64,000 nt of DNA from a virus. The stretch covers positions 1 through 64,000 of the IMG/VR virus record IMGVR_UViG_3300032116_000125. One strand, 5' to 3'. The notes under the pieces were generated by a model. It saw only the letters and a list, made by a program, of their open reading frames with translations, did no database searches and was not told the DNA's origin. Numbering within the stretch: the stretch's first letter is position 1; each line of letters begins with the position of its first letter. The translations under genes were made by a program, and so were the position numbers. Below are positions 1-64,000 of this stretch, piece by piece.

Positions 1-1
1 T

Positions 2-646
2 ACTACATTGCAGTCTGTATCTTTACCTGACACTGGTGCGGTTTTGGACATGGGATTTATGTTCTTCTTATGTACTTCCTTGCAGTCTGTATCTCTACCT
101 AATACTGGTGCGGTAACAAACATGTCATTGATGTTTTATGTTTGTCCTTCTTTACAATCTGTATCTCTACCTGACACTGGTGCAGTAACAGACATGTCAG
201 CCATGTTTTATGACTGTACTTCCTTGCAGTCCATATCTCTGCCTAATACTGGTGCGGTAACAAACATGTCATCGATGTTTAACACCTGTACTTCCTTGCA
301 GTCCATATCTTTGCCTAATACTGGTGCGGTAACAAGCATGAGTCAGATGTTTGGCTCCTGTCTTTCTTTGCAGTCTGTATCTAACCTAAATGGTAATGCA
401 GCAACAGGCAGTAGTGCCTATAGCAGCATGTTTTCAGGTTGTCGTTCCCTGCAAAGTATCTCTGCAATAAACATGAAATTTACCCACTCAATCGGCAGCC
501 TCAAAATGAGCGCAACAGCATTAAACGCATATTATACAGCACTACCAACAGTAACATCACAAACATTGACAGTAACAGGTAACTGGGGAGTCGCAACAGA
601 CAACCCGGCTATCGCTACTGCTAAAGGATGGACGGTAACAGGATGA
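2..646 (+). CDS. BspA-like leucine-rich repeat surface/fibre protein (5' truncated)
   Basis: The reading frame is open from the window edge, so the start lies upstream. It holds tandem 24-residue repeats of the type LQSVSLPxTGAVTxMSxMF, starting at bases 8, 80, 152, 224 and 296, with a degenerate sixth copy from 368. This is the BspA/DUF285 leucine-rich repeat pattern, including the conserved MF and Cys of each unit. The C-terminus ends in a TLTVTG...AKGWTVTG motif typical of the family. Such proteins bind host surfaces; in a phage tail region it is probably an adhesin on a fibre (inference). The DNA is more AT-rich than its neighbours, suggesting acquisition. The stop overlaps the next gene by ATGA. 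Confidence 0.85.
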   Translation, partial: TTLQSVSLPDTGAVLDMGFMFFLCTSLQSVSLPNTGAVTNMSLMFYVCPSLQSVSLPDTGAVTDMSAMFYDCTSLQSISLPNTGAVTNMSSMFNTCTSLQSISLPNTGAVTSMSQMFGSCLSLQSVSNLNGNAATGSSAYSSMFSGCRSLQSISAINMKFTHSIGSLKMSATALNAYYTALPTVTSQTLTVTGNWGVATDNPAIATAKGWTVTG

Positions 647-834
647 GCCCAGGATTCTATAAAGTTGACGGTGACCTACTTTACGGTCCCAATTTCGTGC
701 TTCATGCAGAATACTCTCTATATAAAGAAACTCATGATCAATACACCTACCCTATTGACGGATGGTATTGGTTTAATACCGAAGAAGAAGCACGGGCATA
801 CTTTGAGTTGCCAATAGAAGAAGGAACTGAATAA
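643..834 (+). CDS. Hypothetical small acidic protein in fibre operon
   Basis: A 63-aa acidic, aromatic-rich protein. I chose the ATG at 643 because it overlaps the upstream stop as ATGA; an in-frame ATG at 628 would lengthen it by five residues. It contains a DGWYWF segment followed by an EEEARAYF helix. Its stop TAA overlaps the next start (TAATG). I do not recognise the family. Its place between two fibre genes suggests a fibre-assembly or accessory role (inference). Confidence 0.6.
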   Translation: MSPGFYKVDGDLLYGPNFVLHAEYSLYKETHDQYTYPIDGWYWFNTEEEARAYFELPIEEGTE

Positions 835-2048
835 TGGCTCGTAATGCATTAATTCAAGTACGGCGGGACACCGCCGCTAACTGGACCTCAGTCAACCCTA
901 CTCTTGCCTCTGGGGAAATTGGGCTAGAGACTGACACCGGCAGATACAAGATTGGCAACGGAAGCACACCGTGGAACTCTCTTCAGATATCTCTTAAGGC
1001 CGATGAACTCCGCCTCGGTAATGACTATCTAACCCCATACACCGGCTTTCGCAACGCGATCATCAATGGTGACTTCCGCATCAACCAGCGGGCGTGGTCA
1101 TCGTCTTCAACAAGTGCAACCTACGGTTACGACCGTTGGCGAGTATTCCACACCGGTGGTACGGTCGCCATGTCCAGCCAACAGTTTACGGTTGGTTCAC
1201 CTGCCGCCACAGGCTATGAGTCTCCCAATTTTGTCCGACTTGTGACAGGTGGTCAGTCGTCATCTGGAGATTATTCTGTTCTTCAACAGCCAATTGAAGA
1301 CGCTAGAACATTTGCCAACAGCACAGTCACGATTTCATTTTGGGCTAAAGCGGCTTCGGGAACACCAAAAGTTGCTGTTGAACTAGCACAGGTATTTGGA
1401 ACTGGTGGTAGCCCATCGGCAGATGTCAATACACTCGGCGGTCAAGTAACACTTTCTACATCATGGACCCGCTATTCGGTGACTATGACCGTCCCTAACG
1501 TCAACGGCAAGACGTTTGGCACGACAGCAAACACCAGTAGCCTAAACTGCAACCTATGGGTTTCGGCGGGTAGCACCTTCAATGCGCGGCTAAATAGCAT
1601 TGGCACCCAGAATGCAACGATTGACTTCTGGGGTGTGCAGGTTGAGCGTGGGTCGGTGGCAACACCGTTTGAGCAGAGGCCGATCCAGACAGAGTTGGCA
1701 ATGTGTCAGCGGTACTACGAAAAATCGTATGCTCTTGCAACCGCACCGGGAACAAACACCGCGGCTGGCCTTATGTTGTTTTTTGGAACTACAGCCGGTT
1801 CCAATACTGCACAACTGGTAGTTAGGTTCTTAGTGCCCAAACGATACACTGCCTACACAGTTACTGGATACAATGGTTTTGGAAACAGCGGTGTATGGGA
1901 GTATTATAGAAGTGGTGCCAGTAATACTTCCGCAGGATTAACCGTAGACCTACAGACGGAACAAAGTTTCCGTGGCTACGTTGAAACTGGTGCGGCCTAT
2001 GTCGCCGTTCAAATAAACGCTCATTGGGTCTGTAACGCGGAGTTCTGA
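834..2048 (+). CDS. Tail fibre protein with Mtd_N-like N-terminus
   Basis: 404 aa. The first about 50 residues (IQVRRDTAANWTSVNPTLASG ... TGRYKIGNGSTPW) match the short N-terminal module shared by many tail fibres, named after the major tropism determinant (Mtd_N). This module normally attaches fibres to the tail. Residues about 65-300 look like a beta-sandwich carbohydrate-binding region (GFRNAIINGDFRINQR, later IDFWGVQVERG, which is typical of phage receptor-binding proteins), followed by a Ser/Thr/Gly-rich tip. The N-terminus is nearly duplicated in the fibre gene at 2406-3215. It is probably a receptor-binding fibre. Confidence 0.8.
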   Translation: MARNALIQVRRDTAANWTSVNPTLASGEIGLETDTGRYKIGNGSTPWNSLQISLKADELRLGNDYLTPYTGFRNAIINGDFRINQRAWSSSSTSATYGYDRWRVFHTGGTVAMSSQQFTVGSPAATGYESPNFVRLVTGGQSSSGDYSVLQQPIEDARTFANSTVTISFWAKAASGTPKVAVELAQVFGTGGSPSADVNTLGGQVTLSTSWTRYSVTMTVPNVNGKTFGTTANTSSLNCNLWVSAGSTFNARLNSIGTQNATIDFWGVQVERGSVATPFEQRPIQTELAMCQRYYEKSYALATAPGTNTAAGLMLFFGTTAGSNTAQLVVRFLVPKRYTAYTVTGYNGFGNSGVWEYYRSGASNTSAGLTVDLQTEQSFRGYVETGAAYVAVQINAHWVCNAEF

Positions 2049-2269
2049 TGAAGCACTATTTACACACACTCACAAACCCTGAAGGCGCAGAAACCACAGT
2101 CTTGCGTCGTGAGGACGGGGCACAAATCCCAATGGACGAAGCCAATCCCGACTACCAGCAGTACTTAGCATGGCTAGAAGAAGGCAACACCCCCGAACCG
2201 TGGGGTGAGCCTGATACAGTCATCACAAACCCTGAGGAGCACCATGACTACGAAGACCCCCAATACTGA
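2048..2269 (+). CDS. Small tail-fibre accessory protein (XkdW/DUF-like)
   Basis: 73 aa, starting at the TGATG junction with the fibre gene. The segment with IPMDEANPDYQQYLAWLEEGN resembles short proteins encoded next to tail fibres in many phages, where residues of the form IPxDxxNpDYxxYLxWLxxGN recur. The function of that family is not established; a fibre-assembly or virion-associated role is likely from position. The rest is acidic and Pro-rich. Confidence 0.6.
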   Translation: MKHYLHTLTNPEGAETTVLRREDGAQIPMDEANPDYQQYLAWLEEGNTPEPWGEPDTVITNPEEHHDYEDPQY

Positions 2270-2393
2270 CAACCCGATTGACATCAACAAGATCGTGGAG
2301 AGTCTGTCAAATACAATTGCCCAGCAGGCAGTACGCATTGCCATGCTTGAGGCCACCTTGGCGGCTAAGCCCGCAAAAGACACGAATGACTGA
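2244..2393 (+). CDS. Small predicted coiled-coil protein
   Basis: 49 aa. The ATG at 2244 follows a GAGGAG ribosome-binding site at 2233-2238; a longer in-frame start at 2205 lacks one. Residues about 14-40 (INKIVESLSNTIAQQAVRIAMLEATLAA) form a heptad-like helix able to trimerise. It overlaps the end of the preceding gene by 26 bases. Sitting between two fibre genes, it may be a fibre trimerisation or accessory peptide. I do not recognise a family. Confidence 0.6.
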   Translation: MTTKTPNTDNPIDINKIVESLSNTIAQQAVRIAMLEATLAAKPAKDTND

Positions 2394-2405
2394 GGGTTGG
2401 GTGTA

Positions 2406-3215
2406 ATGCCTCGTAACGACCTAATCCAAGTACGTAGCGACACTGCCGCCAACTGGGCTTCAGTTAACCCCATCCTTGCCTCAGGCGAGCACGGATTTGA
2501 AACCGATACCGGCAAGTTTAAAATCGGAAATGGTTCAACGGCGTGGTCAGCATTGCTTTACGCTACTGACGCATCTGAAATTACGGGTACCACCCTTCCC
2601 GCCAACGTCGTCTCATCGTCGCTAACTAGCGTCGGAACTCTTACGTCTTTAAATGTGGCTGGCACAGCAACAGTCCGGGCGGCGTCCTCGCAAGACGGTG
2701 TGGCCTTGGCCGGGCGTACGGGGGGCACTGCTTCTTATGAAGTCACACTACGCCCCACCACATTGACCGCTGACCAGACTCTCACATTACCAAACAACAC
2801 TGGCGAACTTGTCTCGTTCACTAGCGCACGAGGCTCTAGTTTTGGTTGGACCAATTACACCACAACCATAACGCAACTAGGAACAGTTACATACGCAACA
2901 TATGTCAGTAGGTACCAGCAGATCGGTAAATTAATAAATTGGGAATACGCTTTTTATATTACCGGCACTGGCACCATTAATAACGCTATCCGTATTAATA
3001 TCCCGCAAACGGCACAAGGTAGTGCCATATACTCTAATTTTGGCACTATGCACGTTTACGATGCCAGCACTAATACGCATTATTGTGGGCACGCCTTTGC
3101 GTACTCAACCACACAAGCCGCGATGATGTTAGACGGCGGGAACACCTACTTTCAGTCAATTGCGCTCGCTAACGGCGATGTCATCAGTGGCCATATCCTG
3201 TATGAGGCGGCATAA
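2406..3215 (+). CDS. Second tail fibre protein, Mtd_N-like N-terminus
   Basis: 269 aa. The N-terminal 45 residues (LIQVRSDTAANWASVNP ... GKFKIGNGSTAW) are close to those of the fibre at 834-2048, showing a duplicated attachment module. Residues about 60-130 carry a repetitive segment (TSVGTLTSLNVAGTATVRA ... TLTADQTLTLPNNTGEL) typical of phage fibre shafts. The C-terminal about 120 residues are a distinct beta-rich head. I took the ATG at 2406 (MPRND), matching the paralogue's MARNA, over a TTG three codons upstream. Probably an alternative receptor-binding protein. Confidence 0.78.
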   Translation: MPRNDLIQVRSDTAANWASVNPILASGEHGFETDTGKFKIGNGSTAWSALLYATDASEITGTTLPANVVSSSLTSVGTLTSLNVAGTATVRAASSQDGVALAGRTGGTASYEVTLRPTTLTADQTLTLPNNTGELVSFTSARGSSFGWTNYTTTITQLGTVTYATYVSRYQQIGKLINWEYAFYITGTGTINNAIRINIPQTAQGSAIYSNFGTMHVYDASTNTHYCGHAFAYSTTQAAMMLDGGNTYFQSIALANGDVISGHILYEAA

Positions 3216-3451
3216 TGGAAGTGTTCCTACGTGGTGTCTACGACGCAGAAGAAATACCTGAGGTATGGTTGTGGGAACGTATGCGCGTTCAGCGCGACAA
3301 ACTCCTAGTTGCTTGTGACTGGACACAGGTTGCGGATGCCCCGGTGGATAAGCAGGCATGGGCTACCTATCGGGAATCTTTACGTAACTTTCCTGAAACG
3401 TGGGTGCCCTCCGAAGTTGTTATCTTCCCAGATACCCCATCGTCCACGTAA
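3215..3451 (+). CDS. Tail assembly chaperone-like protein (Phage_tail_APC type)
   Basis: 78 aa, TAATG-coupled to the fibre gene. The core RVQRDKLLVACDWTQVADAPVDKQAWATYRESLRNFP fits the short Phage_tail_APC family pattern (RxxLLxxxDWTxxxDAPxxxxAWxxYRxxLRxxP), found beside tail fibre genes of many phages. The family is described as tail assembly chaperone-like; a fibre-folding role fits the position here (inference). Confidence 0.75.
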   Translation: MEVFLRGVYDAEEIPEVWLWERMRVQRDKLLVACDWTQVADAPVDKQAWATYRESLRNFPETWVPSEVVIFPDTPSST

Positions 3452-3480
3452 CCACTAGTCAGCGCATCTAGGAGAGCCCT

Positions 3481-3741
3481 ATGTTTAATCCCGGTGGTAA
3501 GGTCTACAGAGCACTGGTTACCTCAGCCAACAGCACCACAGGAGAGATTTACGTCTCTATACCTCAAGTTATGGGCCAAGACAGTTCTGTACCGTTGTCG
3601 TACGTAGGACGGTCAGCGGCTAATGGTATTTGGGCTGTGCCCGACCCGGGGGAGGTCATTGTCGTAGCAAGCGACGACGACCAGTTTTCTAACGTATTCT
3701 GGATTAAAACAACTTCGGGAACTAACGGCGGCTCAGCCTAA
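3481..3741 (+). CDS. Small OB-fold-like baseplate/spike protein
   Basis: 86 aa with an AGGAG site ahead of the ATG. Beta-rich, with a pattern (RALVTSANSTTGEIYVSIPQVMG ... GIWAVPDPGEVIVVASDDD ... VFWI) that resembles the N-terminal OB-fold of gp5/gpV-type baseplate spike proteins, where the PxxGdxVxVxF-like strand closes the barrel. It lacks the helix-rich or lysozyme part of those proteins. Assignment rests on pattern only. Confidence 0.5.
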   Translation: MFNPGGKVYRALVTSANSTTGEIYVSIPQVMGQDSSVPLSYVGRSAANGIWAVPDPGEVIVVASDDDQFSNVFWIKTTSGTNGGSA

Positions 3742-3798
3742 AACTGCTAACGCTTTTGGTCTGCTAACCTATAGGCAACCAAGTCTTTAGGAGGATAT

Positions 3799-4542
3799 AT
3801 GGGCCGTAAGTACACCGGATTTGATGGGAACGCCAGCGGTAAGCGTGCTGGTTTGGAAAAGTTTGTTGAATTGACAATCGCGCATTTCAACAAGGGCGTA
3901 TGGAACAACGGCACATGGTCGGTTCGCAACATGAAGAACCCCAACCTTGCCACCCCCCGCCCCTCGGTGCATGGAACCGGCCGCGCCGCCGACCTGTCGT
4001 GGCGCAAGACCGGCAACAAGGGTTTCGGTGATTACGCGACCGCTTGCCAAGTTGTTGACTTTTGGGTGGCCAACGCTGAACTGTTCCTCGTTGAAGAAAT
4101 CCACGACTATTGGCCTGCCCCGCACGGACGCGGCTGGCGTTGTGACCGTTCCGTGTGGACGGTGTATAAGAAGCCGTCCATCGGCTCAGCCCCCGGTGGC
4201 GATTGGTTCCACGTTGAGATTGCCCCCGACCACGCTGACAACCCGGCCTTCTACGAGCAGGCTTTCACCAGTCTTGGCGGCGCACCCGCACCCGCCCCGG
4301 CTCCGGCTCCCGCACCGGCGCCTGCGTCGGCCCCGGTACTAAAGTTTGAGTACCCCGGCACACCTGTCAAGCAGGGTTCCAAGGGTGATGCCGTCAAGTT
4401 GGTGCAGGCCATCGTGGGCGCCAAGCCCGATGGAGACTTTGGCGCCAAGACTTACGAATTGGTTCGCAACTGGCAGAAGTCCAAGGGTCTCACTTACGAC
4501 GGAGTGGTGGGCCCGGCCACATGGAAGGCAATGTTCGGATGA
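3799..4542 (+). CDS. Endolysin: M15-like peptidase domain plus peptidoglycan-binding domain
   Basis: 247 aa behind an AGGAGG site. Residues about 50-145 carry the two zinc-site signatures of M15/VanY-like peptidases: SVHGTGRAADL (His and Asp ligands, near residue 56) and WFHVEI (catalytic Glu/His region, near residue 135). A linker of Ala-Pro repeats spans about 159-178. Residues about 184-247 are a PG_binding_1 domain (KQGSKGDAVKLVQ ... GDFGAKTYELVRNWQ ... DGVVGPATW). It would cut cell-wall stem peptides at lysis. A 23-codon membrane peptide gene overlaps its stop, consistent with a lysis cassette. Confidence 0.85.
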   Translation: MGRKYTGFDGNASGKRAGLEKFVELTIAHFNKGVWNNGTWSVRNMKNPNLATPRPSVHGTGRAADLSWRKTGNKGFGDYATACQVVDFWVANAELFLVEEIHDYWPAPHGRGWRCDRSVWTVYKKPSIGSAPGGDWFHVEIAPDHADNPAFYEQAFTSLGGAPAPAPAPAPAPAPASAPVLKFEYPGTPVKQGSKGDAVKLVQAIVGAKPDGDFGAKTYELVRNWQKSKGLTYDGVVGPATWKAMFG

Positions 4543-4610
4543 TTCTCGCCCTTACCCTGTCGCTTTGCTTTGTGGCGCTCGGTTATCTACTCAAGAATGG
4601 GGTTCGTTGA
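4539..4610 (+). CDS. Tiny single-span membrane peptide coupled to endolysin
   Basis: A 23-codon frame starting at the ATG that overlaps the endolysin stop (ATGA) and ending at TGA 4608-4610. The product is a hydrophobic helix (LALTLSLCFVALGYLL) with a basic C-terminal tail (KNGVR). It has no Shine-Dalgarno of its own and would rely on translational coupling. Very small membrane peptides next to endolysins can be lysis modulators or holin partners, but nothing here proves function. Confidence 0.45.
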   Translation: MILALTLSLCFVALGYLLKNGVR

Positions 4611-4613
4611 CCC

Positions 4614-5207
4614 ATGGCCAGCAAAAAGCGCGGCCTTGGTCTCGCTATCGGGGACTTGCGTGCCCGTATGCGGGAACTAGAGACCACGGATCAAAGGTCG
4701 CAAGGTAAGGTTGACCAAACCACTGGTAGGCGTCTCCCCCCGTCGCGGTTGTACCCGCGGGGGGCAAATGCCCTTATCCCCAGTGGCGCTGACTTTGAGG
4801 TTTATTGGGTCTCACCAACCGACCAGTATTACCAAGGGCCCGGGCTCAGCACCTGCGTTGTAGCCCATGTATTTGTCCCCACACTTAGCCGTGACGAACT
4901 GGCTGAGATTGAGCAGGGCGGTGAATACGAGCAGAGCATGGAAGAGGGGATGGAACGCCTTGGTGAGCAATTCAAGGAAGCCAGTAGTGGGCGCCTAGAC
5001 CGCTCACAGTTGGGCGTGGATTACAACATCCTCGGGTACACCTACGTGATGTTCCGTAACCGCGCCGGTGTCACCAGCGGTGTGTACAAATACGGCCCCA
5101 TGCCATTGCATGTGTATCGTAGTTACCGCGAGTTCACCTCTAAGGGTCAGGGTGTCCGTCGCATCCTTGAGCCGTTTGGCTACACTAAGTCTTCTTGGCC
5201 CGTCTAA
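4614..5207 (+). CDS. Hypothetical protein, C-terminal KTSC-like segment
   Basis: 197 aa. The N-terminus is basic (MASKKRGLGLAIGDLRARMREL). The middle is a beta-rich domain with acidic helices at about 95-120. The C-terminal stretch (YKYGPMPLHVYRSYREFTSKGQGVRRIL) is similar in pattern to KTSC-type short domains, where a Y/F-x-VP-x-x-V-Y motif precedes a Ser-Lys-Gly segment; this is a weak match. It follows the lysis genes and precedes a membrane protein. Confidence 0.65.
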   Translation: MASKKRGLGLAIGDLRARMRELETTDQRSQGKVDQTTGRRLPPSRLYPRGANALIPSGADFEVYWVSPTDQYYQGPGLSTCVVAHVFVPTLSRDELAEIEQGGEYEQSMEEGMERLGEQFKEASSGRLDRSQLGVDYNILGYTYVMFRNRAGVTSGVYKYGPMPLHVYRSYREFTSKGQGVRRILEPFGYTKSSWPV

Positions 5208-5222
5208 CAGAAGGATCACAAC

Positions 5223-5630
5223 ATGAAGTCATTTTTGGTGATGTCAGCGTGGCTGGCATCGGTTGTTTGGTTTGGCATCGGCATCATTAATTGGGACGCA
5301 ATGGCTATTCCTGCCGCGATTATTGCGTCTCTGTTGGGGTTTGCGATCTTCAAGGACACCATGAACACCGTGCAGGCCGTGGGACCGATCTATTGGATTA
5401 CCCGTGATCTGGTGCCCACAAACACCCCGTTGATTGGCCTCGGATTCATGCGCCAAACCTCATACCCGTGGCGCATCGGTAAGGGGATTCAGATTCGGTT
5501 TCCGCGTCACATCTTCCAGATTGGCTTCTGTATCCGACCGGCTGAGTTCTCGGACAATGACGGCCTCCTTCACGCCCTCAAAGGCCGGTTCCTTGAGCAC
5601 AAGGCGGAGGACATTCGTTCATGGGACTGA
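5223..5630 (+). CDS. Membrane protein with two N-terminal spans
   Basis: 135 aa. Two hydrophobic segments, about residues 3-23 and 28-45 (IPAAIIASLLGFAIF), are followed by a soluble domain rich in aromatic and basic residues. An AAGGATC element precedes the ATG. Two spans near an endolysin are compatible with a holin, but the large soluble tail is unusual for one. Its C-terminal codons overlap the next gene by 10 bases. Family not recognised. Confidence 0.65.
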   Translation: MKSFLVMSAWLASVVWFGIGIINWDAMAIPAAIIASLLGFAIFKDTMNTVQAVGPIYWITRDLVPTNTPLIGLGFMRQTSYPWRIGKGIQIRFPRHIFQIGFCIRPAEFSDNDGLLHALKGRFLEHKAEDIRSWD

Positions 5631-5845
5631 AGCGCAAGAAGGAAAAAGAGAAAGACCTACCCAAGATCGCACGCATTGAGAAGATGAGTAATGCGGAACT
5701 TGCATCATGGGGAGAGCAATCGCTAGTCTACCTGTGCGTTGCGTTTGACAACTGGCGCTACCACGGACACAGCCACAAGGAGGCCACTCGTGCAGTGGAA
5801 ACACTTAATGCGATCTTAAATGAAGTAAATTCTAGAGACAACTAG
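5621..5845 (+). CDS. Hypothetical small helical protein
   Basis: 74 aa with a strongly basic start (GLKRKKEKEKDLPKI) followed by two predicted amphipathic helices containing MSNAELASWGEQSL and a His-rich turn (YHGHSHKEA). It overlaps the membrane protein gene by 10 bases and is the last gene before the terminator at 5917-5942. No family recognised. Confidence 0.6.
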   Translation: MGLKRKKEKEKDLPKIARIEKMSNAELASWGEQSLVYLCVAFDNWRYHGHSHKEATRAVETLNAILNEVNSRDN

Positions 5846-5902
5846 AGGTACTTCATCGTGCCGTAGGATGGACGAAGCGTTAGCCCTGCGGGTAACACAC
5901 GA

Positions 5903-5919
5903 TTTCTATATTATAGAAA
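5903..5919. repeat. Perfect 17-bp AT-rich palindrome
   Basis: TTTCTATA-T-TATAGAAA: two 8-base arms around a single central base, immediately upstream of and overlapping by three bases the GC-rich terminator stem. It lies 41 bases before the terminase start. It could be a protein-binding operator or part of an extended terminator structure; the sequence alone does not decide. Confidence 0.6.
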
Positions 5920-5942
5920 ATGCCCCCACAAGGGGGCATTTT
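5917..5942. terminator. Strong bidirectional terminator upstream of terminase
   Basis: AAAATGCCCCC (5917-5927), loop ACAA, GGGGGCATTTT (5932-5942): an 11-bp perfect stem with A/T tails on both sides, the classical rho-independent form on either strand. It ends the fibre/lysis operon and insulates the virion operon. Confidence 0.9.
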
Positions 5943-5946
5943 CATT

Positions 5947-5952
5947 TATACT
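5947..5952 (+). promoter_or_regulatory. Candidate -10 box for leaderless terminase transcript
   Basis: TATACT ends exactly 7 bases before the terminase ATG at 5960, and there is no Shine-Dalgarno between them. A -10 hexamer (TANNNT) at this distance places transcription start on the A of ATG, the arrangement typical of leaderless mRNAs in actinobacteria. No convincing -35 is visible because the terminator stem occupies that space. Confidence 0.55.
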
Positions 5953-5959
5953 TACTCTT

Positions 5960-7534
5960 ATGACAGACCTATCAGATGTTGAAGAATCCGGCGCACAAGA
6001 CGACGTTGGTGACTATCCGCAGGAAGAACTGGACGAAACATCAGCAGAGTTTGTTGACCAGTTGGTCATGAAACTAATCGTGTTTACGGAAGAGTTCTGT
6101 AATGTGAGCCTCTTCCCCTACCAAGTACCGATTGCCTATCGCATCATTGAATCCATCGTGTTGGGTGATGGTGAGGAGTTGACCTTGGTTGCCACCCGCC
6201 AGTCGGGTAAGTCCGAGGTGCTTTCCAACGTGATGGCTTCCATGATGGTCATCCTCCCGCGCCTGTCCAAGGTGTATCCCACATGGCTGGGTAAGTTTGA
6301 GAAGGGGTTCTGGTGCGGCGTGTTTGCCCCCGTGGAGGATCAGGCCGACACCGTGTTTGGGCGTATTGTCAGCAAGTTGACCAGCGAGCACGCCATGGAT
6401 TTCCTGCTGGACCCGGAGATTGACGACAAGGCGTCTTCGGGGGGTGCGCGAGGTAAAGGGCGCATTATTAGCCTTAAAAAGTCTGGATCGCTTTGTCGCA
6501 TGCAAACTTGTAACCCTAAGGCTAAGATTGAATCAAAGACCTACCACTTTGTAATGATTGACGAGGCTCAGGAAGCCGACGAGTTCATGATTTCAAAGTC
6601 CATCAAGCCCATGTTGGCCTTTAATAACGGGTCTATTGTCCTCACGGGAACTGCTACCCGTAGTAAGTCATACTTCTATAAAATGATTCAATTCAATAAA
6701 CGGCGTGACACTAATGCCCGCCGTGGGCACAGGCAGGCCCATTTTGAGTATGACTGGCGCACAGCGGCCAAATACAACGATAACTACGCCAAGTTCATTG
6801 CGAAAGAAAAGACCCGCATCGGAGAGGACTCCGACGAGTTCCAGATGTCTTATTGCAATAAATGGATTCTGGAAAAAGGCATGTTTGTCACCGAGGAGCG
6901 CATGGAGCGCCTCTACGACCCCTCCATGACCCTCATTAAGAAGTGGTGGCGTAGCCCGATTGTTATGGGCATAGACGTAGCCCGAACGAATGACTCCACC
7001 GTTGCCACGGCGGTGTGGGTGGACTGGGATCACCCGGACGGTTTCGGGTTCTTTGAGCACCGTGTCTTGGACTGGCTGGAAATCAACAATGTGGAGTGGG
7101 AACAGCAGTACTTTGAGATCATTGACTTCATCCGAAACTTTGATGTGTACCGGATCGGAGTTGACTCTCAGGGCGTCGGCGGGGCCGTCACGGAGCGCCT
7201 CCAGTTGCTTCTACCTGAGATTGAGGTCGTGGCCGTGTCCTCGGACGCCAAGGCCCAGAACGAGCGCTGGGTGCACCTCATGGAACTCATCCAGCGTGAG
7301 CAACTGATTATCCCCGGGCACTCCAAGGCCCGGAGAACCCGGTCGTGGAAAAAGTTCAACCAGCAGATGTGTGACTTGGAGAAGGTGTACCGAGGCCCGT
7401 ACCTGCTGGCGGCGGCTCCGGACGAGAAGGGCGCGTTTGACGACTTCCCAGATTCACTGGCAATTGCCTGTTCCATGACCGTTTTAGACGTAATGCCGAT
7501 GGTTGAATCTTTCAACTCCCCCTTCTACACATGA
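5960..7534 (+). CDS. terL: Terminase large subunit
   Basis: 524 aa, normal for the family. The N-terminal packaging ATPase has Walker A VATRQSGKS (about 78-85, with the Gln-rich adenine region FPYQ at 52-55) and Walker B FVMIDEAQE (about 198-206), followed by the coupling motif TGTATRS. The C-terminal RNase H-like nuclease shows its metal-site acidic residues in MGIDVARTNDS (about 337), GVDSQGVGG (about 401) and DDFPDSLAIA (about 495). It cuts and translocates DNA into proheads through the portal. No recognisable small subunit lies directly upstream; candidates are the small genes at 7586-8433 or 9738-10007. Expression appears leaderless. Confidence 0.95.
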   Translation: MTDLSDVEESGAQDDVGDYPQEELDETSAEFVDQLVMKLIVFTEEFCNVSLFPYQVPIAYRIIESIVLGDGEELTLVATRQSGKSEVLSNVMASMMVILPRLSKVYPTWLGKFEKGFWCGVFAPVEDQADTVFGRIVSKLTSEHAMDFLLDPEIDDKASSGGARGKGRIISLKKSGSLCRMQTCNPKAKIESKTYHFVMIDEAQEADEFMISKSIKPMLAFNNGSIVLTGTATRSKSYFYKMIQFNKRRDTNARRGHRQAHFEYDWRTAAKYNDNYAKFIAKEKTRIGEDSDEFQMSYCNKWILEKGMFVTEERMERLYDPSMTLIKKWWRSPIVMGIDVARTNDSTVATAVWVDWDHPDGFGFFEHRVLDWLEINNVEWEQQYFEIIDFIRNFDVYRIGVDSQGVGGAVTERLQLLLPEIEVVAVSSDAKAQNERWVHLMELIQREQLIIPGHSKARRTRSWKKFNQQMCDLEKVYRGPYLLAAAPDEKGAFDDFPDSLAIACSMTVLDVMPMVESFNSPFYT

Positions 7535-7585
7535 AAATATGGTACGATAGGAACCACAAGGACCCTTATTAGGAGGAAACCCTAC

Positions 7586-7987
7586 ATGACAGTTGCACCC
7601 GTTCCCATGTTCCCCGAGAAGGGCACTCCCGTGTTTGAGCGCTCCTTCGCCCCGAGCATCCCCGGTAACCGTGGACCGCTCCGTTTTGAGGAAGGTGTCG
7701 CCACCGACACGGACGTTCCTTACGACTTCGGCGTTGGCGCTTACGAGGACACCGCTCCCTCGCCCATGCGGATGAACCACAATAACCCTGAGATGTTCTA
7801 CAAGTACGCTGAGGAGACCATGCGTGAGCGTGCTCACGTTGGTTCGGCCTCTTGGATTGAGGCCCCCACCGTGCTCGGTGAGTTCGTTCAGGGTTCCATG
7901 GCTGGCGACATGATGCCGCAGTTTGAGTACTCGTACAACACGGGTGGTCACATGAACCGCCCGAACCCGACCGTCGTTTACGACTGA
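7586..7987 (+). CDS. Hypothetical virion-operon protein
   Basis: 133 aa behind a strong AGGAGG site. Pro-, Met- and aromatic-rich with little predicted secondary structure except a central helix (NNPEMFYKYAEETMRERAHVG). High GC and strong codon bias resemble the capsid gene, which suggests high expression. It resembles no family I recognise. Place between terminase and portal suggests a head-associated or packaging accessory role. Confidence 0.65.
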   Translation: MTVAPVPMFPEKGTPVFERSFAPSIPGNRGPLRFEEGVATDTDVPYDFGVGAYEDTAPSPMRMNHNNPEMFYKYAEETMRERAHVGSASWIEAPTVLGEFVQGSMAGDMMPQFEYSYNTGGHMNRPNPTVVYD

Positions 7988-7989
7988 GC

Positions 7990-8433
7990 ATGTACGGCAC
8001 CGAGAACTTCTCGGTGACTTACCCGAAACCTGTCAGCGCCATCGGGGAGTCCCCGCAACTATCGTCGTACGCGGAGATGGCAAGCCGCTTTGCCCGCGTG
8101 CGTAGTGGCTTTGGCATTACCCCTGCAAAGTCATACCTGACGGACACCGCCGTATCCAACCCGTTCGTACCCAGCCCCATGGGGGGCAAGCGTGCGTTGC
8201 TGGGACCCCGGCGCCTAGAGGGCATGGGTGAGTTTGTATTGGACCCCATGCAGAACTTTAAGCCGGAAACGCTGGACTTGGAGGGCTACAAATACCGCTC
8301 TAAGATCGCGGCCCCTCAGAAGGACAGCAACGGTACGGCATCCATTAGGCGTAAGGGGCTTAGCGCCTATAAGCGCGTTAAGGCTGGTAAAAACCCTAAC
8401 CCGCCCGCACTCCCGAAAACGAAGGTGTACTGA
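7990..8433 (+). CDS. Hypothetical basic protein between terminase and portal
   Basis: 147 aa, starting two bases after the previous stop and ending in a TGATG coupling. The N-terminal half is Ser/Pro-rich; the C-terminal third is strongly basic (RRKGLSAYKRVKAGKNPNPP), consistent with nucleic-acid binding. No family recognised. Confidence 0.6.
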   Translation: MYGTENFSVTYPKPVSAIGESPQLSSYAEMASRFARVRSGFGITPAKSYLTDTAVSNPFVPSPMGGKRALLGPRRLEGMGEFVLDPMQNFKPETLDLEGYKYRSKIAAPQKDSNGTASIRRKGLSAYKRVKAGKNPNPPALPKTKVY

Positions 8434-9353
8434 TGGCTTTTTTTGATGTACCCAAGAGTACCGGACCTGATGACAAGACACCGGAACAGTTCATGGCTAA
8501 CACGGCTAGGCGGCTAGTTACCATGGGGATGCACTTGCCTAACCACGTTATTGAGTCAGGGCGCCAGTGGTACCCAGTCGTACATGAGGCGGCGAAAAAG
8601 ACGGTGGGCATGGATACCGCGGAGGGTCGTCGCATTAAAGACATCAGTACTGCGGGGGGCATTATTGCGGCAGTGTCCCCTAATCTGGACTTTGACTCCC
8701 GAAACATTCACGCTGTAACTGAATTGGCAGGTTTGGAGTCTTCTGACTGGGACATGATCCGCCGCAGTGCTACCGCTAAGCAGGCTGACGGTAAAACACA
8801 GGCACCGCGTAATCCTGAAGTGACCGCAATGCTTCGGGAAAAAGCCCCATCTTTGGTTAGTTCTTACGATACCGGGTTGGTTAAGGCGCACAGATTGCTT
8901 AGTGGCGATCAACTCCGAGATGTCCTACCGCGGGCATCGGCACCAAAAACCTCGCATTTTGCCGATAACATTATTAATCCATTTGAAGATACCGGAGTCA
9001 CGGTGGATTATCGCCACCACGACATTGTTGCGAATCAGATGATATCTCCAAAAGTCTCTCGTGGCATCAGCACCGCAGATTTGAAGACTGCGGGGCGGCG
9101 TACTCGGTATGAGGACATTGAACATATAACACGGCTGGCTTCCACTCTTGCCGGTAAGCGTGACGAGCGCTTCCGCGGCATCTTGCCCCATGACATGCAG
9201 GCCATTCTATGGATGGGTGGCAAGCATATTGAGACGCAAGGCGGAGCCCGCAGAGTCGGTCCCGCAAGAAAAGGTCAACCGTATACTACGGAGACTGGTG
9301 CGCCGCTACCCCGAGACGCTCACTTCTGGGTTGGTACCGCGGATCACTTGTAA
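8433..9353 (+). CDS. Conserved-looking hypothetical protein with helical core
   Basis: 306 aa. Mostly helical, with notable segments STAGGIIAAVSPNLDFDSR (about 72-90), a His pair in VDYRHHDIVANQM (about 191-203) and basic GARRVGPARKGQP near the end. The start overlaps the previous stop (TGATG). It has the size and composition of a globular enzyme, but I cannot assign it to a family with confidence. The PNLDFDSRNIHAV and YRHHDIV segments could contribute to a metal site. Confidence 0.6.
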   Translation: MAFFDVPKSTGPDDKTPEQFMANTARRLVTMGMHLPNHVIESGRQWYPVVHEAAKKTVGMDTAEGRRIKDISTAGGIIAAVSPNLDFDSRNIHAVTELAGLESSDWDMIRRSATAKQADGKTQAPRNPEVTAMLREKAPSLVSSYDTGLVKAHRLLSGDQLRDVLPRASAPKTSHFADNIINPFEDTGVTVDYRHHDIVANQMISPKVSRGISTADLKTAGRRTRYEDIEHITRLASTLAGKRDERFRGILPHDMQAILWMGGKHIETQGGARRVGPARKGQPYTTETGAPLPRDAHFWVGTADHL

Positions 9354-9583
9354 TCTTGAAGAACGTCCCAAGCGTCTTCAAGTAACAGCATTGTTTCTTG
9401 GATATTATCCATAGTTATTGAACATGTGTAACTTTCTAGCGCTTTAAATACAACTTCAAAATCATCTCTTGTAAGGGTCACATACTGTCCGTCAGTCATG
9501 GTACAAACATTATCAGAACCTTGAATTGAGATAACAATCTCGGCGTCTTTGGCCCTCTGATAACCTCTCCTTCCCAACGACAT
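9344..9583 (-). CDS. Lone minus-strand small acidic protein (uncertain)
   Basis: Up to 79 aa from the ATG at 9583; an internal ATG at 9499 would give 51 aa (MTDGQYVTLTRDDFEVV...). The C-terminal half has a convincing amphipathic, acidic pattern (NIQETMLLLEDAWDVLQDY). It is convergent with the upstream gene, overlapping its 3' end by 10 bases, and fills the only larger gap in this operon. The start is unclear because no good Shine-Dalgarno precedes either ATG. Confidence 0.45.
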   Translation of the reverse strand: MSLGRRGYQRAKDAEIVISIQGSDNVCTMTDGQYVTLTRDDFEVVFKALESYTCSITMDNIQETMLLLEDAWDVLQDYK

Positions 9584-9595
9584 AAGGAGAGAACA

Positions 9596-9754
9596 GTGCA
9601 CCCCGGAGATGCGGAACTGCTTGAAACATACTTGACAAGAATCGCCCCCAGAGGCTATCAAGAAGAGCAGGAAGTGCTACGGTTACTGTCGGTGCTTAAG
9701 GGCATCCAGAAGTCGTCATACCATAAGGAGCAGAAAGTTGAGCGAGTTAAGTAA
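9596..9754 (+). CDS. Small helical protein with GTG start
   Basis: 52 aa. AAGGAGAG at 9584-9591 precedes the GTG at 9596. The protein (HPGDAELLETYLTRIAP, then EEQEVLRLLSVLKGIQK) is helical and charged. It overlaps the next gene, whose TTG start at 9738 uses an AAGGAG site inside this frame. Such coupling and good ribosome sites make it probably real. Unknown function. Confidence 0.55.
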   Translation: MHPGDAELLETYLTRIAPRGYQEEQEVLRLLSVLKGIQKSSYHKEQKVERVK

Positions 9755-10007
9755 GGAGTTACTCTCGCGTACGCCCGTGAACTGGGGTTGCGGTATTGCA
9801 ACTTTGCGCGAAACCCTAAACGACGAAGACAGGAACACCCTTGATTTGTCGCTTGACCGTATCAAGGCAGACACCGGTCAGGGTCGTTCTAAGGTGTACT
9901 CTTCATCATGGCTTGAAAAAGTCCTTAAAAACCACGGACACTCAATCAGCAGAAGCACGATTGAACGACACATAAGAGGGAAGTGCAGTTGTGGCAAGTC
10001 TCAGTGA
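9738..10007 (+). CDS. Small helix-turn-helix-like protein
   Basis: 89 aa with a TTG start behind AAGGAG (9724-9729). The C-terminal half (WLEKVLKNHGHSISRSTIERHIRG) fits a helix-turn-helix, followed by a CSCG tail. It overlaps the next gene by 17 bases. DNA-binding small proteins close to a terminase can be small terminase subunits; that is possible here but unproven. It could equally be a regulator paired with the downstream phosphoesterase. Confidence 0.6.
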   Translation: MSELSKELLSRTPVNWGCGIATLRETLNDEDRNTLDLSLDRIKADTGQGRSKVYSSSWLEKVLKNHGHSISRSTIERHIRGKCSCGKSQ

Positions 10008-11130
10008 CGATCTCAACACCCCGCCGTCAAAGGTAACCCTCGGCAAGATTGCCGACCTCCTTCAGCGCAATAACATTGACGTTGACGAGGTTGGTTCAAT
10101 CAAGCGGGTGTCTCTGTACCAGAGCATGATCAAGAACGACGTTGGTCAGGCCGAGGTGCACGACCTCATGGGCATCCAGTTCAACCCCAAGTGGGCAGAC
10201 GGACCCGAGTGGCCGGTGGTCCAACCCGGCCCCGCAATCAAGGTACCCATTCGTAAAGCCACCGCCAAGGACACCGAGGGCTATAAGACGGCGGTAATCC
10301 TTCCCGATATGCAGATCGGCTATTATCGGGGGCCCAACGGACTGGAGCCCACTCATGACGAAGAAGCGCTTGCCATTGCTCTGGCAATTACCCGAAAACT
10401 CAACCCCGATAGAGTCGTCATGGTCGGAGATAATCTGGATTTCCCCGAGTTTGGAAAGTACCGGTTATCTAGTGCCTACGCTCTCACAACCCAAGCCTCC
10501 ATTGACCGAGCCACAACGCTCTGCGCGGAAATCCGGGCGGCGGCGCCGAACGCAGAAATAGATTGGATTTCTGGTAACCATGAAGAACGCCTCAGTAATT
10601 TCCTTATTGACAACGCAAAAGCCTCGTTCGGCATTCGGAAAGGTAACACTCCAGATTCTTGGCCTGTTCTTAGCGTTCCTTATCTATGTCGTTTTGATGA
10701 TTACGGGATTAACTATGTGGCTGGTTATCCGGCTGGACAAGTCTGGATTAATCAAAGGCTTAAAGTCATTCATGGCAACAAAGTCCGGTCTAATGGTTCA
10801 ACCGCTCACGCCTACCTCAACGACAGCAAGGTCAGCGTCGTCTACGGGCACATTCACCGTAGGGAATGGTGCGAAAAGACCCGTCAGGATTGGGACGGTG
10901 CAAAGACCGTCATGGCGGCGTCACCGGGCACGTTAGCCCGCTGTGATGGGGCTGTGCCCAGCACCAAGGGCGGAATTGACTTGGACGGGCGCCCTTTGAC
11001 CATTGTTGAGGACTGGCAACAGGGCCTCGCGGTGGTGACGTATGAGGAAGGCGAAGGGCAGTTCTGGTATGAGCAGGTTCCGATTCACAATACGAGTGCC
11101 TTTTTCCGTGGTAAGGTTTACCAGCCGTAA
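9991..11130 (+). CDS. Calcineurin-like metallophosphoesterase
   Basis: 379 aa, GTG start. Residues about 95-330 contain the five metal-binding blocks of the superfamily: LPDMQIGYY (about 104; Gln in place of the usual His of DxH), VGDNLD (about 143), GNHEE (about 194), VIHGN (about 258) and GHIHR (about 285). The N-terminal 90 residues look like a helical adaptor. Targets may be nucleic acids, cyclic nucleotides or phosphoproteins. Phosphoesterases near terminase genes occur in many actinophages, and their role there is unclear. The DxQ variant is worth noting. Confidence 0.85.
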   Translation: MASLSDDLNTPPSKVTLGKIADLLQRNNIDVDEVGSIKRVSLYQSMIKNDVGQAEVHDLMGIQFNPKWADGPEWPVVQPGPAIKVPIRKATAKDTEGYKTAVILPDMQIGYYRGPNGLEPTHDEEALAIALAITRKLNPDRVVMVGDNLDFPEFGKYRLSSAYALTTQASIDRATTLCAEIRAAAPNAEIDWISGNHEERLSNFLIDNAKASFGIRKGNTPDSWPVLSVPYLCRFDDYGINYVAGYPAGQVWINQRLKVIHGNKVRSNGSTAHAYLNDSKVSVVYGHIHRREWCEKTRQDWDGAKTVMAASPGTLARCDGAVPSTKGGIDLDGRPLTIVEDWQQGLAVVTYEEGEGQFWYEQVPIHNTSAFFRGKVYQP

Positions 11131-11143
11131 CAAAGGGATTACC

Positions 11144-11425
11144 ATGTCAAAAAAGCACAAAATCAAGGCTGTCATGGTGGTTTGGGACGATGCGTTTGAC
11201 GGGCCCGGGGGGTGGGTGTACCCCGACAAATACCGACCCTTCATTGTTGACCCCCTTACTATTGGCTGGATGCTGAGCAACGATGACGATAAGTACCTCA
11301 CCCTGTACTCCTCGTATTATTACGATGAGGAGGGGGATTTAATATGCTCAAATCCTATGCATATTCCTCGTGGTATGATTAAGTCCATTACTCCCATTAA
11401 AACGAAGAAGATCGGGGGCCGGTAA
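11144..11425 (+). CDS. Hypothetical protein in virion operon
   Basis: 93 aa, starting at the ATG at 11144 (MSKKHKIKAVMVVWDDAFDG); a longer in-frame start at 11042 lies inside the phosphoesterase gene and is unlikely. Contains aromatic-rich strands (YLTLYSSYYYDEEGDLIC) and a basic C-terminus (PIKTKKIGGR). The pattern suggests a small beta-rich fold. Its stop overlaps the next start (TAATG). No family recognised. Confidence 0.6.
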   Translation: MSKKHKIKAVMVVWDDAFDGPGGWVYPDKYRPFIVDPLTIGWMLSNDDDKYLTLYSSYYYDEEGDLICSNPMHIPRGMIKSITPIKTKKIGGR

Positions 11426-12051
11426 TGGCGCGACGCAAGGCACGGGGTAGTCGGGCAGGTCTCCGACGAGGGGAACTTTCTCAGGCTGAAATTGAAAAGA
11501 GCGGCCCCCAGCAACCCGGGGAAGGTTTTTCTATCCGTACCTCCGGTCGTGGCGCCGGTGGCCCCGCACGCAATGTGTTCTCTGTGGGGTACGCCCCGGA
11601 GGCTGGGCGTGGTGCTGAAGTCGCTGTAGACCCCCGCGAACCCGCGGCCGACCAGTTGCTGGCATTTAACCGTGCTAATGCTGACGTACTCGGTACCCCC
11701 GGTGCCAACATGATTCAGGGTGGCTGGCATGATCCTGATTCTGGTGTCGTTCAGCAAGACACCTCGGTGGCTTTGCCCCTGACTGCCTCCGGACTCGGAG
11801 CCGCTATGGCTATTGGTGCACAGAGCCGTCAGGAAGCCATTGGCATGCTCGGACCATCGGCTAAAGCCCCGTACATCAGGGATGTCAACATCCCGAAGCA
11901 CTTGCATCCAGACCAGTTCGTCTGGGAAGAGGGCACTTCTCCCCGCGTGGAAAAGGCGGGGGGAGTCGTGCGTATTACGCCAACCCGTGGTGAGATGATC
12001 GGCGTAGAAGCCGACATTCTTGCTGAGCAAATGGGTCTACCTAAGGACTAA
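11425..12051 (+). CDS. Hypothetical basic/glycine-rich protein before portal
   Basis: 208 aa. The N-terminus is Arg-rich and disordered (ARRKARGSRAGLRRGELSQAE), followed by a Gly/Pro-rich section and a C-terminal globular part (PLTASGLGAAMAIGAQSRQEAIGML, later EKAGGVVRITPTRGEMIGVEADILAEQ). No family is recognised. It is directly upstream of the portal gene with no gap, suggesting a packaging or head role. Confidence 0.6.
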   Translation: MARRKARGSRAGLRRGELSQAEIEKSGPQQPGEGFSIRTSGRGAGGPARNVFSVGYAPEAGRGAEVAVDPREPAADQLLAFNRANADVLGTPGANMIQGGWHDPDSGVVQQDTSVALPLTASGLGAAMAIGAQSRQEAIGMLGPSAKAPYIRDVNIPKHLHPDQFVWEEGTSPRVEKAGGVVRITPTRGEMIGVEADILAEQMGLPKD

Positions 12052-12057
12052 TACTTA

Positions 12058-13728
12058 ATGCCTGTTGATTTTTGGTCGCCATCCTATAGAGCCTCGTCCA
12101 GTGACCTGACGGTCGCCATCTCGCCCCTTGGGCTGGTGGAGTTGGCTGACGAAGAGTTTGAGGTCCATGGCCCCCGCCTGAATCGCTACTCGTCCTGCTG
12201 GGCGTGGTATTTGGGACACCACTGGTCGTACCGCCGTGAGATGGGCGAGCAGAACATCACCATGAACTACGTCCGTACCATGTCGGACTACATCACGAAC
12301 TTCTGTTTTGGTAAGGGCATCCAGTTCAAAGTGCCTGAGCAGAACGGCGCCATCATTCCCCATCTCCTCCATGAGGTCTGGGAAAACCATAACTCTAAGC
12401 ATTATGTGCTTTGGGAGATGGGTCAGTTGGCCGGTGTTACTGGCGATTGCTTTGTCAAGGTCGCTTACGAGGAGCCGTACGTTGACCCCGCTGGTATTGG
12501 TCATGCAGGCCGAGTTCGTATTATCCCCCTTAACCCCGCGCACTGCTTCCCTGAGTACCACCCCCATGACCGCGACCGTATCCTGCGTTTTAAACTGAAG
12601 TACCGCTTCTGGGGAACCAGCCCCGAGGGTACCCGGCAGGTCTATACCTTCACGGAAATCCTCACTGACGAGTCGGTAGAGCAATATATCAACGACGAGT
12701 TGATTGACCAGTACCCGAACGCCATTGGTCTTATCCCTATTGTCCACATTCCTAACATGACGATCTCGTCGTCGCCATGGGGTCAGTCGGACATCTGGGA
12801 CATCATCTCTCTGAACCGTGAGTTGAACGAAAAGATGACCGAGGTCTCGGACATCATCAACTACCACGCCGCCCCGGTGACCATCATTACCGGCGCTAAG
12901 GCCAGCCAGTTGGAGCGTGGCCCTAAGAAGGTCTGGGCCGGTCTACCCAAGGACGCCTCGGTGTACAACTTGGAGTCCCGTGGCGAGATGGCTGGCGCTC
13001 TGGAGTACATCCAGTTCATTAAGCGGGCTATGCACGAGATCACTGGTGTGCCTGAGACTGCATTGGGACAATTCCAACCCGTGTCTAACACCTCTGGCGT
13101 TGCCTTGGCCATCCAATACCAGCCCATGATGAATCGCTATAACCAGAAGAAGATTCACTTTACGAAGGGTCTGGAGAAGGTTAATGAGATCATCATCCGT
13201 ACATGCGCGGTATTTGAGCCTCAAATGCTCCAGTTTAATCCCGGGGTGGCGGCACCTCCCGAGCCCGATCAAGCGTTGGTTCTTGACCCCGCCGACCCCG
13301 TGGTTTACCAGACGCAAATCCACTGGCCGGAACCGCTTCCGGTGGATGTCCTTATCAAACTTAATGAAGTTCAGGCCAAGTTGTCGCTTGGCTTGGAGTC
13401 CAAGCGCGGTGCTCTCAAGATTCTTGGGGAAGAGTTCCCGAACGAGAAAATGCTTGAAATCTTTGAGGAATTGCGTGATGATGCTCTTGATCAGGGTGCG
13501 CTAGATATGTTGCGTGCTCAGATTCAGCAAGCCGTAATGCTAACTACAGGTATTATTCCCGGACAAGAGGGAGAAAGTAGTGTAGTATCTGCGGGAGGTG
13601 AAGCAGGTGGTGGTCCTCTCCCGGGAGTACCAGCCATCGGTGACGCCGAAGGACAGATGATTAACAACATAATCCAAAGGGCATACGGAGCAAGGTTCGC
13701 CCAGCGCCGTTTGCCAGACGAAGAATAA
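12058..13728 (+). CDS. Portal protein
   Basis: 556 aa. Features typical of phage portals: an N-terminal wing with WAWYLGHHWSYRREMGEQNITMNYVRTMSDYI (about 50-80), and the conserved clip/stem region with ISLNRELNEKMTEVSDIINYHAAP (about 250-273), ITGVPETALGQF (about 330-341) and NTSGVALAIQYQPMMNRYNQKK (about 346-367). The C-terminus is helical and acidic. Position after terminase and before scaffold and capsid confirms it. It forms the dodecameric DNA channel at one head vertex. Confidence 0.9.
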   Translation: MPVDFWSPSYRASSSDLTVAISPLGLVELADEEFEVHGPRLNRYSSCWAWYLGHHWSYRREMGEQNITMNYVRTMSDYITNFCFGKGIQFKVPEQNGAIIPHLLHEVWENHNSKHYVLWEMGQLAGVTGDCFVKVAYEEPYVDPAGIGHAGRVRIIPLNPAHCFPEYHPHDRDRILRFKLKYRFWGTSPEGTRQVYTFTEILTDESVEQYINDELIDQYPNAIGLIPIVHIPNMTISSSPWGQSDIWDIISLNRELNEKMTEVSDIINYHAAPVTIITGAKASQLERGPKKVWAGLPKDASVYNLESRGEMAGALEYIQFIKRAMHEITGVPETALGQFQPVSNTSGVALAIQYQPMMNRYNQKKIHFTKGLEKVNEIIIRTCAVFEPQMLQFNPGVAAPPEPDQALVLDPADPVVYQTQIHWPEPLPVDVLIKLNEVQAKLSLGLESKRGALKILGEEFPNEKMLEIFEELRDDALDQGALDMLRAQIQQAVMLTTGIIPGQEGESSVVSAGGEAGGGPLPGVPAIGDAEGQMINNIIQRAYGARFAQRRLPDEE

Positions 13729-13781
13729 AACCGTTATCCCAAATCAGTCAGTAAAAGCCCAACAAGCAAGAGGTAAAAGAA

Positions 13782-14561
13782 ATGAATATTCAGGACGGTG
13801 ACGGGATCGTGATCCCGGTATCCAACGACACTCAGGAAACACCCACGGCTCGCCCGGAAGGTCGTGTTTTCACCGAATCCGAGGTTGAAGCAATTCGCCG
13901 TCAGGAGAAGGACAAACTGTATAAGCGTGTTGAAGACGCTGACGGTCGTGTCCGTACCCTTGAGGAGCAGTTGTCTGTCATCTCTCAGGAGCGCGAAGCG
14001 GCCCGCCAAGAGGCCGCAGAACGAGCCCGCGCCGAGGCGGAGATTCTCCGTCAGCGTGAAGCCGAGGAATTGAGCGCCAAGGAACTTCTCTCCAAGCGTG
14101 AGGACGAGTTCAACCAGCGCATCAATCAGGTGGAGCAGGAATGGCGGAGCAAGTTTGAAGAAATTGAGCGCCAGCGTCAGGCGCAGGAGGCCCTCCTTGA
14201 GAAGGAGCGGCGCATCCAGCAGATTGAGTCTTACCGCCAGCGTCGTATGGCGGAGGAGCAAGAGACTATTATCCCCGAACTTCGTGACCTTATTTCGGGA
14301 AATAGTGAAGAAGATATTGATAATAGTATTGCTGTACTCCGTGAGCGCAGTAATGCTATAATTGAATCAATCCAACAGGCGACTTCCCAAAGCCGTCTGC
14401 GGGGACCGCAGGTAACTGCGCCCCCGACTGGGCCAATGGAAAACCAATCGGAATACCAGACGCTGTCGGCGGATGACATCCGCCAAATGCCGATGGATCA
14501 GTACATGAAAATGCGTGAACGGCTCATGCAAGCGGCTCGGTCCCCCCGAGGGCGCTTCTAA
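13782..14561 (+). CDS. Capsid scaffold protein
   Basis: 259 aa, almost entirely charged coiled coil from about 30 to 165 (heptads rich in Glu, Arg, Gln, e.g. REAARQEAAERARAEAEILRQ), followed by a helical region and a Gln/Pro-rich linker. The C-terminus is a basic helix (MDQYMKMRERLMQAARSPRGRF), the usual site of contact with the coat protein. It sits immediately before the major capsid gene, the standard place for a scaffold. No protease signature is visible. Confidence 0.85.
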   Translation: MNIQDGDGIVIPVSNDTQETPTARPEGRVFTESEVEAIRRQEKDKLYKRVEDADGRVRTLEEQLSVISQEREAARQEAAERARAEAEILRQREAEELSAKELLSKREDEFNQRINQVEQEWRSKFEEIERQRQAQEALLEKERRIQQIESYRQRRMAEEQETIIPELRDLISGNSEEDIDNSIAVLRERSNAIIESIQQATSQSRLRGPQVTAPPTGPMENQSEYQTLSADDIRQMPMDQYMKMRERLMQAARSPRGRF

Positions 14562-14599
14562 CCAAAACCCAACAACAACCTATCCCGGAGGATATTCAA

Positions 14600-15709
14600 A
14601 TGGCCCTTCCCGCCCCTGTAGGGGGTGCGATCACCGGAGCAGGTCTTGGTTCCATCACCACGACCGGCTACTCCAGCGACGCGACCCTCTCGCCCGCAAT
14701 CCAGCAAATCTGGTCCAAGGAGATTCTGTTTCAGGCGATGCCCGTGCTTCGCTTTGAGCAGTTCGCCGTGAAGAAGACCGAACTCGGCGTCATGCCCGGT
14801 CTGACCATCAACTTCATGCGCTACAACAACCTCAGCGTCAACGAGGACTCGGGTGCGACCCTTACCGAAGGTGTTCGCATGGAGCCCACCTCGCTGTCGG
14901 CTAGCCAGATTCAGATCACCGTGTCTGAGCATGGTCAGGCTGTTGCCGTGACTGAACTCCTGCTCAATGCGTCGTTTGACGACGTCATGGCCTCGTCGTC
15001 GCGCCTCCTCGGCCGTCACATGGCTCAGAGCATGGACATTCAGGCTCGTAACACCCTGTACAAGGCTGGCGTGCCGTTCGGCGGCGGGTCGGCTGTGGCT
15101 CCGAGCGTCGTGTTCGGTCGCACCGCGGCCTCGGCTCGTGGCGCCATCAGCCCCTACGATGCCGGTACCCTCGGCACCGCCTCGGCCCCCGGCTACCTCA
15201 GCCCGGCTTCCATCAAGGACGCCGTGGAGGTGCTCGCTGGTCAGAACATCCCGCGTCTGGGCGACACCTATGTGTGCTTCGTTCACCCGTCGCAGAGCCG
15301 CTCGCTCCGTGACTGGCCGGAGTTCATTGAAGTCACGAAGTACGCCGCCCCCGGCAACTTCATGCTCGGTGAAATCGGCCGTCTGTACGATGTGGTGTTC
15401 ATTGAGACCACGCAGGTCAAGAAGGGCTTGGACGCCACCGCGGCTTCCTCGTCTCTGTACGACCTCGGCGCGACCCTTGACTCGGCTTCGGCCGCTGGCT
15501 TCCAAGAGAACGCTGACGCCTACAACGCCATCATGATCGGTGACAACGCCTTCGGTCACGCCATCGCCCTCCCGGTTGAACTCCGCGACGGTGGTGTCAT
15601 TGACTTCGGTCGTGAGCACGGTCTGGCGTGGTACGCGATCTGGGGCTTCGGAGTCATCACTCACGAGAGCCGCGTGATCCTCAACACCCTCGGTGGTGCG
15701 ATTTCCTGA
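14600..15709 (+). CDS. Major capsid protein (HK97-like fold, inferred)
   Basis: 369 aa, between scaffold and neck genes with a GGAGG site. Features of HK97-type coats: an N-terminal arm, an E-loop-like region (INFMRYNNLSVNEDSGATLTEG), a spine-helix-type segment (FDDVMASSSRLLGRHMAQSMDIQARN), and a C-terminal A-domain ending in a hydrophobic strand (GLAWYAIWGFGVITHESRVILNTL). Codon use is the strongest in the window (GCC, CTC, ACC preferred), as expected for the most abundant virion protein. Confidence 0.88.
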   Translation: MALPAPVGGAITGAGLGSITTTGYSSDATLSPAIQQIWSKEILFQAMPVLRFEQFAVKKTELGVMPGLTINFMRYNNLSVNEDSGATLTEGVRMEPTSLSASQIQITVSEHGQAVAVTELLLNASFDDVMASSSRLLGRHMAQSMDIQARNTLYKAGVPFGGGSAVAPSVVFGRTAASARGAISPYDAGTLGTASAPGYLSPASIKDAVEVLAGQNIPRLGDTYVCFVHPSQSRSLRDWPEFIEVTKYAAPGNFMLGEIGRLYDVVFIETTQVKKGLDATAASSSLYDLGATLDSASAAGFQENADAYNAIMIGDNAFGHAIALPVELRDGGVIDFGREHGLAWYAIWGFGVITHESRVILNTLGGAIS

Positions 15710-15732
15710 ACTTAGGTTCAGATGAGATGTCG

Positions 15733-15759
15733 GCGGTGGGGGCCTATGGCCCTCACCGC
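15733..15759. terminator. Hairpin downstream of major capsid gene
   Basis: GCGGTGGGGGCC (15733-15744), loop TAT, GGCCCTCACCGC (15748-15759): a 12-bp stem with one G-U wobble. No U-tract follows, so it may be a weak terminator, an attenuator of downstream expression, or a 3' end stabiliser of capsid mRNA. Confidence 0.65.
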
Positions 15760-15795
15760 TGATAATCTAAATACCAAACAACAAGGAGAAGAAGA

Positions 15796-16059
15796 ATGGC
15801 AACCAGTAAAAACAACCCGGCTTTTGCCGAACTTGACGACACCGCCGATGTGGTGGAAGTCATTGAAGAGACCCCCGTGGTCTCTGCCCCCAAGTCTGCC
15901 CCGGCGCAGGACAACCTCGTCACGGCCCGTGTTAAGGGAACGTGGAAGATGTTCTGGGGCCGTGCAACTTACGATTTTGAAGATGGTAAGCGTTACCGCA
16001 TCCCCCGCGATCTGTACGACTACCTCGTGCGACATTCAAACATTTACGACACCGTCTGA
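15796..16059 (+). CDS. Small head-proximal protein
   Basis: 87 aa. An acidic disordered N-terminus (to about residue 40) precedes a compact domain with TWKMFWGRATYDFEDGKRYRIPRDLYDYLVRHSNIYDT. The DGKRYRIPRDLYDYL motif recurs, as far as I recall, in short proteins directly after capsid genes of actinophages; their role is not known to me. Probably a minor head protein. Confidence 0.65.
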   Translation: MATSKNNPAFAELDDTADVVEVIEETPVVSAPKSAPAQDNLVTARVKGTWKMFWGRATYDFEDGKRYRIPRDLYDYLVRHSNIYDTV

Positions 16060-16067
16060 GGTAACTA

Positions 16068-17396
16068 ATGGCTTTTATCGTCCCCAATGCGACTGCGACG
16101 GGAGCAAGCAAGAAGTTCATCAGCATCAACCAAGCCGAACCCGACTCGGTTGATCTGGAGTCTCTTGGCAACACCCGTAACTTTATTCGCAGTGGTGGGG
16201 CGGTAACTGTCTCTGGAACTAACAGCGTCGCCGTTTCCGCTGGTGTGGCGGTAATTCAAGGAGTTCCTTACTCCTTCAACTCCTTTACGACGACCGCGAC
16301 CCTCCCGGCGTCTAACTCCCGGTTTGACCTTTTGGTTGTGCGCCTGACGGGGTCTACCGCCGCCGTAACCAACATCACAGGTACTGCCGATCCGATAAAC
16401 CCGACCCTGCCTCCCAGTTCCTCGGTGCTGGAGACCGGTTCTACGGTGACGGAATACTACAACCCCAACACTGACGCCGTTCTTGCGTCCGTCTACCTCG
16501 TGGCGTCTACGAACCTAGACACCTCTTCAAACTACGCAAATCTTGTAGATAAGCGTATTTTGAGCGCCGAGCCCCTGACGTACACTTCGGCTAGCGCCCC
16601 GACACACAGTGCGAAGGATGTAGTGGGTGACACTGTCGTCTATAACGGCGCTACCTATATCAAGACCGCCGCGAGCACATGGGCCCAGATCGCTACCACC
16701 GTGGACACAGCGGCTGTAGCACTGCCGGTGGGCTCCATATTTGCGTTTGCTGGTACTCATAACACCTCTGCCTCGCCCAACTCGTCTTATTACATGGAGT
16801 GCGACGGCCGGTCACTGTCCACTACTACCTACGCTGGTCTGCATTCTGTAATTGGCTACTCGTTCGGTGGTTCTGGTGGAGCCTTCAATATCCCTAATTT
16901 GACCGGCGACACCGCCGTAGTGGGAGCGTCTCCGGCTGAGATGACCTCTACCAAGGTTGCAAGCACCTCTAATACCGCAACGCTTGCAGTTGCAAATATG
17001 CCCGCGCACAACCACGGAAATGTCACTGTTGACTTTGGTACGAAGTCTGGTACTGGTACTTACGATAACCACAGCCATTACATATTTGATGGAGGCAATA
17101 ACCCCAACCTTAGTTTTGTACGGCGCAAGGGTGGCGGATACCCCGGTACGGGCCCAATCTATGTAATCCCCTATGACAGCAATGGAGATGGTATTGCTGA
17201 CGGCCTCTCCGCTGTAAACGGCGGAATGGTTGTTGATGAAGTGGTCAGCACCTCTGGTATTGCTACCTACCGTGGCGTTACCGTAAGCGTACCAGTCGGG
17301 TCGGCTTCCGGGGCCGTACCGTCTCAAGGAAGCGGGACTTCCTTCAGCATTCTGCCGAAAAGCCTGCGTGTTCGTTGGTTTATCCGTTACGCATGA
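16068..17396 (+). CDS. Tail-collar-domain protein in the head module (possible head fibre)
   Basis: 442 aa. Residues about 1-170 are Thr/Ser-rich beta structure of fibre or baseplate-attachment type. About 224-300 match the phage Tail Collar domain (LPVGSIFAFAG ... YYMECDGRSLSTTTYAGLHSVIGYSFGG ... FNIPNLTGD). The C-terminal region has His-rich turns (NMPAHNHGNV, YDNHSHYIF) typical of collar-domain fibres that bind metal. Unusually, it lies between the capsid and the neck genes rather than with the tail fibres, so it may decorate the head or neck (inference). Confidence 0.8.
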   Translation: MAFIVPNATATGASKKFISINQAEPDSVDLESLGNTRNFIRSGGAVTVSGTNSVAVSAGVAVIQGVPYSFNSFTTTATLPASNSRFDLLVVRLTGSTAAVTNITGTADPINPTLPPSSSVLETGSTVTEYYNPNTDAVLASVYLVASTNLDTSSNYANLVDKRILSAEPLTYTSASAPTHSAKDVVGDTVVYNGATYIKTAASTWAQIATTVDTAAVALPVGSIFAFAGTHNTSASPNSSYYMECDGRSLSTTTYAGLHSVIGYSFGGSGGAFNIPNLTGDTAVVGASPAEMTSTKVASTSNTATLAVANMPAHNHGNVTVDFGTKSGTGTYDNHSHYIFDGGNNPNLSFVRRKGGGYPGTGPIYVIPYDSNGDGIADGLSAVNGGMVVDEVVSTSGIATYRGVTVSVPVGSASGAVPSQGSGTSFSILPKSLRVRWFIRYA

Positions 17397-17548
17397 GCGA
17401 CACCCCGATTGAACCCATTGAGGACGGGACCTCAGAGCAGATCATCTTGAAGCGCGGTTTTATGGTGCACCGCCTTCGGGAAACTCAGCCTGCTGTAAAT
17501 CAGCCCGCTCAGGACTCTATTCCCGGAGCAGGCTCGGGCGATCAGTAG
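17393..17548 (+). CDS. Short acidic protein coupled to collar-domain gene
   Basis: 51 aa. The ATG overlaps the preceding stop (ATGA). It starts with SDTPIEPIEDGTSEQIILKRGF and continues into a Gln/Pro/Ala-rich tail (ETQPAVNQPAQDS). Probably mostly disordered; it could be a linker or decoration peptide. The tight coupling and lack of another frame in this gap support it. No family recognised. Confidence 0.5.
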   Translation: MSDTPIEPIEDGTSEQIILKRGFMVHRLRETQPAVNQPAQDSIPGAGSGDQ

Positions 17549-17562
17549 TAATATAGAGATTC

Positions 17563-18366
17563 ATGGCGACAATCTCCGATATTTCTAAAATCGCAAGAAA
17601 CTACTTACGAGACTTCCCCAAGTTCTTTCAAGTATCTTTTCCTGTTGTTGGACGTACCTACGAACTAGGCCACATCAACATTGACCCAAGTACCGTGTGG
17701 GTGGCCGTAGTCGGTGGCCCCGGAACGGCGGCGTCCACTTTGACGACTGCGGATTACGCATTGGACTCGCGCAACGGCATCCTACGCTTGGCTACAACGG
17801 CCTCGTCATCGCTGACGATACTGGTTGAGGGTTACTACTACGAGTGGGTTACCCCCGATGACCTTGACTTTTACACGCAGAAGGCAGTTGCTAAGCACCT
17901 CGTAAACATGAATCTGGCAATTGAGGAACTAGCCGATGTGGTGGTAAACGCCATTGGTATTGCGGCGATCACAGAGTGCCTCTGGGCGCTTATGACAGAG
18001 TTCAGCCGAGACATTGATGTGATGACCTCGGAGTCCATCCATATCCCTGCCAGCCAGCGCTTTCGTATGGTGCAGTCCCTGCTGGCGCAATGGGAAGAGG
18101 AGTACAAGAAGCACGCCACGGCCCTCAACATCGGCTTGGACCGCATGGAAGTCTTTACCCTGCGCCGTACCTCTCGTACTACCAACTACCTCATCCCACT
18201 GTACCGGCCCCGAGAACTTGGCGACTACAGCCCGCCCGAGCGCCTGTGGCCCACTATTGACCCGGGTGTCATTGAGAAGGAAACCAAGGAAGAAGACCTG
18301 CGTACGGATGTTCTCATAGACGGCGCTATCCCCACCGGCTCGTTCTCCAACATCGCGTACTACTGA
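17563..18366 (+). CDS. Head-tail connector (neck) protein
   Basis: 267 aa. N-terminal DISKIARNYLRDFPKFFQVSF, then a beta region (VWVAVVGGP ... SSLTILVEGYYYEWVTPDDLDFYTQKAVAKHLV). The helical second half includes a long amphipathic helix (RFRMVQSLLAQWEEEYKKHATAL). Pattern and position (capsid, this gene, then tail completion genes) fit the head-completion adaptor that binds below the portal. Specific family not recognised. Confidence 0.65.
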   Translation: MATISDISKIARNYLRDFPKFFQVSFPVVGRTYELGHINIDPSTVWVAVVGGPGTAASTLTTADYALDSRNGILRLATTASSSLTILVEGYYYEWVTPDDLDFYTQKAVAKHLVNMNLAIEELADVVVNAIGIAAITECLWALMTEFSRDIDVMTSESIHIPASQRFRMVQSLLAQWEEEYKKHATALNIGLDRMEVFTLRRTSRTTNYLIPLYRPRELGDYSPPERLWPTIDPGVIEKETKEEDLRTDVLIDGAIPTGSFSNIAYY

Positions 18367-18371
18367 TAGCC

Positions 18372-18911
18372 ATGGATGTCCGGCGCGAACTGTCCATGAT
18401 TAGGAAGCATTACGCTTCCTACCAGAAGCAATCTGGCGAAGCCATTACTTGGTTTGAGTTCATCCCCTTGGGCGCCAGCGCCTCCGCCACCAGCCTGTAT
18501 GACGATATCTACGATGAGGGTACCCCCAGCACTGGTGGGCGTCGGTACAAGGCTGGCGTGACTGTTCCGGTGCTCATGATCACCGAATCCGAGGACCAGA
18601 AGCGTGCCATCCCCGAGGGTCGCCAGCCCGTCCAGTTGGTCAACTTTGTCGCCTCCCTTGACGACTTCCGGGCGGCTGGAGTAACGGCCCCGTGGGAGTA
18701 CCAGCCCCGCCTGAACGACATGTTCCTGTATGACGGTCGGTACTTCAGCGTGGTGTCCTACCGTGTCCGAGGCCGCGCCCGGGACGATGTCATGCTTGTC
18801 GTTGAGGGTATTGAGACGTACATTTCTCAGGAAATGGTTAATGATGTGGGGCCTGCTACATACACCACAAATAATTACCCTTGGCCTACAACACTCGCAA
18901 ATTTGGGCTAA
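18372..18911 (+). CDS. Head-closure/neck protein
   Basis: 179 aa beginning MDVRRELSMIRKHYASYQKQ with a following WFEF segment, then a beta-rich core (RYKAGVTVPVLMITESEDQK ... DMFLYDGRYFSVVSYRVRGRARDD). The order helix, beta-barrel, and placement after the connector resemble head-completion stopper proteins that plug the portal. This is an inference from position and pattern. Confidence 0.6.
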   Translation: MDVRRELSMIRKHYASYQKQSGEAITWFEFIPLGASASATSLYDDIYDEGTPSTGGRRYKAGVTVPVLMITESEDQKRAIPEGRQPVQLVNFVASLDDFRAAGVTAPWEYQPRLNDMFLYDGRYFSVVSYRVRGRARDDVMLVVEGIETYISQEMVNDVGPATYTTNNYPWPTTLANLG

Positions 18912-18973
18912 AATAACACTGCTAGGGATGTGCGTCCCCGGCACTATTTGCCTAGTTCCGCGAGGAGGTGTTG

Positions 18974-19378
18974 ATGCCTGACTTTTCGTACCCATTAACC
19001 TCGCCGGAACGGGACGCGCTAGAAACCTCCCTGATGTTCCCCGTGCTTGATTTGGTGGGGCAAATACTTGACGAGGAAAGTGGTTTTTGGAGCCAACTTG
19101 ACTCAAACATTGCCGCATTTGAAAAGCAGGTACAGCAGTACGTATCCTCCCTGCCGGGGTGGGAGTCAATAGGGCCCAACCTTCGGGTGGCCTTTGACGC
19201 CGACGATTACGTGCTCGTCTACTTTGTTGACGCTGACGAGCCCACGATTAACAAGTTTAGAGAACTTGAGTACGGGGACGGCATTAGTTCTCCGCAGTAC
19301 GTCATTCGGAGACTGTCCCTAAACCCCGATTACCTAAACCAGATATATGAACAAACAGCGCTGGAGGTATCCCTGTGA
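18974..19378 (+). CDS. Neck/tail-completion protein
   Basis: 134 aa, starting at the ATG at 18974 with GAGGAGG just upstream; GTG and TTG codons immediately before it are less likely. Acidic, with a helix (DEESGFWSQLDSNIAAFEKQVQQYV) followed by strands (RVAFDADDYVLVYFVDADEP). It ends in a GTGA-type overlap with the next gene. Probably part of the head-tail joining apparatus. Confidence 0.6.
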   Translation: MPDFSYPLTSPERDALETSLMFPVLDLVGQILDEESGFWSQLDSNIAAFEKQVQQYVSSLPGWESIGPNLRVAFDADDYVLVYFVDADEPTINKFRELEYGDGISSPQYVIRRLSLNPDYLNQIYEQTALEVSL

Positions 19379-20058
19379 ACACGGGATTCCTGCTGGCAGA
19401 GGACGCGGCTGTTAAGGCACGGTTTTCAGGTATGACGGTGTCAGACGACAAAAATGGGGCACGCCCGGTGCAGGTGTTTTTCCGTTACCCCGAGGGCGAG
19501 ACCGAGAGAATTTATCCATTTATTACTATTGAGGCTATAGACATTGTGCACGCCCTTGAGCGCCAGCATTCTGAGGTCACGATTTATGCCTCCACTAGCA
19601 CCGCGGCATCCGCCCAGATCACGGGCCCCGCGGCCATGACGTACTGGCCGAGTGAGCATTATGACTTTACGCAGTATGTCTCCGACAGCCAACTGGTCGC
19701 CAGTAACGAGTTTTTGCCCGTGGACATCCTGTACCAAGTGTCTACGTACACCCGCTCCGCTATGCACGACCGCCAGTTGACCTCCCAGATGCTTCACAGC
19801 CGAGCCCGCATGCGGTGGGGCTTCATTGACGTACCGGCAGATAACACTGTCCGTAGGTTTGATCTTCTTGATTGGGTTACAGCCGACCTCCTTGACCCGG
19901 AGGCAGGCTACCGAAAAAGAATATTTAGAAAAGTATATACTCTCAAAATGTCAGCAGAAATGACCACACATGATTTGGTTGTGTCCAAGCGTGCGACTCA
20001 AATTCATAGTAGTATTTCTGATACGAACTCCAACCTGTCCGAAACTGTCCAAAACTAA
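19375..20058 (+). CDS. Tail terminator-like protein
   Basis: 227 aa, GTG start overlapping the previous stop. Alpha/beta composition with VFFRYPEGETERIYPFITIE, DILYQVSTYTRSAMHDRQ and a C-terminal FRKVYTLKMSAEM. Proteins of this size immediately before the sheath gene are usually tail-completion/terminator proteins (gp15 or gpU-like role), which cap the tube and join it to the neck. Assigned by position. Confidence 0.6.
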   Translation: MNTGFLLAEDAAVKARFSGMTVSDDKNGARPVQVFFRYPEGETERIYPFITIEAIDIVHALERQHSEVTIYASTSTAASAQITGPAAMTYWPSEHYDFTQYVSDSQLVASNEFLPVDILYQVSTYTRSAMHDRQLTSQMLHSRARMRWGFIDVPADNTVRRFDLLDWVTADLLDPEAGYRKRIFRKVYTLKMSAEMTTHDLVVSKRATQIHSSISDTNSNLSETVQN

Positions 20059-20076
20059 TCCATTGGAGGATTAACT

Positions 20077-21609
20077 ATGCCTTACACTCGTCCCGGAGTC
20101 TACGTTACTGAGTCTCCTCTTAAGAGCACCGTCCGTCGTAGCGCTGGTACTTCTACCGCCGCGTTTGTCGGTAAGTTGTCCCGTGGTTCCATGAACCCTA
20201 CTTTGATTGATTCGTGGTCTGGTTTTACCTCTAAGTACGGTGAACTCTCGCAGACCAACGATGTGGCCTACGCCGTGTACCAGTTCTTCGCAAACGGTGG
20301 GCGTAATTGCTACGTTTCCCGCGTTGCGTATGCAAATGCCGCCGCCGCAACCGCTGGATCGGTTATGTACTTTACGCCCAGCACGGGTAGCGCCTCGGCT
20401 CGCCTGTTTGGGGCTACGGCCATTGACCCGGGTGTGTTTGGTAACCGTCTGGGCATCGTGAACAGTGCTGGTGTTGTCAGCGCAACGTCCTCGGTGTTGC
20501 CGACCTTCAACCTGTCTGTCCGAGTTGACGGAGTTGAGGTGGAGTTCTGGACTGAGTTGAGCCCGGACCCCGATAACAACCGCTATGCGCCGACGATTGT
20601 CAACACCTACTCCGCCTATGTCAACCTGAATAACTTTGCCTCTGTCAATGCCCATGCTCAGTTTGTGTACTCAAACACGGGAGCCAGTGTCTCTCTTGCT
20701 GGGGGTAGCGATGGAACTGCCGCCGTCTCGGCGCCTGCTGATTGGGATGCCCCGTTCCAGACTGCGTTCACGAAGTTGCTGGATGTCCCGGAGCCGTTGC
20801 TCATCAATGCTGTCGGTCAGTCCCGCACTGAGATTGTGCATGGAGCCCTTCAGTTGGCGGCTGACCGTGGGGATTCGTTTGTGATCATTGACCCTTCGCC
20901 GTCGCCCACGACCGCTGGTGGTGTCACGACAGTGACTAACGCCTACACCACCAACACCAATTACGGTGCGGTGTACTACCCGATGCTGAAGATGACGGAC
21001 CCGGCTAAGACGGGTATTGGCGCGATTCGCAATACCTACCCCGGGGGCGCTGTCGCAGGACTGTACGCCCGCATGGAGTACGAGCGCACTGTCGCAAAGG
21101 CCCCGGCTGGCTATGGTTTTGAAATCCGTAACGCCCTTGGGTTGGTCAATACCTTTACCGAGACCGAGGTAGGTACCCTGTACACCGCGGGTGTGAACAC
21201 TTTTAAGGCAGTTCCCGGAGCAGGAGTTATTGTTCAGGGTGCCCGCACCCTGAAACTGGACCGCCCTGACAAGTACGTTACTGTGCGCCGTTCCTTGAAC
21301 TACGTCAAGTTTGGTGTCTCGGAAATCGCCAAGACGGCACTGTTTGAGCCCAATGACAATCGTCTGTGGAACTCTCTTACGATGCGTATCAACAAGTACT
21401 TGTCTGACTTTTGGGGAGCGGGTGGTCTCAAGGGCCGTACCCCGGACGAGGCGTTTTTCGTGGTTTGTGACAGCACCAATAACACGAACACCACGATTGA
21501 CGATGGGGTCGTCAACATCAGCGTTGGTGTCTCCTTGCTGTACCCCGCAGAGTTCATCGTTATCAATATCAGCCAGTGGCTCGGCGGGGACGCCGCCAAT
21601 AGCATCTAA
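20077..21609 (+). CDS. Contractile tail sheath protein
   Basis: 510 aa behind GGAGG. The N-terminus YTRPGVYVTES is the sheath signature, followed by the N-terminal sheath subdomain (AFVGKLSRGSMNPTLIDSWSGFTSKYGEL). The region about 345-430 (LDRPDKYVTVRRSLNYVKFGVSEIAKTALFEPNDNRLW) is the conserved C-terminal sheath core that interlocks subunits and contacts the tube. The length matches compact sheaths. Its presence makes the virion a myovirus type. Confidence 0.95.
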   Translation: MPYTRPGVYVTESPLKSTVRRSAGTSTAAFVGKLSRGSMNPTLIDSWSGFTSKYGELSQTNDVAYAVYQFFANGGRNCYVSRVAYANAAAATAGSVMYFTPSTGSASARLFGATAIDPGVFGNRLGIVNSAGVVSATSSVLPTFNLSVRVDGVEVEFWTELSPDPDNNRYAPTIVNTYSAYVNLNNFASVNAHAQFVYSNTGASVSLAGGSDGTAAVSAPADWDAPFQTAFTKLLDVPEPLLINAVGQSRTEIVHGALQLAADRGDSFVIIDPSPSPTTAGGVTTVTNAYTTNTNYGAVYYPMLKMTDPAKTGIGAIRNTYPGGAVAGLYARMEYERTVAKAPAGYGFEIRNALGLVNTFTETEVGTLYTAGVNTFKAVPGAGVIVQGARTLKLDRPDKYVTVRRSLNYVKFGVSEIAKTALFEPNDNRLWNSLTMRINKYLSDFWGAGGLKGRTPDEAFFVVCDSTNNTNTTIDDGVVNISVGVSLLYPAEFIVINISQWLGGDAANSI

Positions 21610-21617
21610 GGAGAAAT

Positions 21618-22217
21618 ATGGCTCAGTTAATCCGTACCGACCCTCTGCGTGACTTTAAGTTCACAGTGGAGATTGCACCCTTTTCTACCAAGTTGGGGGC
21701 TATTACAAGGGACATCGGAAAACTTGGTTTTGCCGTTGTCTCCGGCCTCAGCGTGAGTAATGAGATGATCCCGTACCGTGAGGGCGGGATGAATACCCAC
21801 CCGCATAAGATGGTCGGCCAGTCTGACTTTGGTCCGATCACCTTTAGCCGTGGTGTGTTTGAGAAGCAAGACCAGTTGTGGCGGTGGCAACAGTTCCTGC
21901 ATTCGTGGACGCAGGCTACCCCGAACGATAACGGTAGTACCGGCGTGGACGATTACCGCTGTGACATTACTGTTAGCGTTTATGACCACCCGCACTCTGC
22001 CGCTGTGGCAACTGAGACCAACGCTGGGTATTCCACTGACCCCGGCACGTTGAACCGTAATGTTGTCCCCGGCAACAAGAAGTTGTCTTTTACCATTTAC
22101 AACGCTTGGCCTGCGGGCTATGCTTTGGGTGACCTCAACGCTGGTAATAGTTCTATTATGATTCAGCAGATGACTGTCAACCACGAAGGATTCACCATTA
22201 ACTGGAATCCGACCTGA
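21618..22217 (+). CDS. Tail tube protein (gp19-like)
   Basis: 199 aa, eight bases after the sheath gene with AAGGAG. Matches the T4 gp19-type tube family: RTDPLRDFKFTVEI at the start, then GFAVVSGLSVSNEMIPYREG, GQSDFGPITFSRGVF and a closing strand with MTVNHEGFTINW. Hexamers stack to form the inner tail tube. Confidence 0.93.
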   Translation: MAQLIRTDPLRDFKFTVEIAPFSTKLGAITRDIGKLGFAVVSGLSVSNEMIPYREGGMNTHPHKMVGQSDFGPITFSRGVFEKQDQLWRWQQFLHSWTQATPNDNGSTGVDDYRCDITVSVYDHPHSAAVATETNAGYSTDPGTLNRNVVPGNKKLSFTIYNAWPAGYALGDLNAGNSSIMIQQMTVNHEGFTINWNPT

Positions 22218-22241
22218 TCCGTACCCCATAAGGAGCATTAA

Positions 22242-23012
22242 ATGTCAGAAGTTAAGAGTCTTGAGTCGTTGGCCGCAACACCTGCGCCAACGATGCCACA
22301 ACCCCCGGACACCGTGGTAACACTTATCCGAGGTATCAGCCTCGGTGATACGTGGTTGGACACGGCTGTAGTTCGTGAAATGACTGGCGCAGATGAAGAG
22401 TTTCTCGCCAACATGGAAACTAAAACGAACGCCAATTATGCCGATTACGTGCTGGCACTACTGAAGCGCACTACGGTGTCTATTGGGAGCCTCAACATCA
22501 AGGAAAACCCAGACATCCTTAACGAGTTGATTATTGGTGACCGTGACCTTCTGTTCTTGAACGTCATCAAAGCAACGTACGGTAATGACCGCGAGTTCAA
22601 GGTGATTTGCCCTCATTGTCAAAAGTCAAACGACCTGCTGGTTGACTTGAGTGCTGACTTCCCGATTGAGGGTGACACCGAGTCGGCCCGTAAGCCCCTC
22701 TCGGTTACTCTCCGTAATGGGGTAGAACTGCTGATTAACCACCCCACCGCTATTGACAGCGCCCATATCGGAAAGTCAAACAAGAATACCGCGCAACAAA
22801 ACACGATGATGATCGCCAAGTGCGCGGTCATTAATGTCCCCAACAAGGAGGAGTGGGCGCGTACCCTGAACGTCGCAGACCGCTCAACCATCATTAACAC
22901 CATTTTTGATGCCAAGATTGGCCCGTCCCCTCGGGAGGTGAATGCCCCGTGCGGCCATTGCGGTGAAACCATCACCCTAATGTTTGACTGGGTCTCACTT
23001 CTATTCGGTTAA
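22242..23012 (+). CDS. Tail assembly chaperone, zero-frame product (T4 baseplate gp26/gp51-like)
   Basis: 256 aa. A Zn-ribbon pair is visible as ICPHCQKSND (about 122-131) and APCGHCGETITLMFDW (about 235-250), matching the T4 baseplate-protein family PF12322. In tube-to-tape-measure position, members act as the tail assembly chaperone. The frame ends at TAA 23010-23012, but the +1 frame continues with a chaperone-like C-terminal extension (see 22981-23142), suggesting a longer frameshifted product. Confidence 0.85.
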   Translation: MSEVKSLESLAATPAPTMPQPPDTVVTLIRGISLGDTWLDTAVVREMTGADEEFLANMETKTNANYADYVLALLKRTTVSIGSLNIKENPDILNELIIGDRDLLFLNVIKATYGNDREFKVICPHCQKSNDLLVDLSADFPIEGDTESARKPLSVTLRNGVELLINHPTAIDSAHIGKSNKNTAQQNTMMIAKCAVINVPNKEEWARTLNVADRSTIINTIFDAKIGPSPREVNAPCGHCGETITLMFDWVSLLFG

Positions 23013-23142
23013 TCTGGATAGTATATACTGGGAATACAACACGATAGCCACTGCTTACAAAGGGTTTTCCTTAACTGAAATGAAGAACATGCCCGTCAGG
23101 GAAAGGGAGTTCTGGGGCAAACTTGCCCAATGGCAATCTTAA
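22981..23142 (+). CDS. +1-frame extension of tail assembly chaperone (frameshift product tail)
   Basis: The +1 (or -2) frame is open from 22981 to TAA 23140-23142. After the zero-frame stop it encodes LDSIYWEYNTIATAYKGF followed by LTEMKNMPVRER and FWGKLAQWQS. Aromatic-rich tails with an MP-x-RER-FW pattern are typical of the second part of phage tail assembly chaperones. No ATG or GTG starts it, only a TTG at 22984 without a ribosome site, so ribosomal frameshifting between 22981 and 23009 is the likelier route. The exact slip site is not clear: the only motif is a slow GGT TAA end. Confidence 0.75.
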   Translation, partial: CLTGSHFYSVNLDSIYWEYNTIATAYKGFSLTEMKNMPVREREFWGKLAQWQS

Positions 23143-23157
23143 TAAACGGAGGAAACA

Positions 23158-25998
23158 GTGGCTGAACCGAACATCACAGGATCGGGTAACGATCCGTTTT
23201 CCGACCCGTTTGCTGATCCGTTTGGTCCCGGAGCAACCGCCCCCGTTCAGCGCCCCCGTACCTTCCGTGACCGCGCCCGTGGTGGTATGGAGGGATTTGC
23301 TACATTTGCAAAGGGCGCTGGCGAGTTTGCACGAGCCGCTAGAGAGATACGCCGTGAGGCTAAGGCCGCGGCACGAGACCTTGACGCACTGGACAAGGCC
23401 GCTGGTCGGGCCGGTAGGGGTCTTGGGCGACGCAGAGGAGGGGGAGGGGCTAAGAGCCCAGTTTCCGCTGGTAGCCACGGTCATCCCACTTTAAATAACA
23501 GTTCCCCCGATGACGATACATCAAGCCGTACAAATTATAGTATGGACCCTTCACGGAGTGGTGGGGGCTTCGGTGGCGGTGGGATTGGTATGTACGGGGG
23601 ACAAGCAATCCCCGGCAGAGGCCAGCCCGGTAGTGGGTTTGCTATGGGGGCGATGGCAGTTGGTCAATTCCTTGGGGGACTGACTGGCTCAATGGACGCA
23701 CGCATTGAGCGTGGCTATGTCTATTCATCTTCAGCCGACAAGATGAGTGTCCTGTACCAGCAGATTACTGGAATGAGTAATGCTCAAGTTCGTAATACCT
23801 ACCGTCAACCATTGACTAACTATCGTTTGGGTGAGACTGGTATAAACACGTTGCTCGGTCTTCAAGCATCCACGGGTATTTTGGCTCGCAATCAAGCGTC
23901 GTTTGCCGAGGGTATGCGAACTCTGTCCGGATACAGCCTCAGTACCGAAGACGTTGCAAGCATGCTGGGCAACTTGGGTAGCGCCCAAGTAGCCAACCGC
24001 ATGTTTATGACAACCGGAATGAGTTTGTACAAGCCGGGTGGTGGTCAGCGCTCCGGTACAGAACTCCTACAGCACCTCGCTCGCGCCTCCGGACTTACTG
24101 GGCTTCGTAACCCTGAGTCAGCGCTCCAGCAGGGTAGTAACACCCGAATGCGGCTAGCCGATATGGGTATTGACCAAAAGACACAAGACTTGGTTATTCA
24201 GTACGCCATGGCAAACAAGCAATACCAAGCCAAGCAACCGGGTGCTGGTATGTATGACCCGTCCAACCAGCGCCAGCGTGAACTCATGGGTATTGAGCAG
24301 AACTTCGCTACGCAGATGGAAGAGACCACCCGCGTTAAAGTGAACCGCGAAGAAGACTTTTATGGAAGACAGCAAGACAACTTTGCCAAACTAGAGCAAA
24401 GAACCCAAAGCCTTGAGAAGATGTTTGGTCGTCTAGAAGACCGCTTGTCAGGCATAGTCGGTAAGGGTATTGAAACAAAAAGTGCACGAAATGTACTCGG
24501 AAGCGTCCTTAAGGGTGTTGGCCCTCTAATGTCAATGGCGGGAGCGGCCCTGAGCCTCACTGGCGCCGGGGCGGCTTTTGGAGCACCCCTAATGGTTGCT
24601 GGAGCGGTCGCTACTGCCGCTGGAACTGCCATGGGTCCCGCAGGTGACGGAGCGGCAGGCAGTGGGTCACGGACAGGCACCCCGTCAACTAACGCTACGG
24701 GTACCACAACACTTCAAAAAGTTACTTCACAACAGTCGTTCTCCAGACTTCACCCAACAATGAAAGAGCGGGTTCTTAAACTCATACAGGCATCTGGTGG
24801 TCGGGTTGGGTTTGACAACGGATACCGAGATTCCGCACAACAAGAGTCCATGTTCCGGTCACGGTACGCAGAAAGCGCTGAACCTACTGACATTTTCTGG
24901 GACGGTAAGTACTGGAAGAAAGTGCGTGGGGCAGACGCCGCCCCTCCGGGACGCTCAATGCATGAAATTGGGTTGGCCGCTGACCTCACTGGTGACATGG
25001 AGTGGATTAAGGCTAACGCTGAGCGGTTTGGTCTTAAGCATTTCGCCAACGTAAACGACGAGCCTTGGCACGTTCAACCGTCTGAATTGCCGAATTCTCG
25101 CAGGCAGTACGAAGCCGCTGGAGCGCCGTGGGGTATCCCTGTGGGGGCACGCGCTTTTACCCCCGGTGGTAGCGGTAAAAACGCTGAGCACTCCAGTAGC
25201 GGTGGTTCCGGAACAGACGCTTCCCTGTTTGCGCTTAAGGGCATGACTATGTCCGAAGCAATACGTTCATTCCGCATGATGGGCGCATCAGGCATGTCCA
25301 GTTCCTCTGGCGGAGGTAGGGTTGTTGCTAAACGACGGAACATCACTCAATCTCGGTTTGACGTACCCGCTGATTTCCGCAATGGCGGTATGGCGAAGAG
25401 CAATGTGGATATTGCTCAATGGTCAGCAGACTTTTTGCGCCGAGTGGGAGCCCCCGTAACAACAGCCAACCTTGAATTGATGTCTGCGTGGATCAAGGCT
25501 GAGGGGACTCGTGCATCCTTTAACCCCCTTGCCGTGGTGTCCAAACCACGCGACGGGGCGGAGTCCCTAGGCCAGTGGAGTGACTTCAACAGTACTGGGG
25601 TCAAGAACTTCGCAAACTATGAGCAAGGTATGCGGATGAACGTGTACCACATGCAGAACCACGCCAAGGGCGTGCTTAATGCACTCAGAGGGGGCAAAAA
25701 CCCGTACCAAGTGGCTGAGGCCATAGAAAGAATGTACGCAAATTGGGGAGGGACAACCGCCACTCGGTCGGTGCTCAAGTCCCGAGGAATCAGCGAGACA
25801 GGCGACGGTATGGCACCGTCAGCGCCCAGCATGGGCACCAGTACTACATCTTTCACGGGCGGTACGACATTTAATATTTCTCCTGTAATCAATCTTATGG
25901 GTAGCGGCAACACTCAAGTTGACGCACAGATTATTGCTAGAGAAGTAACCCGCATTATTGAAAATGAAATGCGGTTGCGAGAGTTGAGGAGCGCATAA
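23158..25998 (+). CDS. Tape measure protein with VanY-type peptidase and lysozyme-like domains
   Basis: 946 aa, GTG start behind GGAGG. The N-terminus is Gly/Pro/Arg-rich, followed by helices; about 450-500 is an Ala/Gly-rich hydrophobic segment. About 525-650 is an M15B VanY-type domain with FDNGYRDSAQQE, zinc motif SMHEIGLAADL and EPWHVQP. About 740-880 is a lysozyme/transglycosylase-like domain (LELMSAWIKAEGTRASFNPLA, then FNSTGVKNFANYEQGM). Position after the chaperone makes it the tape measure; at about 1.5 angstrom per residue it would span a tail of roughly 140 nm (an estimate from a known rule). The two domains would open the wall during injection. Confidence 0.88.
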   Translation: MAEPNITGSGNDPFSDPFADPFGPGATAPVQRPRTFRDRARGGMEGFATFAKGAGEFARAAREIRREAKAAARDLDALDKAAGRAGRGLGRRRGGGGAKSPVSAGSHGHPTLNNSSPDDDTSSRTNYSMDPSRSGGGFGGGGIGMYGGQAIPGRGQPGSGFAMGAMAVGQFLGGLTGSMDARIERGYVYSSSADKMSVLYQQITGMSNAQVRNTYRQPLTNYRLGETGINTLLGLQASTGILARNQASFAEGMRTLSGYSLSTEDVASMLGNLGSAQVANRMFMTTGMSLYKPGGGQRSGTELLQHLARASGLTGLRNPESALQQGSNTRMRLADMGIDQKTQDLVIQYAMANKQYQAKQPGAGMYDPSNQRQRELMGIEQNFATQMEETTRVKVNREEDFYGRQQDNFAKLEQRTQSLEKMFGRLEDRLSGIVGKGIETKSARNVLGSVLKGVGPLMSMAGAALSLTGAGAAFGAPLMVAGAVATAAGTAMGPAGDGAAGSGSRTGTPSTNATGTTTLQKVTSQQSFSRLHPTMKERVLKLIQASGGRVGFDNGYRDSAQQESMFRSRYAESAEPTDIFWDGKYWKKVRGADAAPPGRSMHEIGLAADLTGDMEWIKANAERFGLKHFANVNDEPWHVQPSELPNSRRQYEAAGAPWGIPVGARAFTPGGSGKNAEHSSSGGSGTDASLFALKGMTMSEAIRSFRMMGASGMSSSSGGGRVVAKRRNITQSRFDVPADFRNGGMAKSNVDIAQWSADFLRRVGAPVTTANLELMSAWIKAEGTRASFNPLAVVSKPRDGAESLGQWSDFNSTGVKNFANYEQGMRMNVYHMQNHAKGVLNALRGGKNPYQVAEAIERMYANWGGTTATRSVLKSRGISETGDGMAPSAPSMGTSTTSFTGGTTFNISPVINLMGSGNTQVDAQIIAREVTRIIENEMRLRELRSA

Positions 25999-27713
25999 TG
26001 GGTAATTCGTATTCTACAAACCAGTGGTATGGGTTGCCCGGAGGTGTAACCGGTGCGCCAACGGGTGGTCTAGCCCGGACGAGCGTAGATAATCCTGAAT
26101 TCTTGTACCCCAAAAAGGTTCGTAAAAACCTTGGGGGTGGGCCCGACAAGGTAATTCAACGGGGGTTCATTCGGTCGCTGTTGACTGAAGTGCCCGGACT
26201 TACTGGTGTTTTACCAAACCGTAGGTTCTTTTTTCAATTTAATCCGGAACGCATCATGCGAAGCGTGTCAGTGTCCAGTGGGATGATGATGCCCTTGCTT
26301 CAGGACGCACAGCAGTTTTCTGTAGCCACGCCGGGAAACTCAACATTTTCATTTGATATTTTCTTAAATCGTGAGGCGGAAGTAAACCAAAACACAACAG
26401 TGTCATCACCTGCTAACGCAGAAAATGTATCACTTGATTTCATTACATCCAATCCTCAGCAGTTTGGTGTTTTGTCAGATTTATCGGTTCTTGACACAGT
26501 TATCGGTCAAGGTGTATCTCAAGACACCGTGGAAGCGTTGGCTAAAATTCAAGCAATTAGTTCCACATGGGAAGCGTCAGACACTACTGGCGGTTCAGTA
26601 TCTGCGCCTTTAACTGAGGCTGACGCCGCGGAGGCACTAGGTAAAGTTTTTGGTAACAGCGCATTTTTAATTAGCACGCCAATACGTATTGTTTTCTCGT
26701 CACTATTTATGGTTGATGGTTTTATTACGGGTTCGGCCGTACAGTTTTCAAAGTTCAGTGAAAACTTAGTTCCAACTATGTGCGCGATTAACTTGACTGT
26801 TGAGGCTAAATACATTGGCTTTGCACGACAGCGCACGTATTTAACTGACGCGCTTAGTAGTATGGTGCCAAACCCCTCTGCTGGTGGTGCGTTACCGCCA
26901 ACTAGCGTGGTAGGGGACACTGAGGAATATAGATACTTGGTTGATATAGTCAAAAAGTTACCTCAATATCAAATATCATTACATGGTACTGATGCAGATG
27001 ATCACAGTAGTCGTTGGGATACATACGATAAAAAGTATGTTGACATAATGCACTACAACACTTTTTTATTTCGTTGTGGTTTTGTCGGTGATCCTGAACA
27101 AGCACAAATATACAGGGAGTTCAATAACGGTAGATACTCAATATCAATTAGCCATAAGCCCTACGTCAAAGTTTGGCGTGCGTATGCTAATGAAGCAGAA
27201 AAAGCCGCCGCTTTTTCTAGTAACATCACACGTTCGTATCAACCACTTGGTATTTCAGGTGGAGTGCCCGACGCAAACGGCATTCAAAAAGATGTAAAAC
27301 TACTGAATGTAGTGGGCGTTAATGCAACTATCACCGACGCGGCGTCGTGGAGGCGATTAGCGAGATATGGTGGTGGTGATGATACTCCGGGCCTTAACCC
27401 CACAGAAGATAGCGCCTACGACAACGTCAATAACATAGTGTGGGAAAACGCAAAAGCCAATCGGGAAACAATCGCTGAAAAAGAGGCTGACAATCTGTAT
27501 TTAAGTCTTCCATCGTACTCATCAATAACAGATGCGGCTAAAAATACTAAACTTTTTGTTGAGTATGGTCTTTATTTGGAAGTAAAACTGTTCTCATCTA
27601 AAACAAGCAGTCGCCCAAGTGTTTTATATATAGAGCAGTCCGGAATAAAAACTGTATTTGCTAAAGATAAATCAGGATTTGTATTTAAAATAGACCCGAG
27701 TCAGGCGAAATAA
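25998..27713 (+). CDS. Baseplate / tube-initiator protein
   Basis: 571 aa, TAATG-coupled to the tape measure. Around residues 72-125 it shows RRFFFQFNPERIMRSVSVSSG and STFSFDIFLNREAEV, a pattern shared with CIS-tube-type and LysM-partner baseplate proteins (F-x-FNPexi, then beta strand). The rest is long and beta/alpha mixed. It is followed by a LysM protein and a gpD-like hub, the usual neighbours. The coding sequence is noticeably AT-rich and A-ending compared with the capsid genes. Confidence 0.7.
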   Translation: MGNSYSTNQWYGLPGGVTGAPTGGLARTSVDNPEFLYPKKVRKNLGGGPDKVIQRGFIRSLLTEVPGLTGVLPNRRFFFQFNPERIMRSVSVSSGMMMPLLQDAQQFSVATPGNSTFSFDIFLNREAEVNQNTTVSSPANAENVSLDFITSNPQQFGVLSDLSVLDTVIGQGVSQDTVEALAKIQAISSTWEASDTTGGSVSAPLTEADAAEALGKVFGNSAFLISTPIRIVFSSLFMVDGFITGSAVQFSKFSENLVPTMCAINLTVEAKYIGFARQRTYLTDALSSMVPNPSAGGALPPTSVVGDTEEYRYLVDIVKKLPQYQISLHGTDADDHSSRWDTYDKKYVDIMHYNTFLFRCGFVGDPEQAQIYREFNNGRYSISISHKPYVKVWRAYANEAEKAAAFSSNITRSYQPLGISGGVPDANGIQKDVKLLNVVGVNATITDAASWRRLARYGGGDDTPGLNPTEDSAYDNVNNIVWENAKANRETIAEKEADNLYLSLPSYSSITDAAKNTKLFVEYGLYLEVKLFSSKTSSRPSVLYIEQSGIKTVFAKDKSGFVFKIDPSQAK

Positions 27714-27967
27714 TGGCTTACGTTCAAACAACATCACGATACATAAAAACAGTCTCTCAAGACGGTACTTACGAAGCAAGAAGGAAATACTTTAACAATA
27801 AAAAATACTATACGTACACAACAAAAGACGGGGACAGTTTTGATTTAATCGCGCACCGAGTCTTTCAAGACCCAGAAAGGTTCTGGGAGATCGCTGACCT
27901 CAATCCCCATGTGCCATTCCCAGATGAGATTCCTGTTGGAACTACGCTAAGAATCCCCGCAAAATGA
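27713..27967 (+). CDS. LysM-like baseplate protein
   Basis: 84 aa, TAATG overlap. Residues about 37-83 are a LysM-type fold: YTYTTKDGDSFDLIAHRVFQDPERFWEIADLNP then PVGTTLRIP. Short LysM proteins between the tube-initiator and hub (gp53/gpX class) help attach baseplate to the tube rather than to peptidoglycan. The N-terminus is basic and Tyr-rich. Confidence 0.85.
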   Translation: MAYVQTTSRYIKTVSQDGTYEARRKYFNNKKYYTYTTKDGDSFDLIAHRVFQDPERFWEIADLNPHVPFPDEIPVGTTLRIPAK

Positions 27968-29127
27968 TCTTTAAGTCTTCAAGCCCCATTTCACCCATAA
28001 CTGACATTGTGGTGCACAACGTCCCTTCACGGAACACATCCATTGTGCAGGTAGAACTGGCGCTTGAAGAGAATAGGCATGACATGCTGAAGATAGTCAT
28101 TGCCGGAGTGCCCCCGAGTGTAATCACTGAATACATTGGTAAACCTGTGTATGGGTTCCTTGACTTTGGTGTTAACAACCATGAGTTTTGTGGGTACGTC
28201 GCCTCAGTAGACCCCGTCTTCCGAAACAAGGATGGCATTGTAAACGGAAGTCTATTTCAAGAAGTAACCCTTATCTGCATGGGCGCTTCCTATGCTATGC
28301 GAGCAAAAAAGAATCGCGTCTGGCAGGGTCAAACTCTTGACCAAATCGTAAGTACTATTGCAGACGAGCACCGGGTCAGTTTTTCGTGCGAGCAAGACCC
28401 TTTTGTGTACGACCGTATTGTGCAAACTGAGGAGTCGGACTGGCAATTTTTGAATAAGTTGGCGCAACTGTACGGTATGTCCTTTTCACTGCACGGTACA
28501 CATCTACATTTTTGGAACCCGATGCGGGCCCTTGGTCGTGGCATCTCGTATCACAAACTGCGTAACGTCCGTGGGTTAAACATGGAGACACAAACCACGC
28601 CCGCAACAATTTTGTCTTTACACGGTTCCTTTGGCGATACGGTCAACCCCCGAACGTCCCACACTTTGACGGCGGTGAGTGTAGACAATCAGGGGTTAGT
28701 ACACTCCGGTCTGCCATTTGACGAGCACACGGGTTTTGGAAAAGAAGTAACACTGGACGTAACAGACCAAATCAGCGTGAACGGCACATCGGCTCTAATG
28801 ATTGACCATACGATTAAAGCCCGTAGCCGTGGTGTCAACACGCTACTTGCTTCTGTGGAGTTAACTGGTACAGCCGGTGCCCTGCCCGGTGGTGTTGTCT
28901 CCGTGTCTGAGTTTGATTCAACATTTGATGGCTTCTGGTACGTTAAGTCGGTAACTCACACAGTTACTAGGGATGAGTTCTTTACAAAGATGTCTATCGC
29001 CAGTAATGACACGAATGAAGAAGAGCCATATATGTCAATTAAATCGCAAATACCAGTTATTCCGCGACCAGCGTTTCTTAACGGCTCTTGGTGTTCTACA
29101 ACTCAACTTAAGGACATTTATGTATAA
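27964..29127 (+). CDS. Baseplate hub protein (gpD / gp27-like)
   Basis: 387 aa, ATGA overlap with the LysM gene. The pattern of phage late-control gpD family is visible: ELALEENRHDMLKIVIAG ... YIGKPVYGFLDFG ... FCGYVASVDP, then QGQTLDQIVSTIADEHRVSF and ESDWQFLNKLAQLYGMSFSL (about 155-175). C-terminal beta domain follows. It forms the central trimeric hub that holds the spike. Its last bases overlap a tiny membrane protein gene. Confidence 0.85.
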   Translation: MIFKSSSPISPITDIVVHNVPSRNTSIVQVELALEENRHDMLKIVIAGVPPSVITEYIGKPVYGFLDFGVNNHEFCGYVASVDPVFRNKDGIVNGSLFQEVTLICMGASYAMRAKKNRVWQGQTLDQIVSTIADEHRVSFSCEQDPFVYDRIVQTEESDWQFLNKLAQLYGMSFSLHGTHLHFWNPMRALGRGISYHKLRNVRGLNMETQTTPATILSLHGSFGDTVNPRTSHTLTAVSVDNQGLVHSGLPFDEHTGFGKEVTLDVTDQISVNGTSALMIDHTIKARSRGVNTLLASVELTGTAGALPGGVVSVSEFDSTFDGFWYVKSVTHTVTRDEFFTKMSIASNDTNEEEPYMSIKSQIPVIPRPAFLNGSWCSTTQLKDIYV

Positions 29128-29230
29128 AAAAGTTATTAAAATTACTTTAATAGCATTTGTTTTGTTGTCTTCATTCTTTTCGTTTAGCATGTATCAAACA
29201 TACAGAGAAATAGATAAGGATGAGTTATGA
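29120..29230 (+). CDS. 36-aa single-span membrane protein inside baseplate operon
   Basis: ATG at 29120 preceded by AAGGA (29110-29114), ending with a TGA that overlaps the next ATG (ATGA at 29227). The protein has a basic start (MYKKVIKI), a hydrophobic helix (about residues 7-24, LIAFVLLSSFFSFSM) and an acidic tail (EIDKDEL). It is AT-rich. A lone transmembrane peptide between the hub and gp25 genes is out of place; it could be a lysis or exclusion peptide. Confidence 0.6.
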   Translation: MYKKVIKITLIAFVLLSSFFSFSMYQTYREIDKDEL

Positions 29231-29628
29231 GATCAATCTATTTGCCATTTCAATTTAATAATGGAAAAGTTGCAACTACTTCTGATTTTGATGAAATTAT
29301 TAAACAAAAAATCATTGATGTGCTTGCGGTAACCAAAACTGAGCGGCCAATGCGCCCTCGGTACGGTCTTGGTACTTATACCTTTTTGTATGAGCCTGTT
29401 GACCCCCTGATCTGGGAGGACTTTAAACAAGACGCCCTAGTAGAACTCCGTGAGGCCGTGTCGGGTGTACGTATTAACGACATCGTGATTGCCGAGGGGG
29501 ATGGGTCTCGTGGAGAAGAAGAGGGCTCCACGATTTACGTAACTGTTTATTATTCTATAAATCCGTCGCAGAAATCCAGTGTTACACTTACTGTTAGCGA
29601 CATTTTGAACGAGGAAACCTATGGCTAA
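29227..29628 (+). CDS. Baseplate wedge protein (gp25-like)
   Basis: 133 aa. Fits the gp25/GPW lysozyme-like wedge family: DEIIKQKIIDVLAVTKTERPMRPRYGLGTYTFLYEPVDP (about 23-61) with the conserved R-P-x-YG-x-G-L/T-x-x-x-FEP core, and a final strand VTLTVSDIL. Its 3' end overlaps the gpJ-like gene by eight bases. It links the inner baseplate with the sheath's first ring. Confidence 0.9.
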   Translation: MRSIYLPFQFNNGKVATTSDFDEIIKQKIIDVLAVTKTERPMRPRYGLGTYTFLYEPVDPLIWEDFKQDALVELREAVSGVRINDIVIAEGDGSRGEEEGSTIYVTVYYSINPSQKSSVTLTVSDILNEETYG

Positions 29629-31114
29629 TTTTGATTACACGGCAAGAGACTACAGTAGCGTTCGTGAAGCGCTGTCGGCCCGCGCCTCCCGCTCTATTCC
29701 TGAATGGGTGGGGGACGACCCTTCGGACTTTATGTCCACATTGATTGACCTGTGGGCGTACACCGCTGACACACTTCATTACTACATTGACCGCGCATCC
29801 ACAGAAGCCTTTTTGGGCACCGCGACCCAGCGCGAGAGCGTCTTGGCTCTGGCTAACCTTTATGGCTACACGCCTAATTACCAGCGTTCTGCAACTGCCA
29901 CGTTAAGCCTGACCAATACGGGGGCATCTTCCGTTACTGTCCCGGCCAACACCAAGTTCATATCTACAACGGGGCAGTACTTTTACAATGAGGAAGCGCT
30001 ATCTATCTCCGGTAATAGCACTGGGTCATTGAGTGTGCGCCAAGGCACACTAGTCAGTAGCGAAAGCCTGACTTCCTCCACCGACTCCACCCGTACCAGT
30101 AGCGACGGTACCTTTGGGCAACGGTTCAACATTTATCGTACGAGCGTTGACCCCACCACGGTACGAGTGTTTGTCGCTGAGGGCGCTGGGGGCGCAACAA
30201 AAGAATGGTCGCGGGTAAACACCCTTGTAAGTTACGGACCAGACGACTCAGTATTCTCAGTTTATATAGATTCTAACCAAATAGCGCAAGTAGTATTTGG
30301 TAATGGATTGAATGGGCGCATTCCACCGATTAACGCGCAAATAACCGCGACGTATGGGTATTCAGATGGTTCACTGGGGAATGTGGGTAGCAATACGATC
30401 ACCCGTCTTGCTACGTCGTCACTTCCCACAATAACAACCATTACTAACGTCTCGCCCGCGGCCGGTGGCTTGGACTTTGAAAGTATTGACAGTATCAAGC
30501 GGGCCATTCCGGGTGCACTGCGTACTAGGAGTGGCGCCACCACCCTGTCGGACTTCAGGGACTTGGCTCTTGCTACGCAGGGTGTATCTAAGGCCACTGT
30601 CTCCTACACGGGGTCCTCGTCCAGCGGAGCGTCTATCACCGCCACGGTAGTCCCAGATCAGACAGCCTACCTAACTGATGGAGCGGCGTCAGTCAGCATT
30701 AGCACCGACTTGCGTGACCGAGTTGCTCGGGAACTTCTAGATAACGCCCTTCTTGGGGTTACCCTGATTAGCGTTCCCTCTTCCGTAACCTTCACTAAGA
30801 TTTATGTGTACTTTGATCTGTACGTAAAGTCAAATTACGTACAGTCTGTCGTTGTTGCGGATGTTAAAAACGCGGTAGAAAACCTTTTTGCGTTTACTTC
30901 TGTCTCTTTTGGTCAAGTTGTAAATATCGGAGAGGTTTATCGTACCGCCATGGCTGTTGCTGGCGTGGATTACTTGATAGTCAAGGGCTTCACAACCACC
31001 AGCGGGGGTACGACCACCATTGATAACAGTGGCAAGATTACGGTTGGGGCAACGTCTTTGCCAAAACTTGGTGTTGTAACCATCACCGCCTCAGGGGGAG
31101 TCTCAGCAGTCTAA
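29621..31114 (+). CDS. Baseplate J-like protein
   Basis: 497 aa. The N-terminus has FDYTARDYSSVREAL, then DLWAYTADTLHYYIDRASTEAFLGTATQRESVLALANLYGY and TVPANTKF, the baseplate J (gp6/gpJ) signature. The central region has GAASVSISTDLRDRVARELLDNA-type dimerisation motif; the C-terminus is DVKNAVENLFAFTSVSFGQVVNIGEVYRTAMAVAGVDYL. Two copies per wedge form the iris around the hub. Confidence 0.92.
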   Translation: MANFDYTARDYSSVREALSARASRSIPEWVGDDPSDFMSTLIDLWAYTADTLHYYIDRASTEAFLGTATQRESVLALANLYGYTPNYQRSATATLSLTNTGASSVTVPANTKFISTTGQYFYNEEALSISGNSTGSLSVRQGTLVSSESLTSSTDSTRTSSDGTFGQRFNIYRTSVDPTTVRVFVAEGAGGATKEWSRVNTLVSYGPDDSVFSVYIDSNQIAQVVFGNGLNGRIPPINAQITATYGYSDGSLGNVGSNTITRLATSSLPTITTITNVSPAAGGLDFESIDSIKRAIPGALRTRSGATTLSDFRDLALATQGVSKATVSYTGSSSSGASITATVVPDQTAYLTDGAASVSISTDLRDRVARELLDNALLGVTLISVPSSVTFTKIYVYFDLYVKSNYVQSVVVADVKNAVENLFAFTSVSFGQVVNIGEVYRTAMAVAGVDYLIVKGFTTTSGGTTTIDNSGKITVGATSLPKLGVVTITASGGVSAV

Positions 31115-33411
31115 TGGCAAAGAAAGCATTTGTCTTTAAAAGTAATCTAGGTACCACCGCCAGTACCTCTGGCTCATTCCTACAGCCGGGGACCGCCAAT
31201 ATCGGCACGGACGATTCATCAGCATTTAAGGCTGATGGGTACACCCTTCCCCCGGTAACCATCGGTTCAGCATCATTCCTGTCGGCTACCCCGACTAATT
31301 ACGGAGAAGTGTTAGTGGAGTGGGGCATCACCAGTGCCTTGTCAAGTGTCGTCAGTGCCACACCTAGCGCCACAGAATTGATTCTTGTTTATTCCGCGTA
31401 TGGCCCACCCCAAACCTATTTGGATGGGCAGGTGCTTGTCACGATTACAAACGCAAACACAGTTTCTTCATTTACCCATGATGGGCTCGCTGGTGGTACA
31501 TGGGCGTACTACTCGCTGTTTGTTAAGTACCAAGCAACCGGCACGCGCTCATGGTACGAGCGCTTAGCCTCAACAGAGACGTTGGTAGTTAAAAATTACA
31601 ATTCATTAGCGTCCCTGTATCGCCGTGTTCCACTGCATTACCGCCTGTTGGATGACCAACTTGGTCTTACCAATATCAACAGTGAGCACATCTCGGTCCT
31701 CCCTACCGACCTCGTTGTGTCAGGACCACTGCGGCGCATGCTGGATGTGTTTGGTTGGGATATTGACGTTTTAAAGACAACTATTGACTACGTAATTAGG
31801 CAGAAAGACCCGTACGTTGCGAACAGTGAAATGTTGGAGCAACTGGCTAAGGAAGTCGGTCTGCCGATTGAAACTGTGGACCTTGGCCCAGCCCGCCTTC
31901 GGGATTTGATTTCCAACTTTAGGTATTTGACAGAAAACGAGGGGCTGATCACAGGTATTGAGGAATATATAACGGCTTTGGCAGGTAGTGACACAGAAAT
32001 AAAATTTAGTAACCCGGATTTGTTTACTGCTACGCAACACGCTATCTCCAGCCTTGCTACAACGACTTCCCCAACTCAGGTACCCACGACGGATCAGTGG
32101 CTCATGGAAGTGCAAGACCTTGGTGGCGGGGCATCGTCTCAAGCAGTTGCCGCCTCTTCTACCTATTACGGTAAAGCACTATGCGAGAATAACACGGCTG
32201 TACGCATTACGTCTGGCGCCGCATCGGTCAACACCGGCGTGTACGTAGGATGTTTGAAAACAAAGATAACGAATGTTAGCCAAGCCAGCCGTTTGTACAT
32301 GGAGTACGGGGCTGTTTACGGAGCAACACCCAGTAACGGCGCAAGTGTTATTGGCGCGGCTGTACTGAGTAGCGTGACCGCGGCTTCGGCAGTGTCATAC
32401 AGCCTCACCACGGGGGCAAGCACATCATTGGAGGGGTTCGTGTCCTCAGTAACGGACGGGCAAGCAAATGCGTGGTCAGTGCCTGTTGACTTTGGGGTTG
32501 TGGGTAACGGCTCAACAACGACCTCAGATATGTACTTACATATTTGGGTTGCGTCTAGATACAACAACAACCCTTTGCATTTTGTTCCAATTGTGTTGAA
32601 GACACAAAATAGGTACCCCTACTACATTGACGTTTATTCCCAGCGTCTTAACCTTGTGCGCGACCCGCAGTTTGTTAACGGGATAAGCACTTTGTCAGAG
32701 AGCAGTAACACCACTTCTTACTGGAGAGTCGCGGGGTCCTCTATTACAGGGACATCCGTAGCCGACAAGGTTGCAACGATAAGCACCAGCGCGTCGTCTA
32801 CGCTAACTCTGAGTACAGACGTAACGCACACCACTAACGGTAAGAGGTATACGCCACTAAAGCGGGGCGTGGAGTACTACTTTTCTATAGATGATATAAA
32901 CGACAATATTTCGGCTGTTCAAGTGCGTCTTGACAACGCAGAAATAACGCTCGTTACGCAGTCCACCGTGTACAGGAGTGAAAACCTGTCTAGCGGAGGT
33001 AAACGAAAGTACTGGCAGATTGTAATCCCGAGCACGGCTAACACCTATCCGGAATCGGCCAACGTGTACCACATTGCCTTGACCGCCAATGTCTCTGCAT
33101 CCAACCTGTCCCTGAAGGTGTCACGCCCTCTTCTTGAGCCGTATGCCCCGGGGGCGTACTTTGATGGCGACACGGAGCAGGGTGGTTGGCTCGGCGTAGG
33201 TAGTGGTGGCGGTGGCGCCAACGCCGACCACCGCTGGGGTGACAGTTCACAGCACTCTAATTTCTCTTATTACACCTCTGACTACCGCCGAACGGTTGAG
33301 ACTGTGAAGAGGCTCATGGAATATATCGTTCCGGTAACAGAGCAAACTACTGCCCTAACCAATTTGAGGTTTGACCGCATACCCGGGTATTCGGGTACGC
33401 TGTCTCTATGA
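31114..33411 (+). CDS. Tail protein gpI-like fused to fibre-type C-terminus
   Basis: 765 aa, TAATG-coupled to gpJ. About 165-290 resembles phage tail protein I: SLYRRVPLHYRLLDDQ, PLRRMLDVFGWDIDVLKTTIDYVI, SEMLEQLAKEVGLPIE, LRDLISNFRYLTENEGLITGIEEYI. Flanking parts are beta-rich: a fibronectin-like N-terminal domain and a long carbohydrate-module-like C-terminal half (QRLNLVRDPQFVNGISTL, SRPLLEPYAPGAYFDGD). This would be the outer-wedge protein that carries the fibres. Confidence 0.8.
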   Translation: MAKKAFVFKSNLGTTASTSGSFLQPGTANIGTDDSSAFKADGYTLPPVTIGSASFLSATPTNYGEVLVEWGITSALSSVVSATPSATELILVYSAYGPPQTYLDGQVLVTITNANTVSSFTHDGLAGGTWAYYSLFVKYQATGTRSWYERLASTETLVVKNYNSLASLYRRVPLHYRLLDDQLGLTNINSEHISVLPTDLVVSGPLRRMLDVFGWDIDVLKTTIDYVIRQKDPYVANSEMLEQLAKEVGLPIETVDLGPARLRDLISNFRYLTENEGLITGIEEYITALAGSDTEIKFSNPDLFTATQHAISSLATTTSPTQVPTTDQWLMEVQDLGGGASSQAVAASSTYYGKALCENNTAVRITSGAASVNTGVYVGCLKTKITNVSQASRLYMEYGAVYGATPSNGASVIGAAVLSSVTAASAVSYSLTTGASTSLEGFVSSVTDGQANAWSVPVDFGVVGNGSTTTSDMYLHIWVASRYNNNPLHFVPIVLKTQNRYPYYIDVYSQRLNLVRDPQFVNGISTLSESSNTTSYWRVAGSSITGTSVADKVATISTSASSTLTLSTDVTHTTNGKRYTPLKRGVEYYFSIDDINDNISAVQVRLDNAEITLVTQSTVYRSENLSSGGKRKYWQIVIPSTANTYPESANVYHIALTANVSASNLSLKVSRPLLEPYAPGAYFDGDTEQGGWLGVGSGGGGANADHRWGDSSQHSNFSYYTSDYRRTVETVKRLMEYIVPVTEQTTALTNLRFDRIPGYSGTLSL

Positions 33412-33659
33412 TCATTATTGGTGGCCTAGCGGTTTACAAAGCCATACATGTTTTAACCACGCTCATTCCAAAGGAGTTGAGTGCGTGGGTTACCGTCCTC
33501 GTCGGCGTCGTTCTTGGCATTGGTGCGTCGTGGTGGCTATCCGAAAACAATGTATTGCTTTCAGGATTGGCGATGGCTACAATCGCCGGTGCCACCCAGT
33601 CGGTGTTGCGACTGGTCACCCTTACTGGTGATCTGTCCCTGCGCCGGTCGCTCAAATAG
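33408..33659 (+). CDS. Putative holin / small membrane protein
   Basis: 83 aa, ATGA overlap with the gpI-like gene. Two to three hydrophobic stretches (IIIGGLAVYKAIHVL; AWVTVLVGVVLGIGASWWL; VLLSGLAMATIAGATQSVL) and a short basic tail (RRSLK). Size, spans and charge fit a class I/II holin, although the endolysin lies 29 kb upstream in this window. Holin is the best guess; a host-membrane protein is also possible. Confidence 0.6.
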   Translation: MIIIGGLAVYKAIHVLTTLIPKELSAWVTVLVGVVLGIGASWWLSENNVLLSGLAMATIAGATQSVLRLVTLTGDLSLRRSLK

Positions 33660-33668
33660 GAGAACAAA

Positions 33669-34463
33669 ATGCCCAAAGCCAGCCGAGGTGTTATTGGCGT
33701 TATCGGCAACGGTCGCGCCACCGCCAACATCATTGAAGACAGCCTGAACGAGTTCGTTGACAACAACGACTTCGTTCTCCCGTGGTACGGCGGGAAGCCC
33801 AGCGACAGCATGGACCGTGTGTACACCGCCATCATTGACTTTGACCACCCGTACCACATCGTCGGGAACGGCGCCCCCAAGTCGCTGGTCAAAACAGCGC
33901 TGGAGCACCATCAGTCAGAAGACCCGATGGACGCCACCGTACGGGCAACCCATGACCTTGGTGGCGACACCATCCTCGTGTTGTGGGATGACGAGGTAGC
34001 CACGGAGAGCGCCATCCTGCAAGCGCACGCATACGGTATGCGCCTGCTTGATCTGACCAACGCCCTCGCCCCGATTGATGTGGTTGACCCTGAGACCCCG
34101 GCGCCTGCTCCGGAAGCACCCGAAGAGGATGCCCCGGAGGATAAGGAGATTGACAAGTTCTCCGAGGATGAGTTGCGTACGCAACCGATTGCGGCTCTTC
34201 GCCGTCAGGTCAAACTCTTGGGCTTGGACTACGAGAGGTCAGCCACGAAGGAAGAGTTGATCAGCGCACTCTTGGGGGGCCTGCAAGACGTTGGTCTTAA
34301 GCAGGAAGCCCCCCAAGAGGTTGCTAAGGCGTTCCCCATTCCGAAGAGCGGGTGCCTCGCTTTGTCATGGGATGACAAAGTGGAAACCATCACGATCAGC
34401 GCCGAGACGGTTGGGGCAGTTCAGGAAATGTTCAACGGTCTGAAGAAACTTCTTCAGGGTTAA
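33669..34463 (+). CDS. Hypothetical protein: Rossmann-like N-terminus and SAP-like segment
   Basis: 264 aa, AGGAG start. About 1-130 reads as an alpha/beta nucleotide-binding-like domain (GVIGVIGNGRATANIIEDSLNEF, then GGDTILVLWDDEVATESAIL). A Pro/Glu-rich linker follows (VDPETPAPAPEAPEEDAPED). About 175-200 (ELRTQPIAALRRQVKLLGLDYERSATKEELISALLG) resembles a SAP/Rho-N-type nucleic acid helix pair. The C-terminus is a small acidic domain. It closes the virion operon, is not an obvious structural protein, and its family is unknown to me. Confidence 0.65.
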   Translation: MPKASRGVIGVIGNGRATANIIEDSLNEFVDNNDFVLPWYGGKPSDSMDRVYTAIIDFDHPYHIVGNGAPKSLVKTALEHHQSEDPMDATVRATHDLGGDTILVLWDDEVATESAILQAHAYGMRLLDLTNALAPIDVVDPETPAPAPEAPEEDAPEDKEIDKFSEDELRTQPIAALRRQVKLLGLDYERSATKEELISALLGGLQDVGLKQEAPQEVAKAFPIPKSGCLALSWDDKVETITISAETVGAVQEMFNGLKKLLQG

Positions 34464-34471
34464 GAACTACT

Positions 34472-34606
34472 TCACTTCTTCTTCTTGGGAGCGGCCTTCT
34501 TGGCCGCGGCCTTCTTGGCCGCGGCCTTCTTCTTAGCCGGTCCCTTGCCGTAGCCGGGGTCCTTCTTATTGCTGATTCCACATCCGCATTCCTTGCACAT
34601 TGTCAT
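34472..34606 (-). CDS. 44-aa protein: Cys cluster plus Lys/Ala tail
   Basis: ATG at 34606 behind a strong AAAGGGGG site, ending at TGA 34472-34474. The N-terminus has a CKECGCG cluster (a possible metal site), followed by a histone-H1-like tail of repeated KKAAA units ending PKKKK. It is the last gene of the minus-strand basic island. The repeat and charge imply nucleic-acid binding or condensation (inference). Confidence 0.65.
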   Translation of the reverse strand: MTMCKECGCGISNKKDPGYGKGPAKKKAAAKKAAAKKAAPKKKK

Positions 34607-34848
34607 TCCCCCTTTCGGTGCTTCGCAGTTTTCTTGGCGATGCTTTTTGGTTGCTTGACAAATTGCTTGCCCTCGGCGTTGCCCTTGGCCTTGGCACGAT
34701 TCGTAGACGCCTTTTCAGAAGGGGTCAACTCATCCCACGCCTTGTCCGGTAGGTAACGCTTCTTGCCCTTGGACGGCTTTCCATCAGAGGTGCGCCACTT
34801 CTGGTCCGTCCATTCATCAAGGGACTTCTGCGACTCTTTCTTAGCCAT
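34603..34848 (-). CDS. Small basic protein (DUF5872-like)
   Basis: 81 aa. The layout KKESQKSLDEWTDQKWRTSDGKPS ... RYLPDKAWDELTPSEKASTNRAKAKG ... GKQFVKQPKSIAKKT is, from memory, that of DUF5872, found in many aquatic myoviruses. Function unknown; 'SxKSLxxWtxQkWrTsdGKPS' is its fixed motif. It overlaps its neighbours by a few bases on both sides. Confidence 0.8.
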   Translation of the reverse strand: MAKKESQKSLDEWTDQKWRTSDGKPSKGKKRYLPDKAWDELTPSEKASTNRAKAKGNAEGKQFVKQPKSIAKKTAKHRKGE

Positions 34849-35042
34849 CAGTCCTTGTAACCCCCGCCCTTCTTCTTGTACTCAGACGCAAGAAGTTGGG
34901 CTTTACGGGCAGACCACTCGCCGGGATCGCCACCCTTTGAACCGGCCTTGATCTTCTTAAACAGTTCCTCACGCATACCCGGCTTGGTGTAATTACCGGC
35001 TTCGTTGACCTTAGATTCGGTCTTCTTTTTCTTAGCGGCCAT
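34848..35042 (-). CDS. Small basic conserved phage protein
   Basis: 64 aa. Starts with AAKKKKTESKV, then NYTKPGMREELFKKIKAGSKGGDPGEWSARKAQLLASEYKKKGGGY. I recall the NYTKPxxRxxLFxxIKAGSKGGxPGxWSARKAQ motif from cyanophage and other aquatic phage proteins that travel with DUF5872. No known function. Its stop overlaps the next start downstream on the minus strand. Confidence 0.8.
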   Translation of the reverse strand: MAAKKKKTESKVNEAGNYTKPGMREELFKKIKAGSKGGDPGEWSARKAQLLASEYKKKGGGYKD

Positions 35043-35044
35043 GG

Positions 35045-35308
35045 TTACTTTTTTCCTCTATTCCGTGCACGATTCTTAGATGGTTCCTCTGCCACGATTC
35101 CACCATCTTTGGTATGGGACATATCCTTACCACCCTTGCCCATAACCCCACGCTTACGGCGCTCTTCAGCAAGTTCACGACGCTTCTCCTTCTCTTCGGG
35201 CTTAGCGTTGTACTCCTTGTTGTAGGCGTCCTTCTTCTTACGGGCCTCCGGGTTATCCCGGTAATACTGCGCGGTTTCTTTGGGACTACTGGTCTTGCGA
35301 GGAGCCAT
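35045..35308 (-). CDS. Small basic protein with GKDMSHTKDGG / RARNRGKK motif
   Basis: 87 aa from the ATG at 35308, which overlaps the upstream stop as TAATG; a GTG two codons earlier is less likely. Very rich in Lys, Arg and Glu, with NPEARKKKDAYNKEYNAKPEEKEKRRELAEERRKR followed by GKGGKDMSHTKDGG and SKNRARNRGKK. The latter motif recurs in hypothetical proteins of large aquatic phages (from memory). A nucleic-acid role is likely from charge. Confidence 0.75.
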   Translation of the reverse strand: MAPRKTSSPKETAQYYRDNPEARKKKDAYNKEYNAKPEEKEKRRELAEERRKRGVMGKGGKDMSHTKDGGIVAEEPSKNRARNRGKK

Positions 35309-35601
35309 TACCACTTCACCTTGTCAGCCCAGTAAGCGGCTGACATCTTGCCTTTGGCAATGTTCTTGGCATGGCGGGACTTAAAGGAAGCACGCTTGTC
35401 CTTCATGCGCTCGGACTCCCCCGCCTTGGGCTTACCAGCGGTCTCAGCACCCTGCTCGCCAAAGCGAATCGTCTTGACCTGATCGCCCACCTTGGCGACA
35501 ACAATGTGCGACTTGGTCGGGTGGTCCGGCGTTGCCTTCGGCTTGTTGTAACCCGAGACACCGGCTCGCGCCAATCGGGGGTCTTTCTTACTCTCAGCCA
35601 T
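35308..35601 (-). CDS. Small basic protein (DUF6321-like)
   Basis: 97 aa. The string DPRLARAGVSGYNKPKATPDHPTKSHIVVAKVGDQVKTIRFGEQGAETAG, then RASFKSRHAKNIAKGKMSAAYWADKVKW, resembles the DUF6321 family known mainly from marine phages (assignment from memory). No function is established. Together with the next genes it forms a translationally coupled set. Confidence 0.82.
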   Translation of the reverse strand: MAESKKDPRLARAGVSGYNKPKATPDHPTKSHIVVAKVGDQVKTIRFGEQGAETAGKPKAGESERMKDKRASFKSRHAKNIAKGKMSAAYWADKVKW

Positions 35602-35608
35602 GATTACC

Positions 35609-36052
35609 TCACTTCGTTGATGCGCGGAGTTGCCACGACCACTTCATGTGCATGTCAATCCGCTCTGAAATAAAATTAAGAATACCCTGCTGATTTTCTT
35701 TCTCAGCATCCTTAAATGTAACATACAACTGCTTGATAAGTGCCTCATTGGCCGTCAGCAGTGCCCCGGCCATAGCCTTGGGGGTGGGGGAGACATCTTT
35801 AAAAGCGATGGTACGCATCTCAATAAACTTTTGTAGATTGAAGGGGGCGTACTCATCCAATTTGCGGAGGTTTTCAGCAATCGGGTCAATAGAGCCGTAG
35901 GCGTCCTCGTAGATGTCTGCAAAGAGGCCGTGGTACTGGCTGAAGTCCTGACCCTCTACGTTCCAGTGAAACCCATGGGCCATGAAGTAGAAGGTGACAA
36001 CGTCTGAGAGAAGGGCTTTGAGGGACTTCGTAAGTCCGGTGCTGGATGCCAT
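35609..36052 (-). CDS. Dps-like ferritin protein
   Basis: 147 aa from the ATG at 36052, behind AAGGAGACCAC. The four-helix ferritin-like pattern is visible: LLSDVVTFYFMAHGFHWNVEGQDFSQYHGLFADIYEDAYGSIDPIAENLRKLDE (about 12-66, containing the Dps ferroxidase set HxxHWN...H...D...E), then ANEALIKQLYVTFKDAEKE and ILNFISERIDMHMKWSWQL. Dps dodecamers store iron and shield DNA. Phage-borne Dps-like proteins are known; the role may be to protect phage DNA or handle iron in the infected cell. Confidence 0.85.
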   Translation of the reverse strand: MASSTGLTKSLKALLSDVVTFYFMAHGFHWNVEGQDFSQYHGLFADIYEDAYGSIDPIAENLRKLDEYAPFNLQKFIEMRTIAFKDVSPTPKAMAGALLTANEALIKQLYVTFKDAEKENQQGILNFISERIDMHMKWSWQLRASTK

Positions 36053-36065
36053 GTGGTCTCCTTGA

Positions 36066-36118
36066 AAACAGGGCTGGGGCGCTTCAGTAACTCTACACCA
36101 AAGCGCCCCAGCCTGTTT
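36066..36118. promoter_or_regulatory. Large hairpin upstream of the Dps-like gene
   Basis: AACAGGGCTGGGGCGCTT (about 36067-36084) pairs with AAGCGCCCCAGCCTGTT (36101-36117), with one bulged G, around a 16-base loop. On the minus strand it lies directly ahead of the ribosome site of the Dps-like gene and is followed by GTTTTC, so it could be an attenuator or an mRNA-stabilising 5' structure. On the plus strand it could end read-through antisense transcription. The mechanism is undetermined. Confidence 0.65.
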
Positions 36119-36126
36119 AACCACCA

Positions 36127-36138
36127 CCGGTAAACCGG
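36127..36138. repeat. Short palindrome in divergent intergenic region
   Basis: CCGGT-AA-ACCGG, in the approximately 200-base region between the minus-strand basic island and the plus-strand replication operon. The same region contains the repeated element CAAGGAGACCAC (minus strand 36057-36068 and plus strand 36238-36249), which includes the ribosome sites of both divergent first genes. This suggests a shared control region. Confidence 0.35.
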
Positions 36139-36221
36139 GCACCGAGGAGAACCACCAACTCGGTCTCCGAAGATTAGCCTCAACAAACCGTGTATGCAAC
36201 ACTTGGCGACGGGTTTGTGTG

Positions 36222-36227
36222 TATAGT
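36222..36227 (+). promoter_or_regulatory. Candidate -10 box of replication operon
   Basis: TATAGT lies 25 bases before the TTG start at 36253, fitting TANNNT. A TTGGCG at 36203-36208 is spaced only 13 bases away, too short for a standard -35, so the -35 assignment is uncertain. It is the most likely promoter in the divergent gap. Confidence 0.35.
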
Positions 36228-36252
36228 CTCCGGCACACCAAGGAGACCACCG

Positions 36253-37470
36253 TTGAGCAACAAGATTCAGGGGCCTTTTGCTCCGATGCCCATATGGGCA
36301 TTTGACCTGATCAGCAGGCGTGGGACGCCAACCCATACCCACATCTTGATGACCATCTTGCGGTTGACCCCACTCACGGGGCCCAAGCCCCTGACCGTCT
36401 CGGACATCGCCCAGTCCTCGGGCATGTCTCCGGAGACCGTCAAGCGCTCCCTTCGGTGGCTGGAATCAGCCGGGATCACCACCTCCACACGGCTCTCTGG
36501 TAACCGTGGGAAGCACATCGTGGTGCGGTTCCGTGCCCCCAAGAGGGGGGTCACCAGTGACCCCACCCTACCCCAAGGGGGGGTCACCCATGACCCATCA
36601 GGGGGGTCACCCATGACCCCACCCCGAGCCCCTGAGCAGGGCGAATTCCATAGTAGAGATAGTATTAGAGACGTAGTACAAAGGGAAATGTCTAAAGACA
36701 TTTCCCTTTGTGGGCTTCGCCCGTTTTACGAAGGAGATGAATCCATGCCTATTTTTGGCGCCGATCCCGATGACACTAGAGAATGGGACGAGACCCCCGC
36801 TTTGGAGAAGTTGTCGCACGACACGACCGATGTGCTCCAACACTTCAACTTCGTGGCGCGTCAGGTTGGGGCCACCCCCGTGGCTGTAAAGGACCGCCCC
36901 GCCTTCAGGATTCAGATCAAGCGCCTCCTGAAAAACGGAGTGACCCCCGCCGACCTCCAGCGCATGGTTGACAAGTTCTTCACTTTCTCCCGGAACGTAG
37001 AGTCCAGCACTCCGTGGAAGTACTTCTGCACCAACAGCGTCCAAGCGTCCCTCTTGGCAAGCACCACGGAGATCGTCGCCGTCAGCCCGATTCTCGGATG
37101 GGTTGCCGATGAGTTTGAGTACACCGATGTGCTTCCATGGGATGAGGAGATCAACTCCCGGATTCGGAAACTCATTTGGCGCCGAGCCATGGACTTGGCG
37201 TACACCTACCCCGAACTTCTCGCTGACATCGTGGTCATCCCCGCCTACGACGCCTCGGCGCAACCCGATGGCACAGAGCACCTTTCCATGCTCCTGTTGT
37301 GCGCGAGCACCTTGCTGAGTGAGCCCGGAGACGACTCAGCGGTGGAGTACTTGACCGCCCACGGCGTGAATGCCCCCACGGACCTTGCGGAGCGTGGTAC
37401 TCTCCGCAAACCCACCGCCTCGCTACGCCAAGCCGTAGCGCACTACCAGCAACTCAGGAGAACCCAGTGA
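36253..37470 (+). CDS. Replication initiator-like winged-helix protein
   Basis: 405 aa from the TTG at 36253, 7 bases after AAGGAGA; a longer frame upstream lacks a ribosome site. The N-terminal about 25-100 is a winged helix (ILMTILRLTPLTGPKPLTVSDIAQSSGMSPETVKRSLRWLESAGIT, then a basic wing). A Gly/Thr/Pro-rich linker follows. The C-terminal part is helical and resembles DnaD-type helicase-loading domains only weakly. Directly followed by a DnaC-like ATPase, helicase and primase, it is probably the origin-binding or primosome protein. Confidence 0.72.
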   Translation: MSNKIQGPFAPMPIWAFDLISRRGTPTHTHILMTILRLTPLTGPKPLTVSDIAQSSGMSPETVKRSLRWLESAGITTSTRLSGNRGKHIVVRFRAPKRGVTSDPTLPQGGVTHDPSGGSPMTPPRAPEQGEFHSRDSIRDVVQREMSKDISLCGLRPFYEGDESMPIFGADPDDTREWDETPALEKLSHDTTDVLQHFNFVARQVGATPVAVKDRPAFRIQIKRLLKNGVTPADLQRMVDKFFTFSRNVESSTPWKYFCTNSVQASLLASTTEIVAVSPILGWVADEFEYTDVLPWDEEINSRIRKLIWRRAMDLAYTYPELLADIVVIPAYDASAQPDGTEHLSMLLLCASTLLSEPGDDSAVEYLTAHGVNAPTDLAERGTLRKPTASLRQAVAHYQQLRRTQ

Positions 37471-38063
37471 CCGTAGGAGCACCGCCCACCGAATGGAAGT
37501 CAGCGCGTTGGTGGCAGAACCGCTCCGTAGAAGAACGCTTGACATGGGCGCACCTGCCACCGCGATGGGCGAGCGCCGAATACGACACCGATCAAATTTC
37601 CAACGCGACAGCGAACAGCATTGACTCTTTCCTCACCGGCAAGAGCAACGGTCTGTTTCTCCATGGGCCGAGTGGTTCAGGCAAGACTCCCATCGCTGTC
37701 GGCCTTCTCAACAAGATCATCTGCGCCGACAAAGTGTCAGGGCGGTTCATCACTGCCGAGCGTTACGTTGAGATGCTCAAAGACCAGTTTGACAACGACA
37801 ACGAGTTGCCCGAGATGTACTCCATGCCTCACATCGTCAAGTACCTCAAAGGGGTGTTTGACATCGTGGTGCTGGACGCCGTGGGTCAGGAGCGTGCTAC
37901 CGAGTTCTCGTACCACGAGGTCGGAAGCCTGTTGCGCCGTCGCAACGAAGATTGCCGTATCACCATTGTCACCACACACCTTTCTCCCACTGAGTTCATT
38001 CGCCGGTATGGAGACCGCGTGGCGTCTGTTCTTGAAGACATGATCATCACCCGGGTGGCGTGA
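37467..38063 (+). CDS. DnaC-like helicase loader ATPase
   Basis: 198 aa, GTG start overlapping the initiator stop. Walker A GPSGSGKTPIA (about 67-77), Walker B DIVVLDAVGQE (about 132-142, Ala in place of the usual Glu or Asp next to the catalytic Asp), sensor-1-like ITIVTTHLSP. The N-terminus (RWWQNRSVEERLTWAHLPPRW) resembles IstB/DnaC-type loaders. It would load the helicase at 38500-39753 at forks or origins. Confidence 0.8.
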   Translation: MTVGAPPTEWKSARWWQNRSVEERLTWAHLPPRWASAEYDTDQISNATANSIDSFLTGKSNGLFLHGPSGSGKTPIAVGLLNKIICADKVSGRFITAERYVEMLKDQFDNDNELPEMYSMPHIVKYLKGVFDIVVLDAVGQERATEFSYHEVGSLLRRRNEDCRITIVTTHLSPTEFIRRYGDRVASVLEDMIITRVA

Positions 38064-38497
38064 TGGAAGGCAACGATCTCGCTGAATTCGCACCGCTACA
38101 GCAAGGCGTCATTTTTGAAGGCGTGCTTGCCAACCCGCCTGAGGGTTTGAAGTCGTGGCGCACACGCATCGCACAACGCACGGGTGATTGGAAGACTGTC
38201 ATCAACGCTATGACTCCAAGCGAGTTGCCTTTGAAGTCTCTCGCTGATTCGGTCAATCGCCGCGGTATTGGCACCATCGTGTACACGTTCATGCCTCCCG
38301 ATGCCATTGATGCAATTGAACGCTGGCTGATTCGCAAAGGCATCTCCACGCCGGTTGAGTCATACACCGACATTGAGGCGCTTGCCGATGATCTGCGCTA
38401 CAACAGAAGCGTTCGTGTTATCTATGTCCCGACGCAAGAAGAGCAGGCGGTACTTGGCATTCGTGCTACAGTGCTCGGCTCTGAAAGGGCATGGTAA
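38063..38497 (+). CDS. Hypothetical protein between loader and helicase
   Basis: 144 aa from the ATG at 38063 (TGATG overlap); a GTG one codon earlier is possible. Alpha/beta, with RTRIAQRTGDWKTVINAM and a C-terminal half SYTDIEALADDLRYNRSVRVIYVPTQEEQAVLGIRATVL. The latter resembles an acid-phosphatase/HAD-like or P-loop-lacking Rossmann segment; not certain. Its setting suggests a replication accessory. Confidence 0.55.
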   Translation: MEGNDLAEFAPLQQGVIFEGVLANPPEGLKSWRTRIAQRTGDWKTVINAMTPSELPLKSLADSVNRRGIGTIVYTFMPPDAIDAIERWLIRKGISTPVESYTDIEALADDLRYNRSVRVIYVPTQEEQAVLGIRATVLGSERAW

Positions 38498-38499
38498 TC

Positions 38500-39753
38500 A
38501 TGGCGTCACCGGAACATCTGCTTGTCTCCAAAGTCATCCAGACTTCGGACATCGCTACGCCCATCAAGTCGGGCATCAAGCCTGAACACCTCACTGGCAC
38601 ATGGGCCGAGGTGTGGTCATGGATGTCCGAGTTTTACCGTGAGCACGGGGCCGTACCGACGCCTCGGGTGTTCAAGACGCAGTACGCCGATGTTCAGTTG
38701 TACGACGCTGAGGCAGAGACTTTTTCTCGTCTGATTGAGGAAATCTTTCAGGCCCACACACAGCACCGCCTCGTTGAAGTCATCTCGGAAGTCATGCCTC
38801 TCATCAACGAGGGCAAGACCAAAGATGCACTAGAGCACCTGTCGTCGGGCGTGCAGACCGCCTCGGTTGAGGTGTCCCGCATGCGGGACATTGACATCAT
38901 CCAAAACTGGGAGAACCGTGTTGCTCGCTACGAAGAGATGCGGAACACCCCCAATGCTCTTCGTGGTATCCCCACGGGATTCTACGGCCTTGACCGCATC
39001 ACATCCGGGTTGCGCCCCCAGCAGTACATCGTGTTTGTGGGTGAGCCCAAGCGTGGTAAATCGTTGTTCGCTCTCATCATCGCTAACTCCTGCCACATCC
39101 ACGGCAAAGTGCCGATGTTCGTCTCGTTTGAGATGAGCATTGAAGAGCAGGAGGCACGTTACGACGCCATCATCTCCAAGACCCCGTACAACAAGATTCT
39201 CCGGGGTGACTTGAACAAGAACGAGATGGACCGCATCGCCAAGGCGCTTCGGGCCCGGAAGAACATGCAACCCTTCATCTTCAGTGAGGACACCTCGTCG
39301 CTCACAACTATCTCAGCACTCATGGGCAAGGCCAAGGAATACCAACCCGATCTTCTCGTCGTTGACGGCGTGTATTTGATGGACGATGAGGAAGGTGAGC
39401 CCAAGGGTTCCCCGCAAGCGCTGACAAACATCACCCGTGGCCTTAAACGAATGGCCCAGAAGTTAGACATCCCCGTGGTGTCCACGACGCAGGCGCTGTC
39501 GTGGAAGTTAAACAACAAGAAGACTCGCGCCATCACTGCTGACGCCATTGGTTACTCATCGTCTTTCGTGCAGGACGCAGACCTAGTGCTCGGCGTTGAG
39601 CGCAACCCTGACTTGGACGACCAAGCAATTATTCGTGTCGTAGCGGCCCGCACAGCCCCAACTGGCGAAGTACACATCAAGTGGGACTGGGACCACATGG
39701 ACTTCTCGGAGGTGACTGCTGATGGCTACGGTGTCGGAGACGCATTTGACTGA
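38500..39753 (+). CDS. DnaB-like replicative helicase
   Basis: 417 aa from the ATG at 38500, about 10 bases behind AAAGGG; an ATG at 38491 overlaps the upstream stop and has no ribosome site. An N-terminal helical DnaB-type domain (about 20-130) precedes a RecA-type motor: GIPTGFYGLDRITSGLRPQQY, Walker A VGEPKRGKS (about 180-188), FVSFEMSIEEQEARYDA, Walker B LLVVDGVYLMDD (about 285), and VVSTTQALSW (H3/H4). Moves on the lagging strand. It overlaps the primase gene by 32 bases. Confidence 0.9.
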   Translation: MASPEHLLVSKVIQTSDIATPIKSGIKPEHLTGTWAEVWSWMSEFYREHGAVPTPRVFKTQYADVQLYDAEAETFSRLIEEIFQAHTQHRLVEVISEVMPLINEGKTKDALEHLSSGVQTASVEVSRMRDIDIIQNWENRVARYEEMRNTPNALRGIPTGFYGLDRITSGLRPQQYIVFVGEPKRGKSLFALIIANSCHIHGKVPMFVSFEMSIEEQEARYDAIISKTPYNKILRGDLNKNEMDRIAKALRARKNMQPFIFSEDTSSLTTISALMGKAKEYQPDLLVVDGVYLMDDEEGEPKGSPQALTNITRGLKRMAQKLDIPVVSTTQALSWKLNNKKTRAITADAIGYSSSFVQDADLVLGVERNPDLDDQAIIRVVAARTAPTGEVHIKWDWDHMDFSEVTADGYGVGDAFD

Positions 39754-40645
39754 CCTCGCCTCGGTGCTCAAGAGCATCGGCGTAGATGTTCGCCGTGCAG
39801 ATGGTCGTGAGATTTCCGGTAGGTGTCCGGTGCACCGCCGTGTCACGGGGCGTGAGGACGGCTCACCGTCATGGAGCATGAACGCCCAAACCGGTTTGTG
39901 GATTTGCTTCTCGTGCGGGGCCCGAGGCACCCTAAGCATGCTGGTGTCGGAACTAACTGGTGAACCCGACGCCATCATGGCGGTCCATCACTTCTTGATT
40001 GACCGCAACTTGGAGCGCCTTACCACCGGCGTAGAGGTCACCGAGAAGAAGCCAGAGATCGACTGGGTGTCTTTCTCCAAGTTTGTGCTCCCTCCTGAGT
40101 CTGCCTTATCTAAGCGGGGGCTTGATCCTGATCAAGTACTGATGCACGGTGTCCGTTGGGACAACATGAACAAGGCGTGGGTGATCCCCATTGTTAATCA
40201 CTTTGGCGACCTACAGGGCTGGCAGACCAAGGCGCCCGGGTGGGTACGCAACTTCCCAGTGGGTGTCAAAAAGTCGGACAGCCTGTTTGGGATTGAGCGC
40301 TTCATGGGTGGTACCGCAGTACTCGTGGAGTCCCCGTTGGATGTCGTGCGCTTCGCCAGCGTATTTGAGAAGCCTCAGGCGTTGGCCACCTTTGGTGCCG
40401 CCGTCTCGGACAAGCAACTTGCCCTGCTCTCTACAGTGGCTGACCGTGTCGTCATCGCCATGGATAACGACGAAGCAGGCATCCGCTCCAGCAAATCACT
40501 CTTCAACAGGTTGCCCCATTTTCGCCGTGGAACGCTATGGTGGAACTACTCCGGTACCTCTGCCAAAGACATCGGTGACATGACCACCTCAGAGATGGCC
40601 CATGGGCTAGCCTCGGCGTCTCGTGTACTTCCGTGGACCATCTAA
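39722..40645 (+). CDS. DnaG-type primase with CHC2 zinc finger and toprim
   Basis: 307 aa. Zinc-finger residues CPVHRR (about 35) and WICFSCGARG (about 60-69) match CHC2-type. The toprim core is visible in AVLVESPLDVVRFASV (Glu/Asp, about 199-214) and RVVIAMDNDEAGIRSSKSLF (about 241-260; DxD-type metal site). It is shorter than bacterial DnaG, as usual in phages, lacking the C-terminal helicase-binding domain. It would make RNA primers. Confidence 0.92.
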   Translation: MATVSETHLTDLASVLKSIGVDVRRADGREISGRCPVHRRVTGREDGSPSWSMNAQTGLWICFSCGARGTLSMLVSELTGEPDAIMAVHHFLIDRNLERLTTGVEVTEKKPEIDWVSFSKFVLPPESALSKRGLDPDQVLMHGVRWDNMNKAWVIPIVNHFGDLQGWQTKAPGWVRNFPVGVKKSDSLFGIERFMGGTAVLVESPLDVVRFASVFEKPQALATFGAAVSDKQLALLSTVADRVVIAMDNDEAGIRSSKSLFNRLPHFRRGTLWWNYSGTSAKDIGDMTTSEMAHGLASASRVLPWTI

Positions 40646-40663
40646 CTACCAAAGGAGAAACCA

Positions 40664-41098
40664 ATGCCCAAGATCATCAGGCAAAGCCCCGAGCCCACAG
40701 ACAGTGCGTATCTGTCTCGTCTCGTAGATGAATACATCAAGGCCAAGGAGTTCAGTGATGCCGCCGTTAAGCGCACTGAAGAGATGAAGAAAGAACTGTC
40801 CAACATTGTGGACATTGACGGGTACACCGACCACGTTGGCCACAAGTGGATTGAGGTTGGCTCCGGTGTGCAACTCAAGCGTGAGCGCCGGGTCTCCGTC
40901 AATTTGGACCAGTCCGAGGCCCAAGACTGGGCGATTAAGAATGACTTGTGGGATGAAATTTCAATTCCGATCCGTGTGCTTGACGAAGATGCCCTTGCCA
41001 CTGTGGCGGTTGAGCGCCCCGAGTTGCAGGGTGAGATTCAAAGTTTGTACAAAGAGAAGGAAACTTGGGCTTTTAAAGTCGTAGAGCCCAAAAAATAA
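40664..41098 (+). CDS. Conserved-type phage protein: coiled coil plus small beta domain
   Basis: 144 aa behind AAAGGAG. N-terminal coiled coil (about 15-45, YLSRLVDEYIKAKEFSDAAVKRTEEMKKELS), then a compact domain (GHKWIEVGSGVQLKRERRVSVNLDQSEAQDWA) and a C-terminal basic strand. Its layout and pattern resemble the minus-strand protein at 61988-62353. Such proteins in replication regions are often annotated as recombination or nuclease-associated; no safe family assignment. Confidence 0.6.
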   Translation: MPKIIRQSPEPTDSAYLSRLVDEYIKAKEFSDAAVKRTEEMKKELSNIVDIDGYTDHVGHKWIEVGSGVQLKRERRVSVNLDQSEAQDWAIKNDLWDEISIPIRVLDEDALATVAVERPELQGEIQSLYKEKETWAFKVVEPKK

Positions 41099-41137
41099 TA
41101 ACTGCTATCCTTATGGGGAATAAGGAGGTAGTAAGCC

Positions 41138-41317
41138 ATGACTAAGAACGAAGACCGCACACCTCCGGGGAGATGGGAATGTCCGAAATGTGGAACTCTA
41201 GTGGAGACGATGGTTCCGACGATTGGTCCTCCGACCTGTTCCCGCCACACTGGTGGCGCAGTTCGGATGGGCATAACAACCAAGCCTTTTCCGAAGGCAA
41301 AGGAGTCCCTGAGTTAG
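41138..41317 (+). CDS. Zinc-finger-like small protein
   Basis: 59 aa from the ATG at 41138 behind AAGGAGG (41121-41127); no longer frame. A CPKC pair (residues about 15-18) and C-x2-H (CSRH, about 34-37) suggest a zinc ribbon. C-terminal half Pro/Lys-rich. Too short and too diverged to name a family. Confidence 0.65.
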   Translation: MTKNEDRTPPGRWECPKCGTLVETMVPTIGPPTCSRHTGGAVRMGITTKPFPKAKESLS

Positions 41318-41324
41318 TCCTCAC

Positions 41325-41344
41325 AATTGACACTATTGTCAATT
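41325..41344. repeat. Inverted repeat after zinc-ribbon gene
   Basis: AATTGACA-CTAT-TGTCAATT, perfect 8-base arms with a 4-base loop, 8 bases after the stop of the small zinc protein. It contains a TTGACA element, so a promoter, an operator or a weak terminator are all possible. It lies inside the only sizeable uncalled gap of this operon (41318-41494). Confidence 0.6.
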
Positions 41345-41484
41345 TGTTGCGCGTGGTCAGCGTCTGTCCACCGCGTAACCTTGCTTCGGCATTGCTTTCA
41401 GGGGATAACGCCGTTACTCTGGAGGAAAGAGCCCGGCTTACCACTTGGTGCGAGAATCTTTGCGATTATCTTTCAAATAACTAA
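41344..41484 (+). CDS. Possible small ORF in gap (low support)
   Basis: 46 aa from a TTG at 41344. The product includes CPPRNLASALLSGDNAVTLEERARLTTWCENLCDYL, which looks like a real amphipathic protein and has the same sense as the operon. No convincing ribosome site precedes the TTG, and a longer in-frame ATG at 41173 would lie inside the zinc-ribbon gene. The helices and composition are the only support. Confidence 0.35.
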   Translation: MLRVVSVCPPRNLASALLSGDNAVTLEERARLTTWCENLCDYLSNN

Positions 41485-41494
41485 AGTAACTACG

Positions 41495-41923
41495 ATGGCC
41501 CCTGACCCTCTTGATCTACTAGGTGACCTACCTGATTGGCCCGGCTCTCGCCCGCCCAAGAATCGCTCCAAGAGCCCCTCCGTAGCCCTTGACACAACCA
41601 ACGGTGCTCGGTCTAAGATGTACCGAATCAACGGTGCAGACATTGAGATGTTCACCATCGGTGAAGCCGCCCGAGCACTCGGACGGACTGCCAGCACATT
41701 ACGAATGTGGGAGAACCAAGGGTGGATACCCCGAGCAACATACAGATCGCCAGCGCCACGGAAGAGTCAACTTCCGGGGAAAGTCCCCAAGGGGAGGCGC
41801 CTCTACAGCAGGGCACAGGTAGACTTTCTGAAAGACTGTATCGTGCGCTTCAACTTGGACGACAAAAACTCCAAGCACTGGGAACAGTTCAAGACCTACG
41901 CCATAACCCATTGGCCAAAATAG
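41495..41923 (+). CDS. MerR-like DNA-binding protein
   Basis: 142 aa from the ATG at 41495; the frame is open upstream to 41327 but has no plausible start there. Residues about 48-105 contain a MerR-type winged helix: MFTIGEAARALGRTASTLRMWENQGWIP ... GRRLYSRAQVDFLKDCI. Both the N-terminal helix-turn-helix and the recognition wing with R-x-Y-s are seen, while the usual C-terminal effector domain is missing. In phages such proteins serve as excisionases or regulators. Confidence 0.8.
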   Translation: MAPDPLDLLGDLPDWPGSRPPKNRSKSPSVALDTTNGARSKMYRINGADIEMFTIGEAARALGRTASTLRMWENQGWIPRATYRSPAPRKSQLPGKVPKGRRLYSRAQVDFLKDCIVRFNLDDKNSKHWEQFKTYAITHWPK

Positions 41924-41928
41924 ACTCC

Positions 41929-41944
41929 GAGCACCCCGGTGCTC
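41929..41944. terminator. Short GC hairpin between MerR-like and SSB genes
   Basis: GAGCACC-CC-GGTGCTC, a 7-bp perfect stem, six bases after the MerR-like stop codon. The downstream leader is a long AC-rich tract (41945-41980) without a U-tract, so its terminator role is weak; it may instead separate two translation units. Confidence 0.45.
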
Positions 41945-41993
41945 ACGAGTAACACACAAACACAAACACAACACACACGAGAAAGACAGAAAC

Positions 41994-42725
41994 ATGCCCA
42001 GATACGACGATGACGACGACTTTGAGAAAGACGAGCAGGAGTATGAAGCCCCTCGCCGTCTGCGGGTCATTGAAGATGATGAAGATGACGCCCCCGTCCG
42101 TAAGGCCAGCGCACCCAGCAAGGCCGAGCCTGCCCCCCGCCGAGTGATTCGTGGCGGTTGGGAAGGCGTGAAGCAGTTGAAGTCCGATGTCTCGGACTCC
42201 TCCTATGCTCAGCGTCTCAAGGTTTCGGAAGAGCCGATCATCGTGAAGTTCCTTGAAGCGGCCCCGTATGCGGCCTACCGCCAGCACTGGGTGGAGCGCA
42301 CCGGTCAGAAGTCGTTCACCTGCATCGGCAACATTGACCCCAACGGTTGCCCGTTGTGCGACTCGGGTAACCGCCCCAGCAACAAGTTTGCGTTTAACGT
42401 GGTCTTGTTGGCCCCGGGCGAGGAGCCGGTGCTCCGCTCGTACGAGGTTGGTTCCCGCGCCATTGACCAGTTGAAGAACTTCAATGACGACCCCCGTCAG
42501 GGACCGCTCCCGAAGCACTACTGGGCGATCAGTCGCTCGGGCAAGGGTGCCACGACCGCAACCAACCATCAGTTGGTCAAGGCCCGTGACCTTGAGGAGG
42601 AGTGGGGAGTCACGGAACTCTCGGAGAGTGACCTCAACCACTTCCTGAAGTCGGCTTACACCGATGAGATTGTCCCGATTCCCACTCGGTCGTCGCTCCT
42701 TGCCATCTGCGCTGAAGACGAGTGA
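41994..42725 (+). CDS. Single-stranded DNA-binding protein-like, zinc containing
   Basis: 243 aa. The N-terminal about 50 residues are acidic or charged. The core (about 60-215) has RRVIRGGWEGVKQL, then FLEAAPYAAYRQHWVERTGQKSFTCI, and NGCPLCDSGNRP with an apparent zinc knuckle, the pattern of gp32-type SSB proteins in actinophages. It lies between MerR-like and polymerase genes. It would coat ssDNA and recruit replication and RecA proteins. The C-terminal tail is acidic, as in SSBs (ICAEDE). Confidence 0.78.
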   Translation: MPRYDDDDDFEKDEQEYEAPRRLRVIEDDEDDAPVRKASAPSKAEPAPRRVIRGGWEGVKQLKSDVSDSSYAQRLKVSEEPIIVKFLEAAPYAAYRQHWVERTGQKSFTCIGNIDPNGCPLCDSGNRPSNKFAFNVVLLAPGEEPVLRSYEVGSRAIDQLKNFNDDPRQGPLPKHYWAISRSGKGATTATNHQLVKARDLEEEWGVTELSESDLNHFLKSAYTDEIVPIPTRSSLLAICAEDE

Positions 42726-42772
42726 CCGTGTCGGGGTCAACACCCGAACAAGACCCGAGAGGGAGGGGCTTT

Positions 42773-44836
42773 ATGGCCCCTCCCTCAGTGGTTTCTACGG
42801 TAGAAGAACTGCACCAAATCGTTAAAGTCATCCAAGAAATCGGGGCATTTGCCTTTGATGTGGAGACACGGGGAGTCGTTGAGCGCCATAACGACGCCAT
42901 GGAGGCATTCAACACGGAGTTGAAGTCTCACCTGTCCAACATGGTCTCTAAGTCGCCGTCCGTGCGGGAGGCCACTCGTGAGCGCCTGATGCAGAAGTGG
43001 CGGGAGACTCTCGCTCTTGACCCCCTGCGTAACGAGGTCTTTTGGATTGGCATCGCCACAGACGGACATTCTTGGGCTATTCCCATGGGCCATTCCCATG
43101 GCGAGATGCTCACGCCCGAGGAGGTGGGGGACGGCTCCACCACGCCACCGCCCGGGTATCGCAAACTTCTTAAAGACGGAACTGAGTCGGAGGCCAAGGC
43201 GCGTTATCGCATACCCGCAACCTTCCTGCCACCCCCTCCGCAGTTACAAAGGTCTGAGGTATTCACAACCTTAGAGTGCCTTTTCTGTGATCCGAACATC
43301 GTCAAGGTGGGTCACAACGTCAAGTTTGACTCCCGTTCTATCCGTAAGTACTTAGCGCAGGACCTCCCAATGGAGGGCTTCATGGACACGATGGTCATGC
43401 AACATATCGTGAACGAGAACCTCCGTGGGTACGGTTTGACTGACCTAATCGCCCATAACTACGCCGGTCACAATGCCTACTACCGTGACGGCAAACTCGG
43501 CAAGATTATTGACCATGTGCCTTTCTCCAAGGCCGCTCGGTATGTACACCTTGACGTTCGTTGGACATGGTCGCTGTACCGCCGTCTGTGGGTGAAGATC
43601 AAAAACCGCCAAGGGTTACGCAACGCTCTAGAGCAAGACATGCTGGTTCTCCGGGTCCTGATGGACATGGAAGACGAAGGCATCCCGGTTACCAAGAGCG
43701 CCATGGTGGTACTCGGGCGTGAGTTGGACAACAAGATGCGGGACCTGCTCCTCCAGATGAGCAAGTACACCCCTCCGGGGTTTAACCCCGACAGCAATAA
43801 GAGTAAGCAAGAGTTTCTCTTTAAGAAAAAGTCTGCGGGCGGGCTTGGGTTGAAGTCCCACAAAAAGACCAACAAGGGCGCTGATTCAGTTGATGAGGAG
43901 GCCCTGCGCTACTTGGAAAATGCCCACCCGCTGATTCCCATGCTCTTGGAGTGGCAGGAGTTAAAGAAGGTCAAGTCAACGTACGTTGATGGGCTTCTTT
44001 TGAAACTGGTGAATAACAGTCTCCACCCGTCATTCCATTTGCACAGGACCGCCACGGGGCGCTTGTCCTCCAGTAGCCCCAACCTTCAGAACATCCCCCG
44101 TGACTCCACCATCCGGAGCCTTTTTGTCGCGCCCCCCAAGCACACACTCTTGGTGGCTGACTATGATCAGATTGAACTCCGTGTCATGTGCATGTTCTCC
44201 AAAGATAAGAACATGAGTAAGTTCTTCCTTCAGGAGCAGGACATTCACGCTGGAGCGGCGGCGCTGGTGCTCGGTAAGAAGCCTGACGAAGTAACCGCTG
44301 AGGAACGCCAGTTAGGCAAGGGTGTTAACTTCTTGACCGCCTATGGTGGTGGTGCTCAGAAACTTGCAAGAACAACTGGTATTACTGAGCAACGTGCCAG
44401 AGAAGTCATTAATAACTACTACAAACAATTTAGCGGTATTTCTGCGTGGAAAGCCACCGAGATAATAAAGGCACGACAGCGTGGGTATGTGACCACGCTA
44501 TCCGGTAGGCGACGCCGACTCCCTGAGTTGAGCAGTACAGACGAGTCACTGCGGGCGCGAGCCGAGCGCCAAGCGATTAACGCTATTGTCCAAGGTTCAG
44601 CGGCTGACATCTGTAAGATTGCTATGATTGATGTTCATGAAGCGCTAAAACCTTTTAACGCTAAAATCCTAGTTCAGGTCCACGACGAGTTAGTAGTCGC
44701 GGTTCCTGATCACTGCGTGGATGAAGCACAACAAGTAATGGTGGACGCCATGGGTCACGGGCGGGTCATTGAAGGAATACCACTCAAAGTGTCCTGCCAC
44801 TCAGCAAACTCATGGTCGGAGGCCAAAGGCAAATGA
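42773..44836 (+). CDS. polA: DNA polymerase I family A
   Basis: 687 aa from the ATG at 42773, behind GAGGGAGGGG; an upstream GTG at 42722 overlaps the SSB stop but lacks a good ribosome site. Exonuclease: AFAFDVETRG (ExoI, about 23-32), VGHNVKFDSRSI (ExoII) and a later ExoIII with LDVRWTWSLYRRL. Polymerase motifs: A LLVADYDQIELR (about 459), B ERQLGKGVNFLTAYGG (about 512, with Arg, Lys, Phe, Tyr at O-helix positions), C LVQVHDELVV (about 635). No 5'-nuclease domain. It is the probable replicative polymerase. Confidence 0.95.
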   Translation: MAPPSVVSTVEELHQIVKVIQEIGAFAFDVETRGVVERHNDAMEAFNTELKSHLSNMVSKSPSVREATRERLMQKWRETLALDPLRNEVFWIGIATDGHSWAIPMGHSHGEMLTPEEVGDGSTTPPPGYRKLLKDGTESEAKARYRIPATFLPPPPQLQRSEVFTTLECLFCDPNIVKVGHNVKFDSRSIRKYLAQDLPMEGFMDTMVMQHIVNENLRGYGLTDLIAHNYAGHNAYYRDGKLGKIIDHVPFSKAARYVHLDVRWTWSLYRRLWVKIKNRQGLRNALEQDMLVLRVLMDMEDEGIPVTKSAMVVLGRELDNKMRDLLLQMSKYTPPGFNPDSNKSKQEFLFKKKSAGGLGLKSHKKTNKGADSVDEEALRYLENAHPLIPMLLEWQELKKVKSTYVDGLLLKLVNNSLHPSFHLHRTATGRLSSSSPNLQNIPRDSTIRSLFVAPPKHTLLVADYDQIELRVMCMFSKDKNMSKFFLQEQDIHAGAAALVLGKKPDEVTAEERQLGKGVNFLTAYGGGAQKLARTTGITEQRAREVINNYYKQFSGISAWKATEIIKARQRGYVTTLSGRRRRLPELSSTDESLRARAERQAINAIVQGSAADICKIAMIDVHEALKPFNAKILVQVHDELVVAVPDHCVDEAQQVMVDAMGHGRVIEGIPLKVSCHSANSWSEAKGK

Positions 44837-45339
44837 ATGACGACGACGATCTCTCCCCGCTCAACCAGCGCACATTCCTACTTACCCTATCCCCGGCTGA
44901 CGGTCAGAGCATCGCAGAACTTGCAGGCTTCTCACCCCCCTCAGAAGAGGTCATGGAGCAGGAAACTGGCGATGTCCTCGGTAAGTGGATTCGCCTCCAA
45001 CGCACCGGTATTCTAGAGGACATAGAGGAGTCTGCTAGGTGGTTGTCATCAATCATAAAGTCGCAGAATAAACTTGAAGATGACGAAACTGACGTTTCGG
45101 TCGCCCTCTTTACGTCGTTTGGCGTCTCCCTTCTCGCCATGCTTATAGACAGCGACAAGATAGAAGTAAACAAGGACATAGAGTTTGAGGAAGAACTGCC
45201 GCTGTTCATTCAGCAGGGACCTTTGTCCCGGCTCATCCACATCATCAACCTTCTTTCAGTCCCCGGCGCCATGGCAGAGTGGGATATAGAGTTCATGGAA
45301 GACGACGATGATGACTGGGAGGATTACGACGATGAATGA
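44833..45339 (+). CDS. Hypothetical acidic protein
   Basis: 168 aa from the ATG at 44833, ATGA-coupled to polA. Helical, with Asp/Glu-rich ends (MNDDDDLSPLNQRTF and EDDDDDWEDYDDE). The middle includes hydrophobic helices (VSVALFTSFGVSLLAMLID; LSRLIHIINLLSVPGAM). No family recognised. It could be a DNA-mimic-like or accessory factor, but that is speculative. Confidence 0.6.
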   Translation: MNDDDDLSPLNQRTFLLTLSPADGQSIAELAGFSPPSEEVMEQETGDVLGKWIRLQRTGILEDIEESARWLSSIIKSQNKLEDDETDVSVALFTSFGVSLLAMLIDSDKIEVNKDIEFEEELPLFIQQGPLSRLIHIINLLSVPGAMAEWDIEFMEDDDDDWEDYDDE

Positions 45340-45703
45340 CTGGTGGTCAAGGAAACTGAGCAATCAGCCTTCCCCTCCACGGACACCGCCGTCCACAATG
45401 CCGTCCCGCCCCGGGGCAATCCAGTTTCCTGCCGTAGCCCAGCCTGTTCATCAGGTAACCCCACAGGAGGCCCCGCACATAACCCCGGACGGTGAAATCC
45501 GTATGGGAGATGCCATCCGTTCATGGAAAGGTGGGGAGGCGGCTCGCAAAGAGACGCAGAGTTGCCCGGAGTGCGGAGGCAATTTCGTGTTCAGTCGCGC
45601 TAAAGGCACCACGGTAAACGGTTACCCACCCGCACCTCGTTGCTATTCGTGCGGTTGGAACGGTAAATACATGCAAGCAGACCAAGCCTCTTGGGCTGTC
45701 TGA
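45332..45703 (+). CDS. Zinc-ribbon protein with disordered N-terminus
   Basis: 123 aa, starting at ATG 45332 inside the previous gene's acidic tail. The N-terminal about 50 residues are Pro/Ser-rich and disordered. C-terminal zinc ribbon: SCPECGGNFVFSR and PRCYSCGWNGKYM (two CxxC pairs, about 83-117). Such small zinc ribbons in replication operons often contact DNA; function unknown. Confidence 0.65.
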   Translation: MNDWWSRKLSNQPSPPRTPPSTMPSRPGAIQFPAVAQPVHQVTPQEAPHITPDGEIRMGDAIRSWKGGEAARKETQSCPECGGNFVFSRAKGTTVNGYPPAPRCYSCGWNGKYMQADQASWAV

Positions 45704-45723
45704 CACACAATAAGGAGCACAAC

Positions 45724-46731
45724 ATGAGCGAGAGCATCGAGACTATCTTTGCCCAATTGAACAAGAAGTTTGGTGAGGGCACGGTTATCCGTGGCTCGGA
45801 GATGCACCAAGAACTTCCCCGCATTACGACTGGGGTGCTGGCGTTTGACCTAATGCTCGGCGGTGGTTGGCCGGTTAACCAGTGGTCTGAGATCATCGGA
45901 GACGAGTCCTCGGGTAAAACTGCCATTGCTTTTAAGACAATCGCCGCCAACCAAGCCTTAGACCCAGACTGGGTGGTGCTCTGGATCGCCGCCGAGGAGT
46001 TTGTTCCGGAATACGCCCAAGCCATTGGCGTGGACTTGGACCGTATTTGGATTGTTGAAACCAACGTGATGGAGCATGCATACGACCTGATCGTCAAGTC
46101 ACTGGAGAACCGAGCGGTTGACTGCATCGTTGTGGACTCCCTCCCAGCCCTTGTCCCGGGTGACGAGGCAGAGAAACTGATGGAGGAGTTCACGGTGGGC
46201 CTCGGCGCCCGACTCACCGGCAAGTTCTTCCGCAAGTCAGGTAAGGCGCAGAAGCGGTCGCTCATCGGGGATGACCGTGGCTGTACCGGCCTCATCATCA
46301 ACCAGTGGCGGGAAAAGATTGGAGTCATGTACGGGGATAACCGCACCACCCCCGGTGGTAAGGCTAAGAACTTCCATTACTTCACCCGTGTTGAGGTGAA
46401 GCGTGACGAGTGGATCAAGGTTAAGGACGAGGCGATTGGTCAGACCATCCGTGGGCGCACCATGAAGAACAAGACCTACCGCCCCCAGCAGACCGCACAG
46501 GTTGACTTCTACTTTGCTGACGGTAACGGCTTCACCCTTGGGGACTTTGACACCATTAAGGACATCGTCAACATTGGTATCTCCATCAATGCGATCACCC
46601 GTGCGGGTGCCTTCTACACGTTTGACGGCCAGAAGTGGCAGGGCAAGGAGGCACTCCTGCTTGGCGTCCGTGAGGACGTTGACTTGCAGAAGAAACTCGC
46701 TGACATCGCCCGAAAGCACTTTGGTTCATGA
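45724..46731 (+). CDS. RecA-like recombinase
   Basis: 335 aa from ATG 45724 (AAGGAGCACAAC ahead). Residues about 1-40 resemble RecA N-terminal (IETIFAQLNKKFGEGTVIRGSE), then VLAFDLMLGGGWPVNQWSEIIG, Walker A GDESSGKTAIA (about 59), Walker B IVVDSLPALVPGDE (about 136), L1/L2-like segments, and GCTGLIINQWREKIGVMYGDN. It is a filament-forming strand-exchange protein used in phage recombination repair. Phage-type UvsX vs RecA: the VVDSLPAL/GDE motifs are RecA-like. Confidence 0.92.
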   Translation: MSESIETIFAQLNKKFGEGTVIRGSEMHQELPRITTGVLAFDLMLGGGWPVNQWSEIIGDESSGKTAIAFKTIAANQALDPDWVVLWIAAEEFVPEYAQAIGVDLDRIWIVETNVMEHAYDLIVKSLENRAVDCIVVDSLPALVPGDEAEKLMEEFTVGLGARLTGKFFRKSGKAQKRSLIGDDRGCTGLIINQWREKIGVMYGDNRTTPGGKAKNFHYFTRVEVKRDEWIKVKDEAIGQTIRGRTMKNKTYRPQQTAQVDFYFADGNGFTLGDFDTIKDIVNIGISINAITRAGAFYTFDGQKWQGKEALLLGVREDVDLQKKLADIARKHFGS

Positions 46732-47066
46732 TCATCGGCTCCGATGGGGAGAACACACGCCGGGCTATCAATAAGAAGTCACGGAAGCAGGAGGAACGCA
46801 CCGCCAAGGCATACCGCGGTAGCCGTAACGCCGGAAGTGGTTCTGGCTGGCTACGCAAAAATGACGTTCGTTCTGAGCACTTTCTTATTGAAAATAAGTT
46901 CACGGATAACACTAAGTCGTACTCCATCAAGTTCACAGACCTGCGGGATTTGGAGGCGGTGGCGATTCGTGAGGACCGCATTCCGGTATTGCAGTTTGAC
47001 TTGGGCGGTAAACGCTACGTCATCTTGACTGAGGACGACTTCTTGGAGATGACCCATGGGGAATAA
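46728..47066 (+). CDS. Holliday-junction-resolvase-like small nuclease
   Basis: 112 aa, ATGA-coupled to recA. After an N-terminal basic helix (RAINKKSRKQEERTAKAYRG), a PD-(D/E)XK-type site reads GSGSGWLRKNDVRSEHFLIENKFT (about 38-62; Asp then Glu-x-Lys). A beta hairpin IPVLQFDLGGKRYVILTEDDF closes it. Size, coupling to RecA and this site fit a resolvase-type endonuclease; the specific substrate is not deducible. Confidence 0.72.
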   Translation: MIIGSDGENTRRAINKKSRKQEERTAKAYRGSRNAGSGSGWLRKNDVRSEHFLIENKFTDNTKSYSIKFTDLRDLEAVAIREDRIPVLQFDLGGKRYVILTEDDFLEMTHGE

Positions 47067-48060
47067 CAAGTGGATACTTGAGCAACTTAAAGAGAACGCC
47101 AAGTCAACCGGTGTTATCCTGCCTATCGTCCGGGTTCAAGCGGCCTTAGATAACGCTAACTCACAAGCAGAGCGTGACTCATCAGGACTGCACCCCAGCG
47201 AAATCTGCAAAAAGAACTGGTGCCCCCGCTCTTCGTGGTACACCCTCATGGGTTTCCCCCGCCCGACGACCAGTCCCGGTTTTAACCTGCTGAACATCTT
47301 TGCGGAGGGTAACGCCATCCATAACAAGTGGCAAACTTGGTTGTGGCACGCCGGTGTATTGCGGGGCAACTGGCAATGTCGCTTATGTGACCACCGCTGG
47401 CAGGGAGCGGGTGGCACATCCTGCCCATCCTGCGGGGCAGAGGCTGTCCGTTACCGTGAGGTGCCCATCCGTAACGAGGAATACAACATCACGGGGCACG
47501 CTGACGGGATTGTCGCTCACGCCGATGGCGAAACGCTCATTGAGATCAAGAGCGTAGGCGTGGGCACACTTCGCTTTGAAGCGCCCGACCTGTTTATCCC
47601 GTATTCCAAGGGTGAGATCACCATTGATGAAATGTGGAACCGTATTCGCAAGCCGTTTCCGTCCCACCTTCGTCAGGCCAACCTGTACATGTTCTGCACA
47701 GGGATACACACCTTGTCGTTCATCTATGAGTGGAAGCCCACACAAGATGTCAAAGAGTTTACCGTTCGGTTCCAGCCTGAGATCATTGACGACATCTTGA
47801 CTGGGTGCGCCGATATCATGGCGCACATAGAGGGCAAGCGCCCACCAATGCGACCGATGTGGGTGGATAGCATCACTCACGCAACATGCAAGTCATGTCC
47901 ATACAAGAACAAATGTTGGGGAGAAGATGACACGGATAGTACGGACCATGCCAGCGACCGATCCGGTGGAGAGGTTCAAGGACAAGTTCAGCCTCCCAGC
48001 ACGACCGGGGTCGGCACCCCCGGAGATACCCCGGGACCTAGACGGGTTATCAGACGCTGA
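47056..48060 (+). CDS. Cas4/RecB-like exonuclease with Fe-S and zinc inserts
   Basis: 334 aa. Nuclease core: GHADGIVAHADGETLIEIKSVG (about 148-169; Asp, Glu-x-Lys). An N-terminal Cys pair (EICKKNWCPR, about 50-56) and C-terminal CKSCPYKNKCWG (about 278-289) fit a 4Fe-4S-stabilised Cas4/AddB-type nuclease. An inserted CRLCDHRW ... CPSCG (about 109-126) is a zinc ribbon. The last about 44 residues are low-complexity and overlap the next gene by 134 bases, so they may be read-through sequence. No CRISPR arrays or cas genes are nearby; recombination is the likely role. Confidence 0.82.
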   Translation: MGNNKWILEQLKENAKSTGVILPIVRVQAALDNANSQAERDSSGLHPSEICKKNWCPRSSWYTLMGFPRPTTSPGFNLLNIFAEGNAIHNKWQTWLWHAGVLRGNWQCRLCDHRWQGAGGTSCPSCGAEAVRYREVPIRNEEYNITGHADGIVAHADGETLIEIKSVGVGTLRFEAPDLFIPYSKGEITIDEMWNRIRKPFPSHLRQANLYMFCTGIHTLSFIYEWKPTQDVKEFTVRFQPEIIDDILTGCADIMAHIEGKRPPMRPMWVDSITHATCKSCPYKNKCWGEDDTDSTDHASDRSGGEVQGQVQPPSTTGVGTPGDTPGPRRVIRR

Positions 48061-48424
48061 CCTAATGAACCTGTACCGTGAGTTCATGGCATGGGTTTCG
48101 TACTCGCAGTCTGAACTGGTCATGGCCGAGATTGACGAAGAGAAGCAGTCTCACAAATGTCGTCTGTCTGAATCCACCGTTCTGATCGGGCAGTGGAACT
48201 CCGCTGACAAGGCAGACCGTGTGACGCTGGCTAAGGCACGGCGGGATGTGGACCCCATCGTGGTGGCCCAGCAAGAGGCATACCAAACAGCCCGGGCCTA
48301 CCGGAAACTTGTGGAGACTATGTTTGCCTCTTGTGAGCGTGGGGCGCAGTTGTTGTCCCGTGAACTGTCTCGGCGTATTGGTCTTGGTAGTAAAGACAAC
48401 CGCATAACGAGGTACACGGCATGA
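47927..48424 (+). CDS. Conserved-type helical protein (recombination module)
   Basis: 165 aa. ATG at 47927 follows GGGGAG; it overlaps the exonuclease by 134 bases, so a shorter start (ATG 48065) is a possible alternative. The helices LSDADLMNLYREFMAWVSYSQSELVMAEIDEEKQSHKCRLSE and VVAQQEAYQTARAYRKLVETMFASCERGAQLLSREL recall short proteins next to recombinases in other actinophages, including ERF-like contexts; function unknown. Confidence 0.65.
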   Translation: MTRIVRTMPATDPVERFKDKFSLPARPGSAPPEIPRDLDGLSDADLMNLYREFMAWVSYSQSELVMAEIDEEKQSHKCRLSESTVLIGQWNSADKADRVTLAKARRDVDPIVVAQQEAYQTARAYRKLVETMFASCERGAQLLSRELSRRIGLGSKDNRITRYTA

Positions 48425-48984
48425 CCGATCTAGCGTCATTCACAAAAGACTTCACTCCTAGAACAGACAAATATGACTTAGGTTATATTGACGGGTTCTA
48501 CAACGACTTACTTACCCCACTGAAGTCTAAGGCAATAAATCTTCTGGAAATTGGTATTCAGTTTGGCCACAGCATCATGCTATGGCACTCTTACTTTCCA
48601 AAAGCCAAGATTTATTGCGCTGACATCACCGAATGCCCTGACATCTCCCACCTTACTAGAGTCACTCAATACACCGAAGACGCTTATAGCCCGTCGTTAC
48701 TAGAGAAACTCAGCGGTAAGACCTTTGACATCATCATAGATGACGGTCCCCACACCCTAGAGAGCATGGAGTACTTTTTAACGTACTACCCGCATTTGCT
48801 TAAAAAGACCGGGGTACTTGTTTTAGAGGACATCATTAACACCTCGTGGACCGCAGAACTTGTCAAACGTGTACCACAGGGGTACACAGCGATGGTGCAC
48901 CATATGGGTGGGAGCCAAAAGACCCAGCATTTGTATGACTTATGGTGCAACGGCCTTGACGTCATAACAGTGATAAAAGACTGA
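48421..48984 (+). CDS. SAM-dependent O-methyltransferase (sugar-type)
   Basis: 187 aa, ATGA overlap. Class I methyltransferase pattern: TDKYDLGYIDGFYNDLL, SAM motif I LLEIGIQFGHSIMLWHSYFP (about 40-59), IYCADI (motif II), DIIIDDGPHTLESMEYFLTYYPHLLKKTGVLVLEDI (motifs III-V). This arrangement, especially TDK...IG...GG/HS...W...FP and DDGPH, is that of macrolide-sugar O-methyltransferases (MycE type). In phage it probably methylates a sugar on a surface glycan or on a virion protein (inference). AT-rich compared with neighbours. Confidence 0.78.
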   Translation: MTDLASFTKDFTPRTDKYDLGYIDGFYNDLLTPLKSKAINLLEIGIQFGHSIMLWHSYFPKAKIYCADITECPDISHLTRVTQYTEDAYSPSLLEKLSGKTFDIIIDDGPHTLESMEYFLTYYPHLLKKTGVLVLEDIINTSWTAELVKRVPQGYTAMVHHMGGSQKTQHLYDLWCNGLDVITVIKD

Positions 48985-48985
48985 T

Positions 48986-49219
48986 ATGGAGCCTGACATT
49001 TATGAATGGCTGAGAGAACGCCAAACCATCACCAGCCCCTCGGGCGTTACTTACGATGTACGGCGCTTCAAAGAAGCCGCTGACGAGATTGAGCGACTAC
49101 GAGCCGAACTAGCCGACTGCAACAACGACTTTGACTGTTTAAAGCAGATACACGACAAAGTACGAAGCGAACGTGACCAACTGTTAGAAGGGGTTTTGAA
49201 TAATGTCCATTTATCGTAA
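48986..49219 (+). CDS. Small coiled-coil protein
   Basis: 77 aa. Short leader EPDIYEWLRERQTITS, then a predicted coiled coil from about 27 to 70 (FKEAADEIERLRAELADCNNDFDCLKQIHDKVRSERDQLLEGV). No family recognised. It overlaps the next gene by 17 bases. Confidence 0.6.
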   Translation: MEPDIYEWLRERQTITSPSGVTYDVRRFKEAADEIERLRAELADCNNDFDCLKQIHDKVRSERDQLLEGVLNNVHLS

Positions 49220-49391
49220 TGACGCCGCCGAAGCGAACGCCCGCCTTGACCGCCAGCGTGACTTGTACCGTTACGGAGGTGGTCGGCACATGGATGACAT
49301 CCGTGGTGAGATCACCGAAATCCGTAAGTCTGTGCAGGAAACCACCGCTTTGCTCAACCGCCTAATTGAACTTATTCAGAATAATGGCTAA
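49203..49391 (+). CDS. Small charged helical protein
   Basis: 62 aa from ATG 49203, within the 3' end of the previous gene. Arg/Asp-rich, with a C-terminal helix EITEIRKSVQETTALLNRLIELIQN suitable for coiled-coil pairing, perhaps with the preceding protein. It overlaps the start of the nuclease gene by 8 bases. No family recognised. Confidence 0.6.
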   Translation: MSIYRNDAAEANARLDRQRDLYRYGGGRHMDDIRGEITEIRKSVQETTALLNRLIELIQNNG

Positions 49392-49749
49392 TAAATCAAA
49401 GCAAAAAGGAACATCGTTTGAAACGATGGTCAAGCAGTACCTCAATGACAACGGGTTTCCCGATGCTGAGCGCACTCCGCTGAAGGCTGGAGATGACACC
49501 GGTGACATCAACGGCATCAAGAACCGTAACACCGGGCGTAATGCCATCATCCAGTGTAAGAATCAGAAGTCATTCCAGTTAAGCCAATGGCTGGACGACA
49601 CGGTCAAGCAGGCTCAGAACAAGGGTGACGCTGTTCCTGCTCTAGTTGTTAAACGCCCAAATAAAGGCGTTAATTCACTAGGTGATACTTACGCTGTTTT
49701 ACGTCTTTGCGACCTCGTAGACCTATTGAAAGAGGCCGGTTACTTCTAA
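49384..49749 (+). CDS. Holliday-junction resolvase / restriction-like PD-(D/E)XK nuclease
   Basis: 121 aa from ATG 49384. Basic N-terminus KSKQKGTSFETMVKQYLND, then the nuclease site GDDTGDINGI ... NAIIQCKNQKSFQLSQWLDDTVKQAQN (Asp and Gln-Cys-Lys region; the usual Glu is replaced by Gln, giving a D-x-N-Q-C-K variant). This resembles archaeal Hjc/phage resolvases and type II restriction folds. It is the third nuclease of this fold type in the module, after 46728-47066 and 47056-48060. Confidence 0.72.
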   Translation: MANKSKQKGTSFETMVKQYLNDNGFPDAERTPLKAGDDTGDINGIKNRNTGRNAIIQCKNQKSFQLSQWLDDTVKQAQNKGDAVPALVVKRPNKGVNSLGDTYAVLRLCDLVDLLKEAGYF

Positions 49750-49778
49750 TATCTATGGGGTACACAACCCCTTAGATA
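49750..49778. terminator. Hairpin upstream of SpoVS-like gene
   Basis: TATCTATGGGGT (49750-49761), loop ACACA, ACCCCTTAGATA (49767-49778), with one mismatch in the 12-bp stem. It lies directly after the nuclease stop and before the SpoVS-like gene's ribosome site (GGAGTA). It may separate the replication operon from the next group; no U-tract. Confidence 0.55.
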
Positions 49779-49790
49779 CTGGAGTACAGA

Positions 49791-50081
49791 ATGTCGCAAG
49801 AATTGAACGCCTCCGTTGATGACATCATCAAGGTGTCCGGAAGTAGTAACCCGCAGAGCGTGGGTTCCATCATGGCCCGAGCCGTTATCGCCGGGCAGGC
49901 ACCCCGCATGCGTGCTATCGGTGCATCAGCCGTAAACCAAGCCGCCAAAGCCTGCGCTATTGCCCGTGGCTTTGTCGCCCCCCGGGGTATTGACCTCACC
50001 TTTGTGATAGGCTTTGATGATATTGAAGGTGAAAAAGGGACTACAATAAGTGCTATGTCCTTTAAACCCGTTGTGAGGTAA
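49791..50081 (+). CDS. SpoVS-like (stage V sporulation protein S) protein
   Basis: 96 aa. The whole length fits the SpoVS family: IIKVSGSSNPQSVGSIMARAV, then MRAIGASAVNQAAKACAIARGFVAPRGIDLTFVIGFDDIE and a final strand TTISAMSFKP. The central A-IGA-x-AVNQA-x-KA-x-AIARG motif is diagnostic. SpoVS is an Alba-like regulator of sporulation in Bacillus and of unclear role elsewhere. Its presence in a phage may modulate host nucleoid or gene expression. It opens a run of small genes with no known function. Confidence 0.88.
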   Translation: MSQELNASVDDIIKVSGSSNPQSVGSIMARAVIAGQAPRMRAIGASAVNQAAKACAIARGFVAPRGIDLTFVIGFDDIEGEKGTTISAMSFKPVVR

Positions 50082-50083
50082 TT

Positions 50084-51220
50084 ATGCCCCGTAAGAAGCC
50101 CGGTGAAGCGCCTAAGAAGCGTGGTCGTCCTCGCAAAGATCAGGCTCCTACTCGTGGGCGCCCTCGCAAAGCGGATGACACCACGATTGTTGGTACCCCG
50201 ATAACAACTTCTTCGGCCCCGGCCACTGGGTCTCGTGCGTATCAGGTTGCCATGAGCAAGATCGGCCGTGCTGAGAGTTTTTGGGGCGTTGGTACGGGGC
50301 GCCCTGACCGCACTATGTGGGCAGACGCTACTGGACCCGCTGAGACGGACCAAGAGTTCCGTGAGCGCCTTGCGGGTGGGCGTTCAAACCCTGAGCCCAC
50401 GACTGTGACCACAGAGAGGGCGCTTGGCGAAGTGGGCAAGCGTGGTGAAGAGCGTATTGACCCTGTCCGAGATCGCCCCCTGCCTTCGCTGGTCGGCCCC
50501 GGTGTCCCCTCACTGCGAGGCACTCACCGAGCGGTGCCCCTCGGTGATCGTGATGTAAGCATCTCAACCGATACCTCAGTTGATGACAGTGGCAGGGTTG
50601 CTCCTCCTACCCTTGTTACTTTTCCCGGCCCCGTCAGCGTTTCAGGCGTTATCCCTGCTCACATGGGTGGTAGCCAATTCCGTCCACTGGCTAGCCAAGC
50701 AACTGGCCCACGCCAAACACAGGGGCCCCGACTCTTCCGTAGTAGCCGAGTACAGCCTGATCAGGCCCGTGAGGAAGACGCTGATGTGTACGAGCGCTTG
50801 GTGCACCTCCACGAATCCATTAGGGGCATGATGGAGGACTCCGGTGCCCCGGCGTACAGGGCACCCTCTGGCCCATCGGGGCGTGCGGTTACCCCAGACA
50901 TGAAACAGCGTGCAGAATCTCACGCCTCCGATATCCGTGCCCGTACGGGGGACGACACGATGAAGACTTGGATTGACGAAGACATCAAGAAGAAGTGGGA
51001 AGAAGACAACGCTAAGCCTGAGGTTACAACTAGCGCCTCACCAACGGTGACCCCGGTTGGCGGTGATCGTATTACTTCCGAAAACGAAAAAACTAACATG
51101 AAGACCGCTCCCGATGCAGAGGCACAGGCCCGTGGAGCAGAGCGCCGAGCCGCCCGGCAAGCCGCCGAAGCCGACATGGCGGCGATGGACAGAGAAAACA
51201 GGAACAAAAAGAAGAAGTAA
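50084..51220 (+). CDS. Disordered AT-hook-like basic protein
   Basis: 378 aa. Two AT-hook-like motifs at the N-terminus (KKRGRPRKD and TRGRPRK, about residues 11-29). The rest is mostly disordered, Pro/Arg/Gly/Thr-rich, with short helices (DVYERLVHLHESIRGMMED; DDTMKTWIDEDIKKKWEE) and a Lys-rich C-terminus. Likely DNA-binding through AT-hooks (established for the motif); the remainder is not recognised. GTG-free start ATG 50084, two bases after SpoVS-like gene. Confidence 0.7.
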   Translation: MPRKKPGEAPKKRGRPRKDQAPTRGRPRKADDTTIVGTPITTSSAPATGSRAYQVAMSKIGRAESFWGVGTGRPDRTMWADATGPAETDQEFRERLAGGRSNPEPTTVTTERALGEVGKRGEERIDPVRDRPLPSLVGPGVPSLRGTHRAVPLGDRDVSISTDTSVDDSGRVAPPTLVTFPGPVSVSGVIPAHMGGSQFRPLASQATGPRQTQGPRLFRSSRVQPDQAREEDADVYERLVHLHESIRGMMEDSGAPAYRAPSGPSGRAVTPDMKQRAESHASDIRARTGDDTMKTWIDEDIKKKWEEDNAKPEVTTSASPTVTPVGGDRITSENEKTNMKTAPDAEAQARGAERRAARQAAEADMAAMDRENRNKKKK

Positions 51221-51222
51221 AG

Positions 51223-51381
51223 ATGTACGGACCGCTAGACCCCCTGTCATGGGACGAGATGCTTGACGATCTCGGTTACTCTGATGACGACAACGATGAC
51301 GATTACTACGGCAGTAAAAAGGGTAGTAAGGGTAAGAAGAAAACCAAATTTCGAGATTACGAATGGGACGAGTACGACTGA
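51223..51381 (+). CDS. Small acidic/basic protein (MYGPLD...)
   Basis: 52 aa, 2 bases after the AT-hook gene. Begins MYGPLDPLSWDEMLDDLGYSDDDN, an acidic stretch, then a basic Lys/Gly segment (GSKKGSKGKKKTKFRDYEW). Start similar to that of 7990-8433 (MYGTEN...), perhaps by chance. TGATG overlap with the next gene. Unknown function. Confidence 0.55.
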   Translation: MYGPLDPLSWDEMLDDLGYSDDDNDDDYYGSKKGSKGKKKTKFRDYEWDEYD

Positions 51382-51521
51382 TGGCGAAATACGCATACCG
51401 ACCTGACCCCCGAAATGAGTTCTTGAAGCGTGGCGTCCGTAAGCCCCGCCCCATCGCACCGCTTGGTGGGGGCTCTCAGGGAGGAATGCTCTCCGGTACT
51501 GGTACCGGCATGGATCGGTAA
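51381..51521 (+). CDS. Small Arg/Gly-rich protein
   Basis: 46 aa from ATG 51381 (TGATG). AKYAYRPDPRNEFLKRGVRKPRPIAPLGGGSQGG; ends at a TAATG overlap. Too short to show domains; composition suggests a flexible nucleic-acid or virion-associated peptide. The chain of TGATG/TAATG overlaps at both ends supports its reality. Confidence 0.55.
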   Translation: MAKYAYRPDPRNEFLKRGVRKPRPIAPLGGGSQGGMLSGTGTGMDR

Positions 51522-52012
51522 TGACTAACGCATTCACCACCGGCCCTAGTCCTGACGGTAACCGTAACTCAGGAAGCACTCTTCCTTTACTTGGTCCTAC
51601 CCCGGTATTCCGCAACGCCAAGGATCAGCGGCTCTCCGCCTTCGGCTCCACACCGGACACCCAGTACCCCGATGGTTACCTTGGGACAATGTCCAGTAAC
51701 CGCCGTCAGGATAAGTTGACGAACGCTGTCGCCCGGGCTAACCAAAGGTCTTATTCTAGAGGTGTTCATAAGGGCGAGCGGATTAATGCAGGCGATTACA
51801 TTTGGCCTAAAGAATTCAACCTCTTAACCGGACTGGTATTGGAATCCAAGGGTCAAAAGTTCGCCCCAACAGGCGCTGAACCTGCCATGTTGACCAACGA
51901 TGGAAAGGTTGGACCCCGTGGTATTCCTCGGGGATTGGAGCGCCCTAACCCTGAAGTTATAGATATGCAACGCCGAAGCATGCTAAAATCCTTAGCACCA
52001 GCATGGCGTTAA
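51521..52012 (+). CDS. Hypothetical basic protein of the small-gene array
   Basis: 163 aa, TAATG start. Disordered N-terminus (TTGPSPDGNRNSGSTLPLLGPTP), then MSSNRRQDKLTNAVARANQRSYSRGVHKGERINAGDYIWPKEF and a Pro/Gly-rich C-terminus. No family recognised. Confidence 0.6.
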   Translation: MTNAFTTGPSPDGNRNSGSTLPLLGPTPVFRNAKDQRLSAFGSTPDTQYPDGYLGTMSSNRRQDKLTNAVARANQRSYSRGVHKGERINAGDYIWPKEFNLLTGLVLESKGQKFAPTGAEPAMLTNDGKVGPRGIPRGLERPNPEVIDMQRRSMLKSLAPAWR

Positions 52013-52026
52013 TATAAGGAGAAATC

Positions 52027-52323
52027 ATGGCAAAGATTATGCCCGCTATCCATTCTCGTGGATCTCATGGCGGTTCCGGTCAGTACGAGACCGGTGCTAA
52101 CCCGGCCCCGACCCGCTCCCGAGCGACTCGTGACGCCGACCAGTACCGTCGCATGCGTGAGGTCCCGAACGCCGAGAGGCACCGTGATGAGTTGAACGAG
52201 GCCGGAGTTACCGGCGATAAGACCATGAAGCGGATGCAGAAGTGCGGTTCGTGTGGCACGATCAACGATGCCAGCAGTGAGTCGTGCAAGGCTTGTGCGA
52301 GCGACCCCCGGGCCGGTTACTGA
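52027..52323 (+). CDS. Zinc-ribbon-tailed small protein
   Basis: 98 aa behind AAGGAG. Disordered N-terminus with RSRATRDADQYRRMREVPNAERHRDELNEAGVTGDK, then a zinc ribbon: MQKCGSCGTINDASSESCKACAS (CxxCG and CxxC). The ribbon resembles the generic CGSCG...CKAC nucleic-acid-binding type. Unknown role. Confidence 0.62.
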   Translation: MAKIMPAIHSRGSHGGSGQYETGANPAPTRSRATRDADQYRRMREVPNAERHRDELNEAGVTGDKTMKRMQKCGSCGTINDASSESCKACASDPRAGY

Positions 52324-52332
52324 GAACTAATC

Positions 52333-52500
52333 ATGCCGTGGTCTCCGAAAGACGCACCGAAGAAGACCAAGAAGGCTGACACTCCCAAAGAGAAAGAGGA
52401 GTGGGCCAAGGTAGCCAACTCAGTCTTGAAGAAGACGGGGAGCGACGCCACCGCGGTGCGTATCGCTAACTCTACGATTGCCAAGAGAGGTAAGAAGTAA
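52333..52500 (+). CDS. Small conserved-type protein (MPW...KKADT-type)
   Basis: 55 aa from ATG 52333. MPWSPKDAPKKTKKADTPKEKEEWAKVANSVLKKTGSDATAVRIANSTIAKR: the MPW-x-x-x-DAxxxTKKA-x-TPkxxxxWaxVANxvLxxTG-x-xxAxRiAN pattern recurs, from memory, in very small phage and bacterial proteins. No established function known to me; distantly reminiscent of ChaB. TAATG overlap. Confidence 0.72.
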   Translation: MPWSPKDAPKKTKKADTPKEKEEWAKVANSVLKKTGSDATAVRIANSTIAKRGKK

Positions 52501-52859
52501 TGGAAGTAATTAAAGACCCCAAACCCCTCGCTGGTGGCGGTGGCGCCGGTCAGCCCCCGAAGCGCCCCCGCACGGTTAATGACGCAGACCTCCCCAATGA
52601 CCCCATGGACTATGTCACCCGCATCGGGCGAAACGACCACTTTGCGGCTGGAATGGACCACGGCCGTGGTGGTGGCCCCGGCCCTTATTACGACTTTGAC
52701 TACGGCGCCCCTCAGAAAGGCACCAAGGCTTTGCAGGCCCAGTTCGGTCAGGCTTTTGACCCTAAGCGTGCTTTCAAGCCGATGCCACAAGTTCCAGATT
52801 ACTCGGGTCACGACTATAAGGAAGGGCCTCGTAAGCCCCCTACTAAGAAGAAGGTCTGA
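52500..52859 (+). CDS. Glycine/proline-rich hypothetical protein
   Basis: 119 aa, TAATG start. GGGGAGQPPKRPRTVNDADLPNDPMDYVTRIGRNDHFAAGMDHGRGGGPGPYYDFDYG, then KALQAQFGQAFDPKRAFKPM and a basic end. Disordered. Could be a flexible virion or host-takeover protein; unknown. Confidence 0.55.
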   Translation: MEVIKDPKPLAGGGGAGQPPKRPRTVNDADLPNDPMDYVTRIGRNDHFAAGMDHGRGGGPGPYYDFDYGAPQKGTKALQAQFGQAFDPKRAFKPMPQVPDYSGHDYKEGPRKPPTKKKV

Positions 52860-52860
52860 C

Positions 52861-53166
52861 ATGGACAGTCAAGCAAAACACCCCGGACGCAAAACAGGAC
52901 GAGACGACCACACCGGTCGCATCGCTGGATACCAGTCATACTCCACTGGCGACGCTGGCTCAGCGTACGACAGCACCTTTGATGTTATGAATCCTCCGAA
53001 TGCCCCTGAACGTGGTCCCGCTGGCCCCCTCGGCCGTGTGGTCAACAAGGGCTTGAACGCTCTCGGCGTGCCCGAATCGGAAGGCCGTGTTGGTAAGGTT
53101 TCTCGTGCAGACAAGAAAACTTACAAGCAGAATCTAAAGACGTACAAGAAAAATCAAGGGAAGTAA
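52861..53166 (+). CDS. Small array protein with duplicated N-terminal motif (copy 1)
   Basis: 101 aa from ATG 52861, one base after the previous stop. N-terminus DSQAKHPGRKTGRDDHTGR shares DSQA-x-HPxRKTxRxxHTGR with the next gene, evidence of a local duplication. Followed by Gly/Ala/Pro-rich segment (NAPERGPAGPLGRVVNKGLNALGVPESEGRVGK) and a Lys-rich C-terminus (RADKKTYKQNLKTYKKN). No known family. Confidence 0.65.
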   Translation: MDSQAKHPGRKTGRDDHTGRIAGYQSYSTGDAGSAYDSTFDVMNPPNAPERGPAGPLGRVVNKGLNALGVPESEGRVGKVSRADKKTYKQNLKTYKKNQGK

Positions 53167-53171
53167 TCACC

Positions 53172-53447
53172 ATGGACAGCCAAGCAAGACATCCCGAACG
53201 TAAGACAGATCGTGCATCCCACACCGGGCGGGTAACTAAACTCACTGGCAAGGTGGTTGGCCATACCCCGGGCCACGTTTGGATGAGCGCTGAGTCTACT
53301 GGCGGTGGGCAGACTGACAGCCACATGATTCCCCACTCGGAAGGTGGGCGTTTCCCAGTTGGTCAGACTGTGCGTGCTACTAACACGAAAAATGTTAATG
53401 GCACCGATAACTGGGCCCTTCAGTTGGGCGAAGGTTACGACGAGTAA
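53172..53447 (+). CDS. Small array protein with duplicated N-terminal motif (copy 2)
   Basis: 91 aa. DSQARHPERKTDRASHTGR repeats the N-terminal motif of copy 1; the C-terminal part differs: TGKVVGHTPGHVWMSAES, then HSEGGRFPVGQTVRATNTKNVNGTDNWALQLG, a compact beta-type domain. The shared tag could be a targeting or packaging signal (speculative). Confidence 0.65.
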   Translation: MDSQARHPERKTDRASHTGRVTKLTGKVVGHTPGHVWMSAESTGGGQTDSHMIPHSEGGRFPVGQTVRATNTKNVNGTDNWALQLGEGYDE

Positions 53448-53450
53448 AAC

Positions 53451-53744
53451 GTGGGCAAACCGTGGCAGACTCACGAGGAGTACCTCACCGATCAGGCCCT
53501 AGAGGCCGCTCTGAGTCTTACCCCGGATGAGATTCGGGAACTGCGCCCCCAGCACCCGCTGGAGTTGCTCCCTCAAAACCGTGGCTTTGTTAAACAGACC
53601 ATCACCGTAATGGATGTACTCACGGTCAACCGCTACGCCGCCACTAACCGCTCGTGGTTGTCTGGTATGCCCGTTCGCCGTACCCAACTGGCAGACGGCG
53701 ACTGGACCGGCACGGGCCGCTACTCAATGGACGCACTCGGATGA
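53451..53744 (+). CDS. Hypothetical protein of small-gene array
   Basis: 97 aa, GTG start. GKPWQTHEEYLTDQALEAALSLTPDEIRELRPQHPLELLPQNRGFVKQ, a helical half, then VTVNRYAATNRSWLSGMPVRRTQLADGDWTGTG. It overlaps the next gene (ATGAGC at 53741). No family recognised. Confidence 0.6.
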   Translation: MGKPWQTHEEYLTDQALEAALSLTPDEIRELRPQHPLELLPQNRGFVKQTITVMDVLTVNRYAATNRSWLSGMPVRRTQLADGDWTGTGRYSMDALG

Positions 53745-54505
53745 GCAAAGAGTTTGAACGCCAACTAAAACAGGCCATGAAGAGTATGGGCAGTGGGTCT
53801 ATTCCGACCACGGACTACTCCATGGGGGAGACCTTCTCAACGTCTGAAATAAAGTACCCAAAGGCTCGTGAGTATCCCGGATTCACCCCGCCAGATTCTG
53901 GCATCACTCGTGACTTCTCAGGGCGTAAGTACGAGCCTTTTGCGATGACTGCTTCTAAGTCATGGTCAGACATTCGCCTCCAACGCACCCGTATGGGTGG
54001 CGATGCGGAAGATGCGGAAGATGGGGGAGATGGGGAAGACGAGAACCAAAATCCTGCCCCTGCCCCCTCCTCGCCCCTCCCGACAAGTGGGAGTGGGAGC
54101 CAAACCACTGGTGGTGGGCGTGGGCGCAGGAAAAGCACCCGACCCACCTATGTAGCCACTGGTCGTGGGCGCAAAACACCCGCCCAGTCAGGACCACCTA
54201 CTTATGTCGCCACCGGTCGTGGGAAACTGAAGCCGGTAAAAACCCCCAAAGAGGGGTCTCTCTCTCGTGATCCTGACTCCGGTGAAGTCATGTGGGACCC
54301 GAATAAGGACTTCACTGCTGGAGACGCCCGTGTCCTTATTTCTGAGGGTGCCCGTGAGGGCGTCCGGGCCGTTGGGCGAGGACTCCGCAGTGGGGCCTCA
54401 AAGGTTGCGAGAAGCGTAAAAGGACGAGTTGGCAAAGGGGCCGGGCAGTCATCCCAAATGGACGACGTCACCGGATTCACCGACCCGTTTGACCCTTTCG
54501 CATGA
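53741..54505 (+). CDS. Low-complexity basic protein with PTYVATGRG repeats
   Basis: 254 aa from ATG 53741 (ATGA overlap); the frame is open upstream, inside the previous gene, without a good start. Disordered middle: EDAEDGGDGEDEN acidic tract, APAPSSPLP linker, GGGRGRRKSTR and two PTYVATGRG units (about residues 127-160). C-terminal basic helices (VLISEGAREGVRAVGRGLRSGASKVARSVKGRVGKG). Looks like a DNA- or RNA-interacting intrinsically disordered protein; unknown role. Confidence 0.62.
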   Translation: MSKEFERQLKQAMKSMGSGSIPTTDYSMGETFSTSEIKYPKAREYPGFTPPDSGITRDFSGRKYEPFAMTASKSWSDIRLQRTRMGGDAEDAEDGGDGEDENQNPAPAPSSPLPTSGSGSQTTGGGRGRRKSTRPTYVATGRGRKTPAQSGPPTYVATGRGKLKPVKTPKEGSLSRDPDSGEVMWDPNKDFTAGDARVLISEGAREGVRAVGRGLRSGASKVARSVKGRVGKGAGQSSQMDDVTGFTDPFDPFA

Positions 54506-54549
54506 CCACAGCCGTGTTTGTGGTAACCTCTAACTGATAAGGAGTAACT

Positions 54550-54747
54550 ATGGCAACTAACAATTCTCGCTCCATGAACCTTGACCTGCAAAAGGGTCTC
54601 AATGACGGTGTCTTCAAGAGCCTTGCACCCGACCGTGGTGGGGAGGTGGAGATGCAGGCCATCCATGAACGGGCCTCGCTTCTCCAGCCCCAGTACGACA
54701 TGAACGACCTCAAGATGGGTGTCGTTCAGTCTTCGCCTTACAACTGA
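54550..54747 (+). CDS. Small hypothetical protein
   Basis: 65 aa, ATG behind AAGGAG. Helical, no disordered tail: NNSRSMNLDLQKGLNDGVFKSLAPDRGGEVEMQAIHERASLLQPQYDMNDLKMGVVQSS. Unlike its neighbours it is not strongly basic. No family recognised. A 44-base gap before it contains a GTGTTTGTGGTAACC segment but no clear promoter. Confidence 0.55.
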   Translation: MATNNSRSMNLDLQKGLNDGVFKSLAPDRGGEVEMQAIHERASLLQPQYDMNDLKMGVVQSSPYN

Positions 54748-54780
54748 TTTAACTAACCCGTAATCCATAAGGAGCACAAA

Positions 54781-55239
54781 ATGCCTCGTCTATTGACCTG
54801 CCAGTCGTGTGGCACCATGTACCGCATGCGGGACTATGACGGCCCCGCCGAGTACGACATGGAGTTGATTGAGATCATCAACCGCCATCTCGGGCAGGCT
54901 GTTAACCCCGACCCGGATGCCCACAAGTCCGTGATCTTCCGTTGTGACGATGCGACATGGGAAAAACTCGGTGACGAGACGGCGGTCAAGAAAGAGTTGA
55001 TGAAGAACGAGATTGAGGTGCGTGAAGTCCGTGACGACCTCAAGGTGGAGGCGCTCAAGTGCTTCCAGCGCCATAACCGCCCCGCCGACATGTGCATTGA
55101 TTACGAGGACGACAGTAAGACCATTGGTCGCAAGATCGGCGTTCCTAAGGCTAACCGCCAGTACCTGTGCCACTACTGCCCCTGCACTTCGTATGTCGTG
55201 CATCAAAACCGTAAGGCTAAGGGGATGTATGACTCGTGA
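54781..55239 (+). CDS. Cys-rich zinc-binding protein
   Basis: 152 aa behind AAGGAG. N-terminal zinc half (RLLTCQSCGTMYRMRDYDG) and a second cysteine cluster near the C-terminus (YLCHYCPCTSYVV), plus single Cys in between (FRCDD, ALKCF, MCIDY). Between them is a helical charged region (AVKKELMKNEIEVREVRDDLKVEALKCFQ). This looks like a composite zinc-binding protein, perhaps for nucleic acid; family not recognised. GTGA overlap with next gene. Confidence 0.65.
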   Translation: MPRLLTCQSCGTMYRMRDYDGPAEYDMELIEIINRHLGQAVNPDPDAHKSVIFRCDDATWEKLGDETAVKKELMKNEIEVREVRDDLKVEALKCFQRHNRPADMCIDYEDDSKTIGRKIGVPKANRQYLCHYCPCTSYVVHQNRKAKGMYDS

Positions 55240-55718
55240 TTGTATTCAACTTTGATGCCATAGCCCTCCCCTCTGACACCCTCGGTACCCGACAGCCGAG
55301 CACCGAGGGTCGTCGCCTGTGGGACACCTTGTTTCAGAAGTACATGGGGCGCACCCTCGTGGTGGTGGATTCCCAGTACAAATTGGAACTCGTTAAAGAG
55401 TGGCTGAAGCGTGAGAACTTCAAGGTTTCTGCTATTCATCAGACTCCGGCTATGGTCCGTGACGGGAACACCCCGGCATCGGAGGCGGTGTGGCACATCG
55501 CTTCGGCGGTCTCCCGCCCCCACTTCTACATTGATGTGGACCCCGAGACCTGTCGCATAGTCAATGGTCAGGGCATCCCGACGCTCCTACTGACCGTCCC
55601 GAAGTACCTGCGCCCCGAGTGGAACCAGCCTCAGGCGAAGCGGTCGTGGGACGTTGTTGTAGACGAGATTGAGGCCCGGGCGATGCAGAAGTCCGAAGCC
55701 ACATGGGGTGATCTATGA
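55236..55718 (+). CDS. HAD-like fold protein (possibly degenerate phosphatase)
   Basis: 160 aa, GTG start overlapping the previous stop. Strand IVFNFDAIALPSDTL resembles HAD motif I (D-x-D/T) but with FDAIA; TLVVVDSQYKLELVKEWLKRENF looks like motif II-type; PHFYIDVDPETCRIV and PTLLLTVPKY follow. The catalytic Asp pair is not intact, so it may be an inactive family member or an unrelated Rossmann protein. Coupled to a 472-aa unknown. Confidence 0.55.
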   Translation: MIVFNFDAIALPSDTLGTRQPSTEGRRLWDTLFQKYMGRTLVVVDSQYKLELVKEWLKRENFKVSAIHQTPAMVRDGNTPASEAVWHIASAVSRPHFYIDVDPETCRIVNGQGIPTLLLTVPKYLRPEWNQPQAKRSWDVVVDEIEARAMQKSEATWGDL

Positions 55719-57133
55719 GGGTCTTCTTCGGCGGGGCTGAGAAAGGCACCCAGCGGCGCATCCTAGAGAGGGCCGGGGTAACCCGCTTTGGGGTAAACCT
55801 GACCCACTTTCCTATCCCTAAGACCAAAGAGTTAGTCCTGTCTGAGGTCGTCACCGGCGAGGTCATCCTGTACACCAGCGAGGGCGACGAGGACAACCAT
55901 CGCTTTGACGAGTTCGTTCGTCAGCACGAGCACAGCATCACCGCCATCATTGGTCGCCCCGAATACGATGGGGCGTGGCTGGGGGAGAAGTACATCCCGG
56001 TGTGGTCCGATGGGGAGGACCTTGAGCGTCTAGCCATCATTTGTCAGCGTCACGGACGAGTTGCTATTTCGGACAAGGCGGTCAACGGCAAGACGATTCC
56101 CCGCATCCGCTCGCTGGCCCAGCGGTGGAACGCTGACCTGTACGGTCTTACCAGTAAGCCTGATGTCATTGAGGCCCTGCCATGGCACACCGTGATCGTT
56201 GGATCGTGGACCAGCGCTCTCCGCTACGGGGAGACGCAAGTGTGGGACGGGCACGGGCTCCGGAGATACCCCGCCCAGCAGAAAGAGTCGTCCCGTAAGA
56301 AGCATCGGGCTGACATCATGCGCCTCGGACTGAACCCCGATCTCGTTCTCGCAGACGACACTACCGAGGTGGGGATGCTCGCTATCCGGTCGTGGCAGGC
56401 GTGGGAATCTCGGGTCTATGACCCCCCGAAGAGCAGTGCCAAGGAGGCCCCAATGACTAACTCTGAAGGCGAAATAATTACTATGACCCCCGCACCCTAT
56501 GGTGGAGAAGTTGGGGTTCCGGGGGTATCAAGTATTGCTATGACCCCCCCTGAGAAGCGGCACGAGAATGAGCGTTTATTGCTACCAGTTATTGGGGTGG
56601 AAAGCATCACCGCCGTGGGTACACGAACTGGGTCTGAGCAGGACGAACAGTACGAAATTGACCCCGAAGAGATACCCGTAATTCGCCATACAAACGCACT
56701 TCTACGTCAGTGTGATAATTGCTATTTGGCTTCTAAATGTCCCGCATACAAAGAACGCTCAGAATGCGGGTTCAATCTGCCGGTGGAAATCCGCACCAAG
56801 GACCAACTTCAGGCCACACTCCGGGCGCTGTTGGAGATGCAAGTGAGCCGAGTCTTGTTCGCACGCTTTGCAGAAGAGATGGAGGGTCAGGGGCTGGATT
56901 CCACTCTTAGTACTGAGATTGACCGTATGTTTAATCTCGTTAACAAGTTTAAAGACATCTCTGATACCCGAGACGTAATCCGCATGGAGGTGGAGGCTCG
57001 CGGATCGGCGGGTGTGCTGTCTCGGCTATTCGGACAGAAAGCGGGGGAGACCGCTCGGGAATTGTCGTCGCCCCTACCCCCTCAGGTCATGGACAACATG
57101 GCCATGGACATCATCAATTACGAAGAGGATTGA
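55715..57133 (+). CDS. Large conserved-looking hypothetical protein with Cys cluster
   Basis: 472 aa, ATGA overlap. N-terminal alpha/beta region (RVFFGGAEKGTQRRILERAGVTRFGVNLTH, later VAISDKAVNGKTIPRIRSLAQRW and TVIVGSWTSALRYGETQVWDG). A disordered stretch follows (about 245-300), then a Cys motif (RQCDNCYLASKCPAYKERSECGF, about 330-352) and a helical C-terminus (LLEMQVSRVLFARFAEEMEGQG). The four-Cys cluster resembles Fe-S or zinc sites. I cannot name a family; size and order suggest an enzyme or DNA-interacting protein. Confidence 0.65.
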   Translation: MRVFFGGAEKGTQRRILERAGVTRFGVNLTHFPIPKTKELVLSEVVTGEVILYTSEGDEDNHRFDEFVRQHEHSITAIIGRPEYDGAWLGEKYIPVWSDGEDLERLAIICQRHGRVAISDKAVNGKTIPRIRSLAQRWNADLYGLTSKPDVIEALPWHTVIVGSWTSALRYGETQVWDGHGLRRYPAQQKESSRKKHRADIMRLGLNPDLVLADDTTEVGMLAIRSWQAWESRVYDPPKSSAKEAPMTNSEGEIITMTPAPYGGEVGVPGVSSIAMTPPEKRHENERLLLPVIGVESITAVGTRTGSEQDEQYEIDPEEIPVIRHTNALLRQCDNCYLASKCPAYKERSECGFNLPVEIRTKDQLQATLRALLEMQVSRVLFARFAEEMEGQGLDSTLSTEIDRMFNLVNKFKDISDTRDVIRMEVEARGSAGVLSRLFGQKAGETARELSSPLPPQVMDNMAMDIINYEED

Positions 57134-57166
57134 CCCGCCAAGCAATTGTTGGTAAGGTCGCACGCC

Positions 57167-57385
57167 ATGATGACACTAGACGCCTACAGAAAAGCCTTTG
57201 ATTACCCCTCTGCCTTTGAGGACTGGTGGGGTGACGTTGCCCACCACATCGCTGATGTGGTCGGTGACGAACAGACCCGCTGGATGTACAGCGTCCTGAA
57301 GCACCACTGGCAGGAGTCCCCCACGGCGTGGGACATCGTGGACGACCGCTGGAACGACGAACGCCGTATGGCGGGTGAGCGCTGA
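57167..57385 (+). CDS. Small acidic aromatic protein
   Basis: 72 aa from ATG 57167 (a second ATG follows at 57170); the frame opens at a TTG at 57146. MTLDAYRKAFDYPSAFEDWWGDVAHHIADVV, then TRWMYSVLKHHWQESPTAWDIVDDRWNDE. Trp-rich. No family recognised. It directly precedes WhiB 1, without a gap. Confidence 0.55.
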   Translation: MMTLDAYRKAFDYPSAFEDWWGDVAHHIADVVGDEQTRWMYSVLKHHWQESPTAWDIVDDRWNDERRMAGER

Positions 57386-57790
57386 ATGGACCTAGCGGAG
57401 TGGACCGAGGACGCACTGTGTCGTGGCCTAGCGCCTGACCCTTGGTACCCTCCGCTGGAGTCGCCCACTCCGAACGACTATTACGCCGTCGCCCGGGCTG
57501 TGTGTAACCGTTGCCCAGCATGGCGCTCGTGCTTAGACTATAGTTATCGTAACAAAGATGACGAAAAATACGGCATGTGGGGTGGGCTGACTCCACAAGA
57601 AAGGAATGGGAAAAAGACGGCTCTGCGACCGCATGGCACGATCACCCGCTATCGTCAAGGGTGCGCCTGCGCTAAGTGCTCGGGAGCCAACAGCGCCAAA
57701 CATTCAAATCTTGATCTCTCGGTCTACCCAAGGACTGGTCAGCCCGTCAACATTGACGAACTGAAGTACCAAATCCTTCCCAACAGGTAG
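57386..57790 (+). CDS. whiB: WhiB family transcription factor (copy 1)
   Basis: 134 aa. The four Fe-S cysteines of WhiB are at 12 (ALC), 40, 43 and 49 (CNRCPAWRSC), followed by the GMWGGLTPQER turn (about 63-73) that defines the family. The C-terminal extension holds an additional Cys pair (GCACAKCSG) and Lys-rich DNA-contacting residues. WhiB proteins bind sigma-A-type factors and regulate transcription, and are almost confined to actinobacteria and their phages; phage WhiB (e.g. of phage TM4) can interfere with host WhiB2. Strong host marker. Confidence 0.9.
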   Translation: MDLAEWTEDALCRGLAPDPWYPPLESPTPNDYYAVARAVCNRCPAWRSCLDYSYRNKDDEKYGMWGGLTPQERNGKKTALRPHGTITRYRQGCACAKCSGANSAKHSNLDLSVYPRTGQPVNIDELKYQILPNR

Positions 57791-57825
57791 CCGAGGAAGG
57801 GCGGGGAACCACCCCGCTTCCGTGA

Positions 57826-57855
57826 GAGCACACGACTATCCCTTCCGGTGTGCTC
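57826..57855. terminator. Hairpin between WhiB 1 and lipoprotein
   Basis: GAGCACAC (57826-57833), 14-base loop, GTGTGCTC (57848-57855). An imperfect GC-rich inverted repeat (GGAAGGGCGGGG/CCCCGCTTCC, about 57795-57820) precedes it. Together they fill the 87-base gap; weak terminator or regulatory structure. Confidence 0.5.
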
Positions 57856-57877
57856 CCCAACTAAGGAGGGTAAAACC

Positions 57878-58408
57878 TTGAAATTAACCACCTTGTCAAT
57901 CATTGCCCTGACAGCCTTAACCACCGGCTGTGGGGCTTCAGAGGCTCCGAGCCTCCCCCCGGCGACCACTCGCCCCGGCCCCGTAACGGTGGTGATCACG
58001 CCACCCCCAACCACTACAGTCCCCCCGACTACGACCACAACGCTCTCCCCCGAAGAGATTGCGTACCTTGAGACCGCCGCCGCATGGCAAGCACAGGTGG
58101 ATGTGATGGCCTTGGAGCACCCCCGATGCGCTGAGTGGCTCCCGCTCCTCTTGGAGGTCGGCGGGAAGATTGAGGACTGGCCCATTTGGAGTCGTGTTCT
58201 GTGGACAGAGTCCCGTTGCATTGACGGGCTGGAGGGCAATGGGTCACTCGGCCTCGCCCAAATCCAGTGGTCAGTGCACAAGGAATGGGCCATGTCCATG
58301 GGCATCACCCGAGAGATGGTTCTCACCGCCCGGCCCAACCTGACGTTCGCTGTACGGCTACAGGAAGCGTCGGGCTGGTCCCCGTGGCGGTACCTCAACC
58401 TGCCCTAA
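57878..58408 (+). CDS. Lipoprotein with lytic transglycosylase-like domain
   Basis: 176 aa from the TTG at 57878, with AAGGAGGG ahead; an ATG-free longer frame was rejected. Signal peptide KLTTLSIIALTALTTGCG has a lipobox (LTTGC, mature from Cys). A Pro/Thr-rich linker (TTTVPPTTTTTL) leads to a domain with WPIWSRVLWTESRCIDGLEGNGSLGLAQIQW (about 105-135), the SLT catalytic Glu plus GSLGLAQIQ motif. It would be anchored on the host outer surface and cut glycan strands, or block infection. Extends the wall-hydrolase set of this phage. Confidence 0.75.
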   Translation: MKLTTLSIIALTALTTGCGASEAPSLPPATTRPGPVTVVITPPPTTTVPPTTTTTLSPEEIAYLETAAAWQAQVDVMALEHPRCAEWLPLLLEVGGKIEDWPIWSRVLWTESRCIDGLEGNGSLGLAQIQWSVHKEWAMSMGITREMVLTARPNLTFAVRLQEASGWSPWRYLNLP

Positions 58409-58417
58409 TTTACGACT

Positions 58418-58448
58418 ACAGTGGTGTCCCATAATGGGACACCACTGT
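58418..58448. promoter_or_regulatory. Perfect 14-bp palindrome before the glycosyltransferase gene
   Basis: ACAGTGGTGTCCCA-TAA-TGGGACACCACTGT, perfect arms with a 3-base loop, ending just before the GAGGAG ribosome site. Its core GTGTCCCA-N3-TGGGACAC is shared exactly with the palindrome at 63303-63329. No T-tract follows. Either a regulator operator or an RNA hairpin (terminator or processing site). Confidence 0.75.
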
Positions 58449-58459
58449 GAGGAGTAGGT

Positions 58460-59545
58460 ATGAAGGTAGGCGTAGCATCCGGTGACTGGGTTCACCCTGA
58501 TCGTGTTGAGGACGGCAAAGAGAAATGGGGCGGGTCCGGATGGGCTCGCCTTGCCCAGTATCTGCCTCTCCTGACTGACATCCAGTTCATCACGGGCACT
58601 CTGATCTTTGACCCCAAGCATGGGTCATTTCAAATCCGTGCTGGCGATGAGGCAGTCCATGACATTGACATGGTGTGGATGCAACGACTCATGCACGCCG
58701 GGGCCTCCACCAACATGAAGATCGCCCGTTCAGCGGGGCAAATCATCATCAACGACCTTGACGACTGGTACTGGGGTTTGTCGGCTAGCAACAACGCTTT
58801 TCGCAACACGCACCCCAAACACAGCCCCGACATCAACATCAACCATTACCGTGCGATTCTCGCTCAGTCTGACTTGGTTACTGTAAGCACCCCATACCTT
58901 GCTGACCGCATTAAGTCATGGGTTACCCGTTGCCCGATCACAGTTGTGCCGAACTATGTGGACATCAAAAGATTTCCGAGATACGAGCACACAGAAACGG
59001 ACGTTCCGCTCGTTGGGTGGGCCGGTAGTACCGGACACCGTAGTAACGACCTTGAAACCGTTGCTGGGGTTATCAAACCAATGGTTAATGCTGGGAACAT
59101 CCGCTTCCACCACACGGGCGCACATCCGGCGATGAAGAGCGTTGCGTCGCTCGTCGGACTCCGAGACGATCAGGTCGCCACCCTTCCGCTGTCCGATCAC
59201 GAGACGTACCCTTCCAACCTTAAGTTTGACGTTGGTGTTGTTCCGCTGAACAACATTCCGTTCAACCGAGCCAAGTCTGACATCAAGGGTTTGGAGTACA
59301 GCGCCTGTGGTATTCCGTTTGTGGCACAGAACTTAGATGCGTACATCAACCTCCGCAACTCACTCGGTATCGGTCGTATTGCGAAGCGCCCCACGGATTG
59401 GATTCGCCACTTGAATGCACTACGCTCTCCGAGTGTTCGTCGTGAGGAAGGGGAAGCCTGTTATGAGGCAGTGCAACACCGAGACATCCACCATGGCGTG
59501 CAGACGTATCAGCAAATCTTTGACCATTTCAGGAGACCACAGTGA
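58460..59545 (+). CDS. Glycosyltransferase (GT4-like)
   Basis: 361 aa. Two Rossmann domains are visible: N-terminal GVASGDWVHP ... DIDMVWMQRLMHAG ... IIINDLDDWYWG, and C-terminal VPLVGWAGSTGHRSNDLETVAGVI with TYPSNLKFDVGVVPLNNIPFNRAKSDIKGLEYSACGIPFVAQNLDAY. GWAGSTGHRSND and the E-x-A-x-G-x-P segment resemble GT4/GT1-type nucleotide-sugar enzymes. It would glycosylate a virion or host surface component, possibly in combination with the O-methyltransferase at 48421-48984. Confidence 0.82.
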   Translation: MKVGVASGDWVHPDRVEDGKEKWGGSGWARLAQYLPLLTDIQFITGTLIFDPKHGSFQIRAGDEAVHDIDMVWMQRLMHAGASTNMKIARSAGQIIINDLDDWYWGLSASNNAFRNTHPKHSPDININHYRAILAQSDLVTVSTPYLADRIKSWVTRCPITVVPNYVDIKRFPRYEHTETDVPLVGWAGSTGHRSNDLETVAGVIKPMVNAGNIRFHHTGAHPAMKSVASLVGLRDDQVATLPLSDHETYPSNLKFDVGVVPLNNIPFNRAKSDIKGLEYSACGIPFVAQNLDAYINLRNSLGIGRIAKRPTDWIRHLNALRSPSVRREEGEACYEAVQHRDIHHGVQTYQQIFDHFRRPQ

Positions 59546-59943
59546 GCATTGAGCAAGTTGATCTACCTTCCCTCGCACACCCCGAGAAAGACCCCTCATG
59601 GAGGAAGTCTGCGTTGTGCCTCGGTGTCGGCCCCGGGCCGTTCTTCCGAGAGCGGGGGAGTATGGGTTACTCCGCTGAGCGCATTATGTGCGCCCAATGC
59701 TCAGTGCGAGAGAACTGCTTGGACTTCGCTCTTGAGAATCACATCCAACACGGTTTCTTCGGCGGGTTCTCAAAGGAGGACCGCCAGCGCATCAATGCTG
59801 GCGACATGGGCCGAGAGATCACGATGACTCAGATCGTCAAGGACCTCGCCAAGTTGAAGAAAGACAACCCCATCCGGGAAGCCTCACGCCTGTTCTTCAA
59901 GGATGAAGCCGAGATACACGAGATGCTTTCAGCCGGTAAGTGA
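59542..59943 (+). CDS. whiB: WhiB family transcription factor (copy 2)
   Basis: 133 aa, GTG start overlapping the previous stop. Cysteines at about 26 (SALC), 50, 53 and 59 (CAQCSVRENC) and turn GFFGGFSKEDRQR (about 70-82). The second Gly-Gly turn uses Phe in place of Trp, a divergence from copy 1. The C-terminal region is helical and basic (TMTQIVKDLAKLKKD, FKDEAEIHEML). It is the last gene of the plus-strand operon, directly before a bidirectional terminator. Confidence 0.88.
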   Translation: MSIEQVDLPSLAHPEKDPSWRKSALCLGVGPGPFFRERGSMGYSAERIMCAQCSVRENCLDFALENHIQHGFFGGFSKEDRQRINAGDMGREITMTQIVKDLAKLKKDNPIREASRLFFKDEAEIHEMLSAGK

Positions 59944-59950
59944 AACAAAA

Positions 59951-59997
59951 AAAGACCCCCCTCCCGCAACCACAAGGGTTACGAGAGGGGGGTCTTT
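59951..59997. terminator. Bidirectional terminator between convergent operons
   Basis: AAAGACCCCCCTC (59951-59963) pairs with GAGGGGGGTCTTT (59985-59997), a 13-bp stem with A-rich and T-rich flanks, and a partly paired inner loop. The plus-strand WhiB gene and the minus-strand gene at 60005-60187 converge on it. Confidence 0.9.
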
Positions 59998-60004
59998 GTA
60001 TTTC

Positions 60005-60187
60005 TCAGAGCGACTCGCACGCCGTCAGCACGGCGAGCAGGTGTTGGCGGTCATCTTCGGAGAGGGTGTCAGTGTTGACCAAGTCGTAGGCGAGGACGAC
60101 GAGAGCGTTGAGGTCCTCCTCAGCCCGAGTAAGACCAAGGGTAAGGGCTTCAAGGTACGCCTGTCTCATGGCCTCAGTGTCAGTCAT
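60005..60187 (-). CDS. Small helical acidic protein
   Basis: 60 aa from ATG 60187, overlapping the upstream stop by eight bases. MTDTEAMRQAYLEALTLGLTRAEEDLNALVVLAYDLVNTDTLSEDDRQHLLAVLTACESL: all-helical, acidic. The last gene of the minus-strand operon. No family recognised. Confidence 0.6.
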   Translation of the reverse strand: MTDTEAMRQAYLEALTLGLTRAEEDLNALVVLAYDLVNTDTLSEDDRQHLLAVLTACESL

Positions 60188-60458
60188 TGAAGTGCTCCTC
60201 CTCGTGCATCTCCAGCAGTACCTGTGAGAGCAACTCTTTTCCGCACCACACGCAGGTGTGCTCCACACCAGCGTCGTCGTTGGGGGTCACCATTTCAAAA
60301 GGCAAGCCTGCTTCAACGATTACCCGACGAGCACGCTTCTGTTTAAGGGCCTCTTTCTTCTTCCACTCCCCCACAGTTTGGACGGGAGTGGCCGTGTACT
60401 GCTTCTGTTGTTTCTCGTCTTTGCTGAACTTCTCGTACCCACCCTGCATGGAAGTCAT
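60180..60458 (-). CDS. Zinc-finger-like protein
   Basis: 92 aa from ATG 60458 (ATGA overlap with the upstream glycosylase gene). Basic N-terminal half (YEKFSKDEKQQKQYTATPVQTVGEWKKKEALKQKRARRVIVEAGLPFE), then a C2H2-like motif CVWCGKELLSQVLLEMHEEEH. Such a single finger at the C-terminus in phages is rare but seen; likely binds metal. Unknown role. Confidence 0.62.
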   Translation of the reverse strand: MTSMQGGYEKFSKDEKQQKQYTATPVQTVGEWKKKEALKQKRARRVIVEAGLPFEMVTPNDDAGVEHTCVWCGKELLSQVLLEMHEEEHFND

Positions 60459-60871
60459 GCTACCCACTTGTACGGGAGGTCGGGGGATACCTCGGGCCAC
60501 AGGGGGCCATAGTGGGTGGGCAGTTTCCGCACGAGGTTGGAGCGGTGCGAGAGGATGACCTCGCTGTCGTACAAGAAAGCAGGGACGCTGTCAGACATCG
60601 TCCGGAGCCCGAGAGCCCGAACCTTGTCAGCCACGGTGTCCTTGTACCCAAGGCTGGTCCAGTGCTCGCACATGGCGAGCGTGTACTGGGCCAACACATC
60701 GGCGTACCCGACCCACATCTTGACGGCGGGATGGCTACGCCAGCCGGTGCTACGACCGGTCAGGGTGTTGAGAATCTGAAGACCCTCCACACGTTGTTTG
60801 CCGAGGCGCTGGCGGTCCAGCACCACGGCGTTGGCACGGAAGTCTGCTCCGCAGGGAATAAATGTTTGCAT
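60455..60871 (-). CDS. Pyrimidine-dimer DNA glycosylase-like protein
   Basis: 138 aa. The motif MQTFIPCGADFRANAVVLDRQRLGKQRVEGLQILNTL and SHPAVKMWVGYADVLAQYTLAMCEHWTSLGYKDT matches, to my knowledge, the MSMEG_6728/Pyr_excise family (T4 endonuclease V relatives), common in actinobacteria and their phages. C-terminal HYGPLWPEVSPDLPYKWV is a family signature. It would cut UV-damaged DNA; the phage or host genome could be the substrate. Confidence 0.82.
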   Translation of the reverse strand: MQTFIPCGADFRANAVVLDRQRLGKQRVEGLQILNTLTGRSTGWRSHPAVKMWVGYADVLAQYTLAMCEHWTSLGYKDTVADKVRALGLRTMSDSVPAFLYDSEVILSHRSNLVRKLPTHYGPLWPEVSPDLPYKWVA

Positions 60872-60886
60872 GGTTCTCCTTGATGG

Positions 60887-61195
60887 TTAAATGTAGTACT
60901 CATTGTCGTCTTCGTCGCCGTCTTCGTTGTCCCACGGGTCATCAAAGTCGTCGTCCCAATCTTCGTCGCTTTCCTTCTCGTAGAACGCAACGGCCTCGTC
61001 CCACTCGTAGAAGAAGTTGGGGTCTCCAATCGTGGAGTTGTACGCCTCAATGACCTCGTAGCACGCCCCCTCCACGCCGTCCCTGAGGAGGGAGACGTAG
61101 TCGTTGGGGTCGGTCGGGTTGATGATGCGGAGGTTCACTTGGTCAGACCCCGGGACAGGGCGAATCAAGTAGTTGGGGATGAACTTGGTGCTCAT
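60887..61195 (-). CDS. Hypothetical acidic protein
   Basis: 102 aa from ATG 61195, overlapping the previous gene's stop. A beta-rich N-terminus (TKFIPNYLIRPVPGSDQVNLRIINPTDPNDYVSLL), then WDEAVAFYEKE and an extreme acidic tail (DWDDDFDDPWDNEDGDEDDNEYY). An acidic tail of this kind is reminiscent of DNA-mimic inhibitors, which is only a suggestion. Confidence 0.6.
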   Translation of the reverse strand: MSTKFIPNYLIRPVPGSDQVNLRIINPTDPNDYVSLLRDGVEGACYEVIEAYNSTIGDPNFFYEWDEAVAFYEKESDEDWDDDFDDPWDNEDGDEDDNEYYI

Positions 61196-61587
61196 GGGTT
61201 GATGCGGTACTCCTGATCGGGGCACAAGTAAGTCAGTGCCGAGGTAACAATGTTTAGTTCAAGGCGAATCTCTTCGGCGGTCTCGGCCCCCTCGTTGATG
61301 GAGTCCGTGATGGTGAAGGCTGTCATGCCGCCACGGGCGGCGATGCAGTACTGATTGCCCTGCAACAGGGCCTCAATCTGACTGTAGTAACCATCAAAGT
61401 TACCGAAGGACTGGGTGAGGCTGAAGAGGAACGCCATGTTCGGATCGGGAAACATGGTCGTGGTCGTGGTTGTTGTGGAAGTGGTTGTCGTCACCAATGG
61501 GTCCAGCACGGTGGTGTTGCTCGGCTGTGACACCGAGCAACCCACCACCACCATGGCGACTGGAAGAGCCATCAGGGCCCTCTTCAT
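61192..61587 (-). CDS. Lipoprotein, DUF732-like (copy 1)
   Basis: 131 aa from ATG 61587 (ATGA overlap with the upstream gene). Signal peptide KRALMALPVAMVVVGCS with lipobox VVGC; a Thr-rich linker (TTTTSTTTTTTTM); then a small helical domain (AFLFSLTQSFGNFDGYYSQIEALLQGNQYC ... RLELNIVTSALTYLCPDQ). The paired cysteines at the domain ends fit DUF732-type small secreted proteins of actinobacteria, though distant. It would be displayed on the infected cell. Confidence 0.65.
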   Translation of the reverse strand: MKRALMALPVAMVVVGCSVSQPSNTTVLDPLVTTTTSTTTTTTTMFPDPNMAFLFSLTQSFGNFDGYYSQIEALLQGNQYCIAARGGMTAFTITDSINEGAETAEEIRLELNIVTSALTYLCPDQEYRINP

Positions 61588-61991
61588 TGCATCATCCACA
61601 AGTACTCGGGGCAGAGGTTGTACACCGCCGAGGCCGTGACCGACACAAACAACGACAGAATGCGGTCGTCACCGCCTGCCTGAGTGACAGCGATGACGGC
61701 GACCTCCTCCATGCTCGCCCCAGCGTCCAACGCTGAGCAGATGCCGTAGCCCGTCTCAATGAGGGTCTCGTCATCCACATACACCGACTGACCGGCAGTG
61801 GCGTGCACGCCCAGCACATACAGTTCCTCGTCCGAGAAAGACGGAGCCGGTGTGGCGATGGGTGCGTCCGTGGTCCTGACCACTTTGGTGGTCGTGTCGG
61901 GAGCGTCAGTGCGCTCAACGTACACGGTCTTGGTACCGCCACAGGCGGTGAGTGCGAGGGCCCCGAGGCCGATGATCAGTTTGGTCTTCAT
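61584..61991 (-). CDS. Lipoprotein, DUF732-like (copy 2)
   Basis: 135 aa. Signal peptide KTKLIIGLGALALTACG (lipobox LTAC), linker with Thr/Pro/Asp, then SDEELYVLGVHATAGQSVYVDDETLIETGYGICSALDAGASMEEVAVIAVTQAGGDDRILSLFVSVTASAVYNLCPEY. This matches DUF732 in layout (helix, G-x-x-(V/I)C-x-x-L-x-x-G, and final A-x-x-x-LCP). Paralogous in design to its neighbour. Two adjacent phage lipoproteins suggest superinfection exclusion (inference). Confidence 0.7.
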   Translation of the reverse strand: MKTKLIIGLGALALTACGGTKTVYVERTDAPDTTTKVVRTTDAPIATPAPSFSDEELYVLGVHATAGQSVYVDDETLIETGYGICSALDAGASMEEVAVIAVTQAGGDDRILSLFVSVTASAVYNLCPEYLWMMQ

Positions 61992-62353
61992 GACTTCTTC
62001 ACCACAACTTTCAGGTAGGAGGAATGCTTCACTTCGGTCGCCGGGGCGAGGGTCTCGGCATCAATGTGGCCCAGTTCAATGGCGCTGTCCACTGCGGATG
62101 CCTTCACGTTGACCTCGGTCACCTTCTTGAAGATGGAGGGTGACACCAAGTCCTTGAGGACGATGGCGTTGAACGAGCGCCGGTCTTGGGCGATGTGCTT
62201 GAGAGCCACGCCGTTGATGACGATCTCGGTGCCCTCAGCGACCTCGTTCTTCAGGACCTCTTCCAGCGCCTTGATGGCTTCGGAGAGGACCTTGGCTTGA
62301 GACACAAGGTCTATGTATTTCTCGGCGGTCTTCTTCAATACGGTGGTGTTCAT
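61988..62353 (-). CDS. Coiled-coil plus beta-domain protein, similar layout to 40664-41098
   Basis: 121 aa. N-terminal helix (LKKTAEKYIDLVSQAKVLSEAIKALEEVLKNEV), then a compact domain (EIVINGVALKHIAQDRRSFNAIVLKDLV) and a closing strand (SYLKVVVKKS). The order helix, small beta domain, basic C-terminal strand is as in the replication-module protein at 40664. Possibly paralogous; function unknown. Confidence 0.58.
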   Translation of the reverse strand: MNTTVLKKTAEKYIDLVSQAKVLSEAIKALEEVLKNEVAEGTEIVINGVALKHIAQDRRSFNAIVLKDLVSPSIFKKVTEVNVKASAVDSAIELGHIDAETLAPATEVKHSSYLKVVVKKS

Positions 62354-62592
62354 GGGTTTCTTTCTGTGTTGTGGGTTTCTTGGGACTTTGTGCAGATACT
62401 ACCGACTAACTCTATGCCAACCCCGGTCAGGGTGTGGGATAAGAATCGGGTTAGATTCCGCATTATTTCGGATGTGTCGTCGTGGTTGAACTGGTCAGCG
62501 TCACACGGGACGACGCTCCTGACGGGGAAGTACACCCCGTCAGGAACGTCCAACTCCAGTACGACTCGGAGGGTGTGGGAATCACCAGCCAT
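62350..62592 (-). CDS. Hypothetical small protein
   Basis: 80 aa from ATG 62592, overlapping the upstream stop; earlier in-frame codons lie inside the preceding gene. Beta-type start DSHTLRVVLELDVPDGVYFPVRSVV, then a helix (DTSEIMRNLTRFLSHTLTGVGIELVG). No family recognised. Confidence 0.55.
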   Translation of the reverse strand: MAGDSHTLRVVLELDVPDGVYFPVRSVVPCDADQFNHDDTSEIMRNLTRFLSHTLTGVGIELVGSICTKSQETHNTERNP

Positions 62593-62989
62593 TGGAGTCG
62601 TCCATGAGGGAGTAGAACAAGGCTTCCTCTTCACGCTTCTTCTTGATTTGCGCTTGGATGAAGTTCAGAAAGTCGTCACGGACGGCCTTGTCTTCCTCGC
62701 TGAGTTCGTGGTCGGGGACTTCTTGCCAGTCGTCATCGTCGTCCACCCCAAGGGACAGGTCCATACCGGCGTAGCACGCCTCTTGGATTTCCTCAACGGG
62801 GTAAGCGGGGAAGTCACGGGCGAGGGTAATCCACACGGTGCTCAGCGGGATGATCTCGTTGTGTCGGGTCATGTGGGCGATGCACTGCAACTTGAGGTCG
62901 TCCCAGTACTCGTACAAGGCAATCTGCTTCTGAGGGTCGGTTAGGTCGTCGTCGGGGTGAAGCCCATAGTTGGAGGCTTTGATGGTCAT
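62582..62989 (-). CDS. Hypothetical acidic protein
   Basis: 135 aa from ATG 62989. Mainly helical: QKQIALYEYWDDLKLQCIAHMTRHNEIIPLSTVWITLARDFPAYPVEEIQEACYAGMDLSLGV, followed by an acidic stretch and a Lys/Glu helix (DFLNFIQAQIKKKREEEALFYSLMDD). ATGA overlap with the gene upstream. No family recognised. Confidence 0.6.
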   Translation of the reverse strand: MTIKASNYGLHPDDDLTDPQKQIALYEYWDDLKLQCIAHMTRHNEIIPLSTVWITLARDFPAYPVEEIQEACYAGMDLSLGVDDDDDWQEVPDHELSEEDKAVRDDFLNFIQAQIKKKREEEALFYSLMDDSNGW

Positions 62990-63282
62990 TCGGGTTCCTG
63001 TTCTACTGGTGGTCGGGCGGGGGTGTAAGCCCCGTGTTCTTCCATGGGGTGGATTAGATCAAGGTAATCACCCATCCATGTCTCGTAAACGGACATGGTC
63101 AGGCATCTTTGGCAGAATGCCTCGCCCCGAGCGTATGGGGCGCATTCTGCACAATCAGTGTCGTCACAGACGGAATCGCAAGTACATGGGGAGTTCATGA
63201 GGCCGGTGTACAGCACACCACACAGGTGTCGCATTCGGACAGCCTCGTCAAAGAGGGCGTTAGATGAGATGAGTTCAGGCAT
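62986..63282 (-). CDS. Cys-rich putative zinc-binding protein
   Basis: 98 aa from ATG 63282; the frame is open further upstream but no good start occurs. Contains a cysteine run (CTCDSVCDDTDCAECAPYARGEAFCQRC, about 33-60), which could hold two zinc ions, and an acidic C-terminus. It is the first gene after the palindrome at 63303-63329. Confidence 0.6.
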   Translation of the reverse strand: MPELISSNALFDEAVRMRHLCGVLYTGLMNSPCTCDSVCDDTDCAECAPYARGEAFCQRCLTMSVYETWMGDYLDLIHPMEEHGAYTPARPPVEQEPE

Positions 63283-63302
63283 GGTTCTCTTTCGGCGGTG
63301 GT

Positions 63303-63329
63303 GGGGGTGTCCCACGGTGGGACACCCCC
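63303..63329. promoter_or_regulatory. Palindrome sharing core with 58418-58448
   Basis: GGGGGTGTCCCA-CGG-TGGGACACCCCC, perfect 12-base arms with a 3-base loop, between the ParB-like gene and the zinc gene on the minus strand. The inner 8+3+8 bases match the palindrome at 58418-58448 except in the loop. The two flanks differ, so the core is what is conserved. Confidence 0.75.
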
Positions 63330-63340
63330 TGATGTTGGTC

Positions 63341-64000
63341 TTACCACCGATGGGGGATGTCGGGCATACCCTTGTTGACATCGTGCGTGCGGAGACGCTG
63401 TATGGGGGTGCCCACCGCAAAGTTCCGGTACACCGACAGGTAGGTACCGAGATGCTCAGCACGCCCCACACCACGGTCAATCCGGGGATGACGAACCAGC
63501 CAGTTGCGGAGGGCAAGACGAGGGTCGCCCACGTTCAGGTTCGCTCCCTCGCTGACCGAGTTGAGGAACTCACGGATGCGAGAACCCCCATCCTTGTGTG
63601 TGAGGGCGCACAGGATGTACAGGGCACCCCACGCACTGAATGAACCCGCCAGTTGGCGATGGACCACACGGCAGTCCTTGAGGGCTTGCGTGATGAGTTC
63701 ACGGTGCGCCTCGCAGAAGTTGATGATGTCCGTACGGCTGATGAGCGACATCAACTCCGTGTTGTTCGGGTTGATTCCAGCCTGCACTCCGATGACCAAC
63801 TTGGCGATGGCTCCGACTTCCTTGGGGTCACCGAATCCGAGGCTACCCAGCGCGTCACCGTTGGTACGGCTGAGTCCCGAATCCAAGACCTTGAAGACCT
63901 CGGGGTCAAGCCCATCCACCACGAAGAACTCCGCAGGGATACCGGCCTTGATGACGGCGAGCAGGCGGTGCTGTCCGTCCAACAGGGTGCCATCATTGGC
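63341..64000 (-). CDS. ParB/Srx-like protein (5' truncated by window edge)
   Basis: At least 219 residues, open through the window edge, with DGQHRLLAVIKAGIPAEFFVVDGLDPEVFKVLDSG near the N-terminal end of the visible part. This G-x-HRL-x-A motif is the ParB/sulfiredoxin-type nuclease or NTP-binding signature. The following part (LNVGDPRLALRNWLVRHPRIDRGVGRAEHLGTYLSVYRNFAVG) is helical. Phage ParB-like proteins can be nucleases or DNA-binding regulators; the missing N-terminus prevents further assignment. Confidence 0.75.
   Translation of the reverse strand, partial: ANDGTLLDGQHRLLAVIKAGIPAEFFVVDGLDPEVFKVLDSGLSRTNGDALGSLGFGDPKEVGAIAKLVIGVQAGINPNNTELMSLISRTDIINFCEAHRELITQALKDCRVVHRQLAGSFSAWGALYILCALTHKDGGSRIREFLNSVSEGANLNVGDPRLALRNWLVRHPRIDRGVGRAEHLGTYLSVYRNFAVGTPIQRLRTHDVNKGMPDIPHRW

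Follow-up and report, generated by a model that had tools for sequence, protein, structure and literature searches.

A Dps-like Mini-ferritin Encoded with Small Basic Proteins in a Phage Operon, and a Possible Link of Such Proteins to the Virion

Why a phage should encode a Dps-like mini-ferritin in one operon with five very small, strongly basic proteins is the question raised by this locus. The window analyzed here, bases 1–64000 of a 74,256-base IMG/VR virus record (IMGVR_UViG_3300032116_000125), includes genes for a large terminase, a portal protein, a tail sheath, and a WhiB-like regulator, and therefore belongs to a contractile-tailed phage. The phage is of a freshwater type and infects aquatic bacteria, and the WhiB gene suggests that the host is probably an actinobacterium. 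The six-gene operon runs on the minus strand from 36052 to 34472 in the order Dps, P2, P3, P4, P5, and P6, between a tail module (plus strand, to 34463) and a replication module (plus strand, from about 36250). Three flanking genes on the opposite strand, named from sequence and position, are a baseplate-region gene (31114–33411), a holin-like gene (33408–33659), and a helicase-loader-like gene (37467–38063), which are kept in 74, 75, and 70 of 78 relatives, respectively. The stop-to-start gaps between successive operon genes, from Dps to P6, are 7, −1, 2, −1, and −4 nt, which makes translational coupling plausible. All six ORFs are taken to be genes because homologues exist, with PHROG matches of 1e-26 to 2e-42 for Dps, P2, P3, P4, and P5, and with P6 kept as a neighbor of Dps in 48 of 80 related contigs. 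An island of Dps with five basic mini-proteins, as first described from the letters of the DNA, is therefore upheld by gene order, charge, and PHROG homologues.

The first gene of the operon (P0001; 35609–36052, minus strand, 147 residues, Shine-Dalgarno sequence AAGGAG) encodes the Dps-like mini-ferritin. The protein matches the Pfam Ferritin family, a four-helix ferritin-like domain (PF00210; 3.9e-14, 53 bits against a cutoff of 24.5), phrog_3636 (1.3e-26), and 21 Dps-type sequences in the PDB, with 8ff9 being the closest solved relative by sequence (4e-17). It shares with these mini-ferritins the fold family and the ferroxidase residues, H29, H41, D56, and E60; this H-H-D-E set is kept in 78 of 78 relatives, and the position of E. 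coli D67 is occupied by A, S, or E in the family. Unlike known Dps mini-ferritins, the window Dps is tail-less and acidic and lies in a phage operon of basic mini-proteins. A lysine-rich tail confers DNA binding on E. coli Dps and is not a feature of all Dps proteins. Neither the window Dps nor any relative compared has such a tail at the N or the C terminus: three to six residues precede helix A, and the C terminus reads LRASTK. The net charge is −3, and the median for Dps proteins in the relatives' cassettes is −4. The sequence-only reading had held that Dps also binds DNA, a claim that is not borne out; because the protein is acidic and without a lysine tail, DNA binding by Dps alone would not be expected. 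Because the ferroxidase residues are invariably kept and the lysine tail is absent, this Dps is likely to act in iron and peroxide chemistry. A search for its bacterial source returned only distant Dps proteins, 27–33% identical, from MAGs or genomes of other phyla.

The five proteins encoded downstream of Dps contain 44–97 residues, of which 24–34% are Lys or Arg, and have pI values of 9.9–10.2 and net charges of +9 to +13, whereas the other window proteins have a median Lys plus Arg content of 11% and a median pI of 5.6. They hold five of the top six net charges per residue among the 90 predicted proteins of the window and stand apart in charge from its other small proteins (Mann-Whitney P = 0.0008). 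From this charge, the mini-proteins may be expected to bind nucleic acid. Condensation of the host chromosome, also proposed in the sequence-only reading, found no support in the present comparisons. The sixth of the six most charged proteins lies outside the island (52333–52500, plus strand, beginning MPWSPKDAPKKTKKADTPKEKEEWAKVANSVLKKTG; 55 residues, net charge +9) and matches neither Pfam nor PHROG at the thresholds applied. It falls within a plus-strand run of small, basic, or low-complexity proteins (50084–54505), the first of which (378 residues) carries two N-terminal AT-hook-like KRGRPRK motifs (AT_hook, 14.9 bits, below the cutoff); another (52027–52323) ends in a zinc-ribbon-like motif.

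All five basic genes of the operon are on the minus strand, and their products yield nothing over the cutoff in Pfam and NCBIfam. P2 (P0002; 35308–35601, 97 residues) has the C-terminal motif RASFKSRHAKNIAKGKMSAAYWADKVKW and matches phrog_7595 (2.1e-42) and phrog_220, minor head protein and DNA pilot (6e-6); its predicted structure is poor (pLDDT 50), and the model is unreliable. P3 (P0003; 35045–35308, 87 residues), with the pattern QYYRDNPEARKKK...DMSHTKDGG...KNRARNRGKK, matches phrog_6437 (4.1e-27). By tblastn, P3 has relatives in Syn5, P60, S-CBP2, and elemo phages, the cyanopodovirus relative adjoining the terminase small subunit. The notion that P3 is a degenerate HNH nuclease found no support upon comparison with Syn5 gp51. 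P4 (P0004; 34848–35042, 64 residues), with the pattern NEAGNYTKPGMR...GGDPGEWSARKAQLLA..YKKKGGGYKD, matches phrog_17747 (9.2e-35); homology to a module within the structural protein of S-E7 was considered for P4 and rejected on comparison. P5 (P0005; 34603–34848, 81 residues) matches phrog_14910 (6.2e-37), and its AlphaFold model is a compact, alpha-rich fold (pLDDT 86). Alignments used for structure prediction were built solely from window and relative-locus sequences. A search of the PDB with the P5 fold gave no significant match and no DNA-binding fold, and its weak structural neighbors among viral proteins, namely DUF6321 and DUF5872 proteins and an S-SCSM1 virion protein, are leads only (E of 0.4–8). 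A profile of P5 gave no significant match to the RB11-B protein, and the profiles of P2, P5, and DUF6321 matched none of the solved structures. P6 (P0006; 34472–34606, 44 residues) combines a Cys cluster, MCKECGCG, with an AKKKAAAKK tail and has no Pfam match and no significant PHROG match. The histone-H1-like basic tail of AK/KKAAA repeats noted earlier is present in P6 (AKKKAAAKKAAAKKAAPKKKK) and in P6 only; it does not describe P5, for which a compact fold is predicted.

The small proteins had also been likened to DUF5872 and DUF6321. As names for the window proteins these do not hold, since none of the window proteins matches DUF5872 or DUF6321 (PF19846, cutoff 28.5 bits) at E ≤ 1. What stands is a more distant relationship: 5 of 16 members of the P5 family weakly reach DUF5872 (PF19197; best 6.7e-4, with P5 itself at E > 1, and with the 81 residues of P5 falling short of the 116-position model), and DUF6321 occupies the P2 slot in sister phages.

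That slot was defined by reading the best 80 Dps relatives in IMG/VR (62–100% identity) with 5 kb to either side; counts refer to the 78 contigs with a complete Dps gene. In essentially all 78, Dps and basic mini-proteins are encoded consecutively on one strand. The place and strand of this cassette are constant in 70–75 of the 78 contigs, and it always faces away from the flanking modules. Membership and gene order are shuffled among the relatives, Dps heading the cassette in one subgroup and closing it in another. Extra basic families in these cassettes are DUF6321 (PF19846, 90 bits), a GRPYPNL(I/V)DNM family, and DUF6496 (PF20106), and the median net charge of the cassette's basic families is +9 to +14. 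The GRPYPNL family is the sole one in the cassette to show a sub-threshold match to LPD22 (17.5 bits, cutoff 28.6). In two contigs (L102:5242–5751 and L114:5430–5939), a methyltransferase-like gene (DVGPGAGAYGKLI) lies between Dps and the mini-proteins. Small membrane proteins of two types are encoded in Dps-last cassettes (L136:4774–4998, L149:4834–5001, L151:4019–4237, L155:1408–1632, and L157:4296–4520), and one of the two types adjoins Dps.

Within this shuffling, two strict rules are observed. P2 is present in 36 of the 78 cassettes and DUF6321 in 41 (40 gene calls and one read from the frames of L124), with both in none and neither in one (L136). After dereplication to 39 contigs, P2 is found in 18, DUF6321 in 19, and both in 0 (Fisher 3e-9, an indicative value, as the contigs are related), and no DUF6321 was seen in 78 Dps-less P2 loci. 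A profile comparison of P2 with DUF6321 gave a probability of 6%, at which homology is not detectable, and the claim made here is therefore limited to equivalence of slot. Similarly, P4 and P5 co-occur (6 of 8 dereplicated, P = 9e-6) and are never found with the GRPYPNL family (0 of 8 against 22, P = 4e-4), nor do P4 and P5 occur together with GRPYPNL in the Dps-less set of 78 loci. P4 and P5 form a single fused protein in several phages, and P5 is fused to P2 in L057 and L079. Because of these either-or rules and repeated fusions, a joint function of the mini-proteins is indicated.

Dps, on the other hand, is dispensable to the cassette. A search of 50,697 phage records placed relatives of P2, P3, P4, and P5 in phages of Synechococcus, Prochlorococcus, the Roseobacter group, SAR116, SAR11, Methylophilales, Flavobacterium, and one Vibrio, with matches that are essentially all aquatic; DUF6321 was found in 504 of these records, nearly all aquatic. 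These searches confirm that the mini-protein families are common to phages of distant aquatic hosts, cyanophages included, as the sequence-only reading had stated, but the same does not extend to Dps, which is joined to the cassette in one clade. Although Dps and the mini-proteins are grouped across the 78 contigs, Dps is present at only 2 of the best 80 P2 loci, and in L219 and L257 a leader like that of the window precedes a cassette that opens with P3 or DUF6321 and has no Dps. Dps is thus regarded as an optional rider of one clade. The Dps genes of other phages (Salmonella phage 7-11 and Bacteroides phage BS162P1) have annotated neighbors of other kinds, so that Dps with mini-proteins is not a general phage feature.

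In phages without Dps, the mini-protein genes keep company with late genes. TerL, portal, major head, scaffold, tail fibre, and endolysin neighbors are encoded on the strand of P2 at 45 or more of the 78 Dps-less P2 loci, and a late-gene context is also seen in HMO-2011, CRP-9, MEP401, CRP-1, S-CRES1, and S-EIV1. Mini-protein genes adjoin terminase genes in T4-like cyanophages, MEP401, Syn5, CRP-1, and CRP-9. In T4-like cyanophages, DUF6321 (PF19846, cluster T4-GC119) is mostly the C-terminal domain of a 430–530-residue protein whose gene adjoins the terminase genes or lies between them, whereas in the sister phages, where it fills the slot of P2, it is free-standing and 89–99 residues long.

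Three proteins of other phages connect these families to the virion. A P2-like domain occupies residues 535–604 of gp012 of Aphanizomenon phage CL131, between the portal and InPase-MuF domains (hhalign probability 96%, E 1.4e-9), and LC-MS/MS of purified virions detected this portal protein, ORF012 (PMC6293099). S-CREM2 gp137 (108049–109521) has a C-terminal DUF6321 domain (109291–109512, 44.7 bits) and is listed in the virion proteome, with only 4 unique peptides (PMC10665884, Table 3). The product of S-SCSM1 gene 29 (S-SCSM1_29) also ends in DUF6321; its designation as a virion protein comes from the record rather than from a proteomics table, and virion mass spectrometry was carried out by the authors of that record (PMC9602691). 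Both S-CREM2 gp137 and S-SCSM1_29 are encoded next to terminase genes. The virion data concern relatives or functional equivalents of the cassette proteins, not P2–P6 themselves; together with the late context of the relatives, they support the link between the mini-protein families and the virion or packaging module. As P2 and DUF6321 replace each other, P2 is likely to be located where DUF6321 proteins are, in the virion.

Known phage systems offer two points of comparison. T4 packages with its DNA small, basic, exchangeable sets of internal head proteins, IPI–IPIII and Alt. P2–P6 resemble these in being small, basic, and exchangeable, a likeness that does not come from sequence, and their own packaging is something we infer. 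Portal-MuF proteins and polyvalent phage proteins, for their part, are packaged and presumably injected (PMC5512222). The P2-like module embedded in a portal-InPase-MuF protein is a feature shared with this group; in contrast to its multidomain, enzyme-bearing, LPD-domain proteins, P2–P6 are single-domain, non-enzymatic, and encoded apart.

The reading that we prefer, and to which we assign about even chances of being right, is that the mini-proteins are packaged or packaging-associated proteins of the internal-head type and that Dps is a clade-specific add-on for iron and peroxide chemistry. On this view, P2–P6 would be independently encoded forms of small basic modules that are incorporated into head and packaging proteins in other aquatic phages. 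Produced for the assembly stage, they would bind phage DNA or the interior of the capsid or portal through their strong positive charge and would be packaged together with the genome or around it, in the manner of internal head proteins. P2 and DUF6321 would do one job and be mutually replaceable, and P4 with P5 would act as one unit whose alternative is another small basic family, GRPYPNL. Within the infected cell, the ferroxidase cage of Dps would sequester iron and peroxide, thereby shielding replicating or unpackaged phage DNA, a protection that would need no DNA binding of its own. Packaging, DNA binding, late timing, and the role of Dps are all put forward here as inferred from the comparisons above.

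The arrangement of the window itself runs counter to a packaging function, as its operon lies outside the late module and on the opposite strand. Upstream of Dps, a conserved leader (36072–36180, minus strand) comprises a promoter-like pair, a small hairpin with a near-invariant 14-base loop, GTTGGTGGTTCTCC (36146–36159, minus strand), whose stem sequence varies among relatives, and a terminator-like hairpin of 18 bp followed by a T run (36072–36113, minus strand; loop TAGAGT, TANANT across relatives) directly upstream of the Dps ribosome-binding site. The leader is found in about half of the relatives, including L082–L096, L102, most of L109–L115, L122, most of L126–L131, L218, L219, and L257, and precedes the cassette with or without Dps. 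The candidate σ70-type promoter is TTGCAT-17-TAATCT in the window and TTGACA-18-TAGTAT in L113. Folding of the whole leader in the window gives z = −4.8. In the first hairpin, pairs 9–30 and 10–29 are changed on both sides among nine distinct sequences, and 67% of cells pair, compared with 52% in shuffles (0 of 500). Sliding the partner lowers this pairing; the covariation score at −1 is alike, with some sequences being one out of register. No Rfam family matches the leader, which is a candidate cis-regulatory element. When the loop was sought by an exact 16-base scan, the hits beyond the cassette had, for the most part, a context that suggests chance occurrence. The 14-base loop on a perfect CCCCCGCGA/TCGCGGGGG stem was also observed just past a stop codon in L214 (minus strand, 2639 of the reversed sequence) and L226 (3878), which have no recognized cassette; there, on the opposite strand, it has the look of an intrinsic terminator followed by a T run. 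The divergent replication gene on the plus strand apparently starts at a TTG near 36249, with an AAGGAGACCACC ribosome-binding context as in Dps, and the GTG at 36190 given by the ORF finder is the less likely start.

Given the opposite strand, the position between tail and replication modules, and the host-like promoter candidate, early expression of the operon is possible. On such grounds (its own strand, the adjoining replication module, a candidate σ70-type promoter, and a long structured leader), the mini-proteins could instead serve host takeover, as early basic proteins that attach to nucleic acids or ribosomes of the host and reorganize its nucleoid, with Dps handling released iron and peroxide and none of the proteins being packaged. 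We regard this explanation as unlikely, as the same families are mostly encoded in the late module, among terminase, portal, capsid, and lysis genes, in other phages, and related domains occur in virion proteins. The adjacency to terminase genes and the P2-like domain within a portal protein would also suit accessory factors that aid the terminase or portal, for example, by condensing DNA or recruiting it to the prohead, and that exit before the virion is completed. Retention of S-CREM2 gp137 and CL131 gp012 in the purified virion argues against such an exit and leaves this explanation distinctly doubtful.

Similarly improbable, in our estimation, is a joint reading of all elements as an undescribed nucleoprotein kit, in which mini-proteins in either-or slots would coat or condense DNA across aquatic phages. 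In one clade, they would also anchor the acidic Dps cage, which has no tail, to DNA in trans, and the resulting phage chromatin would be buffered for iron and proof against oxidation; the hairpin leader would be a new RNA switch of the operon. For the last of these parts, GGUUCUCCU within the leader loop is complementary to the ribosome-binding site AGGAGA(A)C(C), and masking of the Dps ribosome-binding site by the loop is offered as an idea. Least probable is an accretion hot spot, in which unrelated small genes gathered with no joint function and Dps aids the host against oxidative stress: members come and go, order varies, and most relatives, as well as two cassettes that share the leader, are without Dps, but the strict either-or rules at two slots, repeated fusions among members, constant strand and place, and recurrence in phages of distant hosts make it very unlikely.

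Returning to packaged or packaging-associated proteins of the internal-head type with Dps as an add-on, the parts of this system are known as isolated hypothetical families, and the cassette, its exchange rules, and the link to virion proteins appear to be new. In the literature searched, coverage of which was incomplete, DUF6321 and DUF6496 are named by no paper and DUF5872 by one, and no description was found of a phage Dps with such a cassette, in agreement with the earlier suggestion of an undescribed system. Of the uncharacterized small proteins in aquatic phages, the mini-protein families rank with the more common, and they have hitherto been treated as unrelated hypotheticals. Exchange at either-or slots, fusion of members, and virion data from the literature unite them in one system, for which the capsid is the place to look. 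If the preferred reading is true, aquatic phages package a set of basic proteins much as T4 does its internal proteins, and the viral Dps, itself devoid of a DNA-binding tail, gains a context.

Follow-up and report, generated by a model that had tools for sequence, protein, structure and literature searches.

In phage T4, a capsid targeting sequence (CTS) of about 10 aa brings nearly any protein that bears it into the head (PMC7697877). The T4 internal proteins (IPI, IPII, IPIII and Alt) are unrelated small proteins with one short N-terminal address, a likeness to the array described here, which may work in a similar manner. The array differs from the T4 case in that its tag sequences are distinct and lineage-specific, its genes sit in slots between the anchors A4, A10 and A12 behind a SpoVS gene, no prohead protease or cleavage site for the tag has come to light, and its proteins are at most predicted to be packaged. 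The closest cultured comparison group is Borockvirus / actinobacteriophage cluster BS (BRock, LuckySocke, Alone3, GiJojo and pSt2308), of which BRock and GiJojo are myoviruses (PMC7453282, PMC11465772). Its major capsid protein is 58-59% identical to that of the window, i.e. positions 1-64,000 of the 74 kb record IMGVR_UViG_3300032116_000125. In BRock and LuckySocke the block runs SpoVS, two small genes, A4, an A10-like gene, a small basic gene, A12, lysis genes and the Zn protein; compared with the window, the block in this group is compact and without the tagged cargo set, and its genes are annotated as hypothetical proteins. The third point of comparison is the SpoVS / Alba superfamily, to which the block's opening gene clearly belongs as a SpoVS protein (Pfam PF04232, E 2.5e-19, 69.2 bits against a cut-off of 24; PDB 2eh1/2ek0, E 7.6e-11), differing from other members in being phage-encoded and in always having the array behind it. 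The features of the locus are as follows.

49750..49778, +, hairpin immediately 5' of SpoVS, within a gap of 41 nt
49791..50081, +, SpoVS-family (Alba-like) protein, 96 aa, first gene of the block, 67/67 relatives
50084..51220, +, A1, slot 1, 378 aa, basic and disordered, AT-hook-like motifs
51223..51381, +, A2, slot 1, 52-aa acidic protein
51381..51521, +, A3, 46-aa basic protein (PRPI...GGG.QGG), 52/67 relatives
51521..52012, +, A4, conserved anchor, 163 aa (PDGYLG..RR.DK...RGVHKG...DY.WP), 67/67 relatives
52027..52323, +, A5, slot 2, 98 aa, N-terminal tag type V (MAKIMPAIHSRG)
52333..52500, +, A6, slot 2, 55-aa Lys-rich MPW mini-protein, 11/67 relatives
52500..52859, +, A7, slot 2, 119 aa, ends conserved and middle variable
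52861..53166, +, A8, slot 2, 101 aa, about 20 N-terminal residues (52861-52920) forming tag type I
53172..53447, +, A9, slot 2, 91 aa, the tag of A8 (53172-53231) on a different body
53451..53744, +, A10, conserved anchor, 97 aa (RP...RSW.SG.PV...RYSM), 65/67 relatives
53741..54505, +, A11, slot 3, 254-aa disordered protein
54550..54747, +, A12, conserved anchor, 65 aa (MAVN..RSMN.DL..G..DG..K....RGG), 67/67 relatives
54781..55239, +, Zn152, conserved Cys-rich protein that closes the block, 67/67 relatives
55236..55718, +, g160, conserved downstream neighbour
55715..57133, +, g472, queuine tRNA-ribosyltransferase / DpdA-like, conserved downstream neighbour (phrog_887, E 6e-37)

An earlier note on this DNA, made from the sequence, had described twelve small, tightly coupled genes at 50084-54747, and this observation was confirmed, while its interpretation was partly supported overall. 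All twelve + strand open reading frames are present at these positions, and gene prediction with training on long genes of this same phage also recovered them, A9 being called from a shorter start. The median gap in the array is 2 nt, with 11 of 12 gaps at 15 nt or less, against a median of 13.5 nt and 53% at 15 nt or less elsewhere. For most array genes the variation relative to related viruses is mainly synonymous, as seen in dN/dS (SpoVS 0.07, A2 0.16, A3 0.15) and pN/pS (A4 0.30, A6 0.24, A8 0.17, A10 0.39, A12 0.42); A7 and A9, at about 0.6, and A11, with no alignable relative, are without such support as coding genes. The products had been called mostly disordered and rich in Arg and Lys, of which the former holds as a raised mean disorder propensity (0.163, against 0.092 with sd 0.057 for 88 other proteins) and the latter for only five of the twelve at pI above 9.5, A2, A12 and A10 lying at pI 4.2, 5.0 and 5.6. 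Of two named motifs, the AT-hooks of A1 are visible as two motif matches but score 14.9 bits against a PF02178 cut-off of 17.4 (E 0.023), and the zinc ribbon of A5 is visible as four Cys in C-terminal CxxC..CxxC pairs, but all its zinc-finger matches fall under the Pfam gathering cut-off (best zf-tcix, E 4.6e-5, 23.3 against 31.2 bits). The statement that the products lack recognised domains stands: Pfam and PHROG scans returned nothing for most array proteins, leaving most of the array unexplained by any database family.

The same gene order, which the earlier note proposed to seek in other phages, was found in 67 distinct relatives, comprising uncultured viruses together with two cultured myoviruses of Streptomyces, BRock and LuckySocke, so that the note's own refuting condition, absence of the genes from relatives, did not overturn the locus. 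It is widespread and undescribed, and belongs to a large family of tailed actinobacterial viruses. The recurring order is SpoVS, slot 1, A4, slot 2, A10, slot 3, A12, slot 4 and the zinc protein, and the SpoVS-like gene that the note had singled out heads the locus in all 67. Only SpoVS, A4, A12, A10 and usually A3 are conserved from the first gene through A12, with the remainder lineage-specific, and a fixed twelve-gene operon was rejected because only about five genes are conserved. A4 has 32 invariant columns across 39 diverse sequences including BRock, and A4, A10 and A12, although strongly conserved, match no known family; their profiles found no match among PDB sequences, and AlphaFold with alignments gave no confident fold for A4 or A10 (mean pLDDT 62 and 58). 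The BRock homologues of A4, A10 and A12 are gp48, gp47 and gp45. Downstream, g472 has counterparts in BRock (gp36) and GiJojo (gene 181).

A hairpin is usual before SpoVS in the relatives, with a different sequence, and is strong and terminator-like in BRock and LuckySocke. The mean z was -2.53 over 64 SpoVS gaps against -1.55 over all gaps; this is an enrichment, yet no special regulatory role is claimed because hairpins are common in the gaps of these genomes. With the SpoVS leader sequence as bait for a shared late promoter in BRock, no recurrence was found upstream of structural genes, and sigma-70 promoter and terminator scans gave sites no more frequent than in shuffles.

The slot genes are fast-changing, mostly disordered and lineage-specific. 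In relatives the proteins at the position of A1 reach 1,948 aa, those at the position of A2 are in many cases acidic and about 50 aa long, and the counterparts at the position of A11 measure 145-641 aa; the N-terminus of A11 is common to the two relatives L003 and L004 while the remainder diverges, and a full-length search with A11 found no relative. A8 and A9 are cleanly absent from L003 and L004, and even relatives with 84-91% identity in alignable flanks are without them. Neither gene matched a Pfam or PHROG family, and no homology to T4 IP or Alt proteins was found in these scans. As a separate observation, missed in the earlier note, A8 and A9 start with the same peptide, MDSQA[K/R]HPxRKTxR..HTGR, in which 7 of 14 shared residues are encoded by different codons.

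With tag patterns composed after seeing the data, a few N-terminal tags are shared by 76 of 352 non-redundant array proteins (about a fifth) against 3 of 637 flanking proteins. In three near-complete genomes they occur on 11 of 34 array genes, with 4 weak matches among the other approximately 440, and of the 819 ATG starts in the window only those of A5, A8 and A9, and an internal one in recA, carry them. Proteins with unrelated bodies in one genome carry the same tag flavour, and flavours differ between lineages: within-genome tag likeness among body-unrelated pairs was 101 against 34.9 by permutation (maximum 53 of 200). A shared N-terminal peptide on otherwise unrelated proteins, the pattern of T4-type internal proteins, is thus found here. 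Tags are rare in slot 3 (3 of 84 genes), the patterns used detect none in 7 of 65 relatives, and the distant clades, the nearest to a held-out set, have only a few convincing ones. The presence of synonymous codon differences within the same tags indicates selection on the peptide. A reading of the conserved N-termini as elements that act in the DNA or RNA where a gene begins, such as recombination sites or translation-initiation signals, would suit their constant position at the start codon and the gain and loss of genes at gene boundaries, but is very improbable, being weakened by these synonymous differences and by an identity of only 32% over the 30 nt upstream.

Recognisable cargo in the arrays of relatives includes Dps, DUF6321 and DUF6496, as well as a GreA domain inside the 1,948-aa array protein of one relative. 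A slot-1 protein of relative L068 has both GreA domains (PF03449, E 1.3e-15; PF01272, E 7.4e-10) and an acidic tip, GDLrENAEh, aligned to E. coli GreA 1grj, as in GreA/GreB; the domain is clear in two relatives only. These recognisable bodies are not themselves tagged, and a literature search on DUF6321/DUF6496 or proteomics of these phages found nothing. Between SpoVS and A4, distant relatives hold a tail-fibre protein (L154, phrog_5073, E 4e-58), a tail collar (L163, PF07484, E 1e-24) or a homologue of the window's phosphoesterase (L172/L180/L181), which in the window lies between terminase and portal; L156 has tail/virion proteins directly before A4, endolysins lie between A4 and A10 in L156 and L162, a holin occupies a slot in L148, and lysis genes follow A12 in BRock and LuckySocke. 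The array is probably a late-gene region, because the slots of distant relatives hold tail fibres, holins and endolysins. Middle rather than late expression is possible because genes for recombination lie upstream (RecA, Cas4-like and Holliday-junction nucleases), and early host takeover, one of the functions first suggested, is less likely than late expression. The other suggestion, that the proteins associate with DNA or lie inside the virion, agrees with the cargo of the relatives and with the late-gene surroundings, and a virion location may be inferred.

The preferred explanation, plausible though short of probable, is that of late, virion- or assembly-directed nucleic-acid and transcription cargo addressed by an N-terminal tag. 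The fixed frame of SpoVS, A3, A4, A10, A12 and Zn152 surrounds slots that gain and lose lineage-specific, mostly disordered, often basic proteins, many of which (here A5, A8 and A9) carry a short lineage-specific tag on unrelated bodies. These proteins would be made late, and the tag would bind one phage component, which may be the scaffold, capsid interior, portal, A4/A10 or SpoVS, bringing unrelated nucleic-acid- or transcription-acting bodies into the particle or to the site of assembly or DNA packaging; once delivered, they would act on DNA in the particle, or on the DNA and RNA polymerase of the host infected next. A more specific form, in which each lineage's own address peptide is read by a co-evolving virion component and serves to fill the head with an injectable, interchangeable set of disordered DNA- and RNA-polymerase-directed proteins, in company with slot-1 proteins that reach about 1,950 aa and in some cases contain a GreA domain, is doubtful.

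A somewhat less likely alternative is an intracellular nucleoid and transcription cassette that is never packaged, in which proteins of the SpoVS/Alba, AT-hook, Dps, DUF and GreA-like kinds would, during infection, cover or restructure the DNA of phage and host and modulate the host's RNA polymerase, with the tag docking on DNA, RNA polymerase or SpoVS. Such a cassette is consistent with an Alba-superfamily member at the head of every array (PMC11621453), with the Dps, DUF6321, DUF6496 and GreA cargo and with the upstream recombination genes; the tail-fibre, holin and endolysin genes in the same slots argue for a late region instead, in which late intracellular action would still be compatible with it. 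Less likely again is an accessory hotspot, i.e. late-operon slots that collect unrelated small genes without a common function, the shared N-termini reflecting duplication and fast divergence of unconstrained bodies. High turnover, small sizes and unrelated bodies would be expected of a hotspot, and tagged genes are often neighbours with some of their codons in common (at 42% of shared tag residues the codons differ, against 61% if independent). However, neutral decay after duplication would not spare the first approximately 20 residues alone, the synonymous differences inside the tags point to selection as peptide, and the tag pattern recurs in many lineages.

If the tags of the preferred explanation are packaging addresses, a widespread group of phages of actinobacteria would have come independently to an internal-protein strategy like that of T4. 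Natural, lineage-specific addresses with interchangeable cargo would then allow direct study of how a phage selects the proteins for injection, and might supply short tags for the packaging of proteins. On a more modest reading too, the conserved families A4, A10 and A12 now have a defined place in the genome and predictions that can be tested.

The block led by SpoVS is a real and conserved locus, not characterised before, whose tag-and-cargo organisation is unusual: short shared N-terminal peptides (tags) stand on otherwise unrelated proteins (bodies). The window covers 64,000 bases of a 74,256 bp IMG/VR record of a tailed phage. The twelve genes that the earlier note had placed at 50084-54747 were all found there as ORFs, and a codon model built from the long genes of this phage also picked out each of them, with a shorter start for A9:

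49791-50081, SpoVS, leading the block
50084-54747, + strand, A1-A12, twelve small ORFs (the array)
54781-55239, Zn152, Cys-rich zinc protein closing the block
55236-55718, g160, downstream gene

Where relatives permitted testing, most array ORFs vary chiefly at synonymous sites, with A7, A9 and A11 lacking such support. The tight coupling described in the earlier note was borne out, array spacing being closer than in the rest of the window; its picture of disordered, basic, AT-hook and zinc-bearing products held for disorder propensity, which was above average, yet three products (A2, A10 and A12) are acidic, and the matches to AT-hooks and to a zinc ribbon fell under curated cut-offs.

Searches of viral contigs gave 68 relatives for A4 (163 aa) and at least 83 for SpoVS, 80 of which were kept; genes were called in the loci of these relatives and compared all against all. 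SpoVS and the zinc protein that closes the block occurred together in 97 loci, resolving to 67 distinct architectures with the window counted in, across which a search for the same gene order in other phages found a recurring frame: SpoVS - slot 1 - A3 - A4 - slot 2 - A10 - slot 3 - A12 - slot 4 - Zn152, usually followed 3' by g160 and a DpdA-like tRNA-guanine transglycosylase. SpoVS, A4, A12 and Zn152 were each present in 67/67 distinct architectures, A10 in 65/67 and A3 in 52/67, and the SpoVS-Zn152 span ranged from 3.2 to 10.5 kb with 7 to 20 genes between its ends. The relatives known in culture are BRock, LuckySocke, Alone3, GiJojo and pSt2308, all of them Streptomyces phages (PMC7453282, PMC11465772); the two blocks read, those of BRock and LuckySocke, are compact and annotated mostly as hypothetical proteins, the BRock A10 counterpart being the distant gp47 (24-27% identity).

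The window's DpdA-like gene (55715-57133, phrog_887) is a conserved neighbour of the array, in Borockvirus as in most relatives, and points to a possible 7-deazaguanine modification of DNA. Three Streptomyces genome contigs (L149, L150 and L151; 173-412 kb) carry a recA - cas4 - RuvC - (SpoVS) - A4 - A12 - Zn152 - DpdA-like block; relatives of these supposedly virulent phages may thus have integrated there or been co-assembled. At 57386-57790 and 59542-59943 lie two related genes from a single cluster whose products contain Cys, the first being a WhiB regulator (Pfam, E 4e-14). The phage host is probably actinobacterial.

Alignment of 39 diverse A4 sequences, including BRock, gave 32 invariant columns, and alignments of A10 and A12 indicated similar constraint. 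None of these three anchors matched a family in family searches or a PDB chain, and AlphaFold with alignments still returned low confidence for A4 and A10; the anchors may be extended peptides that gain order on a partner, as small assembly or virion proteins would. The slots, the variable-gene positions between anchors, change rapidly in gene content across relatives. In L003 and L004, two close relatives 84-91% identical over the flanks that can be aligned, A8 and A9 are cleanly missing between A7 and A10, and A7 and A11 retain parts of their ends with the remainder different; slot 1 may be filled by small genes or, at the other extreme, by one protein of 1,948 aa. Listing of slot-protein N-termini revealed five types of recurring opening.

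N-terminal tag types of slot proteins
Type I: example MARGENTAHHPNRKVGR; in window MDSQAKHPGRKTGR
Type II: DHRG..VG.NHRPTPR
Type III: RGGAGAGRGDNPH
Type IV: FRGKRV
Type V: GRN/SRG; in window MAKIMPAIHSRG

The tag patterns, composed after data inspection, matched 76/352 non-redundant array N-termini versus 3/637 flanking genes, with few matches among shuffled N-termini or array-protein body segments. Across three near-complete relatives, 11/34 array genes were tagged versus 4 weak matches among the other ~440 genes, and of 819 ATG starts in the window just four matched, those of the slot 2 genes A5, A8 and A9 and one inside recA. Tags were most frequent in slot 2 (119/253) and slot 4 (23/51), with at least one in 58/65 relatives; more distant clades have few convincing tags by these patterns (e.g. 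L159 MARGLNTALHPNRQVGRGAF, L154 RGGARAGRGDFPH). Because slot-protein pairs lacking detectable body homology show strong N-terminal likeness within a genome (101 versus 34.9 expected with genome labels shuffled, maximum 53 of 200), identical tag residues differ in codon at 42% (61% expected if independent; 7/14 shared residues for the A8/A9 tag) and identity over the 30 nt upstream is only 32%, the tags are conserved as peptides, partly by common descent, and the bodies are not.

Slot 4 of the relative L099 encodes DUF6496, DUF6321 and Dps/ferritin. Apart from the array, the window has a minus-strand cassette (34472-36052) for a Dps/ferritin-like protein (35609-36052) and for five small proteins rich in Lys. 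Its Dps is 65% identical to that of the L099 array and occurs in 24/34 relatives tested, and one of its small proteins is a homologue of a small Cys/Lys-rich protein inside that array. The relatives L068 (3794-9640) and L025 encode a mostly disordered slot-1 protein of ~1,950 aa with an apparently intact GreA domain (~residues 1531-1678), the acidic tip of which could be aligned with E. coli GreA. The SpoVS leader belongs to the Alba superfamily (PMC11621453), and together with it the recognisable array members are nucleic-acid- or RNA-polymerase-directed. None of the recognisable bodies (DUF6496, DUF6321, Dps, GreA) is itself tagged, which weakens the cargo reading.

Among distant relatives, found via A4, the SpoVS-A4 interval of L154 and L163 holds a tail-fibre or tail-collar gene, A4 of L156 comes immediately after genes for tail and virion structural proteins, and the A4-A10 interval holds endolysins (L156, L162) or, in the fragment L148, a holin. 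A homologue of the window's calcineurin-like phosphoesterase (9991-11130, in the terminase-portal interval) lies between SpoVS and A4 in L172, L180 and L181; BRock has a metallo-phosphatase close to the terminase. BRock and LuckySocke carry lysis genes 3' of A12 and a strong terminator-like hairpin 5' of SpoVS. From this gene context, the array would be transcribed late. The window also has a hairpin (49750-49778) immediately 5' of SpoVS, and hairpins of other sequence, some enclosing the ribosome-binding site, occupy this place in relatives; they could reflect autoregulation by the Alba-like SpoVS.

The best-fitting explanation, plausible but unproven, is that the N-terminal tag acts as an address by which exchangeable cargo reaches a single phage component during the late phase. 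In T4, a capsid targeting sequence brings cargo to the prohead (PMC7697877). The array works like the T4 internal proteins in one tested respect, a shared N-terminal peptide on unrelated bodies, but shows no sequence homology to them and is not filed as a member. The main rival is a purely intracellular chromatin or transcription cassette, to which most of the evidence applies equally, the sole difference being packaging. If the tags are addresses, their target would most simply be the prohead or packaging complex, and the cargo would be packaged and then injected.
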